From assembly GCF_000950575.1 (NCBI RefSeq), contig NZ_CP011005.1, forward strand, positions 1,178,001 to 1,242,000: a stretch of DNA of 64,000 bases, in the 5' to 3' direction. Position 1 is the stretch's first letter; each line of letters starts with the position of its first letter. Under the pieces are notes generated by a model, which worked only from the letters and a program-made list of their open reading frames with translations, had not been told where the DNA came from and ran no database searches. Source of the stretch: Psychromicrobium lacuslunae. Its GTDB lineage: Bacteria > Actinomycetota > Actinomycetes > Actinomycetales > Micrococcaceae. Below are positions 1-64,000 of this stretch, piece after piece. The translations under genes were made by a program, and so were the position numbers.

Positions 1-316
1 CTTGACTTCCTTTAGGTATCACTTTGCTGGTTCCTCAGCCTCGTTCTTCCACCAAGTGAATGAGCTTTGGCTGCTGTTCCAGATCCGTAAGTCGATACTA
101 CATATAGTGGAGGCCGTTTGCTTGGACCCCAAGATGATGTATTACAAGTATGTCATTTTATGCACCAATAGTCCACAGGCGGCGTCAAAAAAATCCGCGT
201 AAATCCGTGGTTTTAAGGAGCTCTTTCCACAGGGTGTGGAGTACTTAATCACTTAAATTTCCGGGCGTGTCACCTGCGAGTCGGCGTGTCGCAGCTAGAG
301 CGTTTCTCCCCGGCCA
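1..316. other. Intergenic left edge, no supported gene
   Basis: No convincing coding sequence is seen. A short open frame in the first 200 bases has no ribosome binding site and no recognisable motif. The stretch is visibly richer in A/T than its neighbours. A small inverted repeat (TCCACA / TGTGGA, 226-240) and a 6-bp hairpin (274-279 with 289-294) lie downstream of the minus-strand gene that ends at 317. The hairpin could be a weak terminator, but it lacks a clear U-tract. Confidence 0.5.
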
Positions 317-1561
317 CTAGAGCCGCGAACCCTCTGGTTTGCGCATTAGGATTTGATCAACGCCCATCCGGCCCTGAGCAAAGGTGAGCTCTCCGCCCGC
401 GAGATAAAGTTCCCACACCCTGGCGACCTCCGAACCCATCATCTCCACAGCGGCATCGATATTCTTATCGAAGCTTGCTCGCCACGCTGCAATGGTTTGC
501 ACATAGTCTTTCCGCAGCGACTGCACGCCCAGTACTTCCAGCCCACCCGCTTCAAAGAAACCGATCGTCTCCCCTAAGGGACGCATGTGCATATCCGGGG
601 CGATGAAGGCTTCAATAAAAGGCCCACCGCCAGGGTATTTACCGCGCCGGGACATCTGTTGCACTAGCGCTGTGCCGCCAGCCTTCAGGTTTTCCCGAAT
701 CGCCGTCACATAGCTCGGGTAGTTCCGCTGCCCGACGTGCTCCCCCATTTCCAGCGAAACCACGGCGTCAAAGGGGCCGCCAGTAATCTCACGGTAATCC
801 TGCAATCGGATCTCCACTTGCTCGGCGACCCCACGCCGTTTGGAGCGTTCGATAGCAAAGGCGCGCTGTTCCGCAGAAATTGTGACGCCTACCATCTCGA
901 CGTCGAACTGCTCAGCTAACTCGATTGACAACGATCCCCAGCCACAACCAATGTCCAGCACTCGCATCCCCGGCTTCAGCTCAAGCTTCTCCCCCACCAA
1001 TCGGCACTTTGCACCCTGCGCATCGAAAAGATTATTTGCGCCATCTTGCCAATAACCGGAAGAGTAGGCCATTCGCTGATCGAGAATCAGCCCGTAGAAG
1101 TCGTTAGAGAGGTCATAGTGATGACTAATCGCCCGCTTATCACGCAGCTTCGAATGCAATCGACCGACCAGTTTCGCTTGCGAATCAGGAGCTGCCAATC
1201 GTGGACCGATTGCGCCGGCAGAGCGTGCGATTACGGCTAGCTTAGCCAGCAGTGCCGGAGTGACCTTCAAAGCGCTCAGCCGGCGTTGCTGAACTACCTC
1301 CCAGACCCGCCGCAGTGCCGGATACAGTCCTCCCGAGACTTCCAGTTCACCCAGCACATATGACTGCGAGAGCGCCAGCTCCCCCGGTCCCCAGAGCTGA
1401 CGGCGGAGTACGGCAGGCGAATTAAGCCGCACAATCGGCCGATCATCTCCCTCATGTGCTGCTGTTGCGGAGCCATCCCAAGCGACGATTCGTACTGGTA
1501 ACTCGCCGCCGATCAACGGTTCAAGAAGATCGGCAAGCTGCTGGGCGATCAAAGCAGTCAT
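317..1561 (-). CDS. Cyclopropane-fatty-acyl-phospholipid synthase family methyltransferase (copy 1)
   Basis: A 414-residue SAM-dependent methyltransferase of the CFA synthase family. These enzymes transfer a methylene or methyl group from S-adenosylmethionine to the double bond of acyl chains already in membrane phospholipids. The family signature HHYDLSNDFY is at about residues 147-156 and the SAM motif VLDIGCGWG at 201-209; the length is normal for the family. The ATG at 1561 follows an AGGGG-type ribosome site and starts 11 bases after the preceding gene ends, so it is the last gene of the four-gene operon reading from 4924. It is a paralogue of its neighbour, not a duplicate. The product could be cyclopropane, a methyl branch or an intermediate of another modified acyl chain; sequence alone does not decide. 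Confidence 0.88.
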   Translation of the reverse strand: MTALIAQQLADLLEPLIGGELPVRIVAWDGSATAAHEGDDRPIVRLNSPAVLRRQLWGPGELALSQSYVLGELEVSGGLYPALRRVWEVVQQRRLSALKVTPALLAKLAVIARSAGAIGPRLAAPDSQAKLVGRLHSKLRDKRAISHHYDLSNDFYGLILDQRMAYSSGYWQDGANNLFDAQGAKCRLVGEKLELKPGMRVLDIGCGWGSLSIELAEQFDVEMVGVTISAEQRAFAIERSKRRGVAEQVEIRLQDYREITGGPFDAVVSLEMGEHVGQRNYPSYVTAIRENLKAGGTALVQQMSRRGKYPGGGPFIEAFIAPDMHMRPLGETIGFFEAGGLEVLGVQSLRKDYVQTIAAWRASFDKNIDAAVEMMGSEVARVWELYLAGGELTFAQGRMGVDQILMRKPEGSRL

Positions 1562-1572
1562 GGCAGTTCCCC

Positions 1573-2823
1573 TTATCCCTTCGATTTACGCAGCTGGAAC
1601 TGCTGTACGTCGAGGTAGCCCGAAGCGAAGCCAGCCCGCGAATAGGCCAAGTAGAAGTGCCACATCCGGCGGAACGTCTCGTCGAAGCCGAGCTCATCCA
1701 CTTGCGCGGCATTCCGGCTGAACTGTTCATCCCACAGTCGGAGCGTCTGCGCGTAGTGCTGGCCGAAAGCCATCCGGTTCTCTACCGTCAACCCGTTCAG
1801 CGCGCTCTGCTCGGCAATCAACTCTGCCGAGGGAATCATCCCGCCCGGGAAAATATACTTGTGCACCCAGGTATAGCTATTTCGAGTGGCCAACATCCGC
1901 TCATGACCGATAGTGATCGCCTGCAATCCGACCGCCCCACCAGGTCTCAGCCGGGCCGCCAAGGTTTGAAAATAATCCGGCATGAACTCGAAGCCCACCG
2001 CTTCAATCATTTCCACTGAAACGATGGCGTCAAACGTTCCCTGCACTTTCCGGTAGTCCAGCAGCTCAATCTGAACCGAATCGGAAAAACCCGCCCTGGC
2101 GATACGCCGCTCCGCCAGTTCTTTCTGCTCGCTGCTCAAGGTGACGGAATAGACCCGAGCACCACGTTGGGCGGCTCGCAGCGCCAGTTCACCCCAACCA
2201 GTACCGATTTCTAAGACATGGCTGCCCTCGGTGACGCCGGCCAGGTCAAGCAGCCGGTCAATCTTTGCCTGTTGCGCGCTGGCGAGCAGATGAAAGTCGG
2301 GAGCATCCAAATCAGCGAAGTAGGCGGAGGAGTAGCTCATGGTTTCATCTAAAAACTCGGCGAAAAGCTCGTTGGAGAGGTCGTAGTGCCGGGAGATATT
2401 GTTCCGCGAGTTGCTCACCGTATTGCGCTCGCGGTGCGGCTGGTGCGGCAGAATTGCACCGCGCAGTGCTTGCAGGGGCTGCGGAATCAATTTCGATACC
2501 CTGGCCGCGAAAACAGTCATCACGGCGGCCAGATCCTCAGCTTCCCATTCGTGAGCCATATAGGCCTCTCCCAGGCCGATCAAACCATTGTGGGCCAGCC
2601 GAGCATAGAAACTGCTTGGATCAGCAATCACCATCCTCGGACCGCCCAGGCCGAGAACCGAACCATCAGGGAAACGAACCTCCAAAGGTAGCCTTTTGAT
2701 CGCACCCTGGAACAGAGACTTTGCGATCGGGCCGCCCGCTCGGGCTCGCAACGACGACGGTGCTTGCGCTACGTCGGGCCAAAGATCGGCACGCACTTTT
2801 CCGGATGGAATCGTGTGCGTCAT
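1573..2823 (-). CDS. Cyclopropane-fatty-acyl-phospholipid synthase family methyltransferase (copy 2)
   Basis: A 416-residue CFA-synthase-type methyltransferase. RHYDLSNELF is at about residues 145-154 and the SAM motif LEIGTGWGEL at 204-213. The start at 2823 was chosen because its ATG overlaps the upstream stop as ATGA and follows an AGGAGG site about 8 bases away; the longer open frame would run deep into the DUF1365 gene. This motif variant (EIGTGWG rather than DIGCGWG) is the one usually found next to DUF1365 and the FAD oxidoreductase. The two methyltransferases probably act on different substrates or consecutive steps, which is an inference from their divergence and shared operon. Confidence 0.88.
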   Translation of the reverse strand: MTHTIPSGKVRADLWPDVAQAPSSLRARAGGPIAKSLFQGAIKRLPLEVRFPDGSVLGLGGPRMVIADPSSFYARLAHNGLIGLGEAYMAHEWEAEDLAAVMTVFAARVSKLIPQPLQALRGAILPHQPHRERNTVSNSRNNISRHYDLSNELFAEFLDETMSYSSAYFADLDAPDFHLLASAQQAKIDRLLDLAGVTEGSHVLEIGTGWGELALRAAQRGARVYSVTLSSEQKELAERRIARAGFSDSVQIELLDYRKVQGTFDAIVSVEMIEAVGFEFMPDYFQTLAARLRPGGAVGLQAITIGHERMLATRNSYTWVHKYIFPGGMIPSAELIAEQSALNGLTVENRMAFGQHYAQTLRLWDEQFSRNAAQVDELGFDETFRRMWHFYLAYSRAGFASGYLDVQQFQLRKSKG

Positions 2824-3605
2824 TTGAGGGCCTCCTGGATGGTCTGAACCGACTGGGGTGGTGACTGTTTCGTCTGATACTCGGGTTGGGGCGCAAGTCG
2901 CGGCCTGGGTTGCACGGGAAGTTTCCGCCACCAAAGCTTCACGCCTTGGTAGAAAATCTGCACACTCACTCGCAGCGGTGCTAGTGGAATATCTAACAAC
3001 ATACGGCTGATGTTACGAGGTGTAGCTGGGATTCGGTGCCCCAAGACGGTGGCCACGAAGGGTTTCTGCTCCGCTCGTTCCAACACGATGGATAGCTGAG
3101 CCCGCTGCGTTGGCTCGGGCAGGCTCATGAGGTACTCACCATCGACGGGGTAAAACGGCGAAACATAGAACTCTTTGGGGATTCTGGCTTTTGTACTTGC
3201 CTCCGGGCCGAGCAAATAGACATGTCGCTGACCATAAGTATTGTGAACTTCTGCGACGATGCAGGCCAGTGATCCATCGTGGTGGTGACACCAGAATAAG
3301 GAGAGCGGATTGAAAACATAGCCGAGCACCGCAGCGTTACTCAACATGCTGATCGGCCCTTCAGCGGTTACGCCGTGTTTGGCCAGATAATCGCGTAGGT
3401 TCGCGCCGATGGTTTTCTCTGGGCTGCCCAGATGATCTCGGGAGCGAAACTGAGCGAAAGGTGCCAGCCACCACGGAAGTTTAGGCGGGTTTTCCGGATC
3501 GATGAACCACTGATAGCTACGGTAAGCAAAGGAATTGAGCAGCGGCTCCCGCCGAACGTGCTTGACCGTAATCGCGTATAAGGCTCCCACTCCTAGCGTG
3601 GCCAT
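2820..3605 (-). CDS. DUF1365 family protein
   Basis: A 261-residue member of DUF1365, a family of unknown biochemical role that travels with CFA-like methyltransferases and an amine-oxidase-like flavoprotein in many bacteria. Visible family features are the N-terminal block reading GALYAITVKHVRREPL, the central PLSLFWCHHHDG stretch, and a VSPFYPVDGEY segment. The ATG at 3605 overlaps the end of the preceding gene by 13 bases, and the stop overlaps the next ATG by 4, so the genes are translationally coupled. An upstream alternative start exists in the same frame but lies inside the flavoprotein gene. Function is inferred only from context (modified membrane lipids). Confidence 0.85.
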   Translation of the reverse strand: MATLGVGALYAITVKHVRREPLLNSFAYRSYQWFIDPENPPKLPWWLAPFAQFRSRDHLGSPEKTIGANLRDYLAKHGVTAEGPISMLSNAAVLGYVFNPLSLFWCHHHDGSLACIVAEVHNTYGQRHVYLLGPEASTKARIPKEFYVSPFYPVDGEYLMSLPEPTQRAQLSIVLERAEQKPFVATVLGHRIPATPRNISRMLLDIPLAPLRVSVQIFYQGVKLWWRKLPVQPRPRLAPQPEYQTKQSPPQSVQTIQEALK

Positions 3606-4924
3606 TCTCCCCCCAATCTCTGGGCTGCTCGCCAACCGGAGAGGGCACCATCTTCGTGGAAGCCCCAGCCATGGTAGGCCCCGGCAAAAACCACTCGGTC
3701 GGTGCAAATATCGGCTAACTGCCGCTGAGCATTCAATGACCCGGGAGAATATTGCGGATGGTGATAAGTCATCTTCTCGATCACCTTCGCCTCCGAGATC
3801 CGGCCAGCTTCACCCAGGCTCACGACAAGACGCCCCGCCGAGGAATCCAGCGACTGCAATCTGCTGAGGTCGTAGCTAACCAATACTTTCTCAGGTGTGG
3901 CCGCGCAGTCAGGAAGGCGATAATTCCAGGAAGCACTAGCGTTTTCCGAGCTGGGCAACACCGAGCCATCCGTGTGCAGCCAGGTCTCATTAGTTGAATA
4001 CGGCATGGCCGCCAGCACCTCACGCTGCTGCGTTGACGCGTTCCCGGCGAGAAGGCGAAGAGCCTGATCGGGATGGGTTGCGATCACCACCGCGTCAAAG
4101 GTCTGCTCATGCTGTCTCTCGTCCTCAGTCCAGGCGAGCCGCACCCCGTGCGCTGTCTCAGTCACCGAACTCACCGGTGCCGACAGCTTGATAGTGCTGA
4201 TCCCTTTAGCGATTCGGCGCACATATTCTTGCGAACCACCGTCGACCGTCCGCCACTGTGGGGAACCCTTGATCCCCAGCATGCCGTGATGAGAAAGGAA
4301 CTCGAAGAGGTATCGAGCCGGGTACTGTTGCGCGGTGGCCGCATCACAAGACCATACTGCCGAAACAACTGGGGTAATGAAATGGCTACGGAAATAATCA
4401 CTGAAGTTTTCAAGGGCCAGGAAATCTCCCAAGGTCTGCCGCTCGTTGCTCGCCAAAAGCGCTCTAGCTTGGCGGTGGAACCTGAGCACCTCCAGGAGCA
4501 TTCTGAGGTATCGAGGTCGCCGCAAAACCTGCCAACTTGGAAAGAGCCCGGGGAAACCCTTCGCTCCGGCGTACTCCAAACCACAACCAGCACAACTGAC
4601 CGACATTGACATTGTGGTCGGTTTGCTTGGCACCGATAACTGCTTGAAAAGCCGGATGAGCGTTGGATAGGTCTTTTCATTAAAGACGATAAAGCCAGAA
4701 TCGACGGCGGTGCCGTCTGCCAATTCATGGGTATGGGCGTGGCCGCCAAGCCGCGGATCGGCTTCAAAAAGCGTTACATGATCAGAATCGCTGAGCACCC
4801 AGGCGGCCAACAAACCGGAAATTCCGCTACCCACCACGGCAAGCGAACGTGACTTTCGCTGCTCAATTGTTGGCTCGGGGTGGAGCTGCTCGGGCTTGCC
4901 TTGGGTGTGATCAATCACTGGCAT
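3593..4924 (-). CDS. FAD-dependent oxidoreductase (amine-oxidase family) of the lipid-modification operon
   Basis: A 443-residue flavoprotein with an N-terminal dinucleotide-binding fold (VVGSGISGLLAAW at about residues 30-42) followed by the ADPRLGGHAHT motif typical of the amine-oxidase / phytoene-desaturase superfamily. The ATG at 4924 has an AGGAGG site six bases upstream; the longer open frame lacks a site and would cross the divergent promoter region. It is the first gene of the operon with DUF1365 and two CFA-like methyltransferases. In Rhodobacter a protein of this type (UfaO) acts in furan fatty acid synthesis after a CFA-like methylase. Whether that applies here is unproven, because no UfaD-type desaturase is in view. 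Confidence 0.85.
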   Translation of the reverse strand: MPVIDHTQGKPEQLHPEPTIEQRKSRSLAVVGSGISGLLAAWVLSDSDHVTLFEADPRLGGHAHTHELADGTAVDSGFIVFNEKTYPTLIRLFKQLSVPSKPTTMSMSVSCAGCGLEYAGAKGFPGLFPSWQVLRRPRYLRMLLEVLRFHRQARALLASNERQTLGDFLALENFSDYFRSHFITPVVSAVWSCDAATAQQYPARYLFEFLSHHGMLGIKGSPQWRTVDGGSQEYVRRIAKGISTIKLSAPVSSVTETAHGVRLAWTEDERQHEQTFDAVVIATHPDQALRLLAGNASTQQREVLAAMPYSTNETWLHTDGSVLPSSENASASWNYRLPDCAATPEKVLVSYDLSRLQSLDSSAGRLVVSLGEAGRISEAKVIEKMTYHHPQYSPGSLNAQRQLADICTDRVVFAGAYHGWGFHEDGALSGWRAAQRLGGEWPR

Positions 4925-5050
4925 GATCCTCCTGAATAGATGGCCTCTCATCACTCGTTCGGCGCCGCGCTGCTGCTGGATGGGTTCAGACCGCCTAGAA
5001 TCGAGGGAGCATTTCTTCAGCACCTCAATCGACAGAAAGGCAGCGTACCG

Positions 5051-6013
5051 ATGGTCAACCCGGTGCACCTCCGGACGCTGCTTGAAGTGACCCGTCGTGG
5101 GAGCTTTGCCGCTGCGGCTACTCAACTGGGTTATACGGCCTCGGCGGTGTCACAACAGATGGCTGCGCTGGAACGCGACACCGGAGTGGTCCTTTTCGAA
5201 CGCTCCGCACGGGCGGTGCAGGCAACGGACGCCGCTCAGGTGATGGCTCGGCATGCTGCCAAGGTACTGACCGATCTGGATGCTCTGCTGGCCGCTGCTA
5301 CCCGCTCCCCCGGTGGCAACACCGAGGAGCTTCGACTCGGCATCTTTCCCTCGCTAGCCAACTATGTACTACCCAGCGTGCTCCGAACTCAGGCCTGGAA
5401 AGACATCGGTCTAGAACTACGGTTATGGGTTGGCGAGCCGGCGCAGACCATCCAAGGCCTCCGCAGTGGCGGCGAACTCGACATCGCCTTGGTCTATCAA
5501 GTTGGCCAAAGTGGACTAGCCTGGCCGCATACTCTGAACCGGCAATGGGTGGCAGATGATGTGTTCAAGGTGGTGCTGCCACCGGGTTGGGGTATTCGCG
5601 ACGGTGCCCAGATGTCGACCTCTCAGCTCACCGAAATGCCCTGGGTAATGCACCATCCGGGAACTCCGGATGCCACCGTGATCGAAAGGCTCTTTGCCTC
5701 TTGCAATCTTCATCCGCAGGTAGCCGCTTACTGCGATGACTTCAATGCCGGGCTGGCACTCACCGCAGCAGGGCTCGGAGCTTCATTGGTCCCAGAACTG
5801 GTATTGCGGCACAGCCAGGAGAAATTCGTGGTGGTTGATGTGCCTGAGATCCGCCTAGCTAGAACGGTCTTTGCCCTGCTGCCGCAAGATTCTTCGGTCG
5901 CTAAGCAGCCGAGCCCAGCAGTTGGAAGAACCAGCCGCAAGAATGCCGCGACGCTCAGCCTGTTCGTTGAACTGCTCAGCCAAGCCTTCGCCGATGCGGT
6001 AGCCACCCGCTAA
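5051..6013 (+). CDS. LysR-family transcriptional regulator
   Basis: A 320-residue LysR regulator. The N-terminal winged helix covers roughly residues 1-60 and includes RGSFAAAATQLGYTASAVSQQ; the rest is the substrate-binding-like effector domain with a second periplasmic-binding-fold lobe. The ATG at 5051 was preferred over an upstream in-frame ATG because translation from there begins directly with the HTH and an AGAAAGG-like site precedes it. It is divergent from the lipid operon, with 126 bases between the two starts, the usual layout for a LysR protein controlling its neighbour. The effector is unknown. Confidence 0.88.
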   Translation: MVNPVHLRTLLEVTRRGSFAAAATQLGYTASAVSQQMAALERDTGVVLFERSARAVQATDAAQVMARHAAKVLTDLDALLAAATRSPGGNTEELRLGIFPSLANYVLPSVLRTQAWKDIGLELRLWVGEPAQTIQGLRSGGELDIALVYQVGQSGLAWPHTLNRQWVADDVFKVVLPPGWGIRDGAQMSTSQLTEMPWVMHHPGTPDATVIERLFASCNLHPQVAAYCDDFNAGLALTAAGLGASLVPELVLRHSQEKFVVVDVPEIRLARTVFALLPQDSSVAKQPSPAVGRTSRKNAATLSLFVELLSQAFADAVATR

Positions 6014-6046
6014 CTCACCTGCTGGGTGGTGTGCCCGCAGAGCGAG

Positions 6047-7420
6047 CTATCCTGCCGGTGCGATCACCTTGGTCACCACTTGGTGTTTCAAAGCGTTGAA
6101 AGGCGGATAGATCAACTTCATGGTGTCCGGTTTGAGCGGCTTATCAAATACCGCTTTGCGGTGGCTAAAGGTCTCCAGCGAATGTTTACCATGATAGGCG
6201 CCCATGCCGCTGGGACCCACGCCTCCAAATGGCAGGCCAGGGACCAATAAATGCGCGGCCGGAACGCCAAAGCAAAGCGCGCCCGAGGAGGTGTTTTCAA
6301 TAAAGTTCTGTTTGCTCTGCTTCCGCTCGGTGAAGACATAGAGCGCCAACGGCTTATCACGCTCATTAATGAACCGAATGGCGTCCTGCTCATCGCGCAC
6401 CGTCACTAATGGCAGCAGCGGCCCGAAAATCTCCTGCTGCATCACCGGCGACTCAGCCTCGGCCCTGAGCACGGTGGGCGCCAGGTAGTTCTCCGTGGCA
6501 TCGCACTCTCCCCCGGTTACCAGCTCGGCACCCTCAAGCAGTCTCTCAAGACGCTCGAAATGCCGCTCGTTGATGATCCGACCATAATCATCACTGTTCC
6601 GAGGGTCGCCCCGGAACAACGAATTAATGGCTTTCGGCAGGATCGCCGCCAAGCGATCCAGCACTTTTTCGGTGCCCAACACGTAGTCCGGGGCAACGCA
6701 GGTCTGCCCGGCGTTGAGGTACTTACCCCAGGCGATCCGCTGCGCGGCGGCGCGCAGATCAACCGATTCGTCAAGATAGACAGGCGATTTGCCACCCAGC
6801 TCAAGGGTGACCGGGGTCAGATGCTGCGCAGCAGCGGTCATCACTATCCTGGCAACTTGACCGTTCCCGGTATAGAAAATGTGGTCAAAGCGCTCTTTCA
6901 GCAGCTCGGTCGTCTCGGGCACGCCACCTTCCAGCACGGCAACAGCATCGCCAAGGTATTTCGGTAACCATTCGGCTAATACGGCTGAGGTAGCGGGAGC
7001 TAATTCACTTGGTTTAAGCAGCACCGTGTTTCCGGCAGCCAGAGCACCGAGCACCGGCACTAAGGCCAGTTGCACCGGGTAGTTCCAGGGCGCAATCACC
7101 AGCACTACGCCAAGCGGATCATTGACGATCTGGGCGCTGGCCGGTAGCAGAGACACCGGCACGGAAGCGCGCTCTGGCTCCAGCCAACGCCGCAGATTCT
7201 TCACGGTATGACTGATTTCGGTGCAGACGAAGCCAATTTCGGTCATCCAGGCTTCATCCGGATGTTTCCTCAGATCCTGATGTAGCGCCTCGGTAAATTC
7301 GGCGGTGCGTTCAGTCAGCATGGTGCGAAGCGCCTCAAGTTTGGTCAACCGCCACTCCAGCTTGCGACTGACTCCGGAGTTAAAAACCGACCTTAGTGAC
7401 TCAACGGCATCATTGCTCAT
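6047..7420 (-). CDS. Aldehyde dehydrogenase family protein
   Basis: A 457-residue NAD(P)-dependent aldehyde dehydrogenase of the shorter class-3-like type. The general-base motif LELGGKSP has its Glu at about residue 207, and the catalytic cysteine lies in NAGQTCVAPDY at about residue 241. PWNYPVQLAL (about 111-120) is the cofactor-binding entry. It oxidises an aldehyde to the acid; the substrate cannot be told from sequence. The gene is convergent with the LysR gene and separated from metE by a hairpin, so it is probably its own transcription unit. Confidence 0.88.
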   Translation of the reverse strand: MSNDAVESLRSVFNSGVSRKLEWRLTKLEALRTMLTERTAEFTEALHQDLRKHPDEAWMTEIGFVCTEISHTVKNLRRWLEPERASVPVSLLPASAQIVNDPLGVVLVIAPWNYPVQLALVPVLGALAAGNTVLLKPSELAPATSAVLAEWLPKYLGDAVAVLEGGVPETTELLKERFDHIFYTGNGQVARIVMTAAAQHLTPVTLELGGKSPVYLDESVDLRAAAQRIAWGKYLNAGQTCVAPDYVLGTEKVLDRLAAILPKAINSLFRGDPRNSDDYGRIINERHFERLERLLEGAELVTGGECDATENYLAPTVLRAEAESPVMQQEIFGPLLPLVTVRDEQDAIRFINERDKPLALYVFTERKQSKQNFIENTSSGALCFGVPAAHLLVPGLPFGGVGPSGMGAYHGKHSLETFSHRKAVFDKPLKPDTMKLIYPPFNALKHQVVTKVIAPAG

Positions 7421-7447
7421 AGCCCCAAGATACTCCGCAAAACGCTA

Positions 7448-7489
7448 AGAGCCACAGCCTGCCAAATCATTTTGGAAGGCTGTGGCTCT
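7448..7489 (-). terminator. Hairpin terminator after metE
   Basis: A perfect 13-bp inverted repeat (AGAGCCACAGCCT at 7448-7460 and its complement at 7477-7489) with an inner 5-bp stem in the loop. It lies 12 bases after the metE stop codon and before the aldehyde dehydrogenase start. The U-tract is weak, so a simple rho-independent mechanism is likely but not certain. Confidence 0.75.
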
Positions 7490-7501
7490 CGAGCATCATT
7501 G

Positions 7502-9823
7502 CTAGACCAATTGAGCACGAACTTCCTTGGTGGCAGCCACCAAATTCCGCAGCGATTCTTCGGTCTCGATATAGCCACGGGTTTTTAATCCGCAGTCAGG
7601 GTTCACCCAGAGCTGGCGGGCCGGCACATGGTCGACGGCGGTGCGCAAGAGCTCGCTCACCTCCGCCTCGCCCGGCACGCGAGGCGAGTGGATATCGTAG
7701 ACACCGGGTCCAACGCCCCGGCCAAAGCCATGACTCTGCAGGTCATTGACCACTTCCATCCGTGACCGCGCGGCCTCAATGGAGGTGACGTCAGCATCCA
7801 AGCCATCGATCGCGTCAATCACCACGCCGAACTCCGAATAGCACAGATGGGTGTGTACCTGAGTGCTAGTGGTGGCCCCCGAGGTGGCCAACCGGAAAGC
7901 TTGCACTGACCAATCGAGGTATTCGGGCTGATCAGCCTTCCGCAATGGCAGCAGTTCACGTAGCGCCGGCTCATCGACCTGAATGATCTTGATCCCGGCC
8001 GCCTCGAGATCGGCGATTTCGTCACGGAGCGCCAGGGCTACCTGATTGGCGGTGTCTTTAAGCGGCTGATCATCGCGCACAAAGGACCACGCCAAAATAG
8101 TCACCGGCCCCGTGAGCATCCCTTTCATTGGCTTCTCGGTCAAGGATTGCGCAAAAGCTGCCCACTCCACGGTGATCGGCTGACTGCGCGTGACGTCTCC
8201 CCACAGGATCGAGGGCCGGGTACAGCGGCTGCCATAAGACTGAACCCAGCCGTGCACCGTGACGTCAAAGCCTTCAAGATTCTCAGCGAAATACTGCACC
8301 ATATCGTTGCGCTCCGGTTCGCCATGCACCAGAACATCGAACCCGAGGCCTTCCTGAAGCTCAACCACTCGACGAATCTCCTCCCGCATCAGTTGCTGGT
8401 ACTGAGCATCATCCAGTTCGCCACGATTGGCTCGCGCTCGGGCAGAGCGGATCTCGCCGGTCTGCGGGAAAGACCCAATCGTGGTGGTCGGCAGCAGCGG
8501 CAGTTGCAGCTGCTCTTGCTGCGCCTTAGCTCGATTCGCATAGTCGTCACGGCTGAAGTCTGCGGCGCTCAGCGCTGCCAGCCGCTGACGCACCTCGCTG
8601 CGTTGCACACCGGGTGTTTGCGAGCGTCCAGCGATGATCAGGCTAGCGTCACTGATTGCTTGCTGCGCCGAGGCGGCGTCAGCCAGATAGCCAGCCAAGG
8701 TGATCACCTCGCCGACTTTCTGGTCGGCGAAAGCCAGCCAGCTACGCAGCTGCTCATTGAGCTGAATCTCCTCAGCGGCGTCGTGCGGCACATGGAAGGT
8801 CGAGGTCGAGGTCGACACCGCAAGGTTAATGCCCGCAGAGCTGAGCGTGTCGAGCTTCGCTGCCGCCGCGGCCAGATCATTTCGCCAAATATTATGCCCG
8901 TCCACCAGGCCTGCCACCAGCGTCTTACCGGCCAGTGCATTCTTCAGCCCGGGCAGATCGGCGGGAACTTTGCCTTTGAAAAGGTCCAGGTGAAGGGCTT
9001 CCACCGGCGCTGCCGCAACGGTTTCCAGCAGCGCGTCGAGCGAACCATAGGGGGTGCTGAGCAACAGCTTCGGTCGAGCCGGGGCCGCAGCTAGTTGCTG
9101 ATAAGCAGTTGTTACCGCGGCCTGTAGCTGCTCGACCGGCAACTCTCCATCCACCACGAGCGCCGGCTCGTCAAGTTGCACCCACTCCGCGCCAGCGCGG
9201 GCCAAGCGCTGCAGGAGCTCAGCATAAATCGGCAGTATTTCGTCAAGCTTAGCGAGCGGGGAGAAATCTGCCGGAGCGTTATCGGCAGCTTTGCTGAGCA
9301 GTAAGAAAGTCACCGGACCGACCAGATAGGGCCGGGTCCGCACGCCATTAGCCAGTGCGAATTCAAAGTCCTCGATGAGTCGATTCGAGGTCACCGAAAA
9401 ATGGGTATCCGGGGCGATCTCAGGGACCAGATAGTGGTAATTGGAGTCAAACCATTTGGTCATTTCAAGGGGCTGCTGTTCAGCATTGCCGCGGGCCAGG
9501 GTGAAATAACCGTCAAGCCCCAGCGCGCCATTGTGATCAAGCAGCTCACCGAAGCGCGCCGGGATGGCTCCCAAGTGCGCAGCTGTGTCGAGCACCTGAT
9601 CATAGTAGGAGAAAGTGCCCGGGATAGCGTCTGGCTGGTCAAGACCTAGGTCGCGGAGCCGGTTAAGGGTGGTCAGCTGCACCTCTTTGGCAGCGGTATC
9701 AAGCTCACCGAGGCTGATTTTCCCGGCCCAATAAGCTTCAACTGCTTTTTTAAGTTCGCGGCGTCGTCCAATTCGTGGGTAGCCCAAAATTGAGGCGGTG
9801 GGAAAGTTAGTGGTTGCGGTCAT
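7502..9823 (-). CDS. metE: Cobalamin-independent methionine synthase
   Basis: A 773-residue 5-methyltetrahydropteroyltriglutamate-homocysteine methyltransferase, the normal length for MetE. It methylates homocysteine to methionine in the cytoplasm using zinc rather than vitamin B12. The C-terminal zinc site is visible as HTHLCYSEFG and the distal Cys in NPDCGLKTRG; the VDEPALRELLP and GPVTILAWSFVRDD blocks are also typical. It follows metF by 9 bases, so the two form an operon in which metF makes the methyl donor that metE uses. Expression is probably set by the leader upstream of metF. Confidence 0.97.
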   Translation of the reverse strand: MTATTNFPTASILGYPRIGRRRELKKAVEAYWAGKISLGELDTAAKEVQLTTLNRLRDLGLDQPDAIPGTFSYYDQVLDTAAHLGAIPARFGELLDHNGALGLDGYFTLARGNAEQQPLEMTKWFDSNYHYLVPEIAPDTHFSVTSNRLIEDFEFALANGVRTRPYLVGPVTFLLLSKAADNAPADFSPLAKLDEILPIYAELLQRLARAGAEWVQLDEPALVVDGELPVEQLQAAVTTAYQQLAAAPARPKLLLSTPYGSLDALLETVAAAPVEALHLDLFKGKVPADLPGLKNALAGKTLVAGLVDGHNIWRNDLAAAAAKLDTLSSAGINLAVSTSTSTFHVPHDAAEEIQLNEQLRSWLAFADQKVGEVITLAGYLADAASAQQAISDASLIIAGRSQTPGVQRSEVRQRLAALSAADFSRDDYANRAKAQQEQLQLPLLPTTTIGSFPQTGEIRSARARANRGELDDAQYQQLMREEIRRVVELQEGLGFDVLVHGEPERNDMVQYFAENLEGFDVTVHGWVQSYGSRCTRPSILWGDVTRSQPITVEWAAFAQSLTEKPMKGMLTGPVTILAWSFVRDDQPLKDTANQVALALRDEIADLEAAGIKIIQVDEPALRELLPLRKADQPEYLDWSVQAFRLATSGATTSTQVHTHLCYSEFGVVIDAIDGLDADVTSIEAARSRMEVVNDLQSHGFGRGVGPGVYDIHSPRVPGEAEVSELLRTAVDHVPARQLWVNPDCGLKTRGYIETEESLRNLVAATKEVRAQLV

Positions 9824-9832
9824 GATGTGTCC

Positions 9833-10837
9833 TTAGTGCGAAGAGCCGAGATTGGAATGGGAGTCTAGGGTGGTTTTTGCGCCGAGCTGCCGTTTTTTGG
9901 AAGTTGGCGCTGAGGGCCTGACTAAGTCAAGGCGGTCCAGCACCTCAAGCGCGGCTTGATGCTGGTTGAAGGTGTAGAGGTGAATTCCCGGCGCGCCGAC
10001 GTCCAGCACCGCCTTGGCGAGCTCGGTGGTAGCGCTGACGCCGATCCGACGGCGTTCGGCGTCGTCGCCAGCCGAGGCTAGCGCAGCAAGTAATCGCTCA
10101 TCCGGTTGGACGCCGGTAAGTTCGGCCAGTCGTTGAAGTCGTCTGAGCGAAGTAAACGGCATCACCCCGGGGATGATCGGGATGCTCACGCCAGCCCGGC
10201 GCGCTTTGAGAACCAATTCGGCGTATTGTTCCGGGTGGAAAAAGACCTGGGTGATAGCGAAGTCAGCCCCCGAGCGCTGCTTGGCCAGCAAAACCTCAAT
10301 ATCGTGCTGCTGACTGGGTGACTCCGGATGGGTGGTCGGGTACGCCGCTACTCCAATGGCCACTTTCCCCGCCGCCAGCATCGCTGATCGACGTTGTTCC
10401 ACTCGACGAATTAGCTCCACCAGGTCCTGGGCAAAGTTCAGCGCCCCGGCCGGATGCTCCTCGGTGCCATCGTTCGGATGATCACCGCGGAGCGCCAAGA
10501 TGCCGCGTACACCGGCATCTAGCAACTCGGTGATGATGCCAGCTAATTCATCGGCGGTGTTGCCGATGCAGGTCAGATGTGCCAGCGGCCTTAGCGTGGT
10601 CTGGCTGAGCAGGTTGTGAAGCAGTTCCACGGCGGTGTCCCGGTTTGATCCGCTGGCACCATAGGTGACCGAGACGTAATCCGGATTGGTGCTCTCCAAT
10701 TCACGGATTGTGGTCCAGAGGCCATCGACAGCCGCTGGCGTACGGGGTGGAAATAGCTCGTAGGAGAGCGCAACCGGTGCCCGGTGCTGGGCTGAGATTT
10801 TTTCGAGGGGGTCAACAAGAATACTGGGTGGGGACAT
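9833..10837 (-). CDS. metF: 5,10-methylenetetrahydrofolate reductase
   Basis: A 334-residue flavoprotein that reduces methylenetetrahydrofolate to 5-methyltetrahydrofolate, the methyl donor for MetE. Visible motifs are SYELFPPRTP at the N-terminus, SVTYGASGSNRD, LALRGDHP and the QVFFHPEQY region. The ATG at 10837 has an AGGA site 7 bases upstream. A longer in-frame open reading from a GTG at 10954 runs through a structured leader and has no family similarity, so it was not used. First gene of metF-metE. Confidence 0.95.
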   Translation of the reverse strand: MSPPSILVDPLEKISAQHRAPVALSYELFPPRTPAAVDGLWTTIRELESTNPDYVSVTYGASGSNRDTAVELLHNLLSQTTLRPLAHLTCIGNTADELAGIITELLDAGVRGILALRGDHPNDGTEEHPAGALNFAQDLVELIRRVEQRRSAMLAAGKVAIGVAAYPTTHPESPSQQHDIEVLLAKQRSGADFAITQVFFHPEQYAELVLKARRAGVSIPIIPGVMPFTSLRRLQRLAELTGVQPDERLLAALASAGDDAERRRIGVSATTELAKAVLDVGAPGIHLYTFNQHQAALEVLDRLDLVRPSAPTSKKRQLGAKTTLDSHSNLGSSH

Positions 10838-11022
10838 TTGCAATCCTAAGTTGCTGAGGCATGCCAAGGTGGCAGCCATCCGAGCAGCGTTCCAGCTAGC
10901 AGGAACACTCGGACGAACCGGGCAAATGTCAGGCCCACACGGGGGCACCCACACCCTCGCTGACGAGGGTCGCTGACAATTAGTACGCTCTCTACTCTAG
11001 GAATCTCATCGACCTAGAGCAA
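10838..11022 (-). promoter_or_regulatory. metF promoter, operator-like dyad and structured leader
   Basis: On the minus strand, TTGCTC (11017-11022), a 17-base spacer and TAGAGT (10994-10999) form a plausible promoter. A perfect dyad CTCTAGG-N11-CCTAGAG (10995-11019) overlaps both boxes, which suits a repressor site. The RNA that follows can fold. A GTCAG/CTGAC stem (10973-10977 with 10928-10932) encloses a 7-bp hairpin (10953-10959 with 10964-10970) and a GGGTGCCCC run, and a second stem-loop follows (TCCGAG...CTCGGA with an inner GTTCC...GGAAC). It recalls a SAM-sensing leader, but the conserved GGCAACC core of SAM-I/SAM-IV riboswitches was not found, so no named class is assigned. Confidence 0.5.
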
Positions 11023-11076
11023 ACTTCAGTCGAATTAAGACAAAGTCTTACGAGCATTTGCAAGAAAAAGTGCGAC

Positions 11077-11490
11077 TCACACCGCATGCATCATGAAAAA
11101 ACCGAATAATGCAATGATTGGAGCCACGCCTTGGATGAGGACCGGGACAAGGAACCCGGGTTTGCTGATCAACAGAATTACCGCCGCGACTACCATGGTG
11201 GCACAGGCCATCACCACTAAACCGGCAGCAAACAACATCAGCGCTGGAACACCGGTAAAGAGCAGCACGGCGCCGACGATGCTGCCAATGCCAATCACCA
11301 GATTGTAGTACCCCTGGTTGAAGGCCATCTCGGCGAGGGTGTCTGCTTCGTCCTGATTTTTCACACCAAACCGCTGCCAAGCCGCCGGCTGGCGCCAACG
11401 CACCGACTCCAAGAACCAGAAATAACAGTGAATTAGGCCTGCCAGAATAGCGAAGATAGCGCTGATCCAGGGCAGTGAAAGTGCGGTCAT
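11077..11490 (-). CDS. DUF1304 family membrane protein
   Basis: A 137-residue protein with four predicted membrane helices, starting with SLPWISAIFAILAGLIHCYF. The cytoplasmic FGV...EADTLAEMAFNQGYYNL segment is the typical DUF1304 block. The biochemical role of the family is unknown. It is on the same strand as metF but 239 bases upstream with a promoter in between, so joint transcription is unlikely. Confidence 0.8.
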   Translation of the reverse strand: MTALSLPWISAIFAILAGLIHCYFWFLESVRWRQPAAWQRFGVKNQDEADTLAEMAFNQGYYNLVIGIGSIVGAVLLFTGVPALMLFAAGLVVMACATMVVAAVILLISKPGFLVPVLIQGVAPIIALFGFFMMHAV

Positions 11491-11580
11491 GCACTTAGAA
11501 TACGCGCTCTGACCGCGCTATCTGGACATCCGGACAGCCCGCAGCCGAACCTCATACCTCATGGGTTCCACTCTCACGGC

Positions 11581-12357
11581 TTACCACTGCTTCCCGTTCG
11601 GATCATCCGGCAGGTTCCCCACATTGCCGCTGCCCTGCTTGCCGTCAGTACGATCCTTCTGAGCTTCTTTCTGTTGTTGCTTCAGCTGCTCGAGTTTTGA
11701 CGGATCAGCCGGCGAGTTCGGGCTCTGATTCGGCTGCCCGGGGTCCTGTTGATTCTGGCCTGAGTTTTGCGACTTCTCATTGAGCCGTTCTTTGGACTCC
11801 TGCAAGCTTTGGCCCTCACCCTGCTGATTGCCCTCGCTGCCCTGCTGGAAACATCCTTCGGGTGCTTGGTCTGTCACAGCGAGGCCATTGTCGTAAAGCG
11901 CCTTAGCACCGCTTTGGTCCCCGGCAGCCTTTTTTGCATCACCGAGCTTCTCCAGGGTGAGAACCAGGTTGACCCTCACCTTGCAGGATTCTTTCTCCGG
12001 GGCGAGTCTTAGTGCCTCTTCGAACTGGCCTTTAGCAGCCTCGAAATCGCCCTGCAGCACGTAGCCGTCCCCGTCGTTAAACCAGGCTTTATAGGGCTCA
12101 AGTAGATTCGCGAACTTCAGAACCCCGGCCGCTGAGTGCACCCCGGCGGCGTCTCCCCTGGCGAAAGCAGCATTCAACTGGGCTGAAGCGATTGAGACAC
12201 TGAGGAACTTGCCAGCGATCAACAGAACCAGTAAAACCAAGGGAATAGTGAAGATCAGCAAGCGGCGACGCAGCACCAGCCGGGCGGGTTTCGGCGTGGG
12301 TGCAGGCTCCGATGGGATCGTCTCAGGAACTTTGTTCGGAATCAAAGTGGCACTCAT
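11581..12357 (-). CDS. TPR-type membrane protein of the MoxR/VWA operon
   Basis: A 258-residue protein. A short cytoplasmic N-terminus is followed by one membrane helix at about residues 33-54 (LLIFTIPLVLLVLLIAGKFL). A helical region with tetratricopeptide-like pairs (about 80-165, GDFEAAKGQFEEALRLAPE) comes next, and the tail is rich in Q, N, P and D. The ATG overlaps the stop of the VWA gene as ATGA. A small TPR protein closing a MoxR-DUF58-VWA-VWA operon matches the Bat-type layout (BatB/C-like). The role is unknown; it is probably a protein-interaction module on the outer face of the membrane. Confidence 0.7.
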   Translation of the reverse strand: MSATLIPNKVPETIPSEPAPTPKPARLVLRRRLLIFTIPLVLLVLLIAGKFLSVSIASAQLNAAFARGDAAGVHSAAGVLKFANLLEPYKAWFNDGDGYVLQGDFEAAKGQFEEALRLAPEKESCKVRVNLVLTLEKLGDAKKAAGDQSGAKALYDNGLAVTDQAPEGCFQQGSEGNQQGEGQSLQESKERLNEKSQNSGQNQQDPGQPNQSPNSPADPSKLEQLKQQQKEAQKDRTDGKQGSGNVGNLPDDPNGKQW

Positions 12358-13367
12358 TGCGCCCTCCCTTCAGCACTCCGCTGGCGCACCGGCCGGATCT
12401 GCCGCCATTGTCGTAGCGTATCGAATAGCTCCCAACCGGCCAAGCCCAGCACCCCCAAACCGAAAATCCAGTACAACTCATACTGAGCCCGGCTACTTGA
12501 GTTGCCCTCAATTTTCATTGCCGCACCGGTGACCCCGGCCACCGCATTATCAATACCGTCTCCGGCTTGTCGGTGGAGATACTTCACCGACAGTTGCCCG
12601 GCGATCTGACCGAGTTGCTTTTCATCAATCTTAGAGATTGCGTCGCCTTGCCCGCCGGGCGAATTGTCCTGAATGTAGCCCGGCCCCGGCGCAGCGCCAA
12701 AGCCGCTATTCCGCTTCATCCGGCCACCTTCAGCGGTGCCATAGCCGAGCACCGCACCACCTGAGATCAGACCTGCCGGAATGTCAAAAGGCTGAGCTGG
12801 GGTATTTGCAGTCTGTTCGCCGTCGCCCAAGTAGAAAACCACCCGGGCCCGTTCGGGATGAGCTTTTTGCGCGGCCTGCAGTCTGCTGCGCAGGATCTCA
12901 GCCGCCACGGTAACCGAAGAACCGCGAGAATAAAGGGTGATTTCCGGACCAAGCACCTCCACCGCGTTCTCAAAAGCATTCTGATCGCTGGTCAGCGGCA
13001 ACCTCACTACTGCTTGCTGGTCAAAGCCAATCAGAGACAGGTGCGCACCCGGCAGTTTATCGGCAATGGCCAGCAGATCCGCTTTCATGCCGTCCAGCCG
13101 CGGCTTTCCCGAACCGTAGTCCTCAGCCATCACCGAACTCGTGGTGTCGGTGACAAAGAATACGTCGAGTTGCGCCGAGGCGGCGCTCAGATCAGCACCA
13201 CCCACGCCAGGCCTCAGCATCGTCAGGGTGAGCAGTAAGGCAAGTGCAGCGCGTCGGATCCAGGCCAGCCGCTCGGTCCCACGAAAACCAAACCACAGGC
13301 AGACCAGTACCGCAGCCACACCGAGCGGAATCAGTAACCACCAGAAGATTACCGGACTAAAGCTCAT
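12354..13367 (-). CDS. VWA-domain membrane protein (second VWA of the operon)
   Basis: 337 residues: two N-terminal membrane helices, a von Willebrand factor A domain (about residues 80-290) and a C-terminal membrane helix (YWIFGLGVLGLAGWELF). The metal-ion site normally reads DxSxS; here it reads DTTSS, so the middle Ser is Thr, which may still bind metal. The start at 13367 overlaps the previous stop as ATGA; a longer frame begins five codons earlier inside that gene. It is paired with the next VWA protein, as BatA/BatB pairs usually are. Confidence 0.85.
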   Translation of the reverse strand: MSFSPVIFWWLLIPLGVAAVLVCLWFGFRGTERLAWIRRAALALLLTLTMLRPGVGGADLSAASAQLDVFFVTDTTSSVMAEDYGSGKPRLDGMKADLLAIADKLPGAHLSLIGFDQQAVVRLPLTSDQNAFENAVEVLGPEITLYSRGSSVTVAAEILRSRLQAAQKAHPERARVVFYLGDGEQTANTPAQPFDIPAGLISGGAVLGYGTAEGGRMKRNSGFGAAPGPGYIQDNSPGGQGDAISKIDEKQLGQIAGQLSVKYLHRQAGDGIDNAVAGVTGAAMKIEGNSSSRAQYELYWIFGLGVLGLAGWELFDTLRQWRQIRPVRQRSAEGRAQ

Positions 13368-14347
13368 CGTCGCAGCCTCCAACTAGCCAGCAGCAAAGCA
13401 ATAACCGCCGCGCCCGCGATCAGTAGCCAGAGTTCCGGACGGTCGTGGGAAACCACTTGCGGGCGCCCTTGCAGTTTATTCGCCTCGGTGGCCTGCACTT
13501 TGTCGACAATCTCGCGGGCCGCATTTTCGTCTCCCAGCACGTAGTACTCACCGCCGGTTCCCTTCACCGCCGCCTGCATTTGCTGGCCCGCCTTGACCCG
13601 GGAGGACGAAGCCTCAGGACCATTGGGGTTGATGCCGTAAATCCGGACATTGTTTTTGCTGGCCAGGTCTGCAGATTCCGACAGGCTGAACAACGGCTTG
13701 CCCACCAGCATATTGTCGGTGGCGAAGATGATCGAACGGGAACGGGCCTCATTGCCGAGCTTTGGGAAACTATTCACGCAACTGGCCAGACCATCACCAA
13801 TCAGCGAAGAACCTTTGCCACTGTAAGTGCCTTCGAAAAAGCCGGTGGAATTGCTTTGATTCTGCAACGAATTACTTGCGTCTTTAAGCTGCTCATTAAT
13901 GAAGTCGTAATCGTCGGTGAGCGGGAAAACCTGCACCGCAGAGGAATCGAAAATCACCATGCCCAGCCGCTCACCCCGAAAGTCCTTAGCCAGACCGCTG
14001 AACACCTCAACCAGCTTGGCATCGGTATTAATCATCGAACCGGAGACATCAAGGCAGAGCACAATGTCTCGGTTGCTCTGCTCCGGCCGGATACTGTTCT
14101 GCTCTGCCGGGCGGGCTACCGCAAGAACACCAGCAAGCACCAACACCAGCAGCGCAACTAAGGCAGCTAAGGTCCACCATCTGCGCCTCGCCAGGGCGCG
14201 TGCATAGCCTGGTAACGCGGTCAACCGCTCGGCATGCGCCACCGGCATTCTCTGCTGATCCTGACGATTGCCGCGCAAAGCGAAGAACGCCAGCGCGGCG
14301 AAGGCCAGCAAGATCACTGGAATCAGCCACCACCAGGTTAAGACCAT
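13364..14347 (-). CDS. VWA-domain membrane protein (first VWA of the operon)
   Basis: 327 residues. An N-terminal membrane helix starts at the WWWLIPVILLAF stretch, a second lies near residues 55-78, the VWA domain covers about 90-285 with an intact metal site (CLDVSGSM), and a C-terminal helix ends in RLRR. It overlaps the upstream gene by 10 bases and the downstream gene by 4. MoxR ATPases with VWA partners act as chaperone-like machines that help assemble or load metal into other proteins. No client is suggested by this locus. Confidence 0.88.
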   Translation of the reverse strand: MVLTWWWLIPVILLAFAALAFFALRGNRQDQQRMPVAHAERLTALPGYARALARRRWWTLAALVALLVLVLAGVLAVARPAEQNSIRPEQSNRDIVLCLDVSGSMINTDAKLVEVFSGLAKDFRGERLGMVIFDSSAVQVFPLTDDYDFINEQLKDASNSLQNQSNSTGFFEGTYSGKGSSLIGDGLASCVNSFPKLGNEARSRSIIFATDNMLVGKPLFSLSESADLASKNNVRIYGINPNGPEASSSRVKAGQQMQAAVKGTGGEYYVLGDENAAREIVDKVQATEANKLQGRPQVVSHDRPELWLLIAGAAVIALLLASWRLRR

Positions 14348-14811
14348 CGTGCCACCAGCTCTCGAGCAATATCGACCGAGTGCCCAAGGCTCTGCGCATC
14401 CTGAACCCCGAATTCGGCCGGGTAAAACAACTCCACCGCGTTCCCGACGACCGGCAGCCCAGCTGCCCGAAGTTCACTGAGCGTCATTCTTTCGGTTTTC
14501 ACTCCAGTGAGTTCTTGGGCGAAGGCACGCACCAAGATACTGAGCTTCTGATGGGCATTGCGTGCCGAAAGCTGCCCGGCATGGTGCTGTGCAGCGACGT
14601 GATCTATTTGGCTCAGGTAACGTTGCCGAAGTGAGAGCAGTTTCCTGGGCGGTAGCGGGATACTGCCCACCTCCGGTCGCTCCCTGGTCGTATAAAAAGC
14701 GGAAAAATACCAGGCTGCGATGAGCACGAGCAGCACAATGCCGAGTACCAGCCAGAGCGCGGCATAGTCAAGCGGTGGGAAGAACCCTTGCGTATTGTTA
14801 TCGCCCGGCAC
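14338..14811 (-). CDS. Small membrane protein of the MoxR/VWA operon (DUF4381-like)
   Basis: 157 residues: one membrane helix at about residues 17-40 (LWLVLGIVLLVLIAAWYFSAFY), then a basic and helical cytoplasmic part. Position between DUF58 and VWA genes, size and topology match the DUF4381-type component of such operons, but the similarity is weak by eye. Overlaps its upstream neighbour by 14 bases and downstream neighbour by 10, showing tight translational coupling. Confidence 0.65.
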   Translation of the reverse strand: MPGDNNTQGFFPPLDYAALWLVLGIVLLVLIAAWYFSAFYTTRERPEVGSIPLPPRKLLSLRQRYLSQIDHVAAQHHAGQLSARNAHQKLSILVRAFAQELTGVKTERMTLSELRAAGLPVVGNAVELFYPAEFGVQDAQSLGHSVDIARELVARWS

Positions 14812-15685
14812 GTCGTTGCCTCTCCAGCAGAGAAAACAAGGTTGTCATAACCTCGCTGCTGTGCCCCAGCCACTCCAAAGGGATTCCCTGGCGTGCCATA
14901 GCCTCGACGATCTGCGCACGGCGCTGCCCGACGGCAGCGGTGTATTCGGCGGCAAGGCGGGGATCTTTAGTCAAAATCGACACCACCGGATCCAGCCTCT
15001 CAACGTCGAAACTATCTCTACGAAGAGCGTCGGCACCGCTCAAATCGGCATCCGATACCACCAGCCAAAGCACCTCGTGTTGCGCTCGCAGCCTGCGCAG
15101 TAACCGTTCCTGCTCGGCAGTCACCGGATGCTCATCGGCCACCACGAAAATTAGCCGCCGTTGCCGGACATTCTTTGCGATGAAGCTGAGCTGAGCGGTC
15201 AGTTCAGATCGTCCGGAGGACAGACTGGTCGTTGAGTCAACGCGCTGTAGTAAAGCTTCTAAATGCGCCTCGGTACCGCGTGCTGGGAGCATCGCGGTCT
15301 GCTCGGCATCACCGTAAACCAGGCCAACAGTATCGCCATGCTTGATCGCTAGATAACCGATCACTCCCAGGGCCATCACCATAATGTCTTTTTTGGTCTC
15401 GCCGCCGCTCGCCACTGCTGCCATATTCCGCCCAGTGTCGGCGACCAGCAATACGGTCTGCTTGCGGATCGCCACATAGCGTTTCACTAAAGGGGAGCCG
15501 TGGCGCGCGGTGGCTTTCCAGTCGATGTCTCGAATTTCATCACCTGGGACATAACCCCGTAGGTCGTCAAAGTCCAGGCTACGGCCGCGAAAGATGGCGT
15601 CGTATTCACCGTTCAGCATGCCCCGCGCTTTACGGTGCGCGAAGATAAACATCTTCGACTTCACCTTCTGCAAAAGCTGTGCCAT
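14798..15685 (-). CDS. DUF58 domain protein
   Basis: A 295-residue protein of DUF58, the partner of MoxR ATPases. The family block reads RGRSLDFDDLRGYVPGDE followed by IRDIDWKATARHG (about residues 34-64), then a VWA-like fold with VLLVADTGRNM. Only 4 bases separate it from the MoxR gene. DUF58 proteins are thought to act with MoxR as an adaptor; the client is unknown. Confidence 0.9.
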   Translation of the reverse strand: MAQLLQKVKSKMFIFAHRKARGMLNGEYDAIFRGRSLDFDDLRGYVPGDEIRDIDWKATARHGSPLVKRYVAIRKQTVLLVADTGRNMAAVASGGETKKDIMVMALGVIGYLAIKHGDTVGLVYGDAEQTAMLPARGTEAHLEALLQRVDSTTSLSSGRSELTAQLSFIAKNVRQRRLIFVVADEHPVTAEQERLLRRLRAQHEVLWLVVSDADLSGADALRRDSFDVERLDPVVSILTKDPRLAAEYTAAVGQRRAQIVEAMARQGIPLEWLGHSSEVMTTLFSLLERQRRAGR

Positions 15686-15689
15686 TTGA

Positions 15690-16688
15690 CTACGGGGTCT
15701 GCACTGAGCCGAGAATTGCGTCGATCACGCTCTCTACCTGCACCTGTTCGGCGACCGCAGCGAAGCCGAGAATAATGCGATGCCGCAGCACTCGATGGGC
15801 AAGTTCCTTGATGTCCTCCGGGATCACATGATCCCGGCCTTTCAACAGGGCTAGCGCCCGGGCGGCCTGCGAAAAAGCAATGCTGGCACGCGGGCTAGCA
15901 CCGAATTCAATATATTCGGCCAGCTGCGGGTCAATGTACTGGGCCGCATGTCTGGTGACATAGACCAGGCCGACAATGTAGCGCACGATCGCCGGATCAA
16001 TGTAGACCCGATGCGTGAGCGCCTGCAATCGACGCACGTCATCAAGACTGGCCACCGCCGTCTGCTTGGCCTCGGCGAGAAAGACTCCAGCGTCAATTCT
16101 CCTGATCACTTCAGCTTCCTCAGCCGGAGAAGGGTAATCCAGCACGTCCTTGAGCATAAAGCGATCCATCTGGGCTTCTGGCAGAACGTAGGTGCCCTCT
16201 TGCTCAATCGGGTTCTGTGTGGCCAAGACCAAAAAGGGGTCTGGCAACGGGTACACCACACCGCCAATGCTGGTTTGCCGCTCCTGCATTGCTTCGAGCA
16301 TGGCGCTCTGGGTTTTCGCGCTGGAACGGTTGATCTCATCCAACAGCACCAAGTTGGCGTGCACCGGTCCAAGTTGAGTACTAAACACCCCTTTCGCCGC
16401 GTCATAGACCTGAGTTCCAACAATGTCGCTAGGCAGCAGATCAGGAGTGCACTGGATGCGGCGGAACTGGGCGCTCACGGTATCGGCAAGGGTTTGCGCC
16501 GCAGTGGTTTTGGCCAATCCTGGCACGCTTTCCAAGAGAATGTGCCCGCCCGTCATCAACCCGATCAACAGCGTCTCGCGCAGCCGATTCTGGCCGACGA
16601 CCTTATTCTCAAAACTATGCGAAACGGCATTGAGCAAGGCTTGTGCCCCTTGCAGCTCCTGGGCTTCGATACGGGCTGCCGCAGTCAT
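15690..16688 (-). CDS. MoxR-family AAA+ ATPase
   Basis: A 332-residue AAA+ ATPase when started at 16688. The Walker A region is ESVPGLAKTT, Walker B is LVLLDEIN, and the sensor segment reads LATQNPIEQEGTY. A GASPRAS motif marks the C-terminal lid. Longer in-frame starts at 16787 and 16814 would overlap or touch the divergent acyl-CoA synthetase and exceed the usual family length of about 320-335. It is the first gene of the operon and drives the DUF58/VWA partners by ATP hydrolysis. Confidence 0.85.
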   Translation of the reverse strand: MTAAARIEAQELQGAQALLNAVSHSFENKVVGQNRLRETLLIGLMTGGHILLESVPGLAKTTAAQTLADTVSAQFRRIQCTPDLLPSDIVGTQVYDAAKGVFSTQLGPVHANLVLLDEINRSSAKTQSAMLEAMQERQTSIGGVVYPLPDPFLVLATQNPIEQEGTYVLPEAQMDRFMLKDVLDYPSPAEEAEVIRRIDAGVFLAEAKQTAVASLDDVRRLQALTHRVYIDPAIVRYIVGLVYVTRHAAQYIDPQLAEYIEFGASPRASIAFSQAARALALLKGRDHVIPEDIKELAHRVLRHRIILGFAAVAEQVQVESVIDAILGSVQTP

Positions 16689-16816
16689 CTGGTTCACGTA
16701 CTGTTCCACTGCTTTCTTTTGATCAGGTTCATCCGAACTAATCCAATCCAACCATAGCCGGGTGTCGCAATGGGCAGCACTACCCATTGCGGTCTGTGCG
16801 TTATACGGTGTCATTC

Positions 16817-18445
16817 ATGACGGCAAAGGCGCTTTCCTACAGCTCAGGAACATCCCAAACAGCCCTGCTAGGCGAAACCATCGGTGAAAACTTCAACCGA
16901 ATTGCGCAGCAATTCCCTGATGCTGAGGCGCTCATTGAGGTGGCGACCGGACGGCGATGGAGTTATTCGGCACTTAACCAGGAAGTGGACGCATTAGCGC
17001 TGGGTCTTCTGGCAAAGGGGATCGCCAAAGGCGACCGGGTGGGCATCTGGGCGGTCAACTGCGCGGAGTGGGTGATAGTGCAATACGCGACCGCGAAAAT
17101 CGGGGCCATTCTGGTCAATGTCAACCCCTCCTACCGGCAACACGAGTTGGCTTATGCCATTAACCAGTCCGGGATGCGGCTGCTGATTTCGCAGACCGCT
17201 TATAAAAGCTCAGCTTTTGCTGAACTGATTACCGCGGTGCGACCCGAGTGCCCGGAGTTGCGCGAGGTGATCTACATTGCGGAGCCAAGCTGGGAACAGA
17301 CGATTGAGGCCGGCACCGACCAGGATGGCACAGCGCTGATCCGCAGGATGACTGAGTTGAGTGCCGATGATGCAATCAATATTCAGTACACTTCAGGCAC
17401 CACGGGTTATCCCAAAGGTGCCACGCTGAGTCATCACAACATCCTGAACAACGGCTACTTTGTCACTGAAACCATTGCTATTAGCCAACAGGATCGGATC
17501 TGCGTACCGGTACCGTTCTACCATTGCTTTGGCATGGTGATGTGCAATCTTGGCGCCACCAGTCACGGTGCAGCCATTGTGATACCGGCGCCCACCTTCG
17601 ATCCAGCACTCACCTTGCAGGCCGTGCAGGACGAAAAGTGCACAGCGCTCTATGGGGTGCCGACGATGTTCATCGCCGAGCAAAACCTGCCGAATTTTGC
17701 CGATTATGATCTCTCGACGCTACGAACCGGCATTATGGCCGGTTCGCCGTGCCCGGTAGAGGTGATGAAACGCTGTATGACCGAAATGCATATGGAGCAG
17801 GTCTCCATTGCCTATGGCATGACGGAAACTTCGCCGGTGTCGATGCAAACCCGCCCGGAGGACGACGTGGAGCGGCGTACCGCGACGGTTGGTCGGGTAC
17901 ATCCGCATCTGGAGGTGAAGATCGTTGATCCGCTCACCGGGCTCACCGTGCCTCGTGGGACTCCTGGTGAGTTTTGCACCCGTGGTTATTCGGTGATGCT
18001 CGGGTATTGGCAAAATCCGGAGAAAACCGCCGAGGCAATTGATGCCGCCCGTTGGATGCACACCGGGGATCTTGCCGAAATGCGTGAGGATGGCTATGTC
18101 AATATTGTCGGCCGGATCAAGGACATGGTGATCCGTGGCGGTGAGAACCTCTACCCCCGCGAGATCGAAGAGTTCCTCTACACCCATCCGAGCATTGCCG
18201 ACGTCCAGGTGGTCGGTGTCCCTGATCCGCAATATGGTGAAGAGCTCTGTGCCTGGATTAAGCTCAAGACGGCAGCAGCGCCGCTGGATCAAGCCGCAGT
18301 GGCGGAGTTCTGTGCTGGCAAGCTCTCCCGACACAAGGTGCCGCGCTATGTTTTGCTGGTCGACGAATTCCCGATGACGGTGACCGGCAAGGTACGCAAA
18401 ATGGACATGCGTCAACGCTCAGTGGAACTGCTGGGACTCGGCTAA
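16817..18445 (+). CDS. AMP-binding acyl-CoA synthetase
   Basis: A 542-residue adenylate-forming enzyme that activates a fatty acid to acyl-CoA. Motifs in order: [16 protein letters not shown] (P-loop), [42 protein letters not shown], and the C-terminal TGKVRK with the catalytic lysine. Length fits medium- or long-chain acyl-CoA synthetases. An alternative start lies 30 bases upstream; the ATG at 16817 was preferred because it is followed by the family-like N-terminus, though neither has a strong ribosome site. Divergent from the MoxR operon. Confidence 0.9.
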
Positions 18446-18480
18446 TCGAACCCGCGGGCGCCCAGCCTAGACCGGGGGGG

Positions 18481-19734
18481 TTACTCCCCTTCGGCGAGCA
18501 CCAGGCTATTGGCGTTAGGACCAAAAGTGTCTTCCAGTACCAGGCAAGCCGCACCGACCGCGCCGACATCGTGGCTAACGCTGGTGCCGACAACTTCCAA
18601 GCCGTGCACAGCGGAAATAACGCTCAATTGATTGAGTAGTTCTGGCAACTTTTCGAGGAACTTGGCCTCGAAATGCTGCCAGAACGGGCCACCAAAGACC
18701 ACGTGGTCGACATCAAGCAGGTTGGTCAGCACCGATACTGCGGTGCCAAATCGCTCTGCCACTCGGTCAAGTAATGCATTGGCTGTGACGTCACCCTCTT
18801 TGGCAGCTCGTACCAGTGCAGCAATACCTTCCTGCAGGCTGGCGTCTTTTAGCTTGGTCACCGCCGAAATTCCGGCTTTGGCTGCTTCTTCGAGAATATT
18901 TTCAGGCATGCAGGTGACTTTGATGCAGCCGCGACGGCCGCAGTCGCAAGGTGGTCCGTCCGGGTCGGCGATAATATGCCCCACCTCGCCGGCATTGCCC
19001 GAACTGCCACGAATCACGTCGTCGTCGAGCACGATCCCGGCGCCGATGCCAGTACCTAAATAAATGAAAGCAAAACTACCGGTTCCGGACTGGCCACCGG
19101 CCCAGATTTCTGCGGCTACTGCCGCAGTGACATCCTTATCCAGCAGTACCGGCAGTTTTAGTGCCCGATGCAGATCTTCGCGCAGTTCCACCCGGCCCCA
19201 GCGGGGTAGGTGTGGAGGATTAATAACGGCACCAGCTGGACCGTCGATCGGCCCCGGGGCCGCTACTCCGACACCAGCCACCTTTGAGCGGTCAATCCCA
19301 GCCTCATCGAGAATCGACTCGATCTCGGCAGCCATCACTCGAACTGCCTCAGCGGAATCAGCATCCGGAGTGACCGGTAGGGTGCGATGCACCACCACTT
19401 CCCCGGTCAAATCAAGCAAGGCATAATTCATCTCGACCGGGTCCAAATGCACGCCAACCGCATACATGCCGTCCGGGTTGAGCTTCAAGATGGTGCGAGG
19501 TTTGCCCGGACCGTGGCCGTATTTCCCGGCCTCGACGATGAGATTTTGGTTCAACAAGCGACGACAAATATTCGAAACAGTCTGTGCCGCCAAGCCGACG
19601 ATGCCAGCCAACTCAACCCGGCTGAGGCCGTCTGGGCTGCGACGGATGGCATCCAGGATGACCGAAAAATTGAATTCACCCATGCGCGGTAGATTGGTAC
19701 CCCGTCTGCGAATCAACGCCTTAGCTTCTGGCAA
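18481..19734 (-). CDS. ROK-family transcriptional regulator
   Basis: 417 residues from a TTG start at 19734: an N-terminal winged-helix DNA-binding domain (about 20-85, LSRVELAGIVGLAAQTVSNI) and a ROK sugar-kinase-like domain. Visible ROK marks are LGTGIGAGIVLDDDVIRG, GNAGEVGHI and the zinc site CDCGRRGC. The TTG has an AGGA site five bases upstream and keeps the family segment RRRGTNLPRMGEFN, which would be partly lost from the ATG at 19683. Likely a sugar-responsive repressor; the sugar is unknown and no sugar genes are next to it. Confidence 0.82.
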   Translation of the reverse strand: MPEAKALIRRRGTNLPRMGEFNFSVILDAIRRSPDGLSRVELAGIVGLAAQTVSNICRRLLNQNLIVEAGKYGHGPGKPRTILKLNPDGMYAVGVHLDPVEMNYALLDLTGEVVVHRTLPVTPDADSAEAVRVMAAEIESILDEAGIDRSKVAGVGVAAPGPIDGPAGAVINPPHLPRWGRVELREDLHRALKLPVLLDKDVTAAVAAEIWAGGQSGTGSFAFIYLGTGIGAGIVLDDDVIRGSSGNAGEVGHIIADPDGPPCDCGRRGCIKVTCMPENILEEAAKAGISAVTKLKDASLQEGIAALVRAAKEGDVTANALLDRVAERFGTAVSVLTNLLDVDHVVFGGPFWQHFEAKFLEKLPELLNQLSVISAVHGLEVVGTSVSHDVGAVGAACLVLEDTFGPNANSLVLAEGE

Positions 19735-19763
19735 TCTAATCCTGTCCTTAATCGTCGAAATCC

Positions 19764-19790
19764 CTTGACTACAGCAGCGACAAGGTATTC
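19764..19790 (+). promoter_or_regulatory. Candidate promoter of the APH-like gene
   Basis: TTGACT, a spacer of 15 bases and TATTCT lie about 40 bases upstream of the ATG at 19826. The boxes are good but the spacer is shorter than the optimum. Confidence 0.4.
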
Positions 19791-19825
19791 TCGGTCGTGG
19801 TAGCGACTGATAGGAAACCCTCTCA

Positions 19826-20713
19826 ATGGCAAACATGCCAGCCGCCGAAGTGGAGCTCAACGAAATACTAGTAGCCCAGTTACTTCGCGAACAACACCCG
19901 GATCTAGCACACCTACCAATTCACACCCTAGCGAATGGTTGGGACAACAGCGTCTTTCGACTCGGAAAAGATTTGCTCATTCGGTTGCCCCGACGCGAGA
20001 TCGCTGCCCAGTTGATCCTCAATGAGCAACAATACCTAGGCCAGATCGCTCAGCTCAGCAGCCTGAAGTTGCCGGTCCCGCTGCGACTCGGCAGACCCAG
20101 CGCCACCTTCCCCTGGGCATGGAGCATCACACCCTGGTTCGACGGGGAGCCAGCCATCCGGTCCGCGCCAAGCGAGCACGGCGGACTCGCGACGCAACTG
20201 GCCGAGTTCATCAACGCCATCCATCGCCCAGCACCGCCTAACGCACCGCGCAATCCAGTCCGCGGGGTGCCGCTACGACAGCGAGACCCCGCATTTCGCG
20301 AGCGGGTGACCCCGGGGCGCTTTGAGCGTTATCAGGAGATCATGACCTGCTGGCAGCATGCTCTGCGGGTTCCCGAATGGCAAGCCGAACCTTTTTGGCT
20401 CCACGGCGACCTGCACTCGGCAAATATTCTGATCAGCGAGGGCCAGATCGCCGCCATTATCGATTTCGGAGACATGGGCTGTGGTGATCCGGCCATTGAC
20501 CTGGCAGCAGGCTGGATGCTCTTCGAAAAAACTGACCGGGAGCGGTTCAGGGATTTGTTGAAACCGCAGATCATCGATGATCTCGAGCTGTGGCAGCGCG
20601 CCCGCGCTTGGGCGCTGAACCTGGCCACCGTGATGCTCACCCAGTCAGATGACAGCGCCGAATTCCTTGCCCTCGGCGAGCACACCTTAGCCGCGGTACT
20701 CGACGAAAGCTGA
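19826..20713 (+). CDS. Aminoglycoside phosphotransferase family protein
   Basis: A 295-residue kinase of the APH / choline-kinase fold. The catalytic loop reads FWLHGDLHSANIL (HGDxHxxN) and the metal site IIDFGDMGCGDPAIDLA. The ATG at 19826 follows an AGGAAA site. It phosphorylates a small hydroxylated molecule with ATP. Many members act on unknown metabolites rather than antibiotics, so resistance should not be assumed. Convergent with the following methyltransferase gene, only 4 bases away. Confidence 0.85.
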   Translation: MANMPAAEVELNEILVAQLLREQHPDLAHLPIHTLANGWDNSVFRLGKDLLIRLPRREIAAQLILNEQQYLGQIAQLSSLKLPVPLRLGRPSATFPWAWSITPWFDGEPAIRSAPSEHGGLATQLAEFINAIHRPAPPNAPRNPVRGVPLRQRDPAFRERVTPGRFERYQEIMTCWQHALRVPEWQAEPFWLHGDLHSANILISEGQIAAIIDFGDMGCGDPAIDLAAGWMLFEKTDRERFRDLLKPQIIDDLELWQRARAWALNLATVMLTQSDDSAEFLALGEHTLAAVLDES

Positions 20714-20717
20714 GAGG

Positions 20718-21854
20718 CTAAGCGTCGAGCTCGCGAAAGCTCTTCGTCACCACGAACTTCGCGTTCTGAGCGACCAGTTCGGTGCGACCAATGACTTTGC
20801 TGAGTGCCTGACGATACGCAAGGTGCCGGTTGTAGACCGTCCAAAGCTGTCCATTCGGTTTGAGTAACCGTGATGCCGCCTCGAATAAGCGATGGGCCAC
20901 CCCGCTGTGCACTGCCGAACCGGCGTGAAAAGGCGGATTAAGAACTATCAGATCGACGCTTGCTGAAGGCAAGCTAGCTGCGGCATCATCGCGCAGAACT
21001 TCAATCGTCAATTCATTGGCTGCTGCCGTGGCCCGCGCTGATTCAACCGCCGCGGAGGAACGATCGGTGGCAATAATCCGCCACCGGGGTTGACGCCTGG
21101 CCAGAACTGCAGCGAGCACCCCGCTACCGCAACCAAGGTCGACCGCCGTGATGTTGTTCTCGGGCAGCTCGGGGGAAAAGTGCGTTAAGAGGTAGCGGGT
21201 ACCAATATCAAGCTTCACACCCGCGAATACCGCGCCATGGACACGGAGCTGTAGCTCGAGTTCGGCAAGATAGCTTTGCTGCGGGAACGCGGGGAACTGT
21301 TCCGGCAGGCTTGGCTGCTCAGCGGTGAGCAGGCGTGATTTCTGGCGGGCGAGCCCCGCGCGCACCTGCTTGAAATATTTGGCCAGCACCTGATTCATCG
21401 CCAGACTCATGTGTTTCAGCCGCCCGGCAGCAAGCAGTACCGCCTCGGCATCGGCGTAGCGCGCTATCTGCTGGGCAATTTCCTCAAGTTCGGCCAGCGA
21501 GCGAGGCAACTGCAGGATAATGACTTTCGCCCCCTGCAGCAGTTCGGCACCAAGCGGGAGCTGGCGAAAATCGGCGCCTAAGCCAAGTTCCTGAGCGTTT
21601 CTCTGTAAGGCCAGCTCCGAGGTGTAAAGATCCTGATGGACGCGAATGCTGGGTAGATTGTAACGAGCTGCCAGTGCCAGACTCAGCGCACCATAGTTAT
21701 CGCCGATCACCACTAACTGCTTGGCAGTTACTAAGGCTGAGTATTTTTCCGCTTCATCGATCAGCAACAGGTCGGAGGCATCCCAGGCGAACAGATTTGC
21801 TGCCTCCAGATCTGGGGACCTTCGTAAACGGTCAAAGGCGAAGCTGCTATTCAC
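20718..21854 (-). CDS. Class I SAM-dependent methyltransferase, RlmG/RsmC-like
   Basis: A 378-residue protein with two methyltransferase-like halves, as in the rRNA guanine-N2 methyltransferases. The C-terminal half has the SAM motif AVDLGCGSGVLAAVLA and the catalytic motif LNPPFH, followed by FRELDA at the end; the N-terminal half is degenerate. The GTG at 21854 is the only reasonable start. RlmG modifies G1835 of 23S rRNA and RsmC modifies G1207 of 16S rRNA; the total length fits both, and RlmG is slightly preferred. Confidence 0.78.
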   Translation of the reverse strand: MNSSFAFDRLRRSPDLEAANLFAWDASDLLLIDEAEKYSALVTAKQLVVIGDNYGALSLALAARYNLPSIRVHQDLYTSELALQRNAQELGLGADFRQLPLGAELLQGAKVIILQLPRSLAELEEIAQQIARYADAEAVLLAAGRLKHMSLAMNQVLAKYFKQVRAGLARQKSRLLTAEQPSLPEQFPAFPQQSYLAELELQLRVHGAVFAGVKLDIGTRYLLTHFSPELPENNITAVDLGCGSGVLAAVLARRQPRWRIIATDRSSAAVESARATAAANELTIEVLRDDAAASLPSASVDLIVLNPPFHAGSAVHSGVAHRLFEAASRLLKPNGQLWTVYNRHLAYRQALSKVIGRTELVAQNAKFVVTKSFRELDA

Positions 21855-21954
21855 CCTGTAAGCCTAGTCCGAACCGCCAACGAACTCCGCCCGCTATGGC
21901 CCGATCCGGTGCTGCGGCATAGGCTGATCTTATCTAGCTAGCTAAGGAGCCCTC

Positions 21955-22317
21955 ATGTTCGAAGCATCCCAAACCTTCAGCGGATTCTCTACTGACGATA
22001 TCCCCGCGGCCAAGGTGTTCTATAGCGAAAAACTCGGACTTCCCGTATCGGAGTCGAATGGCATGCTACAACTGGACCTGGCCGGTCGAAATCACTTGAT
22101 TTACCCTAAGCCGAATCACGAACCGGCGAGCTACACTGCCCTGAATTTCCCCACCGCCGATATTGTGGCCACGGTTTCCGAGCTCCGCGAACGCGGGGCG
22201 GTCTTTGAGGAATATCCGGGAGTGGATGAGGATGGCATCATGCGCCAAGGTGGTCCGCTGATCGCCTGGTTTAAGGATCCTGCCGGCAATATTTTGTCGG
22301 TCATCCAGCTCGATTAA
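21955..22317 (+). CDS. VOC-family (glyoxalase-like) protein
   Basis: A 120-residue protein of the vicinal-oxygen-chelate fold: FSGFSTDDIPAAKVFYSEKLGLPVSE at the start and AWFKDPAGNILSVIQ at the end are typical beta-alpha-beta-beta-beta modules. AAGGAG lies at the right distance from the ATG. Could be a glyoxalase-, bleomycin-resistance- or isomerase-like protein; the substrate is unknown. Confidence 0.85.
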   Translation: MFEASQTFSGFSTDDIPAAKVFYSEKLGLPVSESNGMLQLDLAGRNHLIYPKPNHEPASYTALNFPTADIVATVSELRERGAVFEEYPGVDEDGIMRQGGPLIAWFKDPAGNILSVIQLD

Positions 22318-22595
22318 TCTGCTGCCTGAACTCCAGCTCAGCTATCTTATAACTGGATTCGACCGGATTTGATTGTTCCAACACGAGGAAGAACCCGTCA
22401 AAGCTGTCGGGCTCTCCCCCACCATTCACGTGGGAACAACTTCATGAATGGTCGAAGCCTAGAGACTCCCTGCCGAACTCGCTCGGCGGCTCGCGCCACC
22501 CCGCTCAATGCGCTGCGACCCGGCAAGGCTAGTCACAGCCTCTTCGACTCGGTGTTTGGATGGCGGCAACAATGCCGCCATCCAAACTTAGCTGC
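22318..22595. terminator. Intergenic region with a strong hairpin terminator
   Basis: The 278 bases between the VOC gene and the small secreted peptide hold no gene. At 22554-22568 and 22573-22587 there is a perfect 15-bp inverted repeat (GTTTGGATGGCGGCA and its complement) with a 4-base loop. It is 8 bases past the stop of the minus-strand peptide gene, so it most likely ends that transcript; it could also stop transcripts from the plus strand. No long U-tract follows on either side. Confidence 0.7.
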
Positions 22596-22823
22596 TTAGG
22601 TCTCTAGCAGCAAGTGCCAGGGCGCAGAGCCGGTAGTTCGGACGCAAGTCCACGAAACAAATTTGCCGTTCGGGTTCGAAACAATGTTCTTACCTGCCTG
22701 GTTACAGGCGCCAGAGGTGGTGTAATACCCACCACTAACAATACTGGCATTAGCGGTAGAAGCGGTGACCAATGGAATGGAAACTGCCGCGACCGCGACT
22801 GCGGTAGCCAATAATTTACGCAT
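22596..22823 (-). CDS. Small secreted protein with two cysteines
   Basis: A 75-residue protein with a clear signal peptide: MRK, a hydrophobic core, and an ANA cleavage site near residue 26. The mature part is about 49 residues with two cysteines (in GACNQAG and SWTCVR) that could form one disulphide. GAGGAG lies a proper distance before the ATG. Short secreted proteins with GYY...C..AG...W.C are scattered in actinobacteria and have no assigned function. A good promoter and a strong terminator surround it, so it is likely a real single-gene unit, perhaps controlled by the LuxR regulator just upstream on the same strand. Confidence 0.75.
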   Translation of the reverse strand: MRKLLATAVAVAAVSIPLVTASTANASIVSGGYYTTSGACNQAGKNIVSNPNGKFVSWTCVRTTGSAPWHLLLET

Positions 22824-22862
22824 TAATTACTCCTCAGTAATAATGATTCCCCCGGTTTGGAG

Positions 22863-22946
22863 GTTATAAGAAGTTTTGCTGAGCGCGTAAATCCCGGTCA
22901 AGTATCGTTTTTAGGTACCCGCAGGGTATCGACCGGGGTATCAACC
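22863..22946 (-). promoter_or_regulatory. Promoter of the secreted peptide with a tandem upstream repeat
   Basis: TTTACG (22886-22891), 17 bases and TATAAC (22863-22868) form a good minus-strand promoter about 40 bases before the peptide start. Further upstream, GGGTATCGACC (22924-22934) and GGGTATCAACC (22936-22946) form a 12-base tandem repeat that could bind an activator. Part of the repeat overlaps the end of the LuxR gene. Confidence 0.55.
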
Positions 22947-23882
22947 CTGTGATGGCAGCCTAATGTCACTGCGTCGCCGGACACCCAGTTTTGCCATAAT
23001 CTTTGTCATGTGCCCCTTGACCGTACGTTCTGAGATATAAAGTTCTGCGGCAATTTGGGCGTTCGACAATCGTCGTTCGCTGACTAATCGAGCGATTTCC
23101 ACTTCACGCTCGGTCAACTCCAGAACACTGACCAGCGGTCCCTTTAGATAGCACTCGCCATGAAGTTTGGTCATTGACAGAAGTTCTTGGTAAATCTCCA
23201 GAGCGCTTCGCAGATTTCGATCCACATCAATACCCCGCTCCGCGTTTTTTAGATTCTCACCCAGTGGGACCAGTAAATTCTCAATATCTCGAAGATAGCT
23301 ATTAGCCACCAGACCTCGAGGAGGCTCGTATTCCGGATAAAGTACGTCAAGGGCCAACCGACGCTCCCGGTCATACTGGTTATCTCGGTTGATCGCTAGC
23401 GCCGCCGCCAGCCACTCGCCCACCGCAATGCATTCCTTATCGAAGACTTTTTCTTGATAGCTCAGAAAGGCCATCAGCCCATAAGGCACGCCTTGATGGT
23501 CGATCAGCGGATAGACCAGCGCATCTTGAGTGGCTCGGCTAAGGTCACCGAACTTCACCCCACGGCGCAAAATTTTCCCATTATCCTCGTGCCATGAATA
23601 GAGCTGCGCGGTTTGCTTTATTCGTTGCGACAAACCGTATTCCCCAAAAGGAATTTCATGTCCTGCTAATCTAACGCCGCTCTCTGCGATGAAATCGACG
23701 CGCAGCACGGTCGCCGATTCGTAAATGCCAATATAGAAGCTGTCTACTGGCGCGAGACAGCTCATCGCGGTGAGACAGGCCTCGTAGCCGAGGGCTTGAT
23801 CGGCAAGGGCTGTGGTGCTAATCCGATGGTCCGCATGCCGGAGCGCGCTAATGGCGAGCGGTGATAGACGATGTTTCCCCAT
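22941..23882 (-). CDS. LuxR-type regulator with GAF-like sensor domain
   Basis: About 313 residues from the ATG at 23882, which has an AAGG site 8 bases upstream; a GTG 45 bases earlier is possible. The N-terminal two thirds look like a GAF-type sensor (VDSFYIGIYES...PLIDHQGVPYGLMAFLSY). The C-terminus is a LuxR helix-turn-helix (LTEREVEIARLVSERRLSNAQIAAELYISERTVKGHMTKI reads as the classic pattern). No response-regulator receiver domain is present. Signal unknown; the small secreted peptide downstream is a candidate target. Confidence 0.85.
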   Translation of the reverse strand: MGKHRLSPLAISALRHADHRISTTALADQALGYEACLTAMSCLAPVDSFYIGIYESATVLRVDFIAESGVRLAGHEIPFGEYGLSQRIKQTAQLYSWHEDNGKILRRGVKFGDLSRATQDALVYPLIDHQGVPYGLMAFLSYQEKVFDKECIAVGEWLAAALAINRDNQYDRERRLALDVLYPEYEPPRGLVANSYLRDIENLLVPLGENLKNAERGIDVDRNLRSALEIYQELLSMTKLHGECYLKGPLVSVLELTEREVEIARLVSERRLSNAQIAAELYISERTVKGHMTKIMAKLGVRRRSDIRLPSQG

Positions 23883-23936
23883 AACAAGCCTTATCCTATG
23901 GCCGAGTAAATCGGCCGTTGCTGGCACCGAGAGTCA

Positions 23937-24221
23937 TCACCCGGTGATTTGTTTCAACGCCTCGAGATGTCCGAAGTAAGCCCTCCGGCCAACCGAGGTC
24001 AATGAGAGACTCAGCCGAGATCGCCCAACGCGACTGATCTTTGATTCTCTAAGATACCCTGCCTCGACCAACTGCGAAACATGCTTGCTGAGCGCCGATT
24101 TTGAAATATCCAATCGTGACTGCAATTCGCTGAACTCAACACTAGAGGCAGCTGCGACGACGGCACAGATCCGCAATCGCTGTGGCGCGTGGATGAGCTC
24201 GTCAAAGACCGGTTCAGGCAT
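23937..24221 (-). CDS. Winged-helix transcriptional regulator (ArsR/MarR-like)
   Basis: A 94-residue single-domain regulator. The DNA-reading helix is in LDISKSALSKHVSQLVEAGYL and the wing in RLSLSLTSVGRRAYFGHLEAL. It overlaps the upstream membrane-protein gene by 8 bases, so the two are cotranscribed and probably translated together. Such pairs are usually autoregulated; the twin palindromes over the upstream start codon are the likely operator. Confidence 0.82.
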   Translation of the reverse strand: MPEPVFDELIHAPQRLRICAVVAAASSVEFSELQSRLDISKSALSKHVSQLVEAGYLRESKISRVGRSRLSLSLTSVGRRAYFGHLEALKQITG

Positions 24222-24657
24222 TGCCTGTTGCTTTGCGGTAACGGCGCCCCATCTCCAGGGTCACCAAGCCGGCCAGCACGCCGGCCACCAACCATAGCCA
24301 CCACTCCTCAAAACCGATGGCCAGCACCGCCGGGATGCCAGCGAGTACCAACATAATCAGCAGGTACGGGAAAGCTGCGTCGCCGTCCAAGCCGACCACT
24401 CCATAGCCACGCCGGTAGAAGACATTGCGAATACCCAATATCAGGGCCACCAAGATGCCTAGGATGGCCACTCCGCTGGAAAACGGAGCCGGGAACACTT
24501 GCGCAATAAAGATCATCGCCAACGCAACGGCCTGGACAATAAAGAACCACCAAGAGAGCTGCGGATTCTTGGTAGCAGACTCCTCCCCCTTGGCAAGGTT
24601 CAACAGTTCTCTCGCTTCTTCCGGCGAGACACCCTTGCCGGGATCGTTAGTTTCCAT
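24214..24657 (-). CDS. Four-helix membrane protein paired with a winged-helix regulator
   Basis: 147 residues: a charged N-terminus of about 33 residues, then four predicted membrane helices (WWFFIVQAVALAMIFIAQVF, GVAILGILVALILGI, FPYLLIMLVLAGIPAVLAI, WWLWLVAGVLAGLVTL). Function unknown. No ribosome site precedes the ATG at 24657, and the start codon lies inside an operator-like palindrome, so the mRNA is probably leaderless. Confidence 0.75.
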   Translation of the reverse strand: METNDPGKGVSPEEARELLNLAKGEESATKNPQLSWWFFIVQAVALAMIFIAQVFPAPFSSGVAILGILVALILGIRNVFYRRGYGVVGLDGDAAFPYLLIMLVLAGIPAVLAIGFEEWWLWLVAGVLAGLVTLEMGRRYRKATGNA

Positions 24658-24695
24658 AGTGGAAACAGTAGCATCTGAGTTTCCGTTATGGAAAC
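24650..24695 (-). promoter_or_regulatory. Twin operator palindromes GTTTCC-N5-GGAAAC
   Basis: Two palindromes with identical half sites, 24650-24666 and 24679-24695, start 29 bp apart. The first covers the ATG of the membrane-protein gene. The arrangement fits cooperative binding by the dimeric winged-helix regulator encoded downstream, blocking its own promoter. The link to that regulator is inferred from position. Confidence 0.65.
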
Positions 24696-24728
24696 TAGTG
24701 GCAGGTAATGAAATCTTTCGCGTTAACG

Positions 24729-24767
24729 CATTGAAGGTCTGCCGTAGTGGCAGACCTTCAATGTTTT
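24729..24767. terminator. Hairpin terminator at the left island junction
   Basis: A perfect 15-bp inverted repeat (24729-24743 and 24749-24763) with a 5-base loop, followed on the plus strand by TTTT. Seen from the minus strand it sits 6 bases beyond the tRNA-like 17-bp repeat, so it was probably the original terminator of the tRNA-Ala gene before the island inserted. Confidence 0.75.
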
Positions 24768-24768
24768 G

Positions 24769-24785
24769 GTGGAGCTGAGGGGACT
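24769..24785. repeat. att-like direct repeat, left copy
   Basis: GTGGAGCTGAGGGGACT, identical to 35168-35184. The match stops abruptly on both sides (G versus T before, A versus C after), as expected for an attachment core. Confidence 0.78.
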
Positions 24786-24885
24786 AGCATGCAAATGAAC
24801 TGCCGAAGGCGCATCGATTCCCTCGGCGCGGGCCCGCCCAAATCGGGCCGAGCGGACCATCACCGCTAGACGCAGGGCACAGCCG

Positions 24886-25210
24886 TGGGTCTCCGACGAG
24901 CGGGTTCGCCAAATCACTGAGCGCTCCGCAATGGGAGAGGTGGTCTACAAACTAGCAATAGAGTTCAACTGCCATCGCGTCAAGATCAGTGCCGTTTTGA
25001 AGCGCCGAGGCGTCGCCCTGCGGCTTCAGCCTGCCGCGCAAGAGGACATCGAACGGATGATCGAGCTCCACAAGCCGGGGCTCTCTCGCCGCCGTGGGCG
25101 AGACCGTCGGAGTCAGCGCAAGCCAGGTCTTGAGGCATATTCGGGACAACGGCGTGTCAACACGCAGTGCCTCATACCGACGCAGCAACGACCTACTCGG
25201 AACGCAATGA
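24886..25210 (+). pseudogene. Serine-recombinase C-terminal remnant, frameshifted
   Basis: In one frame the sequence encodes VVYKLAIEFNCHRVKISAVL then KRRGVALRLQ and an acidic helix. This is the paired helix-turn-helix pattern found at the C-terminus of serine recombinases / resolvases. After PGLS the pattern continues only in a different frame (LAAVGETVGVSASQVLRHIR DNGVSTRSAS) to a stop at 25208-25210. A two-base loss in the CT-rich stretch near 25080-25090 explains the break. The catalytic domain is missing and no start is evident. Probably the decayed recombination gene of the island or of an older element. Confidence 0.6.
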
Positions 25211-25272
25211 ACCCGATGACATGGACTGCGCATGGTCACGAACAGAGACAGCCGTCCGCCAGACGAACGGCA

Positions 25273-27165
25273 TCACAAGCCGAGCTGAAGCTTGTACTTC
25301 TCGCGGCGCTTCCGGAACGCCTCTTCGCCACCGTCAAGGATCTCGCAGGCGTGCTCGCGAATTCCGAAACGGCCCAGCGTCGTATCGCTGGACTTGTTGA
25401 GCGGCTGAGAGTGTTCCAGCGCCCCCGTGAAGTACTCGAACGTGCGGCCGTCAGCATTCTTGCGATCGTCGCCGTGTCGGTTGGCAACTATGACCTGCTC
25501 CGAGTCGGCACCAATGACGAGGTTCGCATTGTGACTGACCATGATGATCTGGCGCTCTCGTTTACGTTTCGCGAGGTAAGGAACGATAGTCTCGTAGATC
25601 GAGCGGCTATCCAGGTCATCTTCAGGCTGGTCGACTAGCAATGGCCACGGCTCCTGGGACTCATTCAGAATTAACGTAAGCGCGAAGAGCGCTTGCTTTC
25701 CGGGGGTCATTGACGAGCGCGTAAAGCCACCGATTCGGTCGCCATCCAATTCAGCAGAAAAGCGGACTTCCTTAGTCACCGAAAGCACCTCAGCTGTCAC
25801 AGAACTCGGCTCATAACCCTTGTTGAGCACCACCGTGCCGTCACGGAGAGCTCTCATGAACTTCCCCGGGTCTGCCTGAGCATCCGAATATGAGACGACC
25901 TCCCCCTTGCTCTTGACGTAGTCGTTGGTGCTACGTTGGTTGAATCCGATCGACGCGTGCGCGACCGCTTCCTGAGTCACGTCGGTCTCGATCCCAAACT
26001 TGAGATCGGTTAGCAGCCGTTCCTGCGTGTCGAAGGCTGACTCAAGAGTCACGAGCGCTGCAGCACGGTCCTCGATGCCCTTATCCGCCTTTGCAACCGT
26101 AGCAACCTGATCAGTAAAAAGCTGATCACGCGACTTCTCGCGCTTGGCGATCTCTTCGAGACTCGCTGCCTGCTTCTTGTGATCCGCGACGACTCCTGCC
26201 AGCTCCTCGTTGGCCTCATGCTTGGTGATCAGGTCAGCGTTGTCTTTCTTGAGGCGTTGGATCTCGGTCCTCAGCGTCGTGCGCTCCGCCTGTATGGTTG
26301 TTACCGTCTCGACGAGCATCGCCTCGATCTTCGCAACGAGCTCGTTTGCGGCACGAGCCTTCAGCTCCTCGATTCTTGAAACGACCAATTCCGGAACTTC
26401 GACCGCGGAGGGCCGCACGGTCACTGTGGCTTGAACAGTCTGCGGGAGGATTGTCGCAGCAGTCGAATCATCCGGCAGAACGACGAAAGATGAAAGCTGG
26501 TCAAGTTCGACAGTGATCTCTTTGAGCCGAACTTCCTTACTGTCGATCTGTGCGGCGATCCCTTGATACTTCGAGACCTCTTCATCGGTCAGCTTCGCAG
26601 CAGCCTTGATCCGATCGATCTCACCTTGCAGTCGATCTCGCTCAACGGTAATGGCCACTTTGTCGCCAAGATCCTTGATCTCCTGGATAAGAGCTTCGAT
26701 CCGATCCTCTAATGAAAACCACTCGTCAATTGCCGCCTTGATGGCCGTGTTGGAAGCGGTAACCTTGCCCATCGCACTGTCATATGCAGTCTTGACTGTC
26801 GGGTAGGTGCGGAAGAGCGCCGGAGCGATCTTCTTGGTGATCTCATCCGGCTGTTCGCTGAGGGTGTACAGCGAGTTCTGTGGAATGTATATGACCTTAC
26901 CCGCGGTGGCGCTACCGGATTCCCACTCGACCTCGCACCTGACACCACTGACTTCTGCCCAAGTGAAGCCTGCGGCTGGTCCTACCTCGTTCTCACCCAA
27001 GCCCGATGCTTCGGCCTGGATACGAGCCGTTTCTTGCGGGTTTACAGCATGAGAAATAAATGCGAGTAAGGCGGACTTGCCAGACGACCGGCTACCAATA
27101 AACGAGTTAAGGTTTCTATTGAACAGCACCTCAGTCGGGAAGTCGTCCGTCCCAGAGAAGGTCAC
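25273..27165 (-). CDS. TrlF-like AAA ATPase, C-terminal part (separated by an in-frame stop)
   Basis: 630 residues from a GTG at 27165. The N-terminus carries Walker A (FIGSRSSGKSALL, Lys at about 30). A long coiled-coil arm follows (about 125-400), and the C-terminus has the SMC/RecF-like Walker B (LLVDQPEDDLD at about 508-518), the H-loop (IIMVSHNANL) and the family ending GGEEAFRKRREKY. It lies in exactly the same frame as the upstream PHP gene; only one TAA codon and five sense codons separate the two. No clear ribosome site precedes the GTG. Full-length TrlF-type proteins have PHP and AAA parts in one chain of about 900-950 residues, so this is probably the back half of an interrupted gene. 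Reinitiation to give a two-subunit form is possible. Confidence 0.75.
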   Translation of the reverse strand: MTFSGTDDFPTEVLFNRNLNSFIGSRSSGKSALLAFISHAVNPQETARIQAEASGLGENEVGPAAGFTWAEVSGVRCEVEWESGSATAGKVIYIPQNSLYTLSEQPDEITKKIAPALFRTYPTVKTAYDSAMGKVTASNTAIKAAIDEWFSLEDRIEALIQEIKDLGDKVAITVERDRLQGEIDRIKAAAKLTDEEVSKYQGIAAQIDSKEVRLKEITVELDQLSSFVVLPDDSTAATILPQTVQATVTVRPSAVEVPELVVSRIEELKARAANELVAKIEAMLVETVTTIQAERTTLRTEIQRLKKDNADLITKHEANEELAGVVADHKKQAASLEEIAKREKSRDQLFTDQVATVAKADKGIEDRAAALVTLESAFDTQERLLTDLKFGIETDVTQEAVAHASIGFNQRSTNDYVKSKGEVVSYSDAQADPGKFMRALRDGTVVLNKGYEPSSVTAEVLSVTKEVRFSAELDGDRIGGFTRSSMTPGKQALFALTLILNESQEPWPLLVDQPEDDLDSRSIYETIVPYLAKRKRERQIIMVSHNANLVIGADSEQVIVANRHGDDRKNADGRTFEYFTGALEHSQPLNKSSDTTLGRFGIREHACEILDGGEEAFRKRREKYKLQLGL

Positions 27166-27180
27166 TTTGCTAATGACTTT

Positions 27181-28104
27181 TTACGGCTCTTTCAGGTCGG
27201 GCTCAGCCACTTGAATGGCTACCCGTTCGTCGGGTTCAATCAAGGTCTGGAGCAAACCCGCAAAAGTTGGATCCGCTTTGATCCATGTAATGTTCCGGTG
27301 CGAGCCGCTGTCCGTAATATGCTTCCCCAACCCGGTTTCCAGGTCTTCGAATGAGTGAGCATCGCAACCATCAAATACCGGTTTCGGAACGGTCTTCTCG
27401 TCACCTTCCAATCGATTCGCGTTGAGAAAGTACTCTCGCGATTTGGAACTGGCGTTGGCATAAAACCCATCTGAGTACTTGTCAATCTCATCACTGAGCA
27501 AGCGCTTACGTTGGATGCCGTTGTTGCCTCCAACACGGATCCCGTCGCCCTTTGCCGAAGCAACAATCAGCACATGCTGGGGACGTTCGCTGCGATGGAC
27601 AGCATGCTCGCCAAACGTATCTTTAATGGCCCGCTCGATGTTGTCGAGAGAGACTGTCGCGCTATTGAACTGATCGGACGTCGCAAGGTCCTTGCAGGTC
27701 GTTCGGGTCTTTGTGGCACCTGAAGTTCCTTCCGTCGTCAGGTGTCCAAGAAACTTATCGGCCTCGTCCTTCGTCAGCGTCGGACGAAAGATCAGATGGA
27801 GATTGACATTTTGGCCCTCCCGATTGACGGCAACAGGTAGCCGTAGTTCCAGATTCGGCAGCAGCAACTTGTCGTCGTCGGGGAACATCTCGGTGTACTT
27901 TTGTCTGACCGCGAAATAGCTGTCGAGCGAGAAGTAGTCCGCGACCGCAACTGCCGCAACATCCGAATCGTGAAGAATCTGACAGAACTTCGCGAGGTCC
28001 GGCTCGCCGCTATTAGCGGCGTATCCGTCGTTCATTTTGTTCCCAGGCGCGTGGACATGGAGATCCCACTTACGCCATTCAGATCCCCTCGGATGCTTGT
28101 TCAT
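27181..28104 (-). CDS. TrlF-like PHP domain, N-terminal part (ends at an in-frame TAA)
   Basis: 307 residues from the ATG at 28104, which has an AAAGGA site; an ATG at 28119 that overlaps the hsdR stop is the alternative. It begins with the PHP metal-binding motif WDLHVHAPG (H16, H18) and has DYFSLDSY and a distal GCDAHSFEDLETGLG block. PHP domains are metal-dependent phosphoesterases. In TrlF-type proteins the PHP part is fused to an AAA ATPase; here the frame ends at TAA (27181-27183) and the rest of the chain continues directly afterwards. It is the last gene of the island operon. Confidence 0.75.
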   Translation of the reverse strand: MNKHPRGSEWRKWDLHVHAPGNKMNDGYAANSGEPDLAKFCQILHDSDVAAVAVADYFSLDSYFAVRQKYTEMFPDDDKLLLPNLELRLPVAVNREGQNVNLHLIFRPTLTKDEADKFLGHLTTEGTSGATKTRTTCKDLATSDQFNSATVSLDNIERAIKDTFGEHAVHRSERPQHVLIVASAKGDGIRVGGNNGIQRKRLLSDEIDKYSDGFYANASSKSREYFLNANRLEGDEKTVPKPVFDGCDAHSFEDLETGLGKHITDSGSHRNITWIKADPTFAGLLQTLIEPDERVAIQVAEPDLKEP

Positions 28105-28115
28105 CGTCAGTCCTT

Positions 28116-31100
28116 TCATTCTCCCGCGGTGAGCCCGAAGAACCGCTCAAAGAACGTGCCGAGCTTCTGGATCACACGTTGCTTCTTCTCGCCGTGTCCA
28201 CCATCTGTGGCGAACCGCGAGATCGGTGGCAGCACCTTTGTGATGGCGGTGCCGCTGGTGCGGATCTGGCCGTCGCGGAATGCGGTCTCGACGAACGCGC
28301 GGGTCTCCTCTGCACGAAGATTCTCGTCGGCGATAATCGTCCCGAGTTCGGCCTGGCGCTTGGCAGCGATGAACGCGCTCCACTCCTGGTCGATCTCGCC
28401 GTCCACAGAGAGCGAGTCGACGAAGTCCTCGATGAGGTCTTTTTTGTTTCGCAGGGTCGGGCTGGCGTCCACGGCGCGAGAGATTTCGGCGCGGATCTCC
28501 TTGTCGTCACCGTCTCCGCGTTCGTCGCGGTACTTCTGCACGAGCATGAGGATGTAGTCGACGTTGATCTCGACCTGCTTGATCAGCTCGATCTCGAAGA
28601 CGATGTCGTCATTGATCTGTTCCTTGTCGGCGTCCTTGTCCTTGCCGAACTCCGCATACAGGTCGAGGTAGACGCTGCGGTAATCCTGACCCTGGCGGTC
28701 GGTGAGGATTGCGTTGCCGATGAACTCGTCGAACGAAGTGAGGATATTCTGCAGGCGCAGGATCGCGCCGAACAGCTTAATGAACTCCTTCTGAGCAGCC
28801 TCGCCGATAATCGGCTGACCGAGGGGGAAGGTGCTGAGTAGTTCGGTGACTTTCTCGGCGTAGTCGTTGTAGTACTCGCCGTACGGTTTGAGAAGCACGA
28901 CACCGCGGGCGTCCTTGTTTCCGAACAGCGCAATCGCATCGTTTGTCTCGTCTTCGAGGTCACGGAAGCTGACGATGTTGCCATAGGTCTTTACGGAGTT
29001 GAGGATGCGGTTCGTGCGCGAATACGCCTGGATCAGTCCGTGCGCACGCAGGTTTTTGTCGACGAACAAGGTATTCATCGTGGTCGCGTCAAAGCCGGTG
29101 AGGAACATGTTCACTACGATGACCAGATCGAGATCCCGGTTCTTCAACCGTTGCGAAAGGTCTTTGTAGTAATTCTGGAAGCGGTCGGCGCTCGTGTCGT
29201 AGCTGGTCCCGAAGATATCGTTGTAGTCCTGGATCGCATCCTCAAGGAAGCTCCGGGAGTCGGTCGACAACGCGTCGGTGTCGAATGCCTCTTCGTCGAG
29301 GATGCCGTCTTCGACGGCGTCGTTCGCGCCGTAGGAGTAGATGAGGCCGATCTTCAACCGACGATCCGGTGGCAGCTGTACTTGCTGCATCTGGAAGTGA
29401 TTGTAGTAGCGGCGAGCAGCATCGATAGAGGCGGTCGCAAAGATCGCATTGAAACCACGCACCCTCTTCCGCTCTCGTACGGCCGCCGCCTGCCGCTTTG
29501 TGCGTATGGACTCAGACACGTTCGTGACAACGGAGTGCTCAAATATAGAGGAGCGTTTCGTCTTCTGATCGAAGTGCTCGAGCGTGTACTTCACGATGTC
29601 GGAGATGCGGCGCGAGTCGAGCAGGACGCTCTCTTTGTCGATCGCAGACACCTGGCTGTTGTCGGGATTGCCAACCTTGATCGTGTTCACATAGCCGATC
29701 CGGAAGGGGAGCACGTTCTTGTCGGTAATCGCATCGACGATCGTGTACGTATGCAGCTTTTCACCGAACGCCTGCTCGGTGGTCTTGAGCTGTGGGTTCC
29801 CGCCGCTGCCGGAGTTGGCGGAGAAGATCGGCGTACCGGTGAAGCCGAAGAGGTTGTATCGCTTGAAGGCCTTCGTGATCGCGGTGTGCATGTCGCCGAA
29901 CTGCGACCGGTGACACTCGTCGAAAATGATCACAACATGCCCGTCATAGATGGCATGGCCCTTGTTCGCGGCGATGAACGTTGAGAGCTTCTGGATCGTC
30001 GTGATGATGATCCGCGCACCCGGGTCTTCGAGCTGCTTCTTCAGCACCGCAGTCGAGGTGTTCGAGTTCGCCGCGCCCTTCTCGAACCGGTCATACTCCC
30101 GCATCGTCTGGTAGTCCAGATCCTTACGATCCACGACGAACAACACCTTGTCCACGCTCGGCAGCTTCGACGCAAGCTGCGCGGCCTTGAACGACGTCAG
30201 TGTTTTGCCAGACCCGGTGGTGTGCCACACGTATCCGCCCGCAGCGACGGTCCCGAGAGTCTTGTAGTTGGTGGAGATGTCGATCTTCTGCAGAATCCGC
30301 TCGGTCGCCACGATCTGGTACGGGCGCATCACCAGCAGCATCCGGTCAGCGGTGAGCACGCAGTACTTCGTCAGAATGTTCAGTAGCGCATGCTTGGCGA
30401 AGAACGTCTTCGCGAACGCCGACAGCTCCTGAATCGGCTTGTTCTGCGCATCTGCCCACCACGACGTGAACTCGAACGAGTTCGACGTCTTCCGCACTCG
30501 CTTGGAACCGGCAGCCTCGCTCAGATGCTGGCGACGAGTGGTGTTGGAGTAATACTTCGTGAGCGTCCCGTTAGAAATCACGAACAACTGCACATACTCG
30601 AAGAGCCCGGAACCTGCCCAGAAACTGTCACGCTGGTACCGGTCGATCTGATTGAACGCCTCACGGATGTCGACGCCACGCCGCTTCAGCTCGATGTGCA
30701 CCATCGGCAGCCCGTTCAGCAGCACCGTCACGTCGTAACGATTCGAACGAGCCGAGCTGCCTTCGCCCTGACCGATCTCGTACTGGTTGATCACCTGCAG
30801 GCGATTGTTGTGAATGTCCTGCTTGTCGATCAGCAGGATGTTCTTCACCGAACCGTCATCACGCTTCAGCAGCTGAACGTGATCCTCCTGAATCCGCACC
30901 GTTTTCTCGACGATGCCGTCGTTCGCGCCAGCAATCCGCTCCGAGAAGAACTGCTCCCACTCCGCATCAGAGAACGTCAGCGAGTTCAGGGCTTCGAGCT
31001 GGGCACGGAGGTTAGCGACGAGTTGCGTTTCCGATCTGATCGGCAGATACTCGTACGCCTGAGACTGCAACAGCCGGATCAACTCACGCTCAAGCTCCGC

Positions 31101-31211
31101 CTCAGACTGATACGACCCAGCACCCGCCACGTCAGGGATGTACTCAGCAACAACCGTACTCTCGGACGACACGGCAATCGGGTCATACTTGCGTGGAGTA
31201 GCGTCACTCAT
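28116..31211 (-). CDS. hsdR: Type I restriction enzyme, R subunit
   Basis: A 1031-residue DNA translocase and endonuclease. An N-terminal PD-(D/E)xK nuclease (about residues 150-180, RYDVTVLLNGLP then HIELKRRG) is followed by a superfamily 2 motor with Walker A in HTTGSGKTLTS, DECH in IIFDECHRSQ, and TGTPIF. Together with HsdM and HsdS it cuts unmodified foreign DNA far from the recognition site. The start at 31211 overlaps the ATPase gene as ATGA; an ATG five codons upstream is also possible. Length is normal and no frameshift is seen, so it is likely functional. Confidence 0.95.
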   Translation of the reverse strand: MSDATPRKYDPIAVSSESTVVAEYIPDVAGAGSYQSEAELERELIRLLQSQAYEYLPIRSETQLVANLRAQLEALNSLTFSDAEWEQFFSERIAGANDGIVEKTVRIQEDHVQLLKRDDGSVKNILLIDKQDIHNNRLQVINQYEIGQGEGSSARSNRYDVTVLLNGLPMVHIELKRRGVDIREAFNQIDRYQRDSFWAGSGLFEYVQLFVISNGTLTKYYSNTTRRQHLSEAAGSKRVRKTSNSFEFTSWWADAQNKPIQELSAFAKTFFAKHALLNILTKYCVLTADRMLLVMRPYQIVATERILQKIDISTNYKTLGTVAAGGYVWHTTGSGKTLTSFKAAQLASKLPSVDKVLFVVDRKDLDYQTMREYDRFEKGAANSNTSTAVLKKQLEDPGARIIITTIQKLSTFIAANKGHAIYDGHVVIIFDECHRSQFGDMHTAITKAFKRYNLFGFTGTPIFSANSGSGGNPQLKTTEQAFGEKLHTYTIVDAITDKNVLPFRIGYVNTIKVGNPDNSQVSAIDKESVLLDSRRISDIVKYTLEHFDQKTKRSSIFEHSVVTNVSESIRTKRQAAAVRERKRVRGFNAIFATASIDAARRYYNHFQMQQVQLPPDRRLKIGLIYSYGANDAVEDGILDEEAFDTDALSTDSRSFLEDAIQDYNDIFGTSYDTSADRFQNYYKDLSQRLKNRDLDLVIVVNMFLTGFDATTMNTLFVDKNLRAHGLIQAYSRTNRILNSVKTYGNIVSFRDLEDETNDAIALFGNKDARGVVLLKPYGEYYNDYAEKVTELLSTFPLGQPIIGEAAQKEFIKLFGAILRLQNILTSFDEFIGNAILTDRQGQDYRSVYLDLYAEFGKDKDADKEQINDDIVFEIELIKQVEINVDYILMLVQKYRDERGDGDDKEIRAEISRAVDASPTLRNKKDLIEDFVDSLSVDGEIDQEWSAFIAAKRQAELGTIIADENLRAEETRAFVETAFRDGQIRTSGTAITKVLPPISRFATDGGHGEKKQRVIQKLGTFFERFFGLTAGE

Positions 31212-32275
31212 GCCGCTACCGCCCATCTGAACGCCTTCAAAAACTCCTGAAACTCGCTCCTAAATGCTTCCTTGTACTCTGCGGCCACCTCAGAGGTATC
31301 GATATCAGCGAATCGGTCATGGCTGTACAGATTAAGAACCTTCACCACCAGGGGGGCATCCGGCCCGACCAGGAGATCGCCCCAACCTCCGGTGTATCCG
31401 AGGAAGTTTGCCGTCTTCTCGAGCAGTGCTCGGAACTGATTGAAGTGGGCTCGCTCAATCGCATTCGCAAAGATCGCCCCTTGAATTTCTTCGATAATCC
31501 CTAGGTGATAGCTGAAAGGCGAATCCTTTGACTGCTTAGCAAGCGTCCACCCGGTGACAGGCCCTCGGGCAAGAACGTACGCCCGGTCACTCCTCCGACG
31601 GAGCGAATTGAACAGAACATTGAAGAAGAGAGCGTGATGAGTGGCGATCACGAATCTCAAGTTGATCTCTGCCGCTCGCTTAATGAGCCCCGACAACTCA
31701 AGCGCCACTGATACGATACGCACATCGTCCATGGATGACACCGGATCATCTATGACAGCGAGCGTTAATTGGTCATAGTCATCCGTAGAACGCAGCTCGG
31801 GGTTATCACGAAGCGTCTCAATCGCTTCGCTCAAAACAGAGTAGTAAACGCTCCAAACAAATATGCTTTCCTCGGCTCGAGATATTTTAATGCCATCCGC
31901 CGAGGTGTCATCACCCTTGTGTATGCCAAAGCTAATCTCTCCATTTTCGAAGTCAAGCCTTGGTTCAATTCTGCCGCTCGTGAAGGCTTGGAAGTTATCG
32001 ATGATCGCACCATCGAGGCCTTGCGTCACGATCGTCGCTAGTAGCTCCGACTCCAGATTCATCCTAAGCACCACTCGCTCGTTGTCCCAGGTGAATAAGT
32101 CCTCGACAAAAGAGTTATAGAGTACGACGCCCTCTGGGTCATCCTCCTTAAGGTGCTGAGCCAGCCGAGTTTTACCGACCGTGTTTGGAGCGTAAATCAG
32201 GGCGCTACGCGAATCGGCAAGACCCTGCAATACCTCGTCGGCCAAGCTCGCGACTGTTTCATGACGGCTCGTCAT
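31208..32275 (-). CDS. PrrC-like anticodon-nuclease ATPase inside the hsd operon
   Basis: A 355-residue ABC-type ATPase. Walker A is APNTVGKT (residues 29-36, first Gly replaced by Ala), the signature-like ISRAEES is at 131-137, Walker B VIDDPVSSMDD near 174-184 and the H-loop ATHH near 191-194. LYNSFVEDLFTWDNE (52-66) is typical of the AAA_13 / PrrC group. In the C-terminal third, FRALLEK gives Arg282 and Glu286, and LNLYSHDR gives His319. The spacing R-x3-E-x32-H closely matches the Arg-Glu-His nuclease triad reported for E. coli PrrC. Like prrC it sits among hsd genes, directly after hsdS with no gap. PrrC is held silent by the restriction complex and cuts tRNA when a phage inhibits that complex; the same role here is an inference. 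Confidence 0.7.
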   Translation of the reverse strand: MTSRHETVASLADEVLQGLADSRSALIYAPNTVGKTRLAQHLKEDDPEGVVLYNSFVEDLFTWDNERVVLRMNLESELLATIVTQGLDGAIIDNFQAFTSGRIEPRLDFENGEISFGIHKGDDTSADGIKISRAEESIFVWSVYYSVLSEAIETLRDNPELRSTDDYDQLTLAVIDDPVSSMDDVRIVSVALELSGLIKRAAEINLRFVIATHHALFFNVLFNSLRRRSDRAYVLARGPVTGWTLAKQSKDSPFSYHLGIIEEIQGAIFANAIERAHFNQFRALLEKTANFLGYTGGWGDLLVGPDAPLVVKVLNLYSHDRFADIDTSEVAAEYKEAFRSEFQEFLKAFRWAVAA

Positions 32276-33442
32276 CTAGACAGCCTCCTTGAAGGCCAGC
32301 AGCTTGTCACGGTAGTACTCATACTGCTTACGACGCGCGGCAAGCTCCGCAGGAAGACCAACGCTGAGGTCGTTGACGAGCGCGTCGAATTTGTCGAGAA
32401 CAGAGCCGATGCACAGTTGCTCATTAGCCCGAGGCACGTCGACTACAAGTTGATTGAGCGTGCCCACCGCAAGTCCCGGCTGTGCGGACTTCGAAGCATA
32501 CTGATTCAGATTCATGCTTGTGAGTAAGTGGAATGCCCATCGAATATCCACGCCATCACGCGGAGTGACAACGACAGCATGTTCAGTTGCATAAAACTCG
32601 CCATCCGCGCGTTTAACATTCCCGCAAAGTGCACCTTGTCGACCAATCACCACAAGATCGCCCCGTTGATTTGGTGACGCGACATACCCTCGTAGACCTC
32701 CTCCGCCAAAACACGGGACGGTATGTCTCGAGTCGGGAAGCGGGACGATCTCAGAAGCAGTGATGAATTTCCCCGCGCGCAGGTCGAAAAGCTCGTCCAG
32801 CCGAGCCTGATGGCGTTTCACCCCGTCACCCATCAGGAGATCATTGCGGTAGTGCTCGTATTGGCGGCGGCGCGCTTCCAACTCCGCTTCCAACTCCGCT
32901 TCCAACTGAGTGAACTGGTCCAATATTCGCACAACTTCCCTCTGCACCTCGAGGGGCGGCACGGGGAACCTGAACCTCTTGAATCCGGTCATGTCCACTG
33001 AAGCGAAACTGGACGTAGTGGTGTTGTTGCGGCACCACTCATCGAGAACGAAACCGTAGTAATACATAAATTTCATGTCGATCTGGTCGGCATAGTCCGA
33101 CTTGATCGAAAGCGAGGTAAATCTCTGATTTGAAAGGTGAGGCACGGTCACAAGAGCGTGTTCGCCGATCGTCGCAGAGGTGGCGACAAGTAGTGAGTTT
33201 GCGGGGAACAGCTTTCCGCCCTTGACTGCAACTCCTGGAACCCGTTGGAGTGCGTGATCAAGTACGCCACCGTTGGCTCGTATGTCCTCCATGCGAAACC
33301 AAGGAACATTTCCGTCCGACCAGAAGGAAGCATTTGATTTTGACGGGGTGTACCCGTTCCTAAGATTGAAGAGCTGAGCGACCTCAACGTAACGAACTCC
33401 GTCCGGGCAAAGCTCTGCGATCAGTTTGTCGATCCGACTCAC
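32276..33442 (-). CDS. hsdS: Type I restriction-modification, specificity subunit
   Basis: 388 residues with the two-fold layout of HsdS: target-recognition domain 1 (about 1-160), a central conserved helix (about 165-200), target-recognition domain 2 (about 200-350) and a distal conserved helix ending RRKQYEYYRDKLLAF, which mirrors RRRQYEHYRNDLLMG in the central helix. It picks the two half-sites of the DNA recognition sequence. The ATG overlaps the hsdM stop as ATGA. The central helix contains a repeated LEAE unit. Confidence 0.93.
   Translation of the reverse strand: MSRIDKLIAELCPDGVRYVEVAQLFNLRNGYTPSKSNASFWSDGNVPWFRMEDIRANGGVLDHALQRVPGVAVKGGKLFPANSLLVATSATIGEHALVTVPHLSNQRFTSLSIKSDYADQIDMKFMYYYGFVLDEWCRNNTTTSSFASVDMTGFKRFRFPVPPLEVQREVVRILDQFTQLEAELEAELEARRRQYEHYRNDLLMGDGVKRHQARLDELFDLRAGKFITASEIVPLPDSRHTVPCFGGGGLRGYVASPNQRGDLVVIGRQGALCGNVKRADGEFYATEHAVVVTPRDGVDIRWAFHLLTSMNLNQYASKSAQPGLAVGTLNQLVVDVPRANEQLCIGSVLDKFDALVNDLSVGLPAELAARRKQYEYYRDKLLAFKEAV
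32875..32910 (-). repeat. 12-bp tandem repeats in the hsdS spacer helix
   Basis: Two perfect copies of CTTCCAACTCCG (32875-32886, 32887-32898) and a third matching 9 of 12 bases (32899-32910). They encode the repeated four-residue unit LEAE in the helix that spaces the two recognition domains. Gain or loss of one unit would keep the frame and lengthen or shorten the helix. Confidence 0.85.
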
Positions 33443-35007
33443 GCCGTGCCCTCCAGATCTGCGACGATGGCGTCGATGGAGGTGCGGAGCTCGGCCTGGC
33501 GGGCGACGATGCTGGCGATCTCGGCGTTAAGTTCCGTGATGTCGACGATCTCGCGGGTGTCTTCAGCTTCAACATACGAGGAGACGGCGATGTTGTAATC
33601 GTTGGCCGTGATGCCTTCGTTCGACACGAGGGTGGCGACGTGGTCGACACTTTCCCGGGCGGTGAAGGTGTCGAGGATGTGCTGCTGGTTGACCTCGGTG
33701 AGCTTGTTCTTGTTGCCGGTGCGTTTGAACTGGTCTGAAGCGTCGATGAAGAGTACTGCGTTGTCGGTCTTGGATTTCTTGAGCACGATGATGCAGGTGG
33801 CAATCGTGGTGCCGAAGAACAGATCCGGTGGGAGCTGGATGACGGCGTCAACGTAGTTGTTGTCGATGAGGTACTTGCGGATCTTCCGTTCCGCGCCGCC
33901 TCGGTAGAGCACACCAGGGAACTCGACAATGGCCGCGGTCCCGTTGACGGCGAGCCACGACAGGATGTGCATCGTGAAGGCGAGGTCGGCCTTCGACTTC
34001 GGTGCGAGCACACCAGCGGGGGCGAAGCGCGGGTCGTTGATCAGCAGCGGGTTGGCGTCGCCGTCCCACTTGATCGAGTAGGGCGGGTTGGAGACGATCG
34101 CTTCGAACGGTTCGTCATCCCAGTGGGCTGGGTCGGTGAGGGTGTCTCCGTGGGCGATGTTGAACTTCTCGTAGTTCACGTCGTGCAGGAACATGTTGAT
34201 TCTGGCAAGGTTGTAGGTGGTCAGGTTGATCTCCTGACCGTAGAAGCCCTGTCGCACGTTTTCTTTGCCGAGGACTTTCGCGAACTTCAGCAGCAGTGAT
34301 CCGGATCCGACGGCGGGGTCGTAGACCTTGTTCACCTGGGTCTTACCAGCCACGGTGATGCGGGCGAGGAGCTCTGAGACTTCCTGGGGTGTGTAGTACT
34401 CGCCACCGGACTTGCCCGCGCTGGAGGCATACATCTGCATGAGGTACTCGTAGGCGTCACCGAACAGGTCGATCGAGTTATCCTCGAAGTTCCCCAGCGG
34501 CAGGTCACCAATCGCATCCAGCAGTTTCACGAGCTTCTCGTTGCGCTTAGCGACCGTGTTACCGAGCTTGGAACTGTTGACATCGAGGTCGTCGAACAGG
34601 CCTTTGAGGTCATCCTCAGCATCGGTGCCGACGGCGGAGCCTTCGATGTTCTTGAAGACACGAGCGAGGGTCTCGTTCAGGTTGGCGTCGTTCGCGGCGC
34701 GCTTGCGGACGTTCTGGAACAGCTCGGAGGGGAGGATGTAAAATCCCTTTTCCGCCACAGTCACATCTCGCGCTACCTCTGCAATAGAATCTGACAATGT
34801 GGCGTAACCGAATCCTGTTTCGCCTGCCTCGTGTTCTCCGTTATTGATATATGCGGTGAGATTCTCGGAAATGAATCGATAAAAAAGAATGCCAAGTACA
34901 TAGCTCTTGAAATCCCACCCGTCGACACTGCCCCGCAAGTCATTGGCGATCCGCCAAATCGTCTTGTGCAATTCTGCTCGTTGTGTCTCTTTGGTCGTGG
35001 GGGTCAT
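33439..35007 (-). CDS. hsdM: Type I restriction-modification, N6-adenine methyltransferase subunit
   Basis: 522 residues. The HsdM N-terminal helical domain is followed by the methylase fold with the SAM motif DPAVGSGSLLL (230-240) and the catalytic motif SNPPYS (306-311). It methylates adenine in the recognition site in complex with HsdS. The ATG at 35007 has an AGGAGA site 7 bases upstream; the open frame extends 40 codons further but without family similarity. First gene of the island operon; hsdM-hsdS-ATPase-hsdR are joined by overlaps of 4 bases or none, so they are one transcript. Confidence 0.95.
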   Translation of the reverse strand: MTPTTKETQRAELHKTIWRIANDLRGSVDGWDFKSYVLGILFYRFISENLTAYINNGEHEAGETGFGYATLSDSIAEVARDVTVAEKGFYILPSELFQNVRKRAANDANLNETLARVFKNIEGSAVGTDAEDDLKGLFDDLDVNSSKLGNTVAKRNEKLVKLLDAIGDLPLGNFEDNSIDLFGDAYEYLMQMYASSAGKSGGEYYTPQEVSELLARITVAGKTQVNKVYDPAVGSGSLLLKFAKVLGKENVRQGFYGQEINLTTYNLARINMFLHDVNYEKFNIAHGDTLTDPAHWDDEPFEAIVSNPPYSIKWDGDANPLLINDPRFAPAGVLAPKSKADLAFTMHILSWLAVNGTAAIVEFPGVLYRGGAERKIRKYLIDNNYVDAVIQLPPDLFFGTTIATCIIVLKKSKTDNAVLFIDASDQFKRTGNKNKLTEVNQQHILDTFTARESVDHVATLVSNEGITANDYNIAVSSYVEAEDTREIVDITELNAEIASIVARQAELRTSIDAIVADLEGTA

Positions 35008-35125
35008 ATCTCGTCTCCTGCGCTTATGCGCGCCGATCATCTCGCTTGACTTCGTCGTCTTCCACACTATCCGGGAGCTATGACAGAGAGGAGTATCCCA
35101 CGCAATAAGAATTTCAGAGTTGCAC

Positions 35126-35161
35126 AAAAAGAGAGGACCTACCGAAACGGTATGTCCTCTC
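35126..35161 (-). terminator. Rho-independent terminator of tRNA-Ala
   Basis: An 8-bp stem (35131-35138 with 35154-35161), one mismatch, a 5-bp inner stem and an AAA loop. On the minus strand it is followed by TTTTT (35126-35130). It lies 7 bases past the mature tRNA end and inside the island boundary, so the island brought its own terminator when it replaced the tRNA end. Confidence 0.85.
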
Positions 35162-35167
35162 TAAAAT

Positions 35168-35184
35168 GTGGAGCTGAGGGGACT
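35168..35184. repeat. att-like direct repeat, right copy (tRNA 3' end)
   Basis: Same 17 bases as 24769-24785. Covers the discriminator base, the 3' acceptor strand and part of the T arm of tRNA-Ala, with one base beyond. Confidence 0.78.
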
Positions 35185-35241
35185 CGAACCCCTGACCCCC
35201 TGCATGCCATGCAGGTGCGCTACCAGCTGCGCCACAGCCCC
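35169..35241 (-). tRNA. tRNA-Ala (anticodon GGC)
   Basis: 73 bases fold as a complete cloverleaf. The acceptor stem is GGGGCTG with CAGCTCC and holds the G3-U70 wobble pair that marks alanine tRNA. The anticodon stem CCTGC/GCAGG carries the loop ATGGCAT (anticodon GGC), the T arm reads GGTTCGAGTCCCC, and the discriminator is A. CCA is not encoded. It is the integration target of the island. Confidence 0.97.
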
Positions 35242-35292
35242 AAGTTGCCGAAGCAACTTGTCTATCTTAGAACAGCATTTTCAGCTTGCCAA
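35241..35292 (-). promoter_or_regulatory. tRNA-Ala promoter and 5' leader hairpin
   Basis: TTGGCA (35287-35292), 17 bases and TAAGAT (35264-35269) form a strong minus-strand promoter. Between it and the tRNA lies a perfect 8-bp hairpin (35241-35260) whose loop on the RNA is UUCG, ending right at the mature tRNA 5' end. Confidence 0.75.
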
Positions 35293-35384
35293 ATCGGCCA
35301 CGCCCCGGGCCCTGAGCCGGTCTCGAAGACACGATGATGGCTCTGGCTGGGCCATCAGGAAGCTACTGCCGACCGCTCTGAATC

Positions 35385-36023
35385 TCAGCCTTCCTGGAGT
35401 ACCACCGGTTCCGGAAGTGAACCGGCGTTATGCTCGGTCAATCGCCAGCGCAACGGGCCCTGGTGCTCTTCAAGCACCGACCATTGGCAATTTGCCGCAC
35501 CGGAGAGCACACCCCAGAAATCAGTGGGTAGCTGCAGCAGCGCGGAAAGCCCGGAACGGATTGCGCCACCGTGGGTGACCACAATAAGCAATTCCTCGGC
35601 GGCTAAGCCCGCAACCGCCTCATTAACCGCAGCCGACACTCTGGCACCCACTTCAAGCCGGGTCTCACCGCCGCCCGGCCGGACGTCGACCGCGCCGGTC
35701 TTCCAGGCTTGAGACTCCTGAGGGAACTGCGCGTCGATCTGCGCGAAGCTCAGACCTTCCCAACTCCCGGCATAGGTCTCACGCAGCCGCGCATCAGTAT
35801 GCGGCGTCAGGGAGGTTGCAGCCGCCAAATAACCGGCAGTCTGCTGGGTGCGTTGCAGATCCGAACTCAGGATGGCCGTCGGCGCTAAGCTGGCGAGCAG
35901 CTTAGCAGCACGTCGGGCCTGTTCATGACCCACCTCGTCAAGGGCGATATCTGTCTGCCCTTGAAACCGTCCCGCCTGGTTCCACGCGGTTTGCCCGTGT
36001 CGCCAGAACAGCACCCGACTCAT
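35385..36023 (-). CDS. Histidine phosphatase family protein (phosphoglycerate-mutase-like)
   Basis: 212 residues with the phosphohistidine motif FWRHGQTAWN at the start and the second catalytic His in THGGAIRSGL. It belongs to the branch of cofactor-dependent mutase / phosphatase proteins that follow rsfS in actinobacteria; the substrate is not defined (often annotated GpgP or CobC-like). The ATG overlaps the rsfS stop as ATGA; an earlier in-frame start would lie inside rsfS. Confidence 0.9.
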   Translation of the reverse strand: MSRVLFWRHGQTAWNQAGRFQGQTDIALDEVGHEQARRAAKLLASLAPTAILSSDLQRTQQTAGYLAAATSLTPHTDARLRETYAGSWEGLSFAQIDAQFPQESQAWKTGAVDVRPGGGETRLEVGARVSAAVNEAVAGLAAEELLIVVTHGGAIRSGLSALLQLPTDFWGVLSGAANCQWSVLEEHQGPLRWRLTEHNAGSLPEPVVLQEG

Positions 36024-36382
36024 GAGTCGAGTTGCAGGTCCACTACCGGGCAGTCTTTCCAAAGCCGATCCAGGGCATAGAAAACCCGATCCTCTTCATG
36101 CTGCACGTGAACCACCACCTCGACATAGTCGAGCAGCACCCAACGCCCCTCCGAGCGCCCCTCCCGGCGCACCGGTCGCAGGTCCCGCTGCAGAAGCTCT
36201 TCCTCAATGCCGTCCACAATGGCATTGACTTGGCGCTCGCTTGAGGCCGAGGCAATCAAGAAAATATCGGTAATGGCCAGCTGATCGCTGACGTCAAGGG
36301 CAACGATGTCTTCGGCTAGTTTTTCCGACGCGGCTTTCGCAGCTGCTCGGACCAAGCTGAGAGAACTCTCGGTGGCAGTCAA
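36020..36382 (-). CDS. rsfS: Ribosome silencing factor
   Basis: A 120-residue RsfS/Iojap protein that binds ribosomal protein L14 and keeps the subunits apart in starved cells. Typical elements are LDVSDQLAITDIFLIASASS and the C-terminal WVLLDYVEVVVHV...RVFYALDRLW. It is in the usual place, downstream of nadD (with one gene between) and coupled to the histidine phosphatase gene. Confidence 0.95.
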   Translation of the reverse strand: MTATESSLSLVRAAAKAASEKLAEDIVALDVSDQLAITDIFLIASASSERQVNAIVDGIEEELLQRDLRPVRREGRSEGRWVLLDYVEVVVHVQHEEDRVFYALDRLWKDCPVVDLQLDS

Positions 36383-36398
36383 TGTGCTCCTACTCGGC

Positions 36399-37841
36399 TC
36401 ATCGAGCCATGGTTGAGATGATCATGATTAATCCTGCAATCAAAGCCCCGCCGCAAACAATACCGGCGCCCCATTGCCACAGTCTGGTCCGTCGAATCCT
36501 ACCAAGACCAGCGGTGACCGCGTCCAGCGGTTCCAAGCCGTGCGCACTATTAGCGGGCATTGGCACCGCCTCTGCTTCCGCCTCACCTGTCCCCTGCGGG
36601 CGAGTACGCAGTTGCGCCACTTCCTCGGCCCGACGCAACACCTGCCCAGGAGAACCCAGATTCACCGGCCCGGTGGGCTGCGCGCTGAGCTGGCTGGCGG
36701 CGCCCCGCGGCGGAACCGAGGGCGGTTTGATCGGGCGCGGCAAAGCGGTGGCAGCCTGCGGGGCTACAACCGGGACGTGAGAAGTCGTCGGCGGCCTGAG
36801 TACCGGTCGCTCCACCCCCGGTACTTTAACGAACTGCAGCGGGGTGACCATCGCCAGATTATGCGCCGTGGTTGGGTCATTGAGTTGCTGTCGCGCGCCC
36901 GCGCTCTCCTCGGCCAGCTTAGCTCGCGCCTGCGCACGTTCATTGAGAATAGCCGCGCGTTCCGCCAGAGCCTTCTGCTGTGCCAGTAGCTCGACGTCGA
37001 CTTTAAGCGGGTCCTCCACCGGCGGCAGGGAGCCGGTGTGTTCCATGGCAGCGGCAACGAGTTGCTCCCGGGCGAGCTGTTGCTCACGGGCCAATTGCTC
37101 ATTGCTGTACGCAGCCTGCAATGACTCTTCACGAGCTGCCAATGCGGCGCTGATGCTCAGTTCCGGCTGCTCTGCTTCGCCGGCAGTGGTGGGCAAGGAC
37201 GCAGCACCCGGCTGCGTCGACGACGTTTCGGTCGCCGGATGACTGCCGCTAGAGGGAACAACAGGTTGTGCATTGGTGATCGGAGCCCGATCAGCTTCCA
37301 GCATTTGCTGACGCAACAATCGCCTGGAGGGCAACGGCTCGGCTGGCTTCGCCTCCTCAGCAACCTCCCGGTAGGCTCGCAATGCCGCCCGATCTCTGGC
37401 ACGCACCTGGGATCGACGTTCAGGACGCCGCTCACCCTGCGCATCGGGTGGTGCGGCTAAGGCCCGCCGGGAGTGTGAAGCAACGGCGCTCGGCTCTTCC
37501 TTGCCAGCTTGCTGCTCAGTCGACGCTGGTGGTGACGAGGAGATCGCCTGAGGGGTTACTTCCGCGGGGGTCTGATCGGCTAAAGCGGCCAGCCGCGCAC
37601 GTTCGGCCGCTCTCAGCGCCTGCCGGGTCTGTTGTCCAGGTGCGGAATGTGCGCCCGGTTGTCGGCTTGGCGGATCTTGCTCTGGTAGCTGCTCGACGTC
37701 CGCCGCAGATGTTGACGATGACGACAGCAGCGGCACCGAAGGGTACTCACTTTCGGCGGCTTCTTGCGCCCCCGAGTCGGTGAGACCCTGGTGGCGCCGT
37801 AGCTCTCTACGGCTGCGAGGCTGCTCGGCGTCCTGACTCAT
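36399..37841 (-). CDS. Long low-complexity protein with C-terminal membrane anchor
   Basis: 480 residues. It begins with a charged RSRRELRRHQ segment and continues with about 430 residues rich in Ala, Glu, Gln, Pro and Arg, including a likely coiled coil (about 230-310: EQLAREQQLAREQLVAAAME). It ends with one membrane helix (WGAGIVCGGALIAGLIMIIS). This suggests a cytoplasmic, largely disordered protein held in the membrane by its tail. It lies between nadD and rsfS; the family is not recognised and no function is assigned. Confidence 0.7.
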   Translation of the reverse strand: MSQDAEQPRSRRELRRHQGLTDSGAQEAAESEYPSVPLLSSSSTSAADVEQLPEQDPPSRQPGAHSAPGQQTRQALRAAERARLAALADQTPAEVTPQAISSSPPASTEQQAGKEEPSAVASHSRRALAAPPDAQGERRPERRSQVRARDRAALRAYREVAEEAKPAEPLPSRRLLRQQMLEADRAPITNAQPVVPSSGSHPATETSSTQPGAASLPTTAGEAEQPELSISAALAAREESLQAAYSNEQLAREQQLAREQLVAAAMEHTGSLPPVEDPLKVDVELLAQQKALAERAAILNERAQARAKLAEESAGARQQLNDPTTAHNLAMVTPLQFVKVPGVERPVLRPPTTSHVPVVAPQAATALPRPIKPPSVPPRGAASQLSAQPTGPVNLGSPGQVLRRAEEVAQLRTRPQGTGEAEAEAVPMPANSAHGLEPLDAVTAGLGRIRRTRLWQWGAGIVCGGALIAGLIMIISTMAR

Positions 37842-37874
37842 GCTGCGTCTTTCACTGTCCGTTTCCTTGAATCA

Positions 37875-38486
37875 TTACTTATCTTGGTACAGGCCGTACT
37901 TCCCGATGTACTGCACCACACCGTCCGGTACCAGGTACCACACTGGATGATGCGATGCGACCCGATTCCGGCAATCTGTCGAGGAGATCGCCATCGCTGG
38001 CACCTCGAGCAGGCTGACATCCTTACGACCCGCATCATCCAGTACATGCCCCGGCCGAGTGACCCCCACGAAGTGGGCCAAAGACCAAAGCTCATCACTA
38101 TCTTTCCACGACATGATCTGAGCCATAGCGTCCGCGCCGGTAATGAAGAACAAATCTGCCTCTGGGCGCAGCCTTCGCAGGTCTCGAAGCGTGTCGATCG
38201 TGTAGGTCAAGCCTGGTCGCTCGATATCAACTCGGCTCACCGTAAATCGCGGGTTAGCTGCTGTGGCAATGACGGTCATCAGGTAGCGATGCTCAGCTTC
38301 ACTGACTTTTCGGCCGGGATCACTGGTTTTCTGCCAAGGTTGCCCAGTCGGCACAAAAACCACTTCGTCCAGTTCGAATCGAGCGGCAACCTCACTGGCT
38401 GCCACCAGGTGACCGTGATGGATGGGATCGAAGGTGCCACCCATCACACCCAGGCGAAAACGCCGCTTACTCTCCGGCTCACTCAC
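37875..38486 (-). CDS. nadD: Nicotinate-nucleotide adenylyltransferase
   Basis: Makes nicotinate adenine dinucleotide from NaMN and ATP in NAD synthesis. The nucleotide-binding motif [12 protein letters not shown] is near the N-terminus and the ISSTDCRNR motif near the C-terminus. The start is uncertain. The frame is open to an ATG at 38573 (232 residues), but that overlaps the upstream gene by 68 bases. The GTG at 38486 (203 residues) leaves a 19-base gap and gives a usual NadD length, so it is used here. Confidence 0.88.
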
Positions 38487-38505
38487 CTCACGCACCGGAA
38501 GCAGT

Positions 38506-38754
38506 TCAGCGATGGGAGGCCGTCCTGCCCTGACCGTGGTCGTGCTTATTGGTGTGCTGCTTATTGGGGTCAATAGTCTCTTCTACCGCTTCATGACGAT
38601 TCCCAAGGTTGGTGAAGGAAACCGTGATCAGCATCAGGATCAGCAAGATCGCAAAGATCGACACACCGAACATCCAGAACGGCATGAACAGTTCAGCGGG
38701 TGCTTCGTGTTCAGCGACGACGATGGTTGCGGCTCCGGCCAACTGGCTCAGCAT
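38506..38754 (-). CDS. Small membrane protein upstream of nadD
   Basis: 82 residues: a short N-terminus, one membrane helix (about 22-46, [22 protein letters not shown] reads as its core), and a charged His/Asp-rich tail. AGGAGAACTACC before the ATG is a good ribosome site. Small proteins of this type are found upstream of nadD in related actinobacteria; the function is unknown. Confidence 0.75.
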
Positions 38755-38816
38755 GGTAGTTCTCCTATAAATCCTGAAAGGACGACGTTGATGATCTCGA
38801 CTCTATGTTACGCGGC

Positions 38817-40127
38817 TCAGCCGCGTACCTGGCCCTCGCCATGCACAATCCACTTGGTGGTGGTCAATTCACTGAGCCCCATCGGTCCACGCGCGTGCAA
38901 TTTCTGGGTGGAAATACCTACCTCGGCACCGAGCCCCAGCTCACCGCCGTCGGTGAACCTGGTAGATGCATTGACGATCACCGCAGCAGAATCAATCTCC
39001 GCGACGAATCGCTCGGTATTGCTCAGGTCATTGGAAAGTATTGCCTCGGTGTGCCCAGTGCTCCAACGCCGAATATGGCTAATGGCTTGGTCCATCGAGT
39101 CAACCATGCCGACGGCGAGATCCAGGTCCATATACTCAGTGGCCCAGTCTTCATCGGTAGCTTCGGTGGCAACAAGACCGGTCGGCAACTCGGCAAGCAC
39201 TCGGGAATCCGCGTGCAAGCGAACCCCGGCCTCGGCGAGTGCCTTGAGCACCTCGCTCAGGCCAGAGAATTTTTGATGCACCAGCAGGGTCTCCACGGTG
39301 TTGCAGACGCTGGGGCGTTGAGTCTTTGAATTCAGTACGATCTCGACCGCCGAATTGACCGAAGCAGATTCATCAAGATAGATATGTACATTGCCCTCGC
39401 CGGTTTCAATCACCGGGACGGAAGACTCGTTCACCACGGTCTGGATGAGTTCATGTCCGCCGCGCGGGATCAGTACATCCACTCGGCCGCGAGCCTTCAT
39501 CAGCACGGCAGCACCGGCTCGCCCATAGTGATCAACACTCTGCACCAAATCGGCGGGTAGCCCAACCGTTTCAAGCGCATCACGGATCACCGAAAGTAAC
39601 TCACTATTGGTTTGGGCGACGGCGCTACCACCGCGCAAAATCACCGCATTACCGCTTTTCAAGGCTAATCCGGCGATGTCGATGGTGACGTTCGGCCGGG
39701 CCTCGTAAATCGCGGCCACCACCCCCATAGGAACCTGCACTTGGCGCAGCCGCAAACCATTCGGAAGCGTCTGACCACGCACCACGGTGCCAACCGGATC
39801 CGGCAGTGACGCCAGGTTGTGCAGCGCGGCAATGAGCTGATCGATGCGTGCCGGAGTCAGCTTCATTCGGTCCTGCAGTGCAGCGGCGAGCTGTTCAGCG
39901 CGGGCCAGTTCTAGGTCGCGGGCATTCGCCTCAAGTAAGCCCGGCTGATGTGCTTTAAGCGCCTCAGCGATGGCCAGCAGCGCGCGATCCTTCCATGCAC
40001 GATTGGCCCGGGCGAGCTTTCTGGAAGCGGCACGCGAACGATCAGCTATCGCATGCACAGCGCTCTGAATCTGATCCGCCGAAGCCTCGCTTCGGGCCGT
40101 TTCGGTCTCGCTTACCAGCTCTGTCAT
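38817..40127 (-). CDS. proA: Glutamate-5-semialdehyde dehydrogenase (gamma-glutamyl phosphate reductase)
   Basis: A 436-residue NADPH-dependent enzyme, second step of proline synthesis. The catalytic cysteine is in SVCNTVETLLVH; the GGSAVAQTN and LIPRGGHELIQTV blocks are typical. It follows proB by 40 bases and uses its unstable product, so the pair act together. Confidence 0.95.
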   Translation of the reverse strand: MTELVSETETARSEASADQIQSAVHAIADRSRAASRKLARANRAWKDRALLAIAEALKAHQPGLLEANARDLELARAEQLAAALQDRMKLTPARIDQLIAALHNLASLPDPVGTVVRGQTLPNGLRLRQVQVPMGVVAAIYEARPNVTIDIAGLALKSGNAVILRGGSAVAQTNSELLSVIRDALETVGLPADLVQSVDHYGRAGAAVLMKARGRVDVLIPRGGHELIQTVVNESSVPVIETGEGNVHIYLDESASVNSAVEIVLNSKTQRPSVCNTVETLLVHQKFSGLSEVLKALAEAGVRLHADSRVLAELPTGLVATEATDEDWATEYMDLDLAVGMVDSMDQAISHIRRWSTGHTEAILSNDLSNTERFVAEIDSAAVIVNASTRFTDGGELGLGAEVGISTQKLHARGPMGLSELTTTKWIVHGEGQVRG

Positions 40128-40167
40128 GCGCCTATTCTAGCTGTGATACCGAGCGGGTTTGGAAATT

Positions 40168-41292
40168 TTAGAGCAATACCAGGTCATCGACATGGACCAC
40201 TTCGCGTAAATAGTCACTGCCAAGTTCCGCCGCTAGTTCCTTAGTGCGTCGGCCCAGCATTTGCGGTAGTTCTGAGGCTTCATAATTGACCAGTCCCCGG
40301 GCGAAGGCTCGGCCCTGCAAATCCAGTAGTTCGACCGCATCACCGGCTTCAAAATCCCCCGAGATCGCTTTGATTCCGGCCGGCAGCAGGGACTTATGCC
40401 GTTCCCTGATCGCCCGCACCGCACCGTCATCGAGTGTCAGGGTGCCATGAGTACTGGCCAGGTGCGCGAGCCAGAGCAATCTGATCGGACGGCGCACACC
40501 ATGCATGCTGAACCAGGTGCCGACATGCTCACCGGCCAGCGCCGCGGCAGCCTGGGCCGTGGAGGTGATCAGCGCGGGGGTGCCGAAGCCAGCCGCAATG
40601 CTGGCTGCTTGAACTTTAGTTGCCATCCCGCCAGTCCCCAGACCAGCGGCTCCGGTGCTGCCAATGCTCAGTGACTCCAGTTCGGCGGGCTCGGAGATCT
40701 CGGCAATCCGCTGGCCGCCCTGCCCGGGCGGGGCGTCGTAAAGCGCGTCGACATCGGAGAGCAGCAGCATCGCGTCGGCCTTGACTAAATGCGCAACCAG
40801 CGCGGCTAAGCGATCATTGTCGCCAAAACGGATCTCATGGGTGGCGACCGTGTCGTTTTCGTTCACGATCGGCAGCACACCAAGGTTCAGCAGGCGTTCC
40901 AAAGCCCGGTAGGCGTTGGCGTACTGAGTTCTGCGGGTCAAATCATCGGCGGTGAGCAACACTTGGCTGACGGTTACTCCATGCGCCGCAAAGGCCTCGG
41001 TGTACCGAGCCATCAGCAGGCCTTGGCCAACGCTGGCCGCGGACTGTTGGGTCGCCAGATCTTTTGGACGCCGGGACAGCCCTAACGGTGCCAAACCGGC
41101 GGCAATGGCACCTGAAGAAACCAGAATAACCTCGGTACCGCGATTCCTGCGTTCCGCCAGCACATCGACCAGCGCGCCCAGCGCCTGTTCAGAAAGCCCG
41201 CCGTTGAGCGAAGTCAGCGAAGAAGAACCGACCTTGACAACAATCCGCGATGCCGTCGCGAGCGTGCTGCGACCGCCCTCCTGGCTAGCCAT
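40168..41292 (-). CDS. proB: Glutamate 5-kinase
   Basis: A 374-residue enzyme with an amino-acid-kinase domain ([11 protein letters not shown] at the start, [40 protein letters not shown]) and a C-terminal PUA domain (about 280-370). First step of proline synthesis, normally inhibited by proline. The first of two adjacent ATGs is at 41295; both overlap the end of obgE. The frame stays open far into obgE, but that part is not proB. Confidence 0.93.
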
Positions 41293-42874
41293 CATCGCCG
41301 TCGTGGCTCTCGGTCTGCTGCTGCGCCGACCGCCGAGCATCGACCGATTCGGTCCAGATGCCGGCCTTGCGCTCAGATTCCAACTCGGCGCGGGCAGCTG
41401 CTTTGGCGTCCCGTCGATCTTGATATTCCTCGCGCTTCTGGCTGCGCGTTGGGCGGTCGCCGACGTCAGCGAAACGCAAGTCGGTGCCACGCGGACCGGC
41501 CAGCAATTCGGCACCTGTCATCAAAGTGGGCTCCCAGTCGAAGACCACTGAATCTTTGCCGTCCTCGCCGATCACCACGGTATCCCCCGGCTTCGCACCC
41601 TCCTTGAAGAGCTGATCCTCGATACCGAGCTTGGCGAGCCGGTCGGCCAAATAACCGATTGCTTCCTCATTGGTGAAGTCTGTCTGTTTGACCCAGCGCT
41701 CCGGTTTATCCCCGAGCACTCGGTAGAGCGGTTCCAGGTTGCGCTCCTCAGCCCGGATTACGAATTCCTTGCGGTTCACCGCACGGGGCCGCAAGACCTG
41801 GGGGGTTACCGTCGGCGGCGCCACGGTGGCCTGATTTCGCGCTGCGGCAACCAGCTCAGCCATCGCGAAGGAAAGCGGACGCAGGCCCTCGTGGGAGACC
41901 GCCGAGATCTCAAAGACCCGGTAGCCGCGCTCTTCCAAATCCGCACGGACGAAATCGGCCATTTCCTTGCCATCAGGGGTGTCGATCTTATTCAGCGCGA
42001 CCAGCTTAGGCCGCTGATTGAGCGGCACCACCTCGCCGTCCGCACCGGCATAACTCATATCGACGGCATACTTCTCAAGCTCGGCTTCAATAATGGCCAG
42101 ATCGGAAAGCGGATCCCGATCGCTTTCCAAAGTGGCACAATCCAAGACGTGTACCAGCGCCGCGCAACGCTCCACATGGCGGAGGAAGTTATGGCCGAGT
42201 CCCTTGCCTTCCGAAGCGCCTTCGATCAGACCGGGCACGTCGGCAATGGTGAATCGAACGTCACCGGCCTCGACTACGCCGAGGTTCGGCACCAAGGTGG
42301 TGAAAGGATAATCGGCAATTTTGGGCCGTGCCGCGCTCATCGCCGCGATCAGCGAGGACTTACCGGCGGAGGGAAAGCCGACCAGCGCAATATCCGCGAT
42401 GCTTTTCAGTTCCAGCACGATATCGCTGGCATCGCCATCGATACCTAACAGGGCGAAGCCTGGTGCCTTGCGTTTCTGGGAGGAAAGTGAAGCATTGCCC
42501 AAGCCGCCCTGACCACCAGCAGCGGCAATGTACTCAGTGCCTTCGCCCACCAGATCGGCGAGCAATTCGCCATCCTTGGTCTTGATCACGGTGCCGTCCG
42601 GAACTGGCAAAATCAGCGTTTCGCCGTGTTTTCCGGCGCGCCAGTCCCCCATCCCCGGGCCACCGTTTCCAGCGTGCCGGTGCGGTGCATGGTGATAGTC
42701 AAGCAGCGTGGTGGTCTGGTGGGAGACGCGCAGGATCACATCGCCGCCATTACCGCCGTTACCACCATCTGGGCCGCCCAGCGGTTTGAACTTCTCCCGC
42801 TTGACCGAAACACAGCCATGGCCACCAGCTCCGCCCGAGACATGAAGTACTACTCGGTCGACGAAGTTTGCCAC
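41285..42874 (-). CDS. obgE: Obg-family GTPase
   Basis: A 529-residue ribosome-assembly and stress GTPase. The Gly-rich Obg fold (about 1-158, [14 protein letters not shown]) is followed by the GTPase domain ([33 protein letters not shown]), the OCT domain (about 355-435) and an acidic/basic tail. The overlap with proB suggests coupling. A terminator separates it from rpmA, and a small hairpin lies in its own leader. Confidence 0.96.
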
Positions 42875-42903
42875 TGGTTCTCCTTAGTGAGAGGCCGGGA
42901 TAG

Positions 42904-42928
42904 AGCACCGATACGCGAACTCGGTGCT
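42904..42928 (-). promoter_or_regulatory. Hairpin in the obgE leader
   Basis: Perfect 8-bp inverted repeat AGCACCGA / TCGGTGCT with a 9-base loop, 30 bases upstream of the obgE ATG. No U-tract, so more likely a leader structure or operator than a terminator. Confidence 0.4.
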
Positions 42929-42950
42929 TTCCATTCTAGATCTTGCTTAA

Positions 42951-42986
42951 AACAAAGGTGGGGCGAGCCACCTGGCTCGCCCCACC
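42951..42986 (-). terminator. Rho-independent terminator after rpmA
   Basis: Perfect 13-bp stem (42957-42969 with 42974-42986, GGTGGGGCGAGCC type), loop of 4, followed on the minus strand by TTTGTTTT. It ends the rplU-rpmA transcript 21 bases after the rpmA stop. Confidence 0.88.
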
Positions 42987-43006
42987 ATGAGAAATTCAGA
43001 AGCTGC

Positions 43007-43261
43007 TTAGACTGCAGCGACGATGTTGACTACCCGGCGACCGCCACGGCTGCCGAATTCAACAGCACCGGCTTCCAGCGCGAACAAGGTATCGTCCTTG
43101 CCGCGACCAACACCGTTGCCCGGGTGGAAGTGGGTGCCGCGCTGGCGAACGATGATCTCGCCTGCGGAGACAACCTGACCGCCGAAGCGCTTCACGCCCA
43201 AGTACTGAGCGTTCGAATCGCGACCGTTGCGAGTGGAACTCGCGCCCTTTTTATGTGCCAT
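43007..43261 (-). CDS. rpmA: 50S ribosomal protein L27
   Basis: 84 residues: [20 protein letters not shown], then [22 protein letters not shown], the standard L27 sequence; its N-terminus reaches the peptidyl-transferase centre. Immediately downstream of rplU. Confidence 0.98.
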
Positions 43262-43299
43262 TTTTCTACCTGTCTAGTAAGTGCGTTGGGCCAGAGGCC

Positions 43300-43608
43300 T
43301 TAGGCGATGGAAGTGACTTTGACCTTGGTGAGTGCCTGGCGATGGCCTTGGCGCTTCTTGTAACCGGTCTTGTTCTTGAACTTCTGGATCACGATCTTCG
43401 GGCCACGGAGATCTTCAAGGATTTCAGCCTTGACCTTGATCTTGGCCAGATCTTTGGCGTCCGAGGTGATCTTCTCACCATCGACCAGGAGCACAGCGGG
43501 CAGCTCAATGGTGCTGCCAGCCCCACCGGGGACGCGGTTTAGGGTAACGAAGTCTCCTACGGAAACCTTCTCTTGGCGGCCGCCTGCGCGGACAATCGCG
43601 TACACCAC
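43300..43608 (-). CDS. rplU: 50S ribosomal protein L21
   Basis: About 102 residues starting [20 protein letters not shown] and ending in the [16 protein letters not shown] block of L21. The GTG at 43608 gives the usual family N-terminus with a GTGAG site before it; a GTG at 43620 is the alternative. Confidence 0.96.
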
Positions 43609-43964
43609 TGGGGAACTCACTTCTCTCGACGTTATATCTAGCTTTTATTGCTTACAAATTTATGCGCGGAGGCTTTTCCGCTGTGCCATTCGCCTCAAGG
43701 TCTTGCTTGCTGAGATACAGCCTGCAGACACAACCCACTAACGGCGGATGCACCGACAGTCTAGGATACGCTATTGAGCGCTTGTGCTGCAAATGCTGAC
43801 TTCTTCATCAGGCGCAGCGGCACGGTAAACCGCGCCTTACCATTCTAACGGCCTTCACTAAGCCCCGCCAGCTCGCCACGCCCGGGCAGTTTGGTTTTTA
43901 GCAGTTAGATCTTAATTTGCCAGCCGTTCGGCAAGATCGATATCCGATCGCGCCGGATTGGATT

Positions 43965-44007
43965 GGATGGGCCGTGGCGTTGAAGCTCCAACACCACGAC
44001 CCATCCG
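43965..44007 (-). terminator. Large hairpin downstream of the patatin-like gene
   Basis: Arms of 19 bases (43965-43983 and 43989-44007) with a 5-base loop. On the minus-strand RNA all positions pair if two G-U pairs are allowed; on the plus strand they would be mismatches. This asymmetry suggests the minus-strand RNA is the functional form, as a terminator or stabiliser for the patatin-like gene. Confidence 0.6.
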
Positions 44008-44014
44008 GCTCGTA

Positions 44015-44062
44015 CTCAAGGTAGCACTCAGGGTTGCACTCAAGGTAGCAATCAGGATGAGT
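44015..44062. repeat. Two imperfect 24-bp tandem repeats
   Basis: ACTCAAGGTAGCACTCAGGG at 44015 recurs 24 bases later as ACTCAAGGTAGCAATCAGGA, between the hairpin and the end of the patatin-like gene. No function is evident. Confidence 0.6.
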
Positions 44063-44083
44063 GGCTGCTCATCAACCCTTGGC

Positions 44084-45058
44084 TCAAAGTTCAGCGATCA
44101 GTTGCTGTAAGCCAAGGCCCTGCTGATAGCCGCCCCGGGCAGCCTGTTGGCGAGTGGCCGGATCCGCAGCGCTAGCATTGAAAACATCTCCCGCGCCCAC
44201 AGCTGGAAAAACCGTCTGCACTCTGCTGCCGCTAGCGAGCAGTTCCTCCACCTGGCTAGCCAGATCCATTCGCCACTCGCTTGGTGTCCGCGATTTGCCG
44301 GCGAACGGCGAAAGGATCAGCACTCGGCGGTGTCCAGCGGCCAAATCGGCGTTTTCATTACGTCGATAACCACCATTGATATAGCGTTTGGCGCCGATCC
44401 GATAGCTACCGCCGAAACCATTGCTAGTACTGGCCGCGACAGCATCAACCAGCTCCACGCCGCTGTTCCGGTCAAATACCTCTGGTTCGCCGGTCTGGGC
44501 GTTGACAGCCGTGATCAGCACCGCTTGCAATGGCCAGTCCTGTTTGGGGAGTCTGGCTGCAACAGTGCTGCGCCAGCGGAGCTGCAAGCTGCCGTCTGAG
44601 TCGTCTCGACCCAGCGCCGCCGCCCCCATCCGACGACGCATATCAGCTGCGTCTTGAGCGGCGGCGATAATTCCGGCTGACCAATCCATATACTGTACTG
44701 CTTGCGCGGTGGCAGCGCTGTGCTGTCCGGGTCTGTGTTGCTCGGGCCTGAGCTTGCTCGAGGGCCGATGCTCTGGCTCGGACAGAATGGCTGCATAAAG
44801 CTCAGCGGGGCTGATACCGCTACTAATCTGAGCAGCCACCGTCGAGCCGGAAGAGGTGCCGATCAGCAGATCGGCTGCGCTGAGATCGATACCGGCCTCT
44901 GCTACACCGGCAATGAGACCGAGTTGCCAGGCATTCCCGGCCGCTCCGCCACCGGCTAAGACCAGGGCAAGGCTGTTTCTGTTGTCCGGAACTGGCAGAA
45001 CCGCTTGGGCTTGCCGGCCTGGCGTAATTGGCTTGGTTGAAGAAGGTGTTGTGTTCAT
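44084..45058 (-). CDS. Patatin-like phospholipase family protein, altered dyad residue
   Basis: 324 residues. The oxyanion loop is LAGGGAAGNAW (about 34-44) and the nucleophile lies in GTSSG (Ser69). The second dyad element, usually Asp-Gly-Gly/Ala, reads INGGY with Asn228 in place of Asp, so lipase activity may be lost or altered. RRNENADLA after it is otherwise typical. The gene sits between rne and rplU, which are neighbours in most actinobacteria, so it is probably a later insertion. The ATG follows an AAAGGCGA site and a small upstream ORF. Confidence 0.82.
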   Translation of the reverse strand: MNTTPSSTKPITPGRQAQAVLPVPDNRNSLALVLAGGGAAGNAWQLGLIAGVAEAGIDLSAADLLIGTSSGSTVAAQISSGISPAELYAAILSEPEHRPSSKLRPEQHRPGQHSAATAQAVQYMDWSAGIIAAAQDAADMRRRMGAAALGRDDSDGSLQLRWRSTVAARLPKQDWPLQAVLITAVNAQTGEPEVFDRNSGVELVDAVAASTSNGFGGSYRIGAKRYINGGYRRNENADLAAGHRRVLILSPFAGKSRTPSEWRMDLASQVEELLASGSRVQTVFPAVGAGDVFNASAADPATRQQAARGGYQQGLGLQQLIAEL

Positions 45059-45103
45059 TGAAGTCGCCTTTCAGGAGTGAACCGTAAGGCACTCCCACGT
45101 CGA

Positions 45104-45163
45104 CTAAGCCAGTCGCGTGATCGTGAACAGCGAGGGAACACCCACGGCAAATACTGGTTTCAT
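45104..45163 (-). CDS. Small upstream ORF (19 residues) with strong ribosome site
   Basis: ATG at 45163 is preceded by AGGAGGTGAG four bases away, one of the best ribosome sites in the window. It encodes MKPVFAVGVPSLFTITRLA and stops 45 bases before the patatin-like ATG. It could be a leader peptide that controls the downstream gene or a tiny hydrophobic protein. No repeated regulatory codons are seen, so classical attenuation is not supported. Confidence 0.5.
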   Translation of the reverse strand: MKPVFAVGVPSLFTITRLA

Positions 45164-45288
45164 GGGTCTCACCTCCTGAACACTAAAGACGATCAACGTA
45201 ATAATCGCACGGCACCGTGGCGACGCACAAGGGCCTTCACCTCGGCCCGATCAAGCACCGGCAACCCGAGCCATCCGAACTCGATGGC

Positions 45289-48200
45289 TTAGAGATCGGC
45301 TGCTGGCACCCCAACGCCGAGAATCAAAGGCTCCGCCGAATCGGTATTCTGCTCCGTTTTTTGCTGCGCAGCGTTTTGCTGTGCCGAGTCTTGCTGAGCA
45401 GTGCGCCGGGGCGGGCTCGAGTTCACTACCGCCCCAGTTGACTCGCCCTCAATCGATTGGACCTCGGTACTGTTCGCGGCGCCCTGCGCTCGGCCTGCTG
45501 CCCGGTGCCTGCGGCTCCGTGGCTTGCGGGCCGTATTGGACTCGGCCGCCGGGGTCAAGTGATCGAACACATCAGTGAGGGACTCTAGTGACAGCGAACT
45601 TTGGGGTTCAGCATTCTCAGCTGACTTTCGGTGCGGAATAACAACCTGTTCCGCGCCAAAGGTCAGTACCGGAGAGTTAGCATCGGCAGTTTCGGTAACC
45701 TCAACAACTTCACTAGCTTCGCCAACCGACTGCACCGAAGTTGCTGAGGTGCTCCGCTCTGCCGGTTCCTGATCCGCGGCCGTCGACTCTGCCATCGGCA
45801 CTGCATTGGCGTCTCCAACATGCTGATCGAGGTCGTGATGAGCGGCTTGGGCAGCGGCAGCAATATTCGCTAATGCGGTCCGAGCCGCTGAAGCCTTCGC
45901 AGCACGTTCCTGTTCGCTCAATTCCTCAACCTCAGGTTCGGGCTGATTCTGCTGACGGTTACGACTTCGCTTCTTCTCACCGCGTGAGGGCCGCTGCTGT
46001 TCGTTTCGAGGCTGATGCTGTTCTGCCGCAGCGCTATGTACCGAACGGTGCTCCACGGGTTCGGCGTGGGTGACCACTCCCCGACCCGCACAGACCTCGC
46101 ACTGCTCGCCAAAAACCTCAAGCAAACCAGTACCCATTCGCTTACGGGTCATCTGCACCAGGCCGAGTGAAGTGACCTCAGCGACCTGGTGTTTGGTCCG
46201 GTCGCGTCCCAAACACTCCACCAGCCGACGCAACACCAGGTCTCGGTTGGATTCCAACACCATATCGATGAAGTCAATAACGATAATGCCGCCAATGTCC
46301 CGCAGTCGCAATTGCCGGACAACTTCTTCGGCTGCCTCCAGGTTGTTCTTGGTGACAGTTTCTTCTAGATTGCCGCCGGAGCCGGTGAATTTTCCGGTGT
46401 TCACATCGACCACTGTCATTGCTTCGGTGCGGTCGATCACTAATGAGCCTCCGGAGGGCAGGAACACCTTGCGTTCCAGCGCCTTCGAGATCTGCTCGTC
46501 AATCCGGTAGGAGGCAAAAATGTCCTCTGAGCTGTCCCACTTTTCCAGCCGGTCAAGCAGGTCCGGTGCCACGTAGGTGACATAGGCTTCGACGGTGTCC
46601 CACGCTTGCTCACCCGAGATGATCAGCTTGCTGAAGTCCTCGTTGAACACATCGCGAACCACTTTAATTGTCAGATCCGGCTCACCATAGAGCATTTCAG
46701 GGGCCAGGGTCTTGCTTGAGCTCGCGCGGGACTCAATGTTCTCCCACTGCGCGCGCAGACGATTGATATCGTGAGTGAGTTCTTCTTCGCTGGCACCTTC
46801 TGCAGCGGTGCGGACAATAACGCCAGCGTTCTCAGGCAGGTTGTCCTTCAAGATTCGCTTCAACCGGTTGCGCTCGACGTCGGGGAGTTTACGCGAAATC
46901 CCGGTCATCGAACCACCCGGGACGTAGACCAAGTATCGGCCGGGCAAGGAGATCTGTGAGGTTAGTCGGGCACCTTTGTGTCCAACCGGGTCCTTGGTCA
47001 CCTGCACCAGAACCGAATCGCCGCTCTTCAAAGCGTGCTCAATCCGTCGTGGCTGGCCGTCTAGATTGGCTGCCTCCCAGTCCACCTCGCCGGCGTACAG
47101 CACCGCGTTACGGCCCCTACCGATATCAACGAAAGCCGCTTCCATGCTGGGCAGCACGTTCTGCACCTTGCCCAAGTAGACATTGCCGATCAGCGAATCT
47201 TGCTGAGTTTTGGAGACAAAGTGCTCGGCCAGAATACCGTCCTCAAGAACGCCGATCTGGATACGCTCATCGCGCTGCCGCACCACCATCACTCGGTCGA
47301 CCGATTCGCGCCGAGCCAGGAATTCTGCTTCGGTGATTACCTGACGGCGCCGACCGGTGTCCCGTGACTCGCGACGCCGCTGCTTCTTCGCTTCCAAACG
47401 AGTAGAGCCCCGCACCGAGGTGACCCGATTCGAACCCGCTTCGGAGGGCTGGCGAGGTGCCCGGACCCGAGTAATCGTGTTGGGCGGATCATCCTCACCG
47501 CCACCAGTTAGCTCAAGATCAGCGTCCCCACGGCGACGACGGCGCCGACGGCGCGAGGTGCCAAGCTCAGTGGTCTCTGAGTCGGCGGCTTCGTCCTCGG
47601 TGCTGGACTCGGAAGCCTCGGTATCGACGTTTCCGCCCTTATTTCGGCGGTTCCGAGAGCGGCGCCGACGGCCGCCTTCCTCCGCTCCCTCCGGACTCCC
47701 CTGCTCCTGGTCTGCCTCATCGTTGTTGCCCCGTTCGGCTGGCTCGCGACTCGGCAAAGCAAGCGATAGATCGGGGGCGTGAAAGAGCAACGATGTCGGC
47801 GCGGAGGCGGGTTCTAAGAACAGCCCGGCTGCCACAGTGCTCGTCGGCTGAACGGTCACCGAATCGTTGGCGGTCCCCTGAACCGTGCTGGAGGTTTCAA
47901 CACTTGGCTGCTCCTCGGGAGCCGCTTCGGCGCTTGCCTGGTCGTCTACTTTGACATCTTTTTTCCGGGTAGTAGCCCGTTTGGTGGTGGAGCGCTTTTT
48001 AACCGGCGCAGCCTCTGTCTGCGACGCAGTGCTGTCCTCGGCGATCAACTCTGGTTCGGTCGAGCTGCCCTCTGCGGTTGCTTCGGCTGCCTTTTTGCTT
48101 CGAGTCGTCCTTCTGGTCTTCTTGACCGGAGCCTCCTCGGCGGCAACCTCGGCGCTTGGTGTTTCCTGCGTCTCAGCAGCCTCGGCGCCGCTAGTGCTGG

Positions 48201-48306
48201 TACTCTCTTCGATCTTTTTTGCCGATTTGCGACGAGTGCGCTTCACAACGGGCTGCTCCGGTGCCGTTTCGACTGCCGGTGTGACTTCGTTTTCTTCAAT
48301 TTCCAT
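45289..48306 (-). CDS. rne: Ribonuclease E/G family protein
   Basis: 1005 residues. An N-terminal disordered region of about 330 residues rich in Ala, Glu, Lys and Arg is followed by the catalytic core. The S1 domain reads GNVYLGKVQNVLPSMEAAFVDIG, the catalytic aspartates lie in VDVNTGKFTG and IVIDFIDM, and the zinc link is in CEVCAGRG. A second disordered Arg/Gln-rich C-terminal tail follows. The long arms on both sides are usual in actinobacterial RNase E and act as RNA- and partner-binding scaffolds. It processes rRNA and starts mRNA decay. The start at 48306 has a GGAG site 10 bases upstream; an upstream ATG in frame lacks one. Confidence 0.94.
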   Translation of the reverse strand: MEIEENEVTPAVETAPEQPVVKRTRRKSAKKIEESTSTSGAEAAETQETPSAEVAAEEAPVKKTRRTTRSKKAAEATAEGSSTEPELIAEDSTASQTEAAPVKKRSTTKRATTRKKDVKVDDQASAEAAPEEQPSVETSSTVQGTANDSVTVQPTSTVAAGLFLEPASAPTSLLFHAPDLSLALPSREPAERGNNDEADQEQGSPEGAEEGGRRRRSRNRRNKGGNVDTEASESSTEDEAADSETTELGTSRRRRRRRRGDADLELTGGGEDDPPNTITRVRAPRQPSEAGSNRVTSVRGSTRLEAKKQRRRESRDTGRRRQVITEAEFLARRESVDRVMVVRQRDERIQIGVLEDGILAEHFVSKTQQDSLIGNVYLGKVQNVLPSMEAAFVDIGRGRNAVLYAGEVDWEAANLDGQPRRIEHALKSGDSVLVQVTKDPVGHKGARLTSQISLPGRYLVYVPGGSMTGISRKLPDVERNRLKRILKDNLPENAGVIVRTAAEGASEEELTHDINRLRAQWENIESRASSSKTLAPEMLYGEPDLTIKVVRDVFNEDFSKLIISGEQAWDTVEAYVTYVAPDLLDRLEKWDSSEDIFASYRIDEQISKALERKVFLPSGGSLVIDRTEAMTVVDVNTGKFTGSGGNLEETVTKNNLEAAEEVVRQLRLRDIGGIIVIDFIDMVLESNRDLVLRRLVECLGRDRTKHQVAEVTSLGLVQMTRKRMGTGLLEVFGEQCEVCAGRGVVTHAEPVEHRSVHSAAAEQHQPRNEQQRPSRGEKKRSRNRQQNQPEPEVEELSEQERAAKASAARTALANIAAAAQAAHHDLDQHVGDANAVPMAESTAADQEPAERSTSATSVQSVGEASEVVEVTETADANSPVLTFGAEQVVIPHRKSAENAEPQSSLSLESLTDVFDHLTPAAESNTARKPRSRRHRAAGRAQGAANSTEVQSIEGESTGAVVNSSPPRRTAQQDSAQQNAAQQKTEQNTDSAEPLILGVGVPAADL

Positions 48307-48643
48307 GCGGCTGTGCTCCAGCCTTCGCTGTGTCGCCACAATCGGCACGAGCGAAGGCTCAGTTGTCAACACCCGCAGGCATTGACCGAAATCAGTGGAT
48401 TACATCTCGGACGGCACCAACTGATAGGTGCATCAGCTCCGAAATGCCGACCATAAGCCCCCTCCTGAGCCGCGGCGGATATTTTTATATCAACACCTGG
48501 CGGTAATGAGGCAAACAGTCGGACTGAGCGTTGCTTGTGGCACAACCTCAGCCGTGTTCATTCTCTCACACGCCTTCTCGACTTGGCGCCTGCGCCGCGC
48601 TGGCTGTGCCAGGCCTTCAGTTTCACAGGCTACAATCAGCCCC
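48307..48643. promoter_or_regulatory. Divergent region between rne and the VKOR gene
   Basis: The 337 bases hold no supported gene. On the minus strand there is a perfect 10-bp inverted repeat (48320-48329 with 48350-48359), just upstream of the rne ribosome site, and a perfect TTGACA -35 box (48364-48369); the matching -10 position is poor. On the plus strand TACAAT (48631-48636) ends 7 bases before the VKOR ATG, which would give a leaderless mRNA. Confidence 0.5.
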
Positions 48644-49273
48644 ATGGCCTCCTCATCTGCTGCTAGCAATCTGACCGGCAAAAAGCCCTGGATCGTTGGG
48701 GATCGCCCCTTCGCCTTCCTGCTTCTGATCACCAGCTTTGTCTCTTTTCTGGCCGCAGCGGCCCTGGTGCTGGACCGTTTGGAACTCTATAAGAACGCCA
48801 ATGCGGTACTGACGTGCGACTTTAACGCCTTCGTCTCCTGCGGCAAGGTGATGGAGCAACCGCAGGCGGCCCTTTTCGGCTTCCCCAACCCCTTTATTGG
48901 CATTGTCTGCTTCGGCATCGTTTTTGCTGTCGGCATGTCGATGCTCGCGGGTGCGAAGTTCGCACGCTGGTACTGGGTGTGTTTCCAGATCGGCGTTACC
49001 CTCGGCATGATCTTCATCTGCTGGCTTTGGTTCCAAGCGCTTTACGTGATCGCTATCCTGTGCCCTTGGTGCATGGTGGTCTGGGCCATGATGATCCCGC
49101 TCTTTGTCTGGACGACCATCCGCAATCTCGTTCATGGCGTGATTCCGGCACCCGCAGGCCTGGTGAAATTCCTCTCCAACTGGGGCTGGACCATCGTCGT
49201 GCTCGTCTATCTTGGGGTAATTGCCAGCATCTTCTTCCGCTTCGTCAATCTCTTCTTCACCAGCAACGCCTGA
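48644..49273 (+). CDS. Vitamin K epoxide reductase family protein
   Basis: A 209-residue membrane protein with about five helices. The redox cysteines are C58 and C66 (LTCDFNAFVSCG) and the active CPWC at 140-143. It reoxidises DsbA-like partners with menaquinone and so supports disulphide formation outside the cell. The ATG at 48644 begins MASSSAASN; the frame is open upstream but without a site. No Shine-Dalgarno is seen, matching a leaderless mRNA. Confidence 0.88.
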   Translation: MASSSAASNLTGKKPWIVGDRPFAFLLLITSFVSFLAAAALVLDRLELYKNANAVLTCDFNAFVSCGKVMEQPQAALFGFPNPFIGIVCFGIVFAVGMSMLAGAKFARWYWVCFQIGVTLGMIFICWLWFQALYVIAILCPWCMVVWAMMIPLFVWTTIRNLVHGVIPAPAGLVKFLSNWGWTIVVLVYLGVIASIFFRFVNLFFTSNA

Positions 49274-49312
49274 GTTTGCTGGCGCGAGAATTTTTCAGCT
49301 TTCGGAGCCCGC

Positions 49313-50353
49313 TCAGTACACCATGCCCATTGCGCTTCGAACCCGGTGCAGGGTTTCCTCGGCCTGCTGATTGGCTCGCGTGTTGCCAGTCCGAAGCACC
49401 TCAGTGACGAGTCCTGCCTGCTTGGCGAGTTCCGCGCGACGTGCTCGGAACGGGGCGAAATAGTCGTTGACCGCCTCGCTGGTAACGTTCTTCAACGCGC
49501 CCGCCCCCGCCTCACCCAATTGCTCGGCGACAGCTTGCGGACTCAGGCCAAGACAGACCGCTGCGGTGTCCAGTAACGCCGAAACCCCGGGACGACGCTG
49601 CGGATCGTAGCTGATCAGCCGAAGCCCGTCGGTCTGCGCTTTGCGGATAACCGCCGTGGTCTGATCCGCGGTCATGCTAAGTGCAATGCCGTTGCCGTAG
49701 CTCTTCGACATTTTCCGACCGTCCAGACCAGGCAACTCAGGGGTGTCGGTGAGCAGCGCCTCAGGGATGCGGAACACCTCGCCGTATCGTTCATTAAAGC
49801 GACGTGCAATGGAGCGGGTAATTTCAACGTGAGGCAGGTTATCTTTACCGACCGGAACCACATTCCCCTGGCAGAACAAGATGTCTGCGGCCTGGTGCAC
49901 GGGGTAGGTCAGCAGCAAACCACTGAGGGTCCGTCCAGAAGCCGCCAACTCGGCTTTCACGGTGGGGTTTCGGTGTAGTTCGGCTTCGCTGACCAGGCTG
50001 AGAAAGGGCAGCAGCAACTGGTTTAGCGCGGGAACCGCGGAGTGGGTAAAAATAGTTGATCGTTCCGGATCAATTCCAGCGGCCAGGTAATCAAGCACCG
50101 CGTTGTGCACGTTCTCGCGTACTCCCTGGGCGCTTTCACGATCGGTGATCACCTGGTAGTCGGCGAGCACCAGAAAAACCTCGATCCCCAGGTTGGCTAG
50201 TCTGACTCGCTCAGCGATACTGCCGAAATAGTGACCGAGGTGCAATCGCCCAGTCGGTCGGTCGCCGGTGAGCACACGGTAGGACTCCGGGTGGAGAATC
50301 AAGTCTCGAGCTAGTTGCTCACTCCGGGTGCTGGTGCTTTCAAATGAATCCAT
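49313..50353 (-). CDS. trpS: Tryptophanyl-tRNA synthetase
   Basis: A 346-residue class I synthetase. The first signature is GRLHLGHYFGS (HIGH-like) and the second KMSKSYGN. AAGGAG lies at the right distance from the ATG at 50353; an earlier in-frame start does not have one. Expression is probably controlled by the attenuator just upstream. Confidence 0.96.
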   Translation of the reverse strand: MDSFESTSTRSEQLARDLILHPESYRVLTGDRPTGRLHLGHYFGSIAERVRLANLGIEVFLVLADYQVITDRESAQGVRENVHNAVLDYLAAGIDPERSTIFTHSAVPALNQLLLPFLSLVSEAELHRNPTVKAELAASGRTLSGLLLTYPVHQAADILFCQGNVVPVGKDNLPHVEITRSIARRFNERYGEVFRIPEALLTDTPELPGLDGRKMSKSYGNGIALSMTADQTTAVIRKAQTDGLRLISYDPQRRPGVSALLDTAAVCLGLSPQAVAEQLGEAGAGALKNVTSEAVNDYFAPFRARRAELAKQAGLVTEVLRTGNTRANQQAEETLHRVRSAMGMVY

Positions 50354-50408
50354 GGTTTCTCCTTGATAAGGAGCTGCCGACACCCCTCACGCCGACTACA
50401 GCGGGCGC

Positions 50409-50501
50409 AAAAAAGGGCTGCCTAGGCAGCCCCGGGGTTGGCTCAGTAGAGCAAAAAGTGGGCTGCTAAGACAGCCGCCACGCTCCACTAAATTTCTTCA
50501 C
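50409..50501 (-). promoter_or_regulatory. trpS transcription attenuator with a Trp leader peptide
   Basis: Reading the minus strand: a short ORF GTG-AAG-...-TAG (50501-50466) encodes MKKFSGAWRLS with one Trp codon. Region 1 GGCTG (50472-50476) can pair with region 2 CAGCC (50461-50465). Region 2 can instead pair with region 3, CAGCCC (50460-50465) with GGGCTG (50427-50432). Region 3 also forms an 8-bp terminator stem with region 4 (50415-50432) followed by six U (50409-50414). The Trp codon abuts region 1, so a ribosome stalled there would free region 2 to form the antiterminator. This is the classic attenuation layout. Confidence 0.7.
50466..50501 (-). CDS. trpS leader peptide (11 residues)
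   Basis: GTG start, MKKFSGAWRLS, TAG stop. The single Trp codon (TGG) lies just before the first stem of the attenuator. No clear Shine-Dalgarno; a TAACCT six bases upstream of the GTG could be a -10 box, making it leaderless. Confidence 0.5.
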   Translation of the reverse strand: MKKFSGAWRLS

Positions 50502-50609
50502 AACTCTAGGTTAGCAGCATTGCACTGACGCTCGAGCTTTGAACTACTTCGCACCGAGTAACTGTCAGCCACCCCTGTCACGCAAGTCGTCAGTCACTTG
50601 AGTCGTCTG

Positions 50610-51113
50610 TCATTCGAGTCGGAGAATGACCTCCTCTATCTGAGCTTTCCGGGCGTTAGCGAAACCAGTATCCTGGCCTACAACAATAAATCCCACCTTC
50701 TCCAGAACGCGGCGCGACGCTACGTTATCCGCCGCCGCCCGCGCCCGCACAGGTCGCTCGGTCTGAGCGAGCACCAGTCTCAGCGCCTCGGTGGCGTGCC
50801 CTTGCCCCCAATGCTCCCGGACAATCCAGTAAGTCACCTCCGGGCAACCAACCTCTGAAGGAAAAGTGGAAATGGTGCCGACGAGCTCGTCATTGTCGTT
50901 GACAACTGCCCAATGCCTTGCCCCGACGATCTTTGATGTACGCGCCAGGTGTGCATCAAAAGCTGCCCGGTCCCCCGGATCCTCAGCCGTGAAAGCGGCC
51001 ATCCTGACCGCTACTGGATCAGCCATCATCTCAAAGACAACGTCGTGGTCGGCGGCTACCAGCTGCCGTAGTTTGGTTCTCACAACAGTGACTTTACCTT
51101 CGCTGGCTGACAC
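50610..51113 (-). CDS. GNAT-family N-acetyltransferase
   Basis: A 167-residue acetyltransferase. The acetyl-CoA loop reads REHWGQGHATEALRLVL and the C-terminal strand has RAAADNVASRRVLEKVGF, typical of RimJ-like members that acetylate small molecules or protein N-termini. GTG at 51113 overlaps the MerR gene by 20 bases; a GTG at 51083 is possible. Cotranscribed with the MerR gene. Confidence 0.85.
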   Translation of the reverse strand: MSASEGKVTVVRTKLRQLVAADHDVVFEMMADPVAVRMAAFTAEDPGDRAAFDAHLARTSKIVGARHWAVVNDNDELVGTISTFPSEVGCPEVTYWIVREHWGQGHATEALRLVLAQTERPVRARAAADNVASRRVLEKVGFIVVGQDTGFANARKAQIEEVILRLE

Positions 51114-51486
51114 GTTCTAGGTAGGCGCCGAGGGCGTCGCGTCGCTGCTGGATGCACTCCACGCAGCGGCACATCCGCTGGTAATGGTCCTCAATCTCCG
51201 CCAAGGCGGCCTCATCCTGATGTTGCTCGGCGATGTCGCCCGACTCATCGACGCCGATCAGCAACGACCTCACCAGTCGCAGAGGCAGACCCGCAGCCAC
51301 CAAGTCAACGACGTTCCTCGCCCGATCGAGCTGTTCCGGGGCATAGAGTCGCACACCCGTGTAATCCCGCTGCGCTGGAGCGAGCACCCCTTCGGCGTCG
51401 TAGTGCCGCAGCACCCGCACACTGACACCAAGTTCTGCGGCAAATTCGCTGATCGATAGTAACTTCTGCTGGTCTGCTTGGCTCAC
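51094..51486 (-). CDS. MerR-family transcriptional regulator
   Basis: 130 residues. The MerR helix-turn-helix is at the start (LLSISEFAAELGVSVRVLRHYDAEGVL) with the wing YTGVRLYAPEQL, followed by a coiled-coil dimerisation helix and a short tail. The conserved-Cys pattern of metal sensors is not clear (MCRCVEC near residue 110 is the only Cys cluster), so the signal is uncertain. GTG start. Divergent from the alpha/beta hydrolase. Confidence 0.85.
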   Translation of the reverse strand: MSQADQQKLLSISEFAAELGVSVRVLRHYDAEGVLAPAQRDYTGVRLYAPEQLDRARNVVDLVAAGLPLRLVRSLLIGVDESGDIAEQHQDEAALAEIEDHYQRMCRCVECIQQRRDALGAYLERVSQRR

Positions 51487-51489
51487 GAT

Positions 51490-51511
51490 TTGACGCTACC
51501 ACTAGCGTCAA
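51490..51511. promoter_or_regulatory. MerR-type palindromic operator
   Basis: TTGACGCT-N6-AGCGTCAA, a perfect 8-bp dyad between the divergent MerR and hydrolase genes. The half sites double as -35 boxes on either strand, the usual arrangement for MerR regulators that twist a long-spacer promoter. Confidence 0.65.
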
Positions 51512-51561
51512 CGTGCCACCCTTCCCGGGGAAGGACTCGCTATCGGCAAGGAAGAGAGAAA

Positions 51562-52329
51562 ATGAGCATTCAAGCAGCCCCGGTGCTCCCGGGAGGAAAA
51601 TCTGTCCGCTATTTGGATTTTGGCGTTGGTCCGCAGACGCTGGTCTTTATTCACGGTTACGGTGCCAGTTCGATTCCCTATTTCGCCGAGTTCTGTGCGC
51701 AGCCAAGTTTGCATCCGGTGCGAAAAATCTTGATAGATTTGCCCGGCTTTGGTCTGAGCGACCGGCCGGAAAGCTATGGCTATGGTTTTGAGGATTTCGC
51801 CCAGTGTGTCGCTGAGGTCCTCGAGCACGCCGGGGTGGAGCAGTTCGATCTGCTCGGCCACAGCATGGGCGGCGCCGTGGCGATTTTGCTCGCGGCCCGG
51901 CTGGCAGGGCGCTTGCGGAAGCTGATACTGGTCGAACCCAACCTCGACGCCACGGGCAGCGAGGTAGTGCGGTGCGCCCGAGAAGGGCTGACTGGGTCGG
52001 AGGGCGTACAACGACGGCGGGAACTAGAAGCATTGGCTGGTGAGTTTTGGAGCTCGACGCTACGGCTTGCCTCGGCGGAGGCATTGCAGGGGGCAGCGGC
52101 GTCCTTTGCCACCCCGCGCAATCCGAAGCTCACCGATTTACTCAATGGGATCACGGCACCCAGGCTGGTCTTGCTCGGCGAGGAATCCGAATTCGATCGA
52201 CTGCCACTGCAACGACTACAGGCCGACGTTCGGATTATCGACGTTGCCCGTGCCGGCCACAATGTGATGCTCGACAATCCGGGCGAGTTCGCCGATCGAA
52301 CCCTCAGCTTCCTCAGCTACGTCCCATAG
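51562..52329 (+). CDS. Alpha/beta hydrolase
   Basis: A 255-residue alpha/beta-hydrolase-fold protein. FIHGYGAS is the oxyanion loop, GHSMGGAV the nucleophile elbow, and the catalytic His lies in ARAGHNVMLDNP. GGAAGAGAG precedes the ATG at 51562. Substrate unknown. Probably the target of the divergent MerR regulator. Confidence 0.88.
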   Translation: MSIQAAPVLPGGKSVRYLDFGVGPQTLVFIHGYGASSIPYFAEFCAQPSLHPVRKILIDLPGFGLSDRPESYGYGFEDFAQCVAEVLEHAGVEQFDLLGHSMGGAVAILLAARLAGRLRKLILVEPNLDATGSEVVRCAREGLTGSEGVQRRRELEALAGEFWSSTLRLASAEALQGAAASFATPRNPKLTDLLNGITAPRLVLLGEESEFDRLPLQRLQADVRIIDVARAGHNVMLDNPGEFADRTLSFLSYVP

Positions 52330-52346
52330 CCCCGGCGCCCCGGCGC

Positions 52347-52412
52347 GAGTTCGTGGTTTTGTCTCGGATTCGCTAGTAATTACTGGCGAATCCGAGACAA
52401 AACCACGAACTC
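52347..52412. repeat. 66-bp near-perfect palindrome
   Basis: Two perfect 27-base arms (52347-52373 and 52386-52412) around a 12-base centre, itself the palindrome AGTAATTACT flanked by one mismatch. It lies between the convergent hydrolase and ndk genes, so it may act as a bidirectional terminator, but it is far longer than needed for that. Confidence 0.9.
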
Positions 52413-52452
52413 AGCGGAAAGGCGAAGTCGACACTACGGGAGCGTCCCAATC

Positions 52453-52866
52453 CTAGAACCAGATGGCGATTTCCCGCTCGGCGGATTCCACTGAGTCGGA
52501 GCCGTGCACCAGGTTCTGTTGGACCTTGAGCCCCCAGTCGCGTCCCAGGTCACCACGAATCGTGCCGGGCGCGGCAACTGTCGGATCGGTGGCACCGGCG
52601 AGGGAACGGAAGCCTTCGATCACCCGTTCGCCTTCGAAGATAGCGGCCACTACGGGGCCGGAGAGCATGAAATCGAGCAATGGCTCGTAGAACGGCTTGC
52701 CGACGTGTTCGGCGTAGTGTTGTTCAAGCTGCTCGCGGCTGGCCGCGGTCTTCTTCAGCTCGGCGAGCCGGTATCCCTTAGCCTCAACCCGGGCGAGAAT
52801 CGCACCGGAAAGATTGCGGCTCACGCCGTCGGGCTTGACCAGGACAAGAGTGCGCTCAACGCTCAT
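52453..52866 (-). CDS. ndk: Nucleoside diphosphate kinase
   Basis: A 137-residue kinase that balances nucleoside triphosphates. The active-site histidine is in QNLVHGSDS; the start ERTLVLVKPDGV and the GATDPTVAAPGTIRGD block are standard. In the usual actinobacterial place downstream of folC and DUF4233. Confidence 0.98.
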   Translation of the reverse strand: MSVERTLVLVKPDGVSRNLSGAILARVEAKGYRLAELKKTAASREQLEQHYAEHVGKPFYEPLLDFMLSGPVVAAIFEGERVIEGFRSLAGATDPTVAAPGTIRGDLGRDWGLKVQQNLVHGSDSVESAEREIAIWF

Positions 52867-52935
52867 AGTGACTCCTTGAAAATAATTTTAGTTGATCTAC
52901 TTTTAGTTTAGAGGGTGCTGGGCACCGCCCTGAGC

Positions 52936-53430
52936 CTAGCTTTCGGGGTGTTCTAACTCCCAAGCCTTTTGTGCCTTCTCCCGGTCCGCGCTCTCCCGAT
53001 CCAACCGAGCACCGGTGCGCAAGCCATACCACCAGGAGAGGGCGAAGAGCGGGCCGATAACGAACATCATTGGCTCGAAAAAGCCCAGTGCTATCAGGAC
53101 CAATTGCAGAGCCCAGCCCAGCCAGAGCGCCCACTGTTTTTTGAGAAAGGCGCAGGTGCCGATTAGCACCACGCTCAGTGCCAGGCCAACAATCAAAATC
53201 GTCACGCCTGGGATTTCGTGAGAGCGCAAGCCAAAGATCACCAAGGTTGCGAAGAATGCTACGAAGGCTTCCAAGCTGAGCACCGTCGAGGCAAACATGA
53301 TCTTGGTGGATCGACGTTTCTTGGGCGTGCCGGGACGCCATTCGCGCTGGGCCTTAGTTTGCCGCAGCGGCGTTTTCCGTTGCGGCGCAGACTGCCCACC
53401 GGAGGTTGACGACGATGAATCGGACACCAC
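52936..53430 (-). CDS. DUF4233 membrane protein
   Basis: 164 residues: a basic N-terminus of about 43 residues, then four predicted membrane helices and a charged tail. DUF4233 proteins follow folC in actinobacteria; the role is unknown. The GTG overlaps the folC stop by one base, showing coupling. Confidence 0.85.
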   Translation of the reverse strand: MVSDSSSSTSGGQSAPQRKTPLRQTKAQREWRPGTPKKRRSTKIMFASTVLSLEAFVAFFATLVIFGLRSHEIPGVTILIVGLALSVVLIGTCAFLKKQWALWLGWALQLVLIALGFFEPMMFVIGPLFALSWWYGLRTGARLDRESADREKAQKAWELEHPES

Positions 53431-54785
53431 TACGCCTTCCCGAGCAGAATTCTGGCCTCGGCCACTAAGGTAATCGAACCGGTCAGCAAAACCGCACCGG
53501 AGAGATCGTTATTAGCCTCGGCTCGCTCAACCGCCCATTCCAGTGCATCGTCAAGCCGCTCGGCAATATGGATATTCTCTTCCTCGAAGCCCGCGTCGAG
53601 CGCCAGCTCGGCCAGCTCTCCCGCCGGAATAGCACGCGGGGAATCGGATTGCGTCAAGCAGATCTCCTCGGCGAATTCGTCAAGCGACTCCCTGAGCTGC
53701 TCCAGGATCTGTAAAGCATCCTTTTCCTTCAGCACGCCCAGCACCACCACCAGCTTGCTAAAGCTAAAGGCCTCCTCCAGCGCCTCAGCGGTGGCTTTAA
53801 TGCCAGCCGGGTTGTGTGCAGCATCCACCACGACGGTCGGCGCGGTACGCAGCACCTCTAGCCTGCCGGGCGAAGTCACCGAAGCAAAAGCCTCCTGCAG
53901 CACCGCGAGATCCAATTCCTTTTCGCCGCCACCGAAGAAAGCTTCCAGCGCGGCGACAGCGACGGCGGCATTCTCCGCTTGATGGGCACCGTGCAAGGGC
54001 AGCTGTAGATCAGGGTAACGAGCTGCCAGGCCTTGCACGGTAATCAGCTGGCCGCCAACGGCGACTGCTCGCTCCGCGACGCCGAATTCGACTCCTTCAA
54101 AGCGGAACTGAGCCCCCACTTCCTGTGCCTTCTCCAGTAACACCTGAGCCGCATCACTGGGCTGCGCCGAGCTGACCAAGAAAGCACCGGGCTTAATGAT
54201 TCCGGCTTTTTCCAAGGCGATATCGCGGGTGGTATCACCGAGTAGTTCGGTGTGGTCCAGTGAGATGGGCGTTACCACCGCGACGGCGCCGTCGGCAACG
54301 TTGGTGGCGTCAGTAATGCCGCCGAGACCGACCTCAAGGACCACCACATCAACAGGCTGATCGGCAAAAATTGCGAAGCCGAGAATGGTCAGCGATTCAA
54401 AGTAGGTCAGCCGGGGCTCCCCCGCAGTTTCCAACTCATCATCGACGATTTGCAGGTAAGGTCGGATCTCGTCCCAAATCCGCACGAAAGTCTCATCGGA
54501 AACCGGTTCACCATTGATGCTGATCCGTTCAGTGACCGAGCTGAGATGCGGGCTGGTGTAGCGCCCGATGCTGAGTCCGTGCGCGCGCAGGCCAGCTTCG
54601 ATCATCCGAGCCGTGGAGGTTTTGCCATTGGTGCCGGTGAGATGAATCACCGGATAGGCCTTTTGCGGCTCCCCCAATACTTCCATCGCGCGGAACAGCG
54701 GAGCCAATCGCGGCTCCATTTTATTTTCCGGGGCCCGGCTCAGCAGTTCGGCGTAAACGCTCTCCACCGAATATTCGTCAATCAT
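53430..54785 (-). CDS. folC: Folylpolyglutamate synthase / dihydrofolate synthase
   Basis: A 451-residue Mur-ligase-like enzyme that adds glutamate to folates. The ATP loop is [13 protein letters not shown] and the second motif is in [14 protein letters not shown] overlaps the ileS stop as ATGA, so folC is coupled to ileS. Confidence 0.95.
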
Positions 54786-57700
54786 GCCCGCACACCCTTC
54801 ACCAGGTTCTCTGCTACGTCCTCAACGCTGTCTTCGGCGTGCGTCCGGGCCACCGTGATCACGGTTTCTTCATCCCCGGGCACCAATTCCAAGCGTGCCG
54901 AAAGCGTCTCGGTGCGCACTAACTCGGCGTTCGCCTCGAGTGCGTCGATCACGCTCTGCGGAGCACTGACCGTGGTGACAATCCGATCGCTGACCTGCAG
55001 CTCAGCGTCTTTCCGAGCTTGCTGGATGCTGCGCACCAGGTCCCGAGCAACGCCCTCGGCCTCCAGTTCCGGAGTCACCTCGGTGTTGAGCACCAGGAAG
55101 CCACCAGGCAGTAGCGCGACCGAGGTGCTGCCCGATTGCTGTTCCGAAACCGCCGTTTCCAGGCTGTATTCACCCTCCTGCAGGGCCAAACCACCGGCGG
55201 TGACCAAACCGGCATCATCCACCGACCAGTCGCCGCTTTTGGCACCCTTAATCGCCAATTGCACGTCCTTGCCCAAGCGTGGGCCCACGGCCCGGGCGTT
55301 GACCGCGAGCCGCTGCTCAATACCGAATTCGGCGAGCGAAGCAGATGCTGCGTCGAGGAAACGTACATTCTTGAGGTTCAGCTCATCGGCAACGATCTCC
55401 GCAAAGGGTTCTAGCGCATCGGCGGCGGGCACCACCACCGTGAGCTCCTGCAACGGCAAACGCACCCGCAGCTTGGCAGCCTTACGCAGCGAAGAGCCGA
55501 CCGAGCAAACCTGTCGGACAACTTCCATCGCCGAGACTAGCTCCTTATCGGCGCGGAACTGCTCGGCCCCGGACCCGTCGGCCAGCGGCCAGTCGGTCAG
55601 GTGTACCGAACGTCCACCGGTCAACCCGCGCCAGATCTCCTCGGTGACCAACGGCAACAGCGGAGCCGCGGCCCGGCAGAGTGCCTCCAGCGCGGTGTAG
55701 AGCGCATCGAAAGCGTCCTGGTCCTCGTCGAAGAAGCGCTGCCGGGACCGCCGAACATACCAGTTGCTGAGCATATCCAGGTAGCTGCGCAGCACATCGC
55801 ATGCATCGGAAATCTCATAAGCATCCAAGGCCTCGGTGATAGCTTCCACCATGGTCGCAGTATTGGACACCAAGTATCGGTCCAAACTGTCTTGGTAGCC
55901 GTCATACCGCAGTTGAGCGTCATAGCCTTCGCCCTGATTTGCGGCATTGGTGTAGAGGGTGAAGAAGCTGTAGACGTTCCAGAGCGGCAGGATCACCTGA
56001 CGCACGCCATCGCGAATACCCTGCTCGGTAACGATCAAATTACCACCGCGCAGGATCGGGGACGCCATCAGGAACCAGCGCATCGCATCCGAACCATCGC
56101 GATCGAGCACCTCGGAAACATCCGGGTAATTCTGCAGGCTCTTGGACATCTTCTGACCGTCCGAGCCAAGCACGATGCCGTGGCTGATCACGTTCTTGAA
56201 GGCGGGCCGTTCGAAGATCGCGGTAGCCAGGATGTGCAGCATATAGAACCAGCCGCGGGTCTGGCCGATGTATTCGACAATGAAATCTGCCGGGTGGTGG
56301 GTGTTGAACCACTCCTCATTTTCGAAGGGGAAATGCACCTGGCCATAGGGCATCGAGCCGGAATCGAACCAGACATCCAAAACGTCCTCGACCCGGCGCA
56401 TCGTGGCCTTGCCGCTCGGGTCATCGGGGTTCGGCCGGGTCAGCTCGTCGATGAAGGGCCGGTGCAGATCAACCTGACCGTCCTTATTCAAGGGCAAGCG
56501 GCCGAAGTCTGCCTCCAACTCGGCCAGCGAGCCATAGACGTCGGTGCGTGGGAACTTGGGATCATCAGACTGCCAGACCGGGATTGGGCTGCCCCAGAAC
56601 CGGTTACGGCTGATCGACCAATCCCGGGCGTTCTCCAGCCATTTACCGAACTGGCCGTCTTTGACGTTGCCGGGGATCCAGTTGATCTCCTGGTTCAGTT
56701 CGATCATTCGATCCTTGAACTGGGTAACCTCGACGTACCAGGAGGAAACGGCTTTGTAGATCAAAGGATTGCGACAGCGCCAGCAGTGCGGGTAGCTGTG
56801 CTCGTAGCTGGCTTCGCGAACCAGGCGCCCGGAATCGCGCAACACCTTGATGATCGGCTTATTGGCTTCAAAAACTTGCAGCCCAACGATGCTGGACAGC
56901 GCACCGCCTTCGAACATGTCCTCAAAGCGCGCACCCTCGTCTACCGATAGGCCAACTGAGATGCCATTTGCATAACAGATGCGTTGATCGTCCTCGCCAT
57001 AGGCGGGTGCCATATGGACGACGCCGGTGCCATCAGTAGTAGTAACAAAGTCGTCAACCAGGATTCTGAAGCCATTGGCGACGCTTCGAGTTTTTACCGG
57101 TGACAACGGCGTCGATGTCGTCTCATCCTCAACGACCTCCGTAAACTCCCTAAAGAAGTCTCGGAAATCCGGCCACAGCGGTTCGTAATACAGATCTCGC
57201 AGCTCCTTACCAAAGTGTCGGCTCAGCACAGCCTCCGCGGCAGCATCGGCGGATTCATAGCCCAGGTCCTTGGCATAACCGCCAAGCAGCGCTTCGGCAA
57301 GTAGGTACTTCTGGCCGGGCCTGCCTTCTATCTGTCCGGGAACTACTACATAAAGGATCTCCGGCCCAACGGCAAGCGCTTGGTTACTCGGCAAGGTCCA
57401 GGGCGTAGTGGTCCAAGCTAATGCCTGCACTCCAGCTAGTTCCTGAGAAAGTTCGGACTCCCCTAACTTAAGTGGAAACCCAACCGTGACAGTTTGATCC
57501 TGACGCATTTTATAGACGTCGTCGTCCATCCGCAGTTCGTGGTTAGACAGCGGTGTCTCGTCCTTCCAGCAGTAGGGCAGCACCCGGAAACCTTGGTAGG
57601 TCAGGCCCTTTTCATGCAGCTGCTTGAAAGCCCAGATGACCGATTCCATGTATTCGACGTTGAGCGTCTTGTAGTCATTATCGAAGTCCACCCAGCGAGC

Positions 57701-58189
57701 CTGCCGAGTGACATACTCGCGCCATTCCTTGGTGTATTTCATCACCGATTCGCGGACGGCGTCGTTGAACTTGTCGATGCCCATCGACTCGATTTCGTAC
57801 TTCTCGGTGATGCCGAGCTGCTTCATCGCCTCCAGCTCAGCTGGCAGTCCGTGCGTGTCCCAGCCGAAGCGGCGCTCGACCCGGCGACCGCGCTGAGTTT
57901 GATAACGAGCCACCAGGTCTTTGGCATAACCGGTGAGCAGGTGCCCGTAGTGCGGCAGACCGTTGGCAAAGGGCGGGCCGTCGTAGAAGACGAACTCGTT
58001 CGAACCGTTTTCTCCGGCCGGGCGATTGTCGATGCTCGCTTGGAAGGTGCCGTCTTCATTCCAGTACTTGAGAATCTGCTCTTCCACCGAGGGAAAGGAG
58101 ATGTTCGTGGGAACTCCAACGCTCGTTGGGGCGTGCTGATCTTGGCCTGCTGATGAGGTTCCCAGAGATGACTTCGGGTAGTGCGGCAT
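54782..58189 (-). CDS. ileS: Isoleucyl-tRNA synthetase
   Basis: A 1135-residue class I synthetase of the large actinobacterial form. The first signature reads [10 protein letters not shown], the second [10 protein letters not shown]; the editing domain lies between, and a C-terminal anticodon-binding region of the DUF5915-like type follows. The ATG at 58189 has an AGGATG ribosome site inside the T-box sequestrator hairpin. First gene of ileS-folC-DUF4233. Confidence 0.97.
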
Positions 58190-58415
58190 CGTGACATCCT
58201 GCGGTCGTTCGGTTTCAGGATGCAAGGACGGCACAAGACCCCTTTCGATCAAGCACCGCGGTACCACCTCGCTTGCCACCCGCTCAGTTCACCGAGTTGA
58301 TGGCCGCTCATAACTGCTATCACGGGCTTACCCGTCCGGTTCTACTTGCCGCCAAGGTTCCACAGGCCGCGTTCTTCCGGAAGCTCACCGGTGATAGCCG
58401 GGTCAAAGCTGTTGA
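58190..58415 (-). promoter_or_regulatory. Ile T-box riboswitch (translational type)
   Basis: The RNA has a short stem I region with the specifier ATC (58395-58393) in the context CTATCACCGG. The T-box core AGGTGGTACCGCGG, read from the minus strand, is near 58256-58270. Downstream, CATCCTG pairs with CAGGATG (7 bp), hiding the ileS ribosome site. Binding of uncharged tRNA-Ile to specifier and T-box would open that hairpin. No U-tract terminator is present, so control is at translation, as known for actinobacterial ileS. Confidence 0.88.
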
Positions 58416-58442
58416 AATAAGTCTAAGCCATAAGCTTGGAAG

Positions 58443-59426
58443 ATGCCTGCCCGCCACCGCCCTCGTCTTTGGCTAGTGCTGCCGGCGGCTTTTCTGGCTC
58501 TGCTAGTGGCAATTCCCAGCGGGCTGCGAATCCTGCCTTGGCAGTTGCCGGAGTTGGCGATTTCGCTGCTCGCGCTGCTGCCTTGGTTCGTCATCCCGGC
58601 AGCGGCAGCCCTTATTTTGGCGCTTTGTGGCCGGGCCAAGTGGCTGAGCGCGCTGTGTGCGATATTGCTGCTCGGCCAGTTGTTTTGGCTTTTCCCGCTC
58701 GATGCCAATCGTGCTGAGCCTTGCGCAGCCGGTTCGAGGATTGAGATTGGCTCAATGTCCCTCAACACCCGTTATGGACAGGCCGACGCCGATCGCATCG
58801 TCCAGTTAGTGCGCGAAAACCGGATCGGGCTGTTGGCACTGCAGGAGTTCGGTGGCGATCTGGAAAAACGACTAGCTGCCGCCGGAATCGATCAGCTACT
58901 CCCCCACAAAATCACCAGCCAGGTCCGCGGTCCGGGTGGCAGTGCGCTGTACTCAAAATTTCCACTAGAGCAGTTGGCACCAGTAGCGAATACGCCTCAT
59001 GAAATGGTTCAAGCCAGGCTTCGCATCAATGAGGTTTCCGGTCTTGCCCTTGAGGTGACGAATGTGCACACCATGATCCCGGGTTCCGCAACAACGGCGC
59101 AGTGGCGTTCAGACCTCAAGACGCTAGGTCAACTTCCCTCGGGCGAAAACCAAAGAATTCTGCTGGGTGATTTCAACGCCAGTCTGGACCATCAGGAGTT
59201 TCGCGAGTTACTCACGAAAGCGAGCCTGAGCGACGTCGCGAGCGTGAATTGGAAACGAATAATACCAACTTTCACACCGCTCGCCGGGCTGATTCCGATC
59301 GTTACCCTCGATCATTTGGCAATCAGCCCCGGTCTGACTGCCAGCGACTACACTATGCAGGCGGTCGGCGGAAGCGATCACAGCGCGGTCTCCGCTCGAC
59401 TCTCCATTCCGGAGAAGTGCGGCTGA
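58443..59426 (+). CDS. Membrane-anchored endonuclease/exonuclease/phosphatase family protein
   Basis: 327 residues: three N-terminal membrane helices (about 6-100), then an EEP-fold domain outside the membrane with SMSLNTRYGQADADRIV, LLALQEFGGD, LLGDFNAS and a final SDHSAVSARL. This architecture is common in actinobacterial surface phosphodiesterases; the substrate (nucleic acid, lipid or sugar phosphate) is not known. Divergent from ileS. Confidence 0.82.
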   Translation: MPARHRPRLWLVLPAAFLALLVAIPSGLRILPWQLPELAISLLALLPWFVIPAAAALILALCGRAKWLSALCAILLLGQLFWLFPLDANRAEPCAAGSRIEIGSMSLNTRYGQADADRIVQLVRENRIGLLALQEFGGDLEKRLAAAGIDQLLPHKITSQVRGPGGSALYSKFPLEQLAPVANTPHEMVQARLRINEVSGLALEVTNVHTMIPGSATTAQWRSDLKTLGQLPSGENQRILLGDFNASLDHQEFRELLTKASLSDVASVNWKRIIPTFTPLAGLIPIVTLDHLAISPGLTASDYTMQAVGGSDHSAVSARLSIPEKCG

Positions 59427-59442
59427 TCGAGCGGAGCTCGAA

Positions 59443-60243
59443 CTAGGAGTTCCGAACTACCTTATAGGCCGCCGCCTGAGCTACCGGCCGCAGCACAATC
59501 TCGTCGAGATTCACATGATGCGGCAAGGACACCGCATAGCGAACCACTTCGGCGACGTCCTCGGCGGTCAGCGGCTCGGCCACCCCTTGGTAGACCTTGG
59601 CGGCTGCTTCACGATCACCGGCTAGGCGGTTGAGTGCGAATTCCTCGGTCTGCACCATTCCCGGCAGCACCTCGATAACCCGTAAGTTGTGCTCCACCTC
59701 TTCTAGGCGTAGTGCCTGGGTGAGTGCTCGCTCGGCGAACTTTGCCGCGTTGTAACCTGATCCACCTTCATAGGCGACCAGGGCCGCTGTGGAGGTGAGG
59801 TTGAGGACTGTCCCGCTACGGCCTGCGCGCAAGATCGGCAGGAATGCCTGGGTAAGTTTCATAGTGCCAATAACGTTCACCCGGTACATCCAGTCCCAGT
59901 CTTCAGCTTTGGCTTCGGCAAGCTTGTCCGCACCTCGAGCTCCGCCAGAAATATTGATCAAGGTATCGATGCCCCCGGCCTCGGTGACCTGTTGTACCAA
60001 GCTGGCTACCGCAGCATCGTCGGTAATGTCGGTGGGGATGGCTATCACACCGCTTTGCTGAGCGAGCTCACTCAATCGGTCAGCCCGTCGGGCCACCGCG
60101 AATACTTTCCAACCTTGGGCAGCCAGCGCCTTGGCGGCTGCCTGCCCAATTCCGGTGCTAGCCCCGGTGACGACCGCACTGCGAACCGCTCCGCGCGGGT
60201 CGGTGGCGTTGGGGACGGGGTTATTGCTCGCTGAAGTGTTCAC
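59443..60243 (-). CDS. SDR-family oxidoreductase
   Basis: A 266-residue classical short-chain dehydrogenase. The cofactor motif is VVTGASTGIGQA, NISGG supports the fold, and the active site is YNAAK. RRADR after the second strand suggests NADP. Substrate unknown. Convergent with the EEP gene. Confidence 0.9.
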   Translation of the reverse strand: MNTSASNNPVPNATDPRGAVRSAVVTGASTGIGQAAAKALAAQGWKVFAVARRADRLSELAQQSGVIAIPTDITDDAAVASLVQQVTEAGGIDTLINISGGARGADKLAEAKAEDWDWMYRVNVIGTMKLTQAFLPILRAGRSGTVLNLTSTAALVAYEGGSGYNAAKFAERALTQALRLEEVEHNLRVIEVLPGMVQTEEFALNRLAGDREAAAKVYQGVAEPLTAEDVAEVVRYAVSLPHHVNLDEIVLRPVAQAAAYKVVRNS

Positions 60244-60336
60244 ACATTCAGCCTAGCGCTGGAATTATTTTGTTACCCCCTCGGTTGGCCGAAAGGACAC
60301 AGTTATGGTTCATCTCGTGCTAGCTAAGGAGCAAAA

Positions 60337-60948
60337 ATGCAGATCTTATTGGTAGGTAATAGCGGTACTGTCGGCGGCGCAGTCGAAACAGCCCTGACGG
60401 CGCGCGGACACCAGGTGACCGGCGTGAGCCGAAGCAGCAGTCCTGCTTTGGACACCTCATCGCTAGGCTCGGTGAGCGAATTCTTCGAGGCCGCAAAGCA
60501 ACAGGGCATTAAGTACGACGCTGTCGTAGTCACCGCCGGTGGTACGCCCTTCAAACCGCTCGCGGAACTGACCGCCGAGGACTTTTCTCAGGCGCTTCAG
60601 GCGAAGGCGCTTGGTCAAATCGCGGTAGCCCAAGCTGCCACCCCATTACTTACTGACGGCGGTTCGATCACCCTGATCTCCGGAATTCTTGGCGAAATCC
60701 CGGTGCCGCAGGGCACCGCGGCATCGGTTGCCAATGCGGCTGTGGACGGCTTCGTCCGCAACGCCGCCGGCGCGCTGCCACGTGGACTTCGGATTAACTC
60801 AGTGAGCCCGACCGTGCTGCAAGAATCCTGGCAGGCCTACGGACCGGCCTTCCCCGGGGCCACCCCCGTTGAAGGCAGCGCCGTTGCTAATGCCTTTGTG
60901 CGCGCCATCGAAGGCATCGAAAGCGGACAAGTCATTAGGGTCTGGTAG
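60337..60948 (+). CDS. Short-chain dehydrogenase-like protein without the usual active-site Tyr-Lys
   Basis: A 203-residue SDR. The cofactor motif LLVGNSGTVGGAV is intact and the serine region reads LISGILG, but the place of the YxxxK motif reads QGTAASVANAAVDGF, with no Tyr. SDRs of this short type (about 200 residues) are common in this form. AAGGAG precedes the ATG. Confidence 0.85.
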   Translation: MQILLVGNSGTVGGAVETALTARGHQVTGVSRSSSPALDTSSLGSVSEFFEAAKQQGIKYDAVVVTAGGTPFKPLAELTAEDFSQALQAKALGQIAVAQAATPLLTDGGSITLISGILGEIPVPQGTAASVANAAVDGFVRNAAGALPRGLRINSVSPTVLQESWQAYGPAFPGATPVEGSAVANAFVRAIEGIESGQVIRVW

Positions 60949-61213
60949 CTGACCCACACCTAGGCAGGCCCAGCGTCTCTCTGCATCCGACGGGTACAGC
61001 ATCACTCAGTGGGACAGTCGGGAGGCCACGAACGGTTGGGGGGCAACGAGGTACAGGTAGTTCAGGATCGTGCGGCAGAAGTAGTCAGAAGGGGTGGGAG
61101 GACAATCAATGGGACAACTCGGAAAGGCAAGAGGAATCGGCGGTTGATGGAAGGTCGGGGGCGGAGCAAGGAACTGGTGTCTCGACTCGCCGCCAGCCAT
61201 GAAAGAATCAAGT
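60949..61213 (+). other. valS upstream region
   Basis: 265 bases of purine-rich sequence between the SDR gene and valS. No T-box core and no terminator were found, so valS seems not to use the T-box mechanism of ileS. No promoter could be named with confidence. Confidence 0.4.
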
Positions 61214-63832
61214 ATGGCTGAAAACATTCCGGGTATAGACACGCCCGCAAACCCGACCAGTACTGTTCCCGACAAACCGGCGCTCGAAGGACTGGAGAAT
61301 AAGCTCTCGGCTCGCTGGCGAGAACAAGGTACCTACAAATTCGATACCGAGACTTCTCGTGAGCAGGTCTTCTCGATCGATACACCGCCGCCGACCGCTT
61401 CCGGTTCACTGCACGTCGGTCACATGTTCTCTTACACCCAGACCGACGTGATTGCTCGCTACCAGCGGATGCGCGGTAAGAATGTTTTCTATCCCCTGGG
61501 TTGGGACGATAACGGCCTGCCCACCGAGCGCCGCGTGCAGAATTACTATGGCGTGCGCTGCAACCCATCCATTGCTTACGACCCTGACTTCACTCCCCCA
61601 GCCGAGCCAGCTAAAAACGAGCGAGACTTCATTCAGATCTCTCGTCGCAACTTCATCGAGCTCTGTGAAGAACTCGCCATCGACGACGAAAAGGTCTTTG
61701 AGGACCTCTTCAGCACGCTGGGCTTATCGGTTGATTGGTCGCTGACCTATCGCACCATCGATGACGCCTCCCGGGCGATCAGCCAGCGCGCGTTCTTGGC
61801 GAACCTCGCTGCCGGCGACGCCTATATGGCTGAGGCACCCACGCTCTGGGACGTCACCTTCCGCACCGCGGTAGCGCAAGCAGAACTTGAGGATCGGGAA
61901 CGCCCGGGCGCCTTCCATCGGGTGGCTTTCCATCGCCCCGGTGGCGAGCCGGTCTACATTGAAACCACTCGCCCCGAACTCATTCCGGCCGCAGTTGCAC
62001 TGGTCGCCCACCCCGACGACGAGCGGTATCAGCCACTCTTCGGCACTAAAGTCACTTCCCCGCTGTTCGGCGTCGAACTCGAGGTAAAGGCACACCCCTT
62101 GGCCAAGCCAGATAAGGGTTCTGGCCTGGTCATGGTGTGTACTTTCGGCGACCTGACCGATGTCACTTGGTGGCGCGAACTGCAACTTCCCACTCGCCCC
62201 ATCGTCGGCCGTGACGGCCGGATTGTGGCGGAGACGCCGAGCTGGATTAGCGGCGAAGGCGTGGCACATTACGAGGCTCTGGCTGGCAAAACCACCTTCA
62301 GCGCCAAGGAGACAATTGTTCAGCAACTGCGCGACAGTGGGGACCTGGACGGCGAGCCCAAGCCCATTATCCACCCGGTGAACTTCTACGAAAAGGGCGA
62401 TAAGCCGCTCGAGGTAGTCACCAGCCGCCAGTGGTACATCCGCAATGGTGGCCGCGACGCCGAGCGCCGTGAACGACTCATCGAACGCGGTAAAGATGTG
62501 GAGTTCCACCCTTCATTTATGCGGGCTCGCTATGAGAACTGGGTCGAGGGACTCAACGGCGATTGGCTAGTTTCTCGGCAACGGTTCTTCGGCGTACCGA
62601 TTCCGGCTTGGTATCCCCTGGACGCTTCGGGAGAGCCGGATTACGATCACCCGATCCTGCCAGCGGATGACGCTCTCCCAGTCGACCCCGCCGCCGAGCC
62701 CGCGCCAGGTTATGCCGAAACGCAACGCGATCAACCCGGCGGATTCACCGGTGATCCAGATGTGCTCGACACTTGGGCGACGTCCTCACTGACCCCCCAG
62801 TTGGTGGGCGGCTGGAGCCGTGACGAAAAGCTCTTCAACAGTGTGTTCCCCTTTGACATGCGACCACAGGCTCACGAGATCATCCGAACCTGGCTGTTCT
62901 CCTCGATGGTGCGTGCCGATGCTCTTCAAGGCAAAGCACCTTGGCGACACGCGCCGATTTCCGGCTGGGTGCTCGACCCGGACCGGAAGAAGATGTCGAA
63001 GTCAAAGGGCAATGTGGTGGTGCCAACCGATACCCTCGACCAGTTCGGCGCCGATGCGGTGCGTTACTGGGCCGCCTCAGCTCGTTTGGGCGTCGACACC
63101 GCCTTTGATACCGGTCAGATTAAGATCGGCCGACGGCTCGCGATCAAACTGCTCAACGCCTCAAAGTTTGTCCTAAATCTTGGCGCCACCGAGCAAAACG
63201 TGATCTCCGAATCGAATCTCTCAGTACTGAGTAATCCCTTGGATCGGGCGCTGCTGGCACAGTTGGCGGAGGTCGTGGAACAGGCCTCGACGGCGTTCGA
63301 CGGCTATGACTATGCTCGGGCGCTGCAGATCTCCGAGAGCTTCTTCTGGTCGTTCACCGACGATTATGTCGAACTGATCAAGGACCGAGCCTACGGTGCC
63401 TCCGGTGAGACAGAGCAAGCCAGCGTTCTGGCGGCTCTGGCCACCACTCTGGATACCCTGCTTCGGCTGTTCGCGCCCTTCATTCCGTTCGCCACCGAAG
63501 AAGTGTGGTCCTGGTGGCGGACCGGATCGGTGCACCAGGCGAGCTGGCCAGCGGCCGTCCAGGTGGTGGATGGCGACACCAAAATGCTCAGCACCTTGGG
63601 CAGCGCGCTGAGCGGCATCCGCAAGGCCAAATCCGAGGCTAAGGTCAAGCAACGCACCGAAGTACTGAGTGCCCGGGTGAGCGCTCCGGCCACTGAACTG
63701 GAACGGCTCCGCAACGGTCTGGTTGATCTCAAGGCAGCGGCTAATGCCCGCGAGCTCGAACTGGTTAATGGCGATGAGCTCGCCGTCGCTGACGTCGTGC
63801 TCGCCGAGGCTGAGGAAGCCGCCCAAGCCTAG
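61214..63832 (+). CDS. valS: Valyl-tRNA synthetase
   Basis: An 872-residue class I synthetase. The first signature is GSLHVGHMFSYTQTD, the second KMSKSKGNVV; the editing domain lies between and a short anticodon-binding part and helical tail end the chain. The ATG at 61214 (MAENIPG) follows GAAAGAA; an ATG 15 bases earlier is the alternative. Confidence 0.97.
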   Translation: MAENIPGIDTPANPTSTVPDKPALEGLENKLSARWREQGTYKFDTETSREQVFSIDTPPPTASGSLHVGHMFSYTQTDVIARYQRMRGKNVFYPLGWDDNGLPTERRVQNYYGVRCNPSIAYDPDFTPPAEPAKNERDFIQISRRNFIELCEELAIDDEKVFEDLFSTLGLSVDWSLTYRTIDDASRAISQRAFLANLAAGDAYMAEAPTLWDVTFRTAVAQAELEDRERPGAFHRVAFHRPGGEPVYIETTRPELIPAAVALVAHPDDERYQPLFGTKVTSPLFGVELEVKAHPLAKPDKGSGLVMVCTFGDLTDVTWWRELQLPTRPIVGRDGRIVAETPSWISGEGVAHYEALAGKTTFSAKETIVQQLRDSGDLDGEPKPIIHPVNFYEKGDKPLEVVTSRQWYIRNGGRDAERRERLIERGKDVEFHPSFMRARYENWVEGLNGDWLVSRQRFFGVPIPAWYPLDASGEPDYDHPILPADDALPVDPAAEPAPGYAETQRDQPGGFTGDPDVLDTWATSSLTPQLVGGWSRDEKLFNSVFPFDMRPQAHEIIRTWLFSSMVRADALQGKAPWRHAPISGWVLDPDRKKMSKSKGNVVVPTDTLDQFGADAVRYWAASARLGVDTAFDTGQIKIGRRLAIKLLNASKFVLNLGATEQNVISESNLSVLSNPLDRALLAQLAEVVEQASTAFDGYDYARALQISESFFWSFTDDYVELIKDRAYGASGETEQASVLAALATTLDTLLRLFAPFIPFATEEVWSWWRTGSVHQASWPAAVQVVDGDTKMLSTLGSALSGIRKAKSEAKVKQRTEVLSARVSAPATELERLRNGLVDLKAAANARELELVNGDELAVADVVLAEAEEAAQA

Positions 63833-63855
63833 CCCCGCGCAACGGCCCTCATCGC

Positions 63856-63920
63856 ACATCGAGTGTGCAGATCTACACGCTAAGCACGCGTCTTCAGGTG
63901 TAGATCTGCACACTCGATGT
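63856..63920. repeat. Long inverted repeat downstream of valS
   Basis: Perfect 23-base arms (63856-63878 and 63898-63920) around a 19-base loop, 23 bases after the valS stop. It may terminate valS, but no U-tract follows and the stem is unusually long. The rest to 64000 shows no gene. Confidence 0.85.
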
Positions 63921-64000
63921 TTAAGCGTCGAAAACGTTCAGATAGCTTAGTCGAACTGCGGTGACTCGGTCCTGGTTCGCTTTAGCTCGAAGAAGTACGG

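Follow-up and report, generated by a model that had tools for sequence, protein, structure and literature searches.

The gene between hsdS and hsdR in the 64,000-nucleotide stretch of Psychromicrobium lacuslunae DNA analysed here (the window) is predicted to encode an anticodon nuclease of the PrrC type and thereby the fourth component of an EcoR124-like restriction system of type I. From comparative sequence evidence, we estimate the probability of this reading at about 0.9. PrrC proteins are thought to respond to a phage that disables the neighbouring restriction enzyme by cutting a tRNA and so halting protein synthesis. We assign the gene to PrrC, in a locus ordered as in E. coli, because it matches a family profile with E=5.8e-89, carries a catalytic triad that aligns with the E. 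coli residues and is invariant among its homologues, and is linked to hsd genes. An earlier note had placed an ATPase gene between hsdS and hsdR, at exactly the coordinates found here (Table 1; the frame is on the minus strand), and had read it as a guardian RNase of a type I system with a PrrC-like triad, in the position of the E. coli prrC. A PrrC in a type I locus is well supported by the profile match, the alignment, the conserved triad, the order of the operon and the tree.

Table 1. Coordinates of genes, motifs and residues at the prrC locus (positions are those of the window; residue numbers are those of the window PrrC)
Feature	Position	Strand	Basis or remark
prrC, 355 aa, no cysteine	31208..32275	-	ORF call, PADLOC profile
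hsdM	33439..35127	-	First possible start TTG 35127; Pfam, NCBIfam
hsdS, 388 aa	32276..33442	-	Pfam, PADLOC
hsdR, 1036 aa, EcoR124_C domain	28116..31226	-	Pfam, NCBIfam, PADLOC
tRNA-Ala(GGC) gene	35168-35241	-	Directly upstream of hsdM
TrlF-family AAA-like ATPase (NF045780), N-terminal part	27181-28119	-	NCBIfam
TrlF-family AAA-like ATPase (NF045780), C-terminal part	25273-27165	-	NCBIfam
Walker A APNTVGKT, residues 29-36	32168..32191	-	A29 family-wide; T32 in 11/11 actinobacterial rows
Conserved block YNSFVEDLFTWDN, residues 53-65	32081..32119	-	Alignment
Degenerate ABC signature SRAEES, residues 132-137	31865..31882	-	Alignment
Walker B / D-loop LAVIDDPVSSMD, residues 172-183	31727..31762	-	Alignment
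THH, residues 212-214, candidate linchpin His	31634..31642	-	Alignment; E. coli has THS
Region aligned with E. coli tRNA-recognition segment (E. coli 284-303)	31505..31537	-	D251 aligns with E. coli D287
Presumed nuclease domain, C-terminal and helical, residues 254-348	31232..31516	-	Models
Arg282 codon	31430..31432	-	Aligns with E. coli R320
Glu286 codon	31418..31420	-	Aligns with E. coli E324
His319 codon	31319..31321	-	Aligns with E. coli H356

The hsd operon and the integrity of prrC

The genes are arranged in the order hsdM-hsdS-prrC-hsdR, as in the E. coli prrC locus. The ATG of prrC comes directly after the TAG stop codon of hsdS, and its 3' end is overlapped by hsdR. This overlap measures 19 bases if hsdR starts at the first ATG (31226); with the second in-frame ATG as its start, the overlap shrinks to an ATGA (31211-31208). 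Since actinobacterial HsdM homologues align only from residue 17-44 on, the true start of hsdM is probably internal to the frame given in Table 1. Both HsdM and HsdR exceeded the curated Pfam and NCBIfam cut-offs. HsdS scored above its Pfam cut-off and matched PADLOC specificity profiles, and no NCBIfam model reached its cut-off for this protein. HsdR carries the EcoR124 C-terminal domain (Pfam), which we take to be a mark of type IC restriction-modification systems; the same domain was present in all six other HsdRs tested, which came from both of the gene arrangements described below. The tRNA-Ala(GGC) gene beside hsdM could be an integration point of defence genes. Flanking direct repeats of at least 20 bases (14-base seed) were not found in 23900-35300.

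The gene following hsdR overlaps its end by 4 bases, encodes a TrlF-family protein and is interrupted by one in-frame TAA. Within the bacterial family to which the host belongs, 9 of 149 genomes exceeded the TrlF cut-off, the host's own included, and only its own copy has the stop. The NCBI family appears to be named after a Photorhabdus temperature-restriction locus, for which the name TrlF is used (PMC7554251). Such a broken neighbour would fit a prrC that is itself decayed and inactive. However, prrC, hsdM, hsdS and hsdR all have uninterrupted reading frames, the triad and the ATPase motifs are present, and comparison of prrC with ten of the 11 actinobacterial copies (the partial copy L010 was left out) gave pN/pS values of 0.16-0.30, which indicates that prrC is under purifying selection. 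A decayed prrC is thus very improbable.

Family membership, catalytic triad and ATPase

The PADLOC PrrC profile (PDLC02360) matched the window protein over residues 7-352. The same profile matched an E. coli plasmid protein annotated as anticodon nuclease with E=1.5e-147. Weak matches to this profile are unspecific, as two of the 14 control genomes and larger proteins also reached E≤0.001. In Pfam, AAA_13 remained below its cut-off (27.5 versus 36 bits), and no NCBIfam model matched at E≤1. The E. coli plasmid protein comprises 396 aa, is encoded in the order hsdM-hsdS-X-hsdR and is identical to the window PrrC in 122 of 354 aligned columns (34%). From its length, residue numbering, name and gene order we infer that it is E. 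coli PrrC or very close to it; the experimentally tested catalytic residues of E. coli PrrC are numbered R320, E324 and H356 (PMC2610378, PMC3014915).

To collect relatives, genome contigs were scanned with six peptide patterns, a procedure that favours sequences having these peptides, AEESIFVW and THHALFFN among them. Among 87 stretches, 45 relatives were found. The 11 actinobacterial homologues share 62-84% identity with the window protein and the 34 others 28-44%; ten of the former were placed in Actinomycetota with the tree, and the eleventh is the Galactobacter locus L010.

With 355 aa the window protein fits the size range reported for PrrC (341-416 aa, PMC2610378) and has no zinc-hook insert. 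This distinguishes it from RloC, a DNA-damage-responsive nuclease that shares the type of triad (R-x3-E...H) and the ABC ATPase. RloC is about twice the size (658-897 aa), bears a zinc-hook coiled coil in its ATPase and is rarely linked to restriction-modification systems (PMC2610378), whereas the window protein contains not a single cysteine and all 45 homologues are hsd-linked. In addition, 32 residues separate Glu from His in the window protein, versus the 36-52 reported for RloC (PMC2610378). On size, the missing cysteines and zinc-hook insert, and spacing, we rejected an RloC identity and give it next to no probability.

Arg282, Glu286 and His319, singled out in the earlier note as an R-x3-E with a distant His as in PrrC, were confirmed and align with R320, E324 and H356 of the E. 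coli anticodon nuclease. R-x3-E occurs four times in the protein, and only in the case of R282/E286 does a His follow the Glu at a distance of 25-41 residues. When the residues of the protein were shuffled 20,000 times, the exact spacing of the triad arose in 3.5% of cases and a Glu-to-His spacing of 28-36 residues in 25%. Taken alone, this motif is therefore near chance; its meaning comes from the alignment. The shuffle frequency of the spacing and the sub-threshold Pfam match would be compatible with a non-nuclease ABC ATPase that accompanies the restriction-modification system and carries the triad by coincidence. But the three residues, aligned with those tested in E. coli, are invariant in 46 of 46 sequences (the window and 45 of 45 homologues), down to 28% identity, and the six peptide patterns that selected the homologues contain none of the triad residues and no part of Walker A. 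A coincidental triad is therefore very improbable.

The N-terminal motifs of an ABC ATPase were all found, namely Walker A, a degenerate signature, Walker B and a candidate linchpin His. The invariance of THH is partly forced, because THHALFFN was one of the search patterns. The strongly conserved block at residues 53-65 is possibly the 15-residue 'PrrC box'. The Walker A motif was found where the earlier note had seen it, with Ala in its first position, but the suggestion that this Ala is peculiar and might tune the latent state of the protein did not hold. Ala occupies the position in 42 of the 42 rows that reach it (four rows are gapped), and the E. coli protein, with AFNGTGKT, has it too. 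Since every scored homologue and E. coli carry Ala, a tuning role of Ala29 in the window protein is unsupported, and we rejected the residue as a special feature; it is a family-wide trait.

Three other positions set the actinobacterial rows apart. T32 of Walker A is present in every actinobacterial row that reaches it, versus Gly in 28 of 32 others and in E. coli. A134 of the ABC signature is found in 12 of 12 actinobacterial rows, versus Gly in 30 of the 33 scored others and in E. coli; it also occurs in the near-copies L017 and L018 and sits inside a search pattern (AEESIFVW), which may favour it. D320, right after the catalytic His, is again shared by 12 of 12 actinobacterial rows, versus Gly in 29 of 33 others and Ser in E. 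coli. As the actinobacterial rows are related, each change probably reflects one event. Judged from the alignment, these changes could alter or weaken PrrC activation.

In an AlphaFold2 model of the protein (mean pLDDT 85.7), R282 and E286 are separated by a single turn of helix 275-292, and H319 is located at or just past the end of helix 307-317. The C-terminal domain modelled in isolation (mean pLDDT 84.6) is all-helical, with four long helices. Foldseek searches with the whole model gave 70 matches at E≤0.001, comprising ABC heads (Rad50/SMC) as well as chains of the retron IA complex and of Septu (PtuAB; ranks 5, 7 and 13), with low TM-scores by query length of 0.28-0.36 among the 50 matches listed. 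The retron IA and Septu chains are presumably ABC subunits; the effectors of these systems differ. The isolated C-terminal domain had no match in the PDB at E≤0.001, and its second-ranked match was a HEPN toxin at a non-significant E=0.74. PrrC has been assigned to the HEPN superfamily (PMC3710099). The HEPN motif Rx4-6H was not found at the catalytic His of the window protein, where Lys312, 7 residues before His319, replaces an Arg of E. coli; an Arg at a distance allowed by the motif occurs in 35 of the 47 rows, including E. coli. A sequence search of the PDB found no solved PrrC structure, the best matches being 5da9 (a Rad50, E 0.0079) for the full profile and 9hxn (0.027) for the E. coli protein.

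tRNA recognition and a proposed mechanism

E. coli PrrC is reported to cut tRNA-Lys poorly if either wobble modification is missing, and its D287 has been argued to contact the modified wobble base (PMC3014915). The aligned position, D251 in the window protein, is occupied by Asp in all 12 actinobacterial rows and in 27 of 35 others including E. coli. The remaining positions of the recognition segment diverge from E. coli, and the segment is two residues shorter. Since the two-residue gap is common to the non-actinobacterial rows shown, E. coli is the differing one.

The mnm5 group of the wobble base is made by MnmE and MnmG and the 2-thio group by MnmA. The window's genome (99.98% complete) yielded no match to MnmG at E≤0.001 and four matches to MnmE, all far below the cut-off (best 79.8 versus 252.6 bits), together with a clear MnmA and a tRNA-Lys(UUU) gene. 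We then surveyed MnmG in the hosts of 23 of the 45 loci (completeness of these 23 genomes not given). None of the 11 other actinobacterial hosts gave a match, whereas 11 of 12 non-actinobacterial hosts exceeded the cut-off; the twelfth is an archaeon. Among the control genomes, that of Corynebacterium glutamicum matched MnmG at E≤0.001 (cut-off status not stated), and 9 of 14 controls were over the cut-off. As MnmG was not detected, the actinobacterial hosts should lack the mnm5 modification that E. coli PrrC reportedly needs, and the actinobacterial PrrC branch probably meets tRNA-Lys without this group. In that case recognition would be relaxed or the target would differ. The tRNA-Lys(UUU) gene and MnmA imply that a UUU target, probably thiolated, exists. 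Thus, the target or the recognition mode of the window PrrC may differ from those in E. coli.

A stronger version holds that the nuclease no longer targets tRNA-Lys and that the branch has switched to a different tRNA or RNA while still being Hsd-controlled. This would be a sub-case of the PrrC reading and does not exclude it. The distribution of MnmG and the shortened recognition segment point in this direction, as do reports that tRNA-Lys cleavage is severely affected without either modification and that substrates may vary among PrrCs (PMC3014915). On the other hand, the Asp aligned with D287 is kept throughout the actinobacterial rows, the genome encodes tRNA-Lys(UUU) and MnmA, and the gap recurs in non-actinobacterial rows. 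We consider such a shift of target possible but rather doubtful.

Returning to the PrrC reading as a whole, one of the closest described systems is PrrC of E. coli EcoprrI (type IC). Both loci share the gene order, the ABC ATPase joined to a C-terminal domain, the aligned Arg, Glu and His, the Walker A Ala and the Asp at position 287. The window PrrC differs in its length (355 versus 396 aa) at 34% identity, in T32, A134 and D320 versus Gly, Gly and Ser, in the two residues fewer in the recognition segment and in a genome in which MnmG was not found. By analogy with E. coli PrrC, the window protein would cleave RNA under the control of HsdR. The Hsd complex would hold PrrC silent until a phage product disables or distorts the complex on unmodified DNA. 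The nucleotide-driven ATPase would then release the C-terminal nuclease, which would use Arg, Glu and His to cut a tRNA in the anticodon loop, and this cleavage would stop translation and abort the infection. Given the lack of an MnmG match in the genome, the substrate might, speculatively, be tRNA-Lys or another tRNA that is read without the mnm5 wobble modification; the trigger, also speculatively, might be an anti-restriction factor of the host's own phages and not T4 Stp. Tentatively, and at less than even odds, we propose that the actinobacterial PrrCs are a branch of their own, which evolved for a tRNA without mnm5 or for a different tRNA, is released by some anti-restriction factor of actinobacteriophages, and has a rebuilt nucleotide site (T32, A134) that changes the switch. 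Since E. coli PrrC reportedly needs wobble modifications, one of which is apparently missing here, the branch offers a natural test of PrrC tRNA recognition, and also of what takes over from T4 Stp as the trigger outside coliphages.

Relatives, gene arrangements and distribution

PrrC is a kind already known, and an actinobacterial member has been on record since 2008, when the protein of Brevibacterium linens BL2 was listed (Table 1 of PMC2610378); a Brevibacterium copy in our set (L012) is 81% identical to the window protein. By 2010, orthologues in 19 distant bacteria had been counted (PMC3014915). PrrC170 of Klebsiella quasipneumoniae, likened here to the window PrrC by description, likewise accompanies a type I system and is reported to arrest growth and to target tRNA-Lys (PMC11555353). 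A literature search that covered few subscription papers found no experimental study of an actinobacterial PrrC. Our analysis places a clear PrrC branch, from 11 named actinobacterial genomes and the window's, in the classical guard system, and names a protein that has no NCBIfam match and is sub-threshold in Pfam.

A match to hsdM and/or hsdR on the same strand was present in the fetched stretch of all 45 homologues. The order hsdM-hsdS-prrC-hsdR was found in 15 loci, prrC-hsdR in L010 (on a truncated contig) and hsdM-prrC-hsdS-hsdR in L013. In the remaining 28 of the 45 loci (L019-L046) prrC precedes hsdM. Of these, 19 have hsdR upstream and one (L020) has it downstream; hsdR was not found in the stretch of the other eight, two of which (L021 and L029) extend nearly 6 kb upstream.

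The tree comprised 43 sequences (41 loci, the window and E. coli; four partial loci were left out), with a midpoint root used for drawing only. The window and ten Actinomycetota rows formed one clade (100/100), which belongs to a larger group of 18 sequences together with E. coli PrrC and L013-L018 (100/100). The placement of E. coli within this group is weak (86/54) and carries a long-branch warning. The prrC-before-hsdM loci, 25 of the 28 being in the tree, lie on the opposite side of the drawn root.

In the family to which the window's genome belongs, PrrC matches at E≤0.001 came from 7 of 295 genomes. Four of these matches look PrrC-like: the window's own and those in G362, G588 and G334 (the last split over two contigs), the stretches of these three also containing hsd neighbours. 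The other three matches were partial, with 27-29% identity in frames of 768-795 aa. PrrC was found in none of the six same-genus genomes listed. A phylum-wide profile search gave 6 of 296 genomes at E≤0.001, with a full match only in the window's own; the other five were partial and lay in open frames of 502-894 aa. With so few matching genomes in the family and none among the same-genus genomes listed, the distribution of the locus is sporadic, as is usual for defence genes. When a plasmid collection was searched with tblastn, 113 records matched, mostly from Klebsiella (71) and Escherichia (15); in 105 records the match spanned at least 80% of the query. PrrC and hsd genes were also present in an archaeon, Candidatus Methanoperedens nitroreducens (L030), whose sequence the tree groups with those of Bacillota (98/97).
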